Assembly: GCA_019634245.1 (NCBI GenBank)
Contig: JAHQVR010000181.1
Span: 1 to 11,751, forward strand
DNA: 11,751 bases
Direction: 5' to 3'
Source: Gammaproteobacteria bacterium
GTDB lineage: Bacteria; Pseudomonadota; Gammaproteobacteria; Granulosicoccales; Granulosicoccaceae
Shown: piece by piece, positions 1-11,751 of the stretch
How the letters are laid out: each line of letters opens with the position of its first letter
Position numbering within the stretch: position 1 is the first letter of the stretch
The notes under the pieces: generated by a model
The model's input: the letters and a program-made list of their open reading frames with translations, nothing else
What the model was told of the DNA's origin: nothing
The model's database searches: none
Translations under genes and position numbers: made by a program

Positions 1-552
1 ACTATTTTTCTATAGCCTATGAAGTTATCCGAAATCAATCACATGAATGACCAATTAATTGCTTTTATACAGGTTTTAAACGCAACTATACGGTTCTTAA
101 ATTTAAATAAAACATGATATTTTATTACAACAAACTATATCTAGTTTGACGTGTTGTATAGGCATAGTATTTATTCTTTACTCAAGAATTAATAGCCGTT
201 AAGTTAACGCTTAAACGACTAATTCATATCATCGTTATAGAGCTATTTTAAACCGATCAATATGCACTCCAATCGTCTAATTGAAACAGCTGAATTGTCG
301 AATTAACGCGCGCTAAATAAACCAATTCCAAGGAAGTTAATGAGAACGCTTTCCAACACAATCTGAATATTTGAACACTGTTTTATAAACGATCCCAAAG
401 CGGAATGATTCTTACTTCACATAAATTGCACGTCATATTATCGACACTGCGCCGTTCGACGGCCAATCGCCATCGGCGCATCCTGCAATTGACAATCTGT
501 TGACGTTAATTATTCTTAGTAGGGAGTATCAGCATGATGCAGAGAAGTCTCA
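1..552. other. AT-rich non-coding stretch
   Basis: No coding region I can support. The sequence is visibly AT-rich and stop codons are frequent in all frames. The one structured element is a GC-rich patch near 440-485 (listed separately). An open frame at 500-796 on the plus strand runs over the 3' end of the TVP38 gene and has no recognisable protein character. The stretch lies downstream of the minus-strand TVP38 gene, so it may hold that gene's 3' untranslated region, but I see no classic hairpin followed by a T-run. Confidence 0.6.
448..480. repeat. GC-rich inverted repeat island
   Basis: TGCGCCG at 448-454 pairs perfectly with CGGCGCA at 474-480 around a 19-nt loop. A competing tight hairpin, GCCGT-TCG-ACGGC, lies at 451-463. 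This is the only GC-rich structure in the first 550 bases. It lies about 75-105 bases beyond the TVP38 stop codon in that gene's direction of transcription, but no T-run follows on the minus strand, so a standard intrinsic terminator is not supported. Confidence 0.4.
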
Positions 553-1212
553 TTATTCCTTTTGCCTAAGCGTGTGGCGCTGCATCAGCCACAATCCGAG
601 TAATACTGACACGGCCAGCATCACGAAACTTACAAACAACTGTGCGCCGGACCCCACCCTTACACCGCTTCCAATCAACGAAAACACGAGCATTTGTGGA
701 ATGTATCCGATCAATGAAAAAAATAAGAATACCTGTGCAGATATTTTGGATACGCCCGCAGATAAGTTTGTAAGTAAATTAGTCCCTAACGGTTGAAGAC
801 GTAACAATAGAATCTTATAGGCTGGGTCGTCGTGGATGATGTTATCCAACCACGATACTGCGTTAGGGTAACGCCGCAATACCCAGTTTCTAAGTAAACT
901 TCGTGACGCAAAAAATGTTATTGCACAACCACAGATAGCCGATACCAACCCCAGTAGTAAACCCGGCAACACGCCGTACGAAAAACCACCAACAAACGCA
1001 AGCAGTTGTCGGGGCAGCCCAACTGCCGTTGTTAATGCACCCACTATAAAAACTACCAATACCCCAAGCGCACCAAGCTCGTTAACAGTCTGTCCCCATT
1101 TGGTGGCTTCAGTCCATTCATCAGGAGGCACACTGACTAATAAGACAGCCAGCGCAAGCAACAGGAGTATCGCAAATATCCAAGCTGCTTTTTTGGTGTG
1201 AAATACTTTCAA
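553..1212 (-). CDS. TVP38/TMEM64 (SNARE-associated, DedA-like) membrane protein
   Basis: A 219-residue polytopic inner-membrane protein of the TVP38/TMEM64 superfamily. There is a first membrane segment at about residues 9-28. The family core follows: a Gly-Leu-Pro motif and an aromatic/glycine-rich re-entrant stretch (Phe-Val-Gly-Gly-Phe-Ser-Tyr-Gly) near 65-85, then a long membrane helix ending in Phe-Phe-Ala-Ser-Arg. Near 137-145 comes Leu-Arg-Leu-Gln-Pro, matching the family's conserved Arg-x-x-P segment, followed by two more hydrophobic segments. Relatives are implicated in lipid scrambling or membrane homeostasis; a specific substrate cannot be assigned. The start is TTG, since an in-frame stop lies seven codons upstream and no ATG fits; the ribosome binding site is weak. 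It stands alone, more than 370 bases from the nearest gene. Confidence 0.85.
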   Translation of the reverse strand: MKVFHTKKAAWIFAILLLLALAVLLVSVPPDEWTEATKWGQTVNELGALGVLVVFIVGALTTAVGLPRQLLAFVGGFSYGVLPGLLLGLVSAICGCAITFFASRSLLRNWVLRRYPNAVSWLDNIIHDDPAYKILLLRLQPLGTNLLTNLSAGVSKISAQVFLFFSLIGYIPQMLVFSLIGSGVRVGSGAQLFVSFVMLAVSVLLGLWLMQRHTLRQKE

Positions 1213-1592
1213 GAATTTATCTTTATCAAATTAAACCGAATCTAACCATTGAATTGATTTATCTATAAATACGCTAACATTATAAAAACTATTTTTAACA
1301 GTAGATTTATAGATCTGACGCAGGATGGTCTCAGCATTATCAACTCTTCAGTATTTAATACTTTCTCTAACTGTGTGTTCGAAAGTACATGAAAAATGAC
1401 GTAAATAGTTCGATCTACTAAATTACGTTCAATAGTCGAATCAGAATCGATTGGTCGGTTATCGAAAACCGAAGTGCTACCATAATTTTCACTTCTTCCT
1501 AGAAGTGGCACTATATTTTGTATCCAGTAAAAAAACCAGATAATTATTGAACAACGGGCCAAGACCAGTGCAAATGTATATTGGACTTGCAC
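1213..1592. other. intergenic region between GFA-family gene and TVP38 gene
   Basis: This is a 380-base AT-rich gap. It contains the 10-bp inverted repeat described at 1261-1314. A GTG-initiated open frame covers most of the minus strand starting one base after the GFA-family stop, but I do not accept it as a gene: no recognisable motif, no clear ribosome binding site, and composition like the surrounding non-coding DNA. The TVP38 promoter must lie here if that gene is transcribed alone. Confidence 0.5.
1261..1314. repeat. 10-bp inverted repeat upstream of TVP38 gene
   Basis: ATCTATAAAT (1261-1270) and ATTTATAGAT (1305-1314) are exact reverse complements separated by 34 bases. Inside lies a second AT-only hairpin, TAAAAA-CTA-TTTTTA at 1283-1297. 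The element sits about 50-100 bases upstream of the TVP38 start, a position suiting an operator or a cruciform-prone promoter region. It could also be chance in AT-rich sequence. Confidence 0.4.
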
Positions 1593-1593
1593 T
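1567..1593. repeat. inverted repeat at the 3' end of the GFA-family gene
   Basis: AGTGCAA (1567-1573) and TTGCACT (1587-1593) are perfect 7-bp arms around a 13-nt loop, touching the last base of the GFA-family stop codon. In the minus-strand transcript this folds directly after the stop. No T-run follows, so it would be an unusual terminator; transcript-end protection is an alternative. Confidence 0.35.
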
Positions 1594-2003
1594 TAGTCGC
1601 TAGCGGAGCTACCGGAATGCTTTGGTAAGTCATCCGATAAATGTAACCAAGCAAGCTTTTCCTGGTAGTGATAGTGTTCAGTCGGCCTAACGCTATCCGG
1701 GTCGGTAAGTGCAGCGGCGTAGAAATGCATCTCATCGGGAAACTTAGTCGACTCATACGCCATCGGGGTTCCACAGTTTGAGCAAAAGTACCGAGTGGCA
1801 TGAGAGGAACTTTTGTAAATACCAGGTTCGATACCAATCCAGTTCCATGACCCGTTGGGTACACCGAAAAAGGCTGTCACAGGCGATGCACAGTTAAGTC
1901 GACAACTGCGGCAATGGCAGAAACCCGCCCAGTTAATAGCCCCAGAGTAGGTCCATCGAGTTAAACCACATAAACACCTGCCTTCTGACATAGCAAACCC
2001 CAT
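1593..2003 (-). CDS. GFA-family zinc-binding protein (Gfa/CENP-V fold)
   Basis: A 136-residue protein with the layout of the glutathione-dependent formaldehyde-activating enzyme (GFA)/CENP-V family. It has Cys10-x-Cys12-Gly, then Cys29-His-Cys31-x-x-Cys34 and Cys74-x-x-Cys77-Gly-x-Pro. These are the seven cysteines of the two zinc sites, and the length is usual for the family. Family membership does not prove formaldehyde chemistry: most members of this size have no known substrate. The listed start is ATG at 2003, but ATG at 1991 (residue 5) is better placed behind a GGGG stretch and may be the true start. The gene lies about 190 bases downstream of the regulator gene on the same strand and may have its own promoter, near the tandem repeat at 2116-2157. 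Confidence 0.87.
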   Translation of the reverse strand: MGFAMSEGRCLCGLTRWTYSGAINWAGFCHCRSCRLNCASPVTAFFGVPNGSWNWIGIEPGIYKSSSHATRYFCSNCGTPMAYESTKFPDEMHFYAAALTDPDSVRPTEHYHYQEKLAWLHLSDDLPKHSGSSASD

Positions 2004-2115
2004 TTCCAGATGCGTGAACTACTGAAAGCGACAATTGATTTCTAACAGACATTTTACCCATGATTGAGCACGGAAAAGCGTAAGTGACTCTGCAGACACT
2101 CTGTAGATTAAAATA

Positions 2116-2157
2116 TTGGGAGTTGCTTGGGAGTTGACTTGGAATGAATTGGGAGGT
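2116..2157. repeat. short helically phased direct repeats upstream of the GFA-family gene
   Basis: TTGGGAGTTG at 2116 and again at 2127 is an exact 10-bp repeat. A degenerate copy (TTGGAATGAA) starts at 2139 and a partial one (TTGGGAGGT) at 2149. The starts are 11, 12 and 10 bases apart, close to one DNA helical turn each. The array sits 110-155 bases upstream of the GFA-family start and just past the end of the Crp/Fnr-type gene. Confidence 0.5.
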
Positions 2158-2195
2158 ACTTCCGCTTGAAGTAGAAATAAAGCCGGTTTGCCCGC

Positions 2196-2900
2196 CTACT
2201 CTGTCAAACACTCCGGATAGTGGACAACTATCTGTTTTCGCGAAATAGTTAGCACGCCTTTTTTCTGTAGATTATCGAGAGACTGGGTGACCCATTGCCG
2301 AGTTGCACCCACAATGGTGGCGATCTGCTCGTTAGTCATTGTACGCGTGATAACTGCACTGCCCTCGTGTTCGCTGCTGTGATGATCAACAAGAATTAGT
2401 AAAAGTTGTTGCAGCCTTTCAGATACTGATCGGGTGCCAAGCATTTGAATCAAAGCAGAATATGCCTTCCCTTTACCCTCAAGGCCTTCGATAATAGCGA
2501 TAGATATAGAAGGATATTCAAAGGCCAGTTGTCGTAACGTGTCACCATTTAAAAAAAGCAGCTTGCTATCTTCCATAGCGGATGCAGACCATAAATGCTT
2601 ACCCTTACCAAATACTTCCGGACCTCCTACAAAGTGTCCCATGCTCCAAAAAGCTAAGGTGATTTCTTTTCCGCTGGGCCCAGCATAGAAAGTGCGAATT
2701 CTGCCATCGTCAATGATCCAAATACCGTTGTGAGTATCTCCTTGATTAAATACACTCTCTCCTTGATTAACCTTTACGTTATTTCCGGCACTAACAAGCT
2801 CAGCACGTTCTGTTTCACCTACATTGGCTAAGAAGGACGATCCACAATTGAGTTCGAATAGGTTCTCAGACAGATAGATGGCGGTGGTATCGGTACTCAC
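2196..2900 (-). CDS. Crp/Fnr-family transcriptional regulator
   Basis: A 234-residue regulator. Residues about 25-140 form the cyclic-nucleotide-type sensor barrel, with glycines in the usual turns (Gln-Gly-Asp, Gly-Arg-Ile, Gly-Gly-Pro-Glu-Val-Phe). A dimerisation helix follows near 140-170, and a Crp-type helix-turn-helix at about 188-218 (Thr-Asn-Glu-Gln-Ile-Ala...Thr-Arg-Gln-Trp-Val-Thr). The Arg-Ser pair of E. coli CRP that contacts cAMP phosphate is replaced by His-Leu-Trp-Ser. There is also no N-terminal cysteine cluster as in FNR (only Cys19 and Cys231), so the ligand is unknown. The start is GTG, overlapping the cytochrome c stop as GTGA, so it is the translationally coupled last gene of the operon. 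It probably controls that operon. Confidence 0.9.
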   Translation of the reverse strand: MSTDTTAIYLSENLFELNCGSSFLANVGETERAELVSAGNNVKVNQGESVFNQGDTHNGIWIIDDGRIRTFYAGPSGKEITLAFWSMGHFVGGPEVFGKGKHLWSASAMEDSKLLFLNGDTLRQLAFEYPSISIAIIEGLEGKGKAYSALIQMLGTRSVSERLQQLLLILVDHHSSEHEGSAVITRTMTNEQIATIVGATRQWVTQSLDNLQKKGVLTISRKQIVVHYPECLTE

Positions 2901-3469
2901 TGAGAACGCGCCTGAGAAGCTAAATGCATGGCTACAGCCTCTATTTCAGAATCTGTCCAGCGCTTTAACAGAGATTCGATGTGATCCGGAGTCTCACCTA
3001 AACGATTCCCATCCCGGTAATCACGCATCTGTTTCGCTAGATAATCTTTGTGCTGCGCATGGAGCAATGGAACCATTTCGTCTTCTGCAAGATTCTCTAC
3101 GTGACATTGCGCACACCCAGCCTCATCAAAAAGCTTAGCTCCGTCTGAATTGTCTATCTCGACGGCCGCTGCAGGTTCTTGCGCTGAAAACCAAGCGACT
3201 ACCTGCTCTATCTCGGTGGCGCTAATTTCTGTGACAATATTTCTCATCTGGCCACCATCGTTAACTCTGTTGCCGTTGATGAACGCTTCTATCTGCGCTG
3301 TTAGATATAACGCATTTTGACCAGCTAAATTAGGGAATTTTGGATGTGCTGACACGCCAAACAGGCCATGACACAGGGCACATCGTTCGTATGGCTCTTC
3401 GCCTGAATCTATGGTGCCAGCTTGGGCCACAGTGACGGACATCAGGCACAAAAAGACATACCTTTTCAT
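2897..3469 (-). CDS. dihaem c4-like cytochrome c (periplasmic)
   Basis: A 190-residue exported protein with a signal peptide ending near Ala17. It has two cytochrome c domains of about 85 residues: Cys30-Ala-Leu-Cys33-His34 and Cys119-Ala-Gln-Cys122-His123. Both carry the c4-type segment Tyr-Leu...Gly-Asn-Arg. In the first domain the expected axial Met is present (Met75, after Gly-Gly-Gln). In the second, the aligned position appears to be His163 (Thr-Pro-Asp-His), so haem 2 may be bis-His or otherwise unusual. The role is inferred: carrying electrons between a periplasmic redox enzyme and a terminal oxidase. It starts three bases after the PCuAC stop codon and overlaps the regulator start by four bases. 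Confidence 0.9.
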   Translation of the reverse strand: MKRYVFLCLMSVTVAQAGTIDSGEEPYERCALCHGLFGVSAHPKFPNLAGQNALYLTAQIEAFINGNRVNDGGQMRNIVTEISATEIEQVVAWFSAQEPAAAVEIDNSDGAKLFDEAGCAQCHVENLAEDEMVPLLHAQHKDYLAKQMRDYRDGNRLGETPDHIESLLKRWTDSEIEAVAMHLASQARSQ

Positions 3470-3472
3470 CGT

Positions 3473-3892
3473 TTATTCAATGAATTTGACGGCGGCCATG
3501 ATTTCTATTTTTTCACCATCATCAAACGTAAGCACCAAGGGTATTTTGCCCTGCTTGGCAATAGGCTCTTTCGGCTTCATTAACATGACATGCATTCCAC
3601 CCGGCTCGAAACTTACTGTTTCACCTGCTTCGATCACCAACCGATGTATTCCCTTCATAGAGCTCTTACCCTCCTTCATCACGGTACGATGTAAATGGGC
3701 AAGATCAAAGTCACTAGATATAACCGACACCAATGTTCGCGGCTCAACACCGGTATTTGTAAGGGTTAGGTAGGCCGCATAAGCCATCGAGGCAGGGGGC
3801 ATTTTCGGCACATAGGCATTGTCGATTTTTATATCTGCCCAAGATGAAAAGGTAAGGAGCCACAGACATACTCCACACAATATTTTTTTCAA
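3473..3892 (-). CDS. PCuAC-type periplasmic copper chaperone
   Basis: A 139-residue protein with a signal peptide ending near Trp18-Ala19. It contains the complete copper(I) signature of the PCuAC (DUF461) family: His68, ten residues, Met79, 21 residues, His101-x-Met103. Family members hold Cu(I) in the periplasm and pass it to SCO proteins or to the CuA site of cytochrome oxidases. The start is TTG, supported by an upstream GGGAG, a Lys-Lys signal-peptide N-terminus and a TTGA overlap with the SCO stop codon. Its place directly after SCO agrees with a copper-delivery pair. No copper enzyme is encoded in the window, so the recipient is unknown. Confidence 0.93.
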   Translation of the reverse strand: MKKILCGVCLWLLTFSSWADIKIDNAYVPKMPPASMAYAAYLTLTNTGVEPRTLVSVISSDFDLAHLHRTVMKEGKSSMKGIHRLVIEAGETVSFEPGGMHVMLMKPKEPIAKQGKIPLVLTFDDGEKIEIMAAVKFIE

Positions 3893-4482
3893 CTTTCAGA
3901 CTCCCGACGATAAGTAATTTGTAGACGAGCTAGAAATTCCGCCGTTTTACCCGCATGAAAGGGTGGCTCCAATCGACCGATCATTTTTCCGTTCGGCGCT
4001 ATAACTGATACAAAAGCACTGTGTTGAACATCGTAGAAACCTGAGTCGTCCTTGGGCATAAGGCGGTAAAAACTGTCTGTGGCTTCCACAATCTGATCGA
4101 TTTGTTCTCGTTCCCCAGTCACACCCATAAAATCCGGGTGGAAGAAATTCGCATAGTCCGATACGGTATCTCTATCTCGATCCGGGTCTACTGATACGAA
4201 CACAACTTGAGGAACACTGTCTGGTCGTACTCGCAAAGAGGTTTCTGCAATAGCGCTTTCAAGGTTCCGCATAGTGAATGGACACACGTCCGGGCAGGAA
4301 TTAAAACCGAACATGATCAACGTCCATTTTTGCAGTAAATCCTGATGAGTAAATGTCGTACCGTGATGATCGCTTAACGTAAAACTCGGAATGTCCTTCG
4401 GTTCATCAAGTGTTGTACCTTGCACCTGGGCGAAAATCGTGTTGGAAAAAAGCAATAGTATTGCAGTAAGTAGATATCTCAT
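3889..4482 (-). CDS. SCO1/SenC-family copper/thiol protein
   Basis: A 197-residue thioredoxin-fold protein with an N-terminal signal sequence or anchor (residues about 1-18). The SCO signature is complete: Cys63-Pro-Asp-Val-Cys67-Pro for copper and thiol chemistry, and the distal copper ligand His154 in the Val-Gln-His-Ser-Ala segment. The Val-Asp-Pro-Asp-Arg-Asp motif at 98-103 is also typical. SCO proteins insert copper into, or reduce the cysteines of, CuA-type sites, and some act as redox sensors. The start overlaps the ABC ATPase stop as ATGA, and the gene overlaps PCuAC by TTGA. It is therefore made together with an ABC importer, which is not the usual cytochrome-oxidase setting. Confidence 0.93.
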   Translation of the reverse strand: MRYLLTAILLLFSNTIFAQVQGTTLDEPKDIPSFTLSDHHGTTFTHQDLLQKWTLIMFGFNSCPDVCPFTMRNLESAIAETSLRVRPDSVPQVVFVSVDPDRDRDTVSDYANFFHPDFMGVTGEREQIDQIVEATDSFYRLMPKDDSGFYDVQHSAFVSVIAPNGKMIGRLEPPFHAGKTAEFLARLQITYRRESES

Positions 4483-5324
4483 TGGTTTTGCATCTCAAAG
4501 GCTCGACGGCTTTCTTCGCGGATGATCTCCAGGCATTGTTGACGCTTATCAATGTAAACAGGTTCAGCGGCCATATTGATGTTTCGCGGACGCGGCAACT
4601 CAATTGTTAAATCCTTAACAATGCGCCCTGGCGCGGCACTCATAATTAGGACACGATCAGCGAGAAAGACGGCTTCATCGACATCGTGCGTCACAAATAC
4701 AACCGTGGTGCCGAACTTACGCCAGATGTCCATCAGATTTTCTTGCATAGTCAGACGTGTTTGTGCATCCAATGCACCGAAAGGCTCGTCCATTAATAAC
4801 ACTGAAGGGTAATTGGCCAAGGCTCGTGCTATGCCAACCCGTTGCTGCATGCCACCAGAGAGTTCAGATGGATAATGATTGGCAAACTTCATCAGCCCGA
4901 CCATACTCAAGAACGTATTTGTGGTCCGGCTAATCTCTGTGCGCCCCATTCCGGCCATGCGAGGTCCAAAGGACACATTTTCCGCAACCGTTTTCCAAGG
5001 TAACAAGGAGTACTGTTGAAAAACCATGCCCCTATCGGGTCCGGGTTTCTGCACCCTCTCGCCATCGACCAACACTTCACCCGTGGTGGGTTTGACATAT
5101 CCTGCAACTGCATTTAACAGGGTAGATTTGCCACACCCAGAGGGGCCCAGAATACAAACAAATTGGCCAATTTCAATGTTCAGCGATGTCTTATCGACCG
5201 CCTGATGTAGCTCTGCCCCTTCACCAAACGTGATAGAAACATCTACTAACTCAATGGCACCCTTGTCTTCAGAGCTATGGAGAGGGCCCTCAACAACCTC
5301 TGGATCTGCTGTTGCCTCAAGCAT
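4479..5324 (-). CDS. NitT/TauT-type ABC transporter ATP-binding protein
   Basis: A 281-residue ABC ATPase of the nitrate/sulfonate/taurine (NrtD/SsuB/TauB) group. Walker A is at residues 60-68 (Gly-Pro-Ser-Gly-Cys-Gly-Lys-Ser-Thr). The Q-loop is in Val-Phe-Gln-Gln-Tyr-Ser-Leu-Leu-Pro-Trp, which is characteristic of this group. The signature is Leu-Ser-Gly-Gly-Met-Gln-Gln-Arg, Walker B Leu-Leu-Met-Asp-Glu-Pro-Phe-Gly-Ala-Leu-Asp, and the H-loop Thr-His-Asp. The first ~22 residues are an acidic extension ahead of the domain. The start codon lies inside the preceding membrane-protein gene (8-base overlap) and the stop overlaps SCO by ATGA. It should energise the permease at 5991-7043; sequence alone does not give the substrate. 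Confidence 0.95.
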   Translation of the reverse strand: MLEATADPEVVEGPLHSSEDKGAIELVDVSITFGEGAELHQAVDKTSLNIEIGQFVCILGPSGCGKSTLLNAVAGYVKPTTGEVLVDGERVQKPGPDRGMVFQQYSLLPWKTVAENVSFGPRMAGMGRTEISRTTNTFLSMVGLMKFANHYPSELSGGMQQRVGIARALANYPSVLLMDEPFGALDAQTRLTMQENLMDIWRKFGTTVVFVTHDVDEAVFLADRVLIMSAAPGRIVKDLTIELPRPRNINMAAEPVYIDKRQQCLEIIREESRRAFEMQNQ

Positions 5325-5994
5325 GGCCTGACACCGGATCTATGTTTGTTTGTGCATTGGGCAATGCATGCGAAGTTCGCCACCCAATAAAAAATACCGA
5401 CAATAGTAAGAGCGAGAACCCACTCGTCGACAATAAAGGTCCCATCGACTCCAAAGCCAGCGAGGCGGACACACTCAAACCAAGCATCGCAAGCCCCACC
5501 ACCCAGCTAGGGGTAGCACAGCACACCACCCAACTCATGGTGGCATTAGTCATTGCAACCAAGAGTGATCCGCCCATCAGGGTGGCCTTTGCGCTGCGTC
5601 GGCTGATCGCACAGGTTCGCTCAGCAGCCATTAGTAGACACAAAGAAACCATCGCTCCCATCCCGGTCAATACCAATAGCCGGCTTGGAATTACATTTAA
5701 ACTCCAAATGGACAATCCAGTTCCATAGTCGTAGTTCATTTGACCAATCTCAATCAACCACTCCTCCCGAGCTATGCGCAGTATGTCTGACCAACTTGGC
5801 GTAGAAGCGATAATGCGAGCGATGTTTCCCAACCAGTCGTGGAAGTGGACATAATTTGGAAACGCCTGAAAGCGAACAATCAACGCTATAAGCATTATGA
5901 ATTGAAACATCACAGCCACTAACACACCGTGAAAAAGTAGCCGGCGCCAATGACGCTGAATTACAGAGCCGATATAAGTAGTGGTTAAGATCAT
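5317..5994 (-). CDS. unrecognised polytopic membrane protein with intramembrane Cys-Cys-x-x-Pro
   Basis: I do not recognise a named family. From ATG 5994 the protein has 225 residues and about five membrane segments (roughly 20-41, 103-124, 138-157, 160-181, 187-206), with a likely extracytoplasmic stretch between the first two. Cys158-Cys159-x-x-Pro162 lies in the hydrophobic core, followed by a Gly-rich helix and a terminal Trp-Arg. This resembles the Cys-Cys...Pro layout of small metal transporters such as MerT, though that is only a pattern match. I prefer the ATG at 5994 over the longer GTG start at 6018 because it makes an ATGA overlap with the permease stop, like other junctions here. 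Sitting between permease and ATPase and next to SCO/PCuAC, it may handle copper or be an extra importer subunit. Confidence 0.75.
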   Translation of the reverse strand: MILTTTYIGSVIQRHWRRLLFHGVLVAVMFQFIMLIALIVRFQAFPNYVHFHDWLGNIARIIASTPSWSDILRIAREEWLIEIGQMNYDYGTGLSIWSLNVIPSRLLVLTGMGAMVSLCLLMAAERTCAISRRSAKATLMGGSLLVAMTNATMSWVVCCATPSWVVGLAMLGLSVSASLALESMGPLLSTSGFSLLLLSVFFIGWRTSHALPNAQTNIDPVSGHA

Positions 5995-7043
5995 GTTGTT
6001 CGAGCCCTGTTCTGCCACTTAAGCATCGGGCGTGTGAGAAACTTAACTGCTGCTGTGGAGGCTGTGCCTAAGAATCCTATGACCAACATTCCAACGACAA
6101 TGTCTTGGTAATTGATAAGACTGTAGGCATCCCATGTGAAATACCCTATGCCGTACTGGCCGGATATGATTTCTCCAGCTAACAGTGAAAACCAGCTCAC
6201 TCCCATTCCAATGCTCAAGCCCGCTGCGATGGAAGGTAACGCTCCTGGAAGAACGACATGCCAAAAAATGCCAAAACGAGATGCTCCAAGAGATTGTGAC
6301 GCCTTGATAAGTACATCGGGTGTTTGCTCAACTCCATGAAGCGTATTCAATACGATTGGAAAAAGCGCTCCCAGGAAGGTGATGTAAATTATTGAGCTTT
6401 CTTCGGTAGGCCACATTAAAATAGCCAGTGGAATCCAGGCTACAGCAGGTATCGGCCGCACAACCTCTATGTAAGGCATCATAAAATGCCGTATCAATTT
6501 GGATCTTCCCATCATCACACCGACCAAAATCCCAATGATGACAGCTAGAGAATAGCTAATCAGTATCCGTCGCATTGAGACCCCTATATGGGTGTAAAAA
6601 ACCTCCGTTTGCAGATGCCCTAGAAAGGCTAAAAATACTTTACCGGGTGAGGGTACATTCTCAAAATTGATAAACCAGTTAAAATTTACTGCCGAAGCCC
6701 AATGCCAAATCAGCACTCCCACAGATAACGACAAAAGACCTGTACCCACGACTGGAAGAGTACCAACCAGATTTCGGAGTAATGCCATAAACGACACCGC
6801 TATGGGTGCCAGCTCCTCAGTTCGTACAATGGATTCTTTGGTTATTGCTTCACCTTCAGAGTGTTGAGCATCCAATCCAACTTGAGTGTTAACTCTGGAC
6901 AAAGGTTCTCGAGTGACTATGTCTTTGTCCTCATTCTTAAGAGTAGATACCTCAGAAGTAGCTCGGAAGCCAGTATCGGACGGCTTGCTGACCGGCGACC
7001 CTTCGATGGTATTGGCAGTTGCCACGGTGTAGTCGTTATCCAT
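5991..7043 (-). CDS. NitT/TauT-type ABC transporter permease with long N-terminal extension
   Basis: A 350-residue integral membrane protein of the SsuC/TauC/NrtB type. The transporter domain starts near residue 90 with several membrane segments. It carries the cytoplasmic coupling (EAA) loop, Ala-Ser-Gln-Ser-Leu-Gly-Ala-Ser...Val-Leu-Pro-Gly-Ala-Leu-Pro, near residues 255-280. Preceding it are Pro-x-Pro-Ala-Val-Ala-Trp-Ile-Pro-Leu-Ala, typical of the group. The first ~85 residues are hydrophilic and low in complexity, an extension absent from usual 250-280-residue relatives. No convincing ribosome binding site precedes the ATG at 7043, so a later start cannot be excluded. It pairs with the ATPase at 4479-5324 and the binding protein upstream. 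Confidence 0.93.
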   Translation of the reverse strand: MDNDYTVATANTIEGSPVSKPSDTGFRATSEVSTLKNEDKDIVTREPLSRVNTQVGLDAQHSEGEAITKESIVRTEELAPIAVSFMALLRNLVGTLPVVGTGLLSLSVGVLIWHWASAVNFNWFINFENVPSPGKVFLAFLGHLQTEVFYTHIGVSMRRILISYSLAVIIGILVGVMMGRSKLIRHFMMPYIEVVRPIPAVAWIPLAILMWPTEESSIIYITFLGALFPIVLNTLHGVEQTPDVLIKASQSLGASRFGIFWHVVLPGALPSIAAGLSIGMGVSWFSLLAGEIISGQYGIGYFTWDAYSLINYQDIVVGMLVIGFLGTASTAAVKFLTRPMLKWQNRARTT

Positions 7044-7072
7044 TGGTTTTTTGGTCCAGAGTGCGAAGAATC

Positions 7073-7094
7073 GGGTCGCCAGTACAGGCGACCC
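7073..7094 (-). other. hairpin between binding-protein and permease genes
   Basis: GGGTCGCC (7073-7080) and GGCGACCC (7087-7094) form a perfect 8-bp GC-rich stem with a 6-nt loop in the 74-base gap after the binding-protein stop. No T-run follows in the transcription direction, so it is more likely a transcript-stabilising or partial-attenuation element than a full terminator. Such hairpins commonly let binding-protein mRNA outnumber the membrane components. Confidence 0.6.
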
Positions 7095-7117
7095 AAATAC
7101 TCAGCAACCGTTGCCAA

Positions 7118-8491
7118 TTATCCTTCTACAAAAAACTCTGCAATGGCTTCATCAAAAGTAACAACACTTCCACCATTGGCAGAGGCGAAGGCTTCCGCTT
7201 CACCTTTTCGTAGAAAGGTTGAGAACGAATCTTCTGTTTTCACCCAAAATGCAGTCTTGCCAAAGAGTTTCAACCCAGTCTCAACATCGTAGACATAGGT
7301 AGAGTTAAGCTTGGCGCCGGTGCTTCTCATCTCTGCCATCGCATTCAAAAACGCGCCTGGATCTTCATAGGTTGAAACACCGTCTCGTGAGTGCCAAATT
7401 TCAAGAGGCAACTCTTTATTGGCTTCGAGTGGATCTACCTTGAGATTTTTTTCTGCGTCATAGTCAACACCTAAATCTGCATAGGATGCTTTGACAAAGT
7501 CTTCAGTTATCCAGGCGTCAAAGTCTAACGGGGGAATAGCTTTTTCTTGCACCAGAACACCATGGTTAAATTTCAGCGCATCAATCCACTCAGGCTTTAT
7601 GGTTGGATCAAGTGTTAAATGACCACCTTCCGAAAAGTACAAGTACAAAACCTCTTTCTCAACGCCTGTCCACCCTTCCATCATCGATACGGCTTTCATA
7701 GGATCAGCGCGTACCCATTCACCTGCCTCATAGACAGCCTTAACAAATGCCTCTACAACCTCGGGATATTCAACGGCAAAATCTTCTCGAACCACCACGC
7801 CATGTAAATACGGCACCCCGGTTTCTGAGCCATCATAGATTTTTCTACCCGTGCCTCTAAATTCCATTAGTTCCGACCAAGGACAAAAGTCAGAATGCGC
7901 ATCGATCTTTCCAGCAGCGATATTTGCAGCTCCCACAGCAGGGCTCTGATTTTTAAGTGTGTACTCGGAAGATGGAATGTCGTTATCCTGCATTGCCTTC
8001 AGCAGCATGCCCCAAGCAGCTGAGCCTACAGGGGTGGAAACTTCTTTGCCCTTGAGCTCTGAGATCGAGAACAGATCACTATCCGCAGGCACTACGATGG
8101 CATTTCCCGAACCTTTGAGGTTATACCCAGTTCCTGCGACATACAAAGTTCTAAGACTATCCGTCTCCTGAAACTTCGCTCCGTTGACGATTAATGGATA
8201 ATCACCCATAACCCCAAAGTTCAACTTGTTTGCAAGCATTTGGTTGGTGATTGGACCACCTGAGCTGTAGTCAGCCCAACTAATATCGTACTCAGCATCC
8301 GAATACTCGCCGTCGGTTGGTAAATACTTTTCTAAAAGCCCGAGCTCTTTGACGATAATGCCAGCAGTGTAGGTATCAGTGCACATGGACTGATGCCCAA
8401 TGGCGATTTTAATCTCTTTACCGGCAGCGATGCCGGCTGCGGAGAGAAAAGCGGCAAAAGCTACCGCGTTTATAGCGTGACGATATTTCAT
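7118..8491 (-). CDS. ABC substrate-binding protein (NrtA/SsuA-like) with NosL-like C-terminus
   Basis: A 457-residue exported protein with a signal peptide ending near Ala22-Ala23-Gly24. An AGGA box with a 7-base spacer supports the ATG at 8491. Residues about 25-350 look like a periplasmic binding domain of the nitrate/sulfonate/taurine group (Lys-Glu-Leu-Gly-Leu-Leu-Glu-Lys near 48-55, Phe-Gly-Val-Met-Gly-Asp-Tyr-Pro near 92-99, Gly-Lys-Ile-Asp-Ala-His at 194-199). Mature-domain His33, Met36, Cys37 and Cys203 are possible metal or ligand contacts. Residues about 362-457 resemble the core of NosL, the copper accessory lipoprotein of N2O reductase, explaining the length beyond the usual 320-340. 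It is the first gene of the operon and feeds the permease/ATPase. Substrate unknown; the copper genes downstream make a copper-linked substrate possible. Confidence 0.88.
   Translation of the reverse strand: MKYRHAINAVAFAAFLSAAGIAAGKEIKIAIGHQSMCTDTYTAGIIVKELGLLEKYLPTDGEYSDAEYDISWADYSSGGPITNQMLANKLNFGVMGDYPLIVNGAKFQETDSLRTLYVAGTGYNLKGSGNAIVVPADSDLFSISELKGKEVSTPVGSAAWGMLLKAMQDNDIPSSEYTLKNQSPAVGAANIAAGKIDAHSDFCPWSELMEFRGTGRKIYDGSETGVPYLHGVVVREDFAVEYPEVVEAFVKAVYEAGEWVRADPMKAVSMMEGWTGVEKEVLYLYFSEGGHLTLDPTIKPEWIDALKFNHGVLVQEKAIPPLDFDAWITEDFVKASYADLGVDYDAEKNLKVDPLEANKELPLEIWHSRDGVSTYEDPGAFLNAMAEMRSTGAKLNSTYVYDVETGLKLFGKTAFWVKTEDSFSTFLRKGEAEAFASANGGSVVTFDEAIAEFFVEG
7121..7408 (-). other. NosL-like C-terminal domain within the binding protein
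   Basis: Within residues 362-457 the order of elements follows NosL: Glu-Ile-Trp-His-Ser-Arg-Asp-Gly, Tyr-Val-Tyr-Asp-Val-Glu-Thr-Gly (399-406), Thr-Ala-Phe-Trp-Val (413-417) and Glu-Ala-Phe-Ala-Ser-Ala-Asn-Gly-Gly (433-441), then Val-Val-Thr-Phe-Asp-Glu-Ala (443-449). The N-terminal Cys-Gly-Met copper region of true NosL is missing. The assignment is by eye from remembered family motifs; a profile search would settle it. Confidence 0.6.
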
Positions 8492-8542
8492 TTAAAATTC
8501 CTGTGGTTGATATACTTTCACTACCTTCCGATCCAGCCAATC

Positions 8543-8558
8543 CGTGCATTTGTTCACA
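8543..8558 (-). promoter_or_regulatory. candidate Crp/Fnr-type binding site
   Basis: On the plus strand CGTGC-N6-TCACA, matching the TGTGA-N6-TCACA Crp pattern with three of five bases in the weaker half and all five in the other. It is centred about 59 bases upstream of the binding-protein start and roughly 45-49 bases ahead of a putative start of transcription. The regulator encoded at the end of the same operon is the natural candidate to bind it. Confidence 0.35.
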
Positions 8559-8701
8559 ACTCACGATCCGACTTACAGAAGAGTTAACAACTAAATCAAT
8601 TCTCAAACAATTTGAGCTTAAAATTGAATCTCGAAATAGCTTCACTAAGAACCCTAAACCATCATCTCCCCGAAACTAATGCGTTATTTTTGCAGCACCC
8701 A

Positions 8702-8718
8702 AGTGCATTTTTTGCACT
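8702..8718. promoter_or_regulatory. inverted repeat AGTGCA-N5-TGCACT, candidate operator
   Basis: Perfect 6-bp arms around five T residues. The core GTGCATTTTTTGCAC resembles the Crp-type site near 8544-8557 (GTGCATTTGTTCAC). A TTTTTGCA-NN-ACC unit also recurs 22 bases apart (8687 and 8709), two helical turns. Both facts fit a protein-binding region rather than a terminator. Confidence 0.4.
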
Positions 8719-8745
8719 ACCTAAATTACTATCAGGCACGGCCAG

Positions 8746-8766
8746 ACTCTGTGGTCAGCACAGAGT
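8746..8766. repeat. 8-bp inverted repeat
   Basis: ACTCTGTG (8746-8753) and CACAGAGT (8759-8766) with a 5-nt loop. Perfect stem. No T-run follows on the minus strand and only a TTTC follows on the plus strand, so it is either an operator or a transcript-end hairpin. Confidence 0.5.
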
Positions 8767-8788
8767 TTCAAAAGTCTTTTAAAACCTT

Positions 8789-8806
8789 GCTAAGCAAACA
8801 CTTAGC
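8789..8806 (-). terminator. possible weak terminator of the ferredoxin/reductase unit
   Basis: On the minus strand GCTAAG-N6-CTTAGC forms a 6-bp stem, followed after AAGG by TTTT. It lies about 125 bases beyond the reductase stop. The stem is AT-rich and the T-run is displaced, so this is a weak candidate. Confidence 0.3.
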
Positions 8807-8928
8807 CTCGCTCGACGATTGAACTAAGGGGCCATTCAGCTCACAACTTTATGTTCGTTCAGCGCTTATTTTTTATTTCTATCAATGTCTTCATGCTCTA
8901 AAACAACTCCAATATCCAGTTAGGATCA

Positions 8929-9807
8929 CTAATCCACAAACGCTTTTTCTACGACGTAAGTACCCGGCTCAGAATTAGAACCTTCCACTAGCCCGTACTC
9001 TTTGAGCAACCCAATTACGTCCATGTTGAAATCGAGAGAGCCACAAATCATGCAACGATCAGCATCACCAGACATCGGTGTCAGTCCTGTCTCAGAAAAG
9101 AATTCATCGGATTGCAAGGCGGTGGTGATACGACCCTGATTCTTATAAGACTCACGAGTAGTCGATGGGTAAAATATAAACTTATCTGCCACGATGTCAG
9201 CGAGAAACTCATGAGTTTGAACGGCTTTTACTAGCTGTTCTGAGTAAGCCAGTTCAATCTTTTCTCGACAGGTGTGCATGAGTACAACACTGTCAAATTT
9301 TTCATAAGTTTCTGGATCCTGAATCAGAGAGGCAAAAGGCGCGACTCCGGTGCCAGTAGCGAGTAGCCACAACCGGTTTCCAGGTAATAATGCATCCAGA
9401 ACCAGGGTGCCTACGGGTCTCGGACGCAGGACAATGTCGTCCCCAACCTGTAGATGTTGAAGTCTTGAGGTAAGCGGACCATCTGGGACTTTTATAGAAT
9501 AGAACTCTAATTCTTCTTCCCAGGAAGGTGACGCAATAGAGTATGCACGCAATAGTGGCCGAGATTTCCCAGACTCACTCTCTTCCATTAAACCGAGCAT
9601 GACAAACTCACCCGATCTAAAACGCAAGGACTCGGGTCGTTCTACGCGAAACGAAAACAGCCGATCACTCCAGTGCGTTACAGACGTTACTCGTGCTGCA
9701 TCAGGAATTCGATTAGACTGTACGGGAAGATCGGAGTTTAACGAATCCGCGACGCCAGACGATTTCCTTGCTTCCTCTGTCTGGACAACTTCTAGCAGTT
9801 TATTCAT
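8929..9807 (-). CDS. fpr: ferredoxin-NADP+ reductase, bacterial FPR type
   Basis: A 292-residue FAD enzyme moving electrons between NADPH and ferredoxin in the cytoplasm. The FAD motif is Arg87-Ala-Tyr-Ser90, the NADP-binding loop Gly-Thr-Gly-Val-Ala-Pro-Phe at 152-158, and the C-terminal Met-Ile-Cys255-Gly-Ser motif is present. The protein ends in Tyr-Val-Val-Glu-Lys-Ala-Phe-Val-Asp, like the Azotobacter-type subclass. Usual members have about 258 residues; here about 33 extra hydrophilic residues precede the barrel. Its start overlaps the ferredoxin stop as ATGA, so the two proteins are co-translated and are probably direct redox partners, possibly for the AprA-like flavoprotein encoded divergently. 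Confidence 0.93.
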
Positions 9808-10136
9808 GCCGCTGGCTGCTCAGAGAAGTAAGTCTTCAACTTTTCAGATACCCCTTCCATTGCATCCGCCTCTGGCAATGGTTCAGTGGTGTTGTAAATA
9901 ATTGGCCAGGTTTGCGCATACTTTTTGTTAAAGGCAATCCAACTCTCAGCACCTGGGTCTTTATCGCCACAGATAGCATCAGCCGGACATTCCGGTACAC
10001 AGACACCGCAATCGATACAAATGTCGGGATTAATGACCAACATATTTTCGCCCGCATGAAAGCAGTCAACTGGACAGGAATCCACGCAATCAGTGTATTT
10101 GCATGCAATACAGTTTTCGGTAACAACGAAGGTCAT
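9804..10136 (-). CDS. fdxA: 7Fe ferredoxin (FdI/FdxA type, [3Fe-4S][4Fe-4S])
   Basis: A 110-residue ferredoxin. The cysteine pattern matches Azotobacter vinelandii ferredoxin I: Cys9, Cys17 and Cys50 for the [3Fe-4S] cluster, and Cys21, Cys40, Cys43 and Cys46 for the [4Fe-4S] cluster, with the extra Cys12 and Cys25 also conserved. The segments Cys-Lys-Tyr-Thr-Asp-Cys and Cys-Pro-Val-Asp-Cys-Phe are diagnostic. A GAGG box seven bases before the ATG supports the start. It is the first gene of a two-gene unit with the FPR reductase (ATGA overlap). It could donate electrons to the AprA-like oxidoreductase, which otherwise lacks an obvious electron-carrying subunit in view. Confidence 0.95.
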
Positions 10137-10157
10137 GTATTAGCCTCGTTAAGAGCA

Positions 10158-10186
10158 TTGAACACACTGTGCTACGACCCTATTTT
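10158..10186 (+). promoter_or_regulatory. candidate sigma70 promoter for the DUF971 gene
   Basis: TTGAAC (10158-10163), a 17-base spacer and TATTTT (10181-10186) give a moderate -35/-10 pair in the 83-base divergent gap. On the other strand a perfect TTGACA (10198-10193) could be the -35 of the ferredoxin unit, although its -10 is poor. The divergent promoters would overlap. Confidence 0.35.
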
Positions 10187-10187
10187 G

Positions 10188-10198
10188 TTGTCTGTCAA
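10188..10198. promoter_or_regulatory. TTGTCTGTCAA motif, candidate shared operator (copy 1)
   Basis: An 11-base near-palindrome in the fdx/DUF971 divergent gap. It differs by one base from TTGTCTGACAA at 10541-10551. It overlaps the TTGACA -35 candidate of the ferredoxin unit and immediately follows the -10 candidate of the DUF971 gene. Confidence 0.35.
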
Positions 10199-10219
10199 TA
10201 AATTGCTTTACTGAGTTCC

Positions 10220-10555
10220 TTGCAGCAGCAACAATCCGCTATAGAAAAAAAGCGAGATAAACTGTTGATTTCACATATAAGAATGGCCGCGAACGGCGCA
10301 TCAATCCACATCAGTTCTCACACTGGCAATGAATCGGTAATCACAGCCGCAGAATTACGAGAAGCCGCTATGGATGCGGGCTCGAAGCGGGAAAGAATCG
10401 ACAAAGGATTCATTGAAGTCTCAGAGAATATCCGAATAACTGAAATCAACAGAGTTGGCTCCACAGGCGTCAACATCCATTTCTCAGATGGGCACCGTAG
10501 AGCGATCTATCCCTATGCCTATCTCAGCAATCTGGCCTCTTTGTCTGACAAGTAG
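10220..10555 (+). CDS. DUF971 (gamma-butyrobetaine hydroxylase N-terminal-like) protein
   Basis: A 111-residue protein whose residues about 14-105 follow the DUF971 fold. There is an opening strand Leu-Leu-Ile-Ser-His-Ile-Arg-Met, an Ala-Glu-Leu-Arg segment near 47-50, Ile-Arg-Ile-Thr-Glu-Ile-Asn-Arg-Val-Gly, and the diagnostic closing stretch Phe-Ser-Asp-Gly-His...Ile-Tyr-Pro-Tyr-Ala-Tyr-Leu. The domain forms the N-terminus of gamma-butyrobetaine dioxygenase and also occurs alone, sometimes near Fe-S assembly genes; its function as a single domain is unknown. The start is TTG at 10220 because an in-frame stop precedes it; a TTG at 10265 is the other option, while ATG at 10283 would remove the first strand. 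It is followed 66 bases later by the AprA-like gene. Confidence 0.78.
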   Translation: MQQQQSAIEKKRDKLLISHIRMAANGASIHISSHTGNESVITAAELREAAMDAGSKRERIDKGFIEVSENIRITEINRVGSTGVNIHFSDGHRRAIYPYAYLSNLASLSDK

Positions 10556-10566
10556 TTGACAGACTT
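10541..10566. promoter_or_regulatory. paired TTGTCTGWCAA-like motifs before the AprA-like gene (copies 2 and 3)
   Basis: TTGTCTGACAA at 10541-10551 is a perfect palindrome around the central T and covers the DUF971 stop codon. On the opposite strand AAGTCTGTCAA at 10566-10556 is a second, weaker copy and contains TTGACA on the plus strand. Both are close to copy 1 at 10188-10198. Confidence 0.35.
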
Positions 10567-10621
10567 TTCAACGCCCCACCCGTAGTTTGAGTGTTTAATA
10601 AATTGCGCAGGAATTAAATTA

Positions 10622-11751
10622 ATGGACGAAATCCACCACGGTACTGAAGAAATCGAATGTGACGTATTAGTCATTGGTGGCGGAACGGCCGGCCCGATGG
10701 CCGCATTGAAGGCAAAACGGAAAAACCCTAAAGCCAACGTTGTGCTTCTGGATAAAGCCAACGTGAAACGCTCTGGTGCTATTTCCATGGGAATGGACGG
10801 ATTAAATAACTCAGTCATTCCAGGCTATGCCACTCCCGAGCAATACACAAAAGAAATAACGATTGCAAATGATGGAATATGTGACCAAGCCGCCGTGTTT
10901 CGTTATGCACAGGAGTGTTACAGCATCATCCAGGAACTGGACAGTTTTGGTATTCGGTTTCAAAAGGACAATAACGGTGAGTTCGATGTCAAAAAGGTCC
11001 ACCATATAGGCACCTATGTCTTGCCTATGCCCAATGGCGATACTGTTAAAAAAGCGTTGTACAGGCAATTACGAAAAAGCCGTATCAATATAATCAATCG
11101 ATATATGGCAACAAGGCTATTAACCTCCGACAATCGAGCCGCGGGTGCAATTTGTGTAAACACGCGGACAGCTGAATTTTTAGTCGTCAAGGCCAAAGCC
11201 GTCATTATGTGCTTGGGAGCGGCCGGTCGTTTAGGTTTGCCAACTTCCGGATATATGTTTGGCACCTACGAAAATGCCGCAAACAGCGGCGAAGGATACG
11301 CTATGGCCTACCACGCAGGTGCTGCCTTAGCTAATCTTGAGTGCTTTCAAATAAACCCACTCATTAAAGACTACAACGGACCAGCCTGTGCTTATGTTGC
11401 TGGCCCTATGGGGGGTTACACAACCAATGCCGGTGGAGAACGTTTTATTGAATGTGACTACTGGTCGGGGCAAATGATGCAGGAGTTTTTCGATGAACTC
11501 CAATCCGGTAATGGACCTGTTTTCCTAAAATTGAACCATCTTGCTGAGGAAACCATTAGCGAAATAGAACGGGTGCTACACATTGTTGAACGTCCAACAC
11601 GCGGTCATTTTCATCAAGGGCGTGGTACCGACTATCGCAAACAGATGATAGAGATGCACATATCGGAAATCGGTTTTTGCTCTGGACACTCAGCTTCTGG
11701 CGTGTACGTTGATGAAAACGCCCGCACCACTATCCAAGGGCTGTATGCCGC
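10622..11751 (+). CDS. AprA-like FAD-dependent oxidoreductase, partial at 3' end
   Basis: The first 376 codons of a flavoprotein that runs off the window; the frame is open throughout. It belongs to the fumarate reductase/succinate dehydrogenase/APS reductase alpha flavoprotein superfamily. The dinucleotide-binding motif is Gly19-Gly-Gly-Thr-Ala-Gly24, and Asp-Lys-Ala-Asn-Val-Lys-Arg-Ser-Gly-Ala near 50-60 is shared with APS reductase alpha (AprA). Later motifs include Gly-Ala-Ala-Gly-Arg-Leu-Gly-Leu and Cys-Ser-Gly-His-Ser-Ala-Ser-Gly. An AGGA box nine bases upstream supports the ATG. True AprA works with AprB; no AprB-type partner is visible, but a 7Fe ferredoxin and FPR are encoded close by. 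The substrate is unknown: APS/sulfite, fumarate-like and other chemistry all remain open. Confidence 0.85.
   Translation, partial: MDEIHHGTEEIECDVLVIGGGTAGPMAALKAKRKNPKANVVLLDKANVKRSGAISMGMDGLNNSVIPGYATPEQYTKEITIANDGICDQAAVFRYAQECYSIIQELDSFGIRFQKDNNGEFDVKKVHHIGTYVLPMPNGDTVKKALYRQLRKSRINIINRYMATRLLTSDNRAAGAICVNTRTAEFLVVKAKAVIMCLGAAGRLGLPTSGYMFGTYENAANSGEGYAMAYHAGAALANLECFQINPLIKDYNGPACAYVAGPMGGYTTNAGGERFIECDYWSGQMMQEFFDELQSGNGPVFLKLNHLAEETISEIERVLHIVERPTRGHFHQGRGTDYRKQMIEMHISEIGFCSGHSASGVYVDENARTTIQGLYA

Follow-up and report, generated by a model that had tools for sequence, protein, structure and literature searches.

In an 11,751-nucleotide stretch of a gammaproteobacterial genome (the window, by which we mean the whole stretch that was analysed), we identified an ABC importer operon whose substrate-binding protein joins SsuA/TauA-type lobes to a C-terminal NosL-type domain and carries two cysteines at or beside the predicted ligand site. 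We assign a probability of about one half to the explanation that this is an importer of the sulfur-oxyanion type that was re-tooled in the window's clade for copper or thiol chemistry. A preliminary description of this DNA had noted a binding protein with a NosL-like tail and had interpreted the tail as the link between import and copper. The observation as a whole was confirmed, including the fusion to a NosL-homologous domain beside the copper chaperone genes SCO and PCuAC, while the interpretation stood only in part, as the tail does not appear to be that link.

The gene for the binding protein lies at 7118..8491 on the minus strand, and the open reading frame encodes exactly 457 residues, the length given previously; the strand had not been stated. 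The NrtA/SsuA-like character also noted before was borne out by matches to PF09084 (E = 5.9e-11) and PF13379 (E = 4.6e-8), which place the protein in an NMT1/SsuA-like class, and its SsuA_fam score of 113.2 bits, below the model cut-off of 163.5, places it outside the curated SsuA family. An AlphaFold2 model built from a 123-row alignment (mean pLDDT 94.4), together with a fold search, indicated the two-lobe SsuA/TauA-type fold. The lobes cover about residues 24-345 (7457..8422, minus strand) and are followed by the NosL-type tail at residues ~360-451 (7139..7414, minus strand). The signal peptide was judged by eye. Cys37 and Cys203 are the sole cysteines, and the N-terminal cysteine that would serve as a NosL-style lipid anchor is absent. 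With a cognate permease and ATPase encoded in the same operon, the protein is predicted to be the periplasmic receptor of an ABC importer.

Transcription on the minus strand runs from the ferredoxin FdxA (9804..10136; NCBIfam 147.4 bits, cut-off 135) through a ferredoxin-NADP reductase-like protein (8929..9807) and a gap of 437 bases to the binding protein, and after a further 74 bases to the permease (5991..7043; BPD_transp_1, E = 2.2e-24). The permease is followed, always on the minus strand, by a membrane protein with a Cys-Cys pair (5317..6018; Cys166-Cys167, bases 5518-5523), the importer ATPase (4479..5324; ABC_tran, E = 3.4e-33), a SCO1/SenC copper chaperone (3889..4482), a PCuAC copper chaperone (3473..3892), a c-type cytochrome with two matched stretches (2897..3469; Cytochrom_C, E = 2.8e-15) and a Crp/Fnr-type regulator (2196..2900). 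Between the permease and the regulator, adjacent genes either overlap or are separated by no more than 3 bases. The SCO gene shares 4 bases with the ATPase gene and another 4 with the gene for PCuAC; these overlaps and the domain matches agree with the earlier statement that SCO and PCuAC belong to the operon of the binding protein. Two genes are divergent, on the plus strand, and encode a GBBH-like_N (DUF971-type) protein (10220..10555; PF06155, 49 bits) and an APS/PAPS-reductase-like flavoprotein of family PRK08275 that is cut by the window end (10622..11749; 723.7 bits, cut-off 587). Within the window, neither a HEAT protein profile nor, at threshold, any Rfam family gave a match. A promoter scan near the gene for the binding protein returned no excess of sites over shuffled sequence (3 versus 2.4), while terminator-like sites exceeded the shuffles (5 versus 1.7).

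The metal ligands of both chaperones are kept. SCO has its CxxxC motif and conserved histidine (C63, C67 and H154 in 51/51), and PCuAC has H68, H101 and M103 in 38/38 and M79 in 37/38, four residues that we take to be its Met/His copper motif. Both cysteines of the membrane protein are present in 53 of 58 homologs; four have only one of them (L017, L027, L060 and L061), and one sequence (L048) is incomplete there. This protein had no Pfam or NCBIfam match above cut-off, and it may represent a novel family that transports metals or thiols. An apparent fusion of the membrane protein to SCO in L060 was rejected, as the long frame reads as GC-rich run-on sequence ahead of SCO and no single frame matched the two proteins.

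For TauA, the structural report gives Gln30, Gly61 and Gly79 as sulfonate contacts, the contact at the Gly79 position being made through the main chain, and names Trp176 and Asp205 as further ligand-site residues (PMC6906117). The three contact residues are kept in the window's protein as Gln34, Gly78 and Gly96, the glycines being mapped from an alignment to TauA (6ssy) and Gln34 from the alignment offset. Gln34 begins the segment Gln34-Ser35-Met36-Cys37 (8381..8392, minus strand), in which Cys37 shares its loop. In the segment His199-x-Asp201-Phe202-Cys203 (7883..7897, minus strand), Phe202 aligns with Trp176 of TauA and Cys203 adjoins it, and His230 (7802..7804, minus strand) takes the position of Asp205 by alignment. 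This mapping places Cys37 and Cys203 at or adjoining predicted ligand-site positions in the window's clade.

Gln34, Gly78, Gly96 and Phe202 are invariant in 123/123 relatives. The same is true of Cys37, His199, Cys203 and His230, with Cys37 present partly by construction in the 68 loci found by DNA patterns that contain its motif, and Cys203 lying outside those patterns. A cluster of His33, Met36 and Cys37, plus Cys203, had been pointed out before, and all four residues are present; the two cysteines held across the 123 relatives, while His33 (108/123) and Met36 (104/123) did not. So the residues that matter are probably Cys37 and Cys203 together with His199 and His230, two histidines missing from the earlier list. 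Among 31 ordinary binding proteins, aligned at low similarity and with position 37 uncovered, none had Cys203 or His199 and six had His230.

The tail is homologous to NosL at the level of the family, as judged from profile matches, with the window's protein alone falling below the cut-off. PF05573 matched the latter at E = 0.058 (14.2 bits, cut-off 24) and was a precomputed domain in none of the 120 nearest relatives listed for it. Among 37 diverse family members, 8 matched PF05573 at E<=0.05 (best 1.3e-6), and the precomputed domain was carried by 96 of the best 120 relatives of one Rokubacterial member and by 2 of the best 120 relatives of another family member. The tail from a Rokubacterial genome reached 31.1 bits over NosL profile positions 34-127 (cut-off 24). 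Five of seven distant plasmid relatives matched at E<=0.1, two of them above the cut-off (Methylocystis, 28.1 bits; Pseudanabaena, 24.1 bits), and the remaining two (Gordonia and Paraburkholderia) had no NosL match at E<=0.1. A comparison of the tail profile with seven NosL proteins, for which two Rokubacterial proteins were added of nine tried (only those two hold the motif used for finding), gave a probability of 92.5, P = 4.7e-7 and a score of 43.3, compared with at most 20.1 in 100 column-shuffled controls; the binding lobes compared with NosL in the same way gave a probability of 0.4.

Structural comparisons pointed in the same direction. Searched against the PDB, the tail profile retrieved NosL chains first, weakly (E 0.021-0.093), and a single Rokubacterial tail did so more strongly, its four top matches being NosL chains (1e-4 to 0.022); PDB chains 7osf-7osj are named copper-binding lipoprotein NosL. 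The AlphaFold2 model predicts at high confidence that residues 363-444 form two beta-beta-alpha-beta units, namely strands 363-367 and 371-375, helix 378-391 and strand 395-402 in the first, and strands 415-418 and 423-426, helix 429-438 and strand 442-444 in the second, with a short strand at 408-410 between them. NosL is reported to consist of two such units, with CXM as the copper(I) motif (PMC6530538). Rows of the VIA-align fold search span mainly model residues 23-351 and have little bearing on the tail; NosL was not among the 50 rows listed, and four Thi5 rows had ranges up to 412. It is extremely improbable that the likeness of the tail to NosL is accidental or that the tail belongs to the NrtA/CmpA fold as an additional lobe. 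The match of the window's protein at just E 0.058, a fold search that did not reach the tail and the two unmatched distant members fit that possibility, but some relatives exceed the Pfam cut-off, the PDB search with a relative's tail puts NosL chains in the first four places, and the fold-search rows of NrtA, CmpA and SsuA stop at model residue 331-355, with NrtA and CmpA stopping at 351. The resemblance to NosL proposed in the preliminary description is upheld by the family-level matches and the profile comparison; of the outcomes it had named as refuting, neither a lack of any NosL match nor an added NrtA/CmpA lobe was observed. We found no description of a binding protein fused to NosL in the literature.

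We consider it very unlikely that the tail itself binds copper and ties import to copper delivery, as had been proposed. The NosL homology is genuine and the operon contains copper genes, but the CXM (Cys-Gly-Met) copper motif is absent from the tail, as had already been recognised; the Rokubacterial match begins only at NosL profile position 34, and across the relatives aligned the tail has no conserved Cys, Met or His. Moreover, homologs that keep the same tail without copper genes, which the proposal had itself named as evidence against it, were found. The tail is kept in 17/17 examined plasmid relatives that lack SCO, PCuAC and the Cys-Cys membrane protein (mostly within 8-9 kb on each side) and in five of seven sampled genomes, whose operons have none of these genes (the sequence of a sixth breaks off just after the ATPase); within the window's clade, it is also present at 5 of 52 loci with neither SCO nor PCuAC within 6 kb (L041, L044, L047, L058 and L059). 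The tail is therefore independent of the copper genes, occurring both with and without them. Given that NosL acts together with an ABC transporter (NosDFY) and that the tail has no metal ligands of its own, it may instead be a docking or closure domain without a metal. A separate NosL gene was found in just 7 of 32 searched genomes that have the fusion protein, and a link to nitrous oxide reduction was dropped on this count. The genome L077 (that of L040, Azospirillum) contains a second weak NosL match (E = 0.002), in a stretch with a frame that has a Cys-Gly-Met motif.

To describe the gene neighborhood across the window's clade, we used 62 of 68 loci, leaving out those that were partial or broken (L062-L066 and L068); L055, which has a run-on frame, was excluded from alignments, and its end was set by hand for the neighborhood count. 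In the 52 loci with at least 6 kb of downstream sequence, the permease and the ATPase were each present in 51, the membrane protein in 49, SCO in 47, cytochrome c in 45, and PCuAC and Crp in 35 each. Where about 10 kb was available on both sides (41 loci), the flavoprotein and a HEAT protein were each found in 37, SCO in 38 and PCuAC in 29. Three loci have both cysteines, yet neither SCO nor the membrane protein (L041, L058 and L059), and two others lack SCO and PCuAC (L044 and L047). A thioredoxin-like gene cluster was present in 13 of 68 loci and a DsbA/ScsC-like one in 12 of 68, with one member of each identified. PCuAC occurred genome-wide in 32/32 genomes, and this count was set aside as uninformative. 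The receptors of L057 (Acidocella) and L058 (Thiomonas) are very similar (end branches 0.025 and 0.068), which suggests transfer between distant bacteria.

A tblastn search retrieved 42 plasmid records, 39 of which cover 80% or more of the protein at a single site. We examined 18 of the 42 and did not count one with a cut gene (L120), leaving 17. In these, position 37 is Thr (16) or Val (1) and position 203 is Val (17), while His230, Gln34 and Gly78 are each present in 17, His199 in 15 and Gly96 in 7 (Ala in 10). Within the sequence available (mostly 8-9 kb on each side), none of the 17 loci encodes SCO, PCuAC, the membrane protein or the cytochrome; the flavoprotein and the HEAT protein are each encoded at 15/17. 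Neighbors named for sulfur metabolism occur at 5 of 15 annotated plasmid loci, a raw count from which weaker cases were left out: TauE/SafE at two, arylsulfatase at two (one with SulP), and tauA with ssuD at one. At L121 and L125 (Gordonia and Paraburkholderia), genes for arylsulfatase and formylglycine-generating enzyme are found close to the importer, a hint that the ligand may derive from sulfate esters. The uncounted Acidithiobacillus caldus plasmid copy (L120, 8914-9912) ends beside an ISL3-like insertion element, and its alignment extends only to residue 313, short of the tail.

When genomes from two classes were searched (369 and 385), 5 and 4 matches were returned, one in each being the centre itself, and these numbers are lower bounds, as about four candidates were scored per genome. 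Of the seven sampled genomes, one (L138) has both cysteines with SCO and the membrane protein, and two (L139 and L142) have Cys203 without Cys37 and neither gene; the latter are possible intermediates between two receptor types. The other four (L136, L137, L140 and L141) have neither cysteine and no membrane protein, and no SCO gene lies in the operon in the three that could be judged. L140 does have a SCO gene at a distance of about 8 kb, past other transporter genes, and in L141 the contig ends about 0.5 kb after the ATPase, a locus scored as without SCO in the tree count.

The cysteine pair, and not the tail, goes with the copper genes. The clade with both cysteines has SCO at 47/52 and the membrane protein at 49/52 loci, and the 17 plasmid relatives have neither the cysteines nor the genes. 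The tree used to evaluate this pattern was built from 55 of 88 rows after columns 37 and 203 had been masked, with L045, L056 and L057 unscored for neighbors. It shows two changes each for Cys37 and Cys203, four for SCO and three for the membrane protein. Because this leaves only one or two independent contrasts, with which a sign test cannot reach significance, the association is suggestive and is not established.

Taken at its even odds, the re-tooling explanation would run as follows. The ancestral ligand would be a small sulfur oxyanion or a sulfonate that is imported and then processed by the flavoprotein module; genes for the APS/PAPS-reductase-like flavoprotein, ferredoxins, the HEAT protein and, in many cases, a DUF971 protein accompany the importer and its relatives, and in the more distant relatives examined, copper genes are missing from this setting. 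The re-tooled site may hold a soft metal, for which Cu(I) is the likeliest candidate, either by itself or in complex with the sulfur ligand, or it may capture a thiol, and SCO, PCuAC and the Cys-Cys protein would serve the same chemistry, with the tail acting in docking or closure. A sulfur-type ligand is favored by the conserved oxyanion positions together with the flavoprotein module, and a soft metal or thiol in the window's clade is favored by the cysteines and added genes. Several observations count against this explanation: Cys37 changes just twice on the tree, with the few contrasts this affords; three loci with both cysteines lack SCO and the membrane protein, and two further loci lack SCO and PCuAC; PCuAC is missing in 17/52 clade loci; four membrane proteins have a single cysteine of the pair; and Gly96 is replaced by Ala in 10/17 plasmid relatives, though TauA uses the main chain there.

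The same observations can be read in two other ways. In a dedicated copper importer, Cys37, Cys203 and His230 would together bind Cu(I) itself or a small copper chelate, which would be passed on by way of the Cys-Cys protein, SCO and PCuAC, the sulfur context being inherited and no longer descriptive of the ligand. The invariance of two cysteines and two histidines in 123/123 relatives, the Cys-Cys pair in 53/58 membrane proteins, the kept metal ligands of SCO and PCuAC and the presence of SCO at 47/52 loci all agree with this. However, the Gln/Gly/Gly oxyanion positions are equally invariant in the 123, and the flavoprotein module is linked about as tightly as SCO (37 versus 38 of 41 loci), and we regard a dedicated copper importer as rather unlikely. 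We judge as quite improbable a thiol-redox receptor, in which Cys37 and Cys203 would be linked to each other by a disulfide or would bind a thiol-type sulfur compound as a mixed disulfide, with SCO and neighboring TlpA- or DsbA-like proteins serving as thiol reductases rather than copper carriers. Exactly two cysteines occur in 79/123 members, thioredoxin-like and DsbA/ScsC-like genes lie at 13 and 12 of the 68 loci, and in DszB, an enzyme of the same fold, the residue mutated in a deposited complex is Cys27 (from the entry title), which would lie near model residue 34 if the aligned range is ungapped. However, PCuAC, for which we know of no thiol-redox role, is present at 35/52 loci, and His199 and His230 would be left unexplained.

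A more specific scheme can also be drawn, though we consider it unlikely. Two cysteines and one histidine on the sulfonate-receptor scaffold would hold Cu(I), with or without an accompanying sulfur oxyanion, and the receptor would relay it along the cysteine pairs of receptor, membrane protein and SCO, while the NosL-type domain, having lost its own copper, would serve for docking. Such a system would have evolved from a sulfur-uptake module that acquired two cysteines and a copper cassette, and the members with Cys203 alone would represent intermediate stages. To our knowledge, copper uptake through the receptor of an ABC importer is poorly understood, and we found no literature description of the recurrent module of APS/PAPS-reductase-like flavoprotein, ferredoxins, HEAT and DUF971 proteins. 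Because the two receptor types differ at two ligand-site positions and in the copper cassette, and Cys203-only members also exist, metal versus sulfur specificity is directly testable in this family.

Several known systems resemble parts of this one. The binding protein differs from TauA and SsuA by His230 at the Asp205 position, a cysteine beside the Trp176 position, the extra tail and an SsuA_fam score below the cut-off. With its vicinal cysteine pair in a hydrophobic stretch, the membrane protein presumably resembles MerT, of the MerF/MerT mercury transport proteins; however, it scores 14 bits against MerF (cut-off 50) and is a larger protein in another context. The flavoprotein family aligns with AprA, the APS/PAPS reductase alpha subunit (8a8o), over residues 12-551 (E = 5.5e-61), although the flavoprotein is assigned to the separate family PRK08275. 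The tail shares homologous sequence and two beta-beta-alpha-beta units with NosL, the copper chaperone for nitrous oxide reductase, but NosL is a free lipoprotein with CXM, whereas the tail is a fused domain without it. As in the NosDFY-NosL machinery, a NosL-type domain is paired with an ABC transporter, here without the copper motif and fused to the receptor of an importer.
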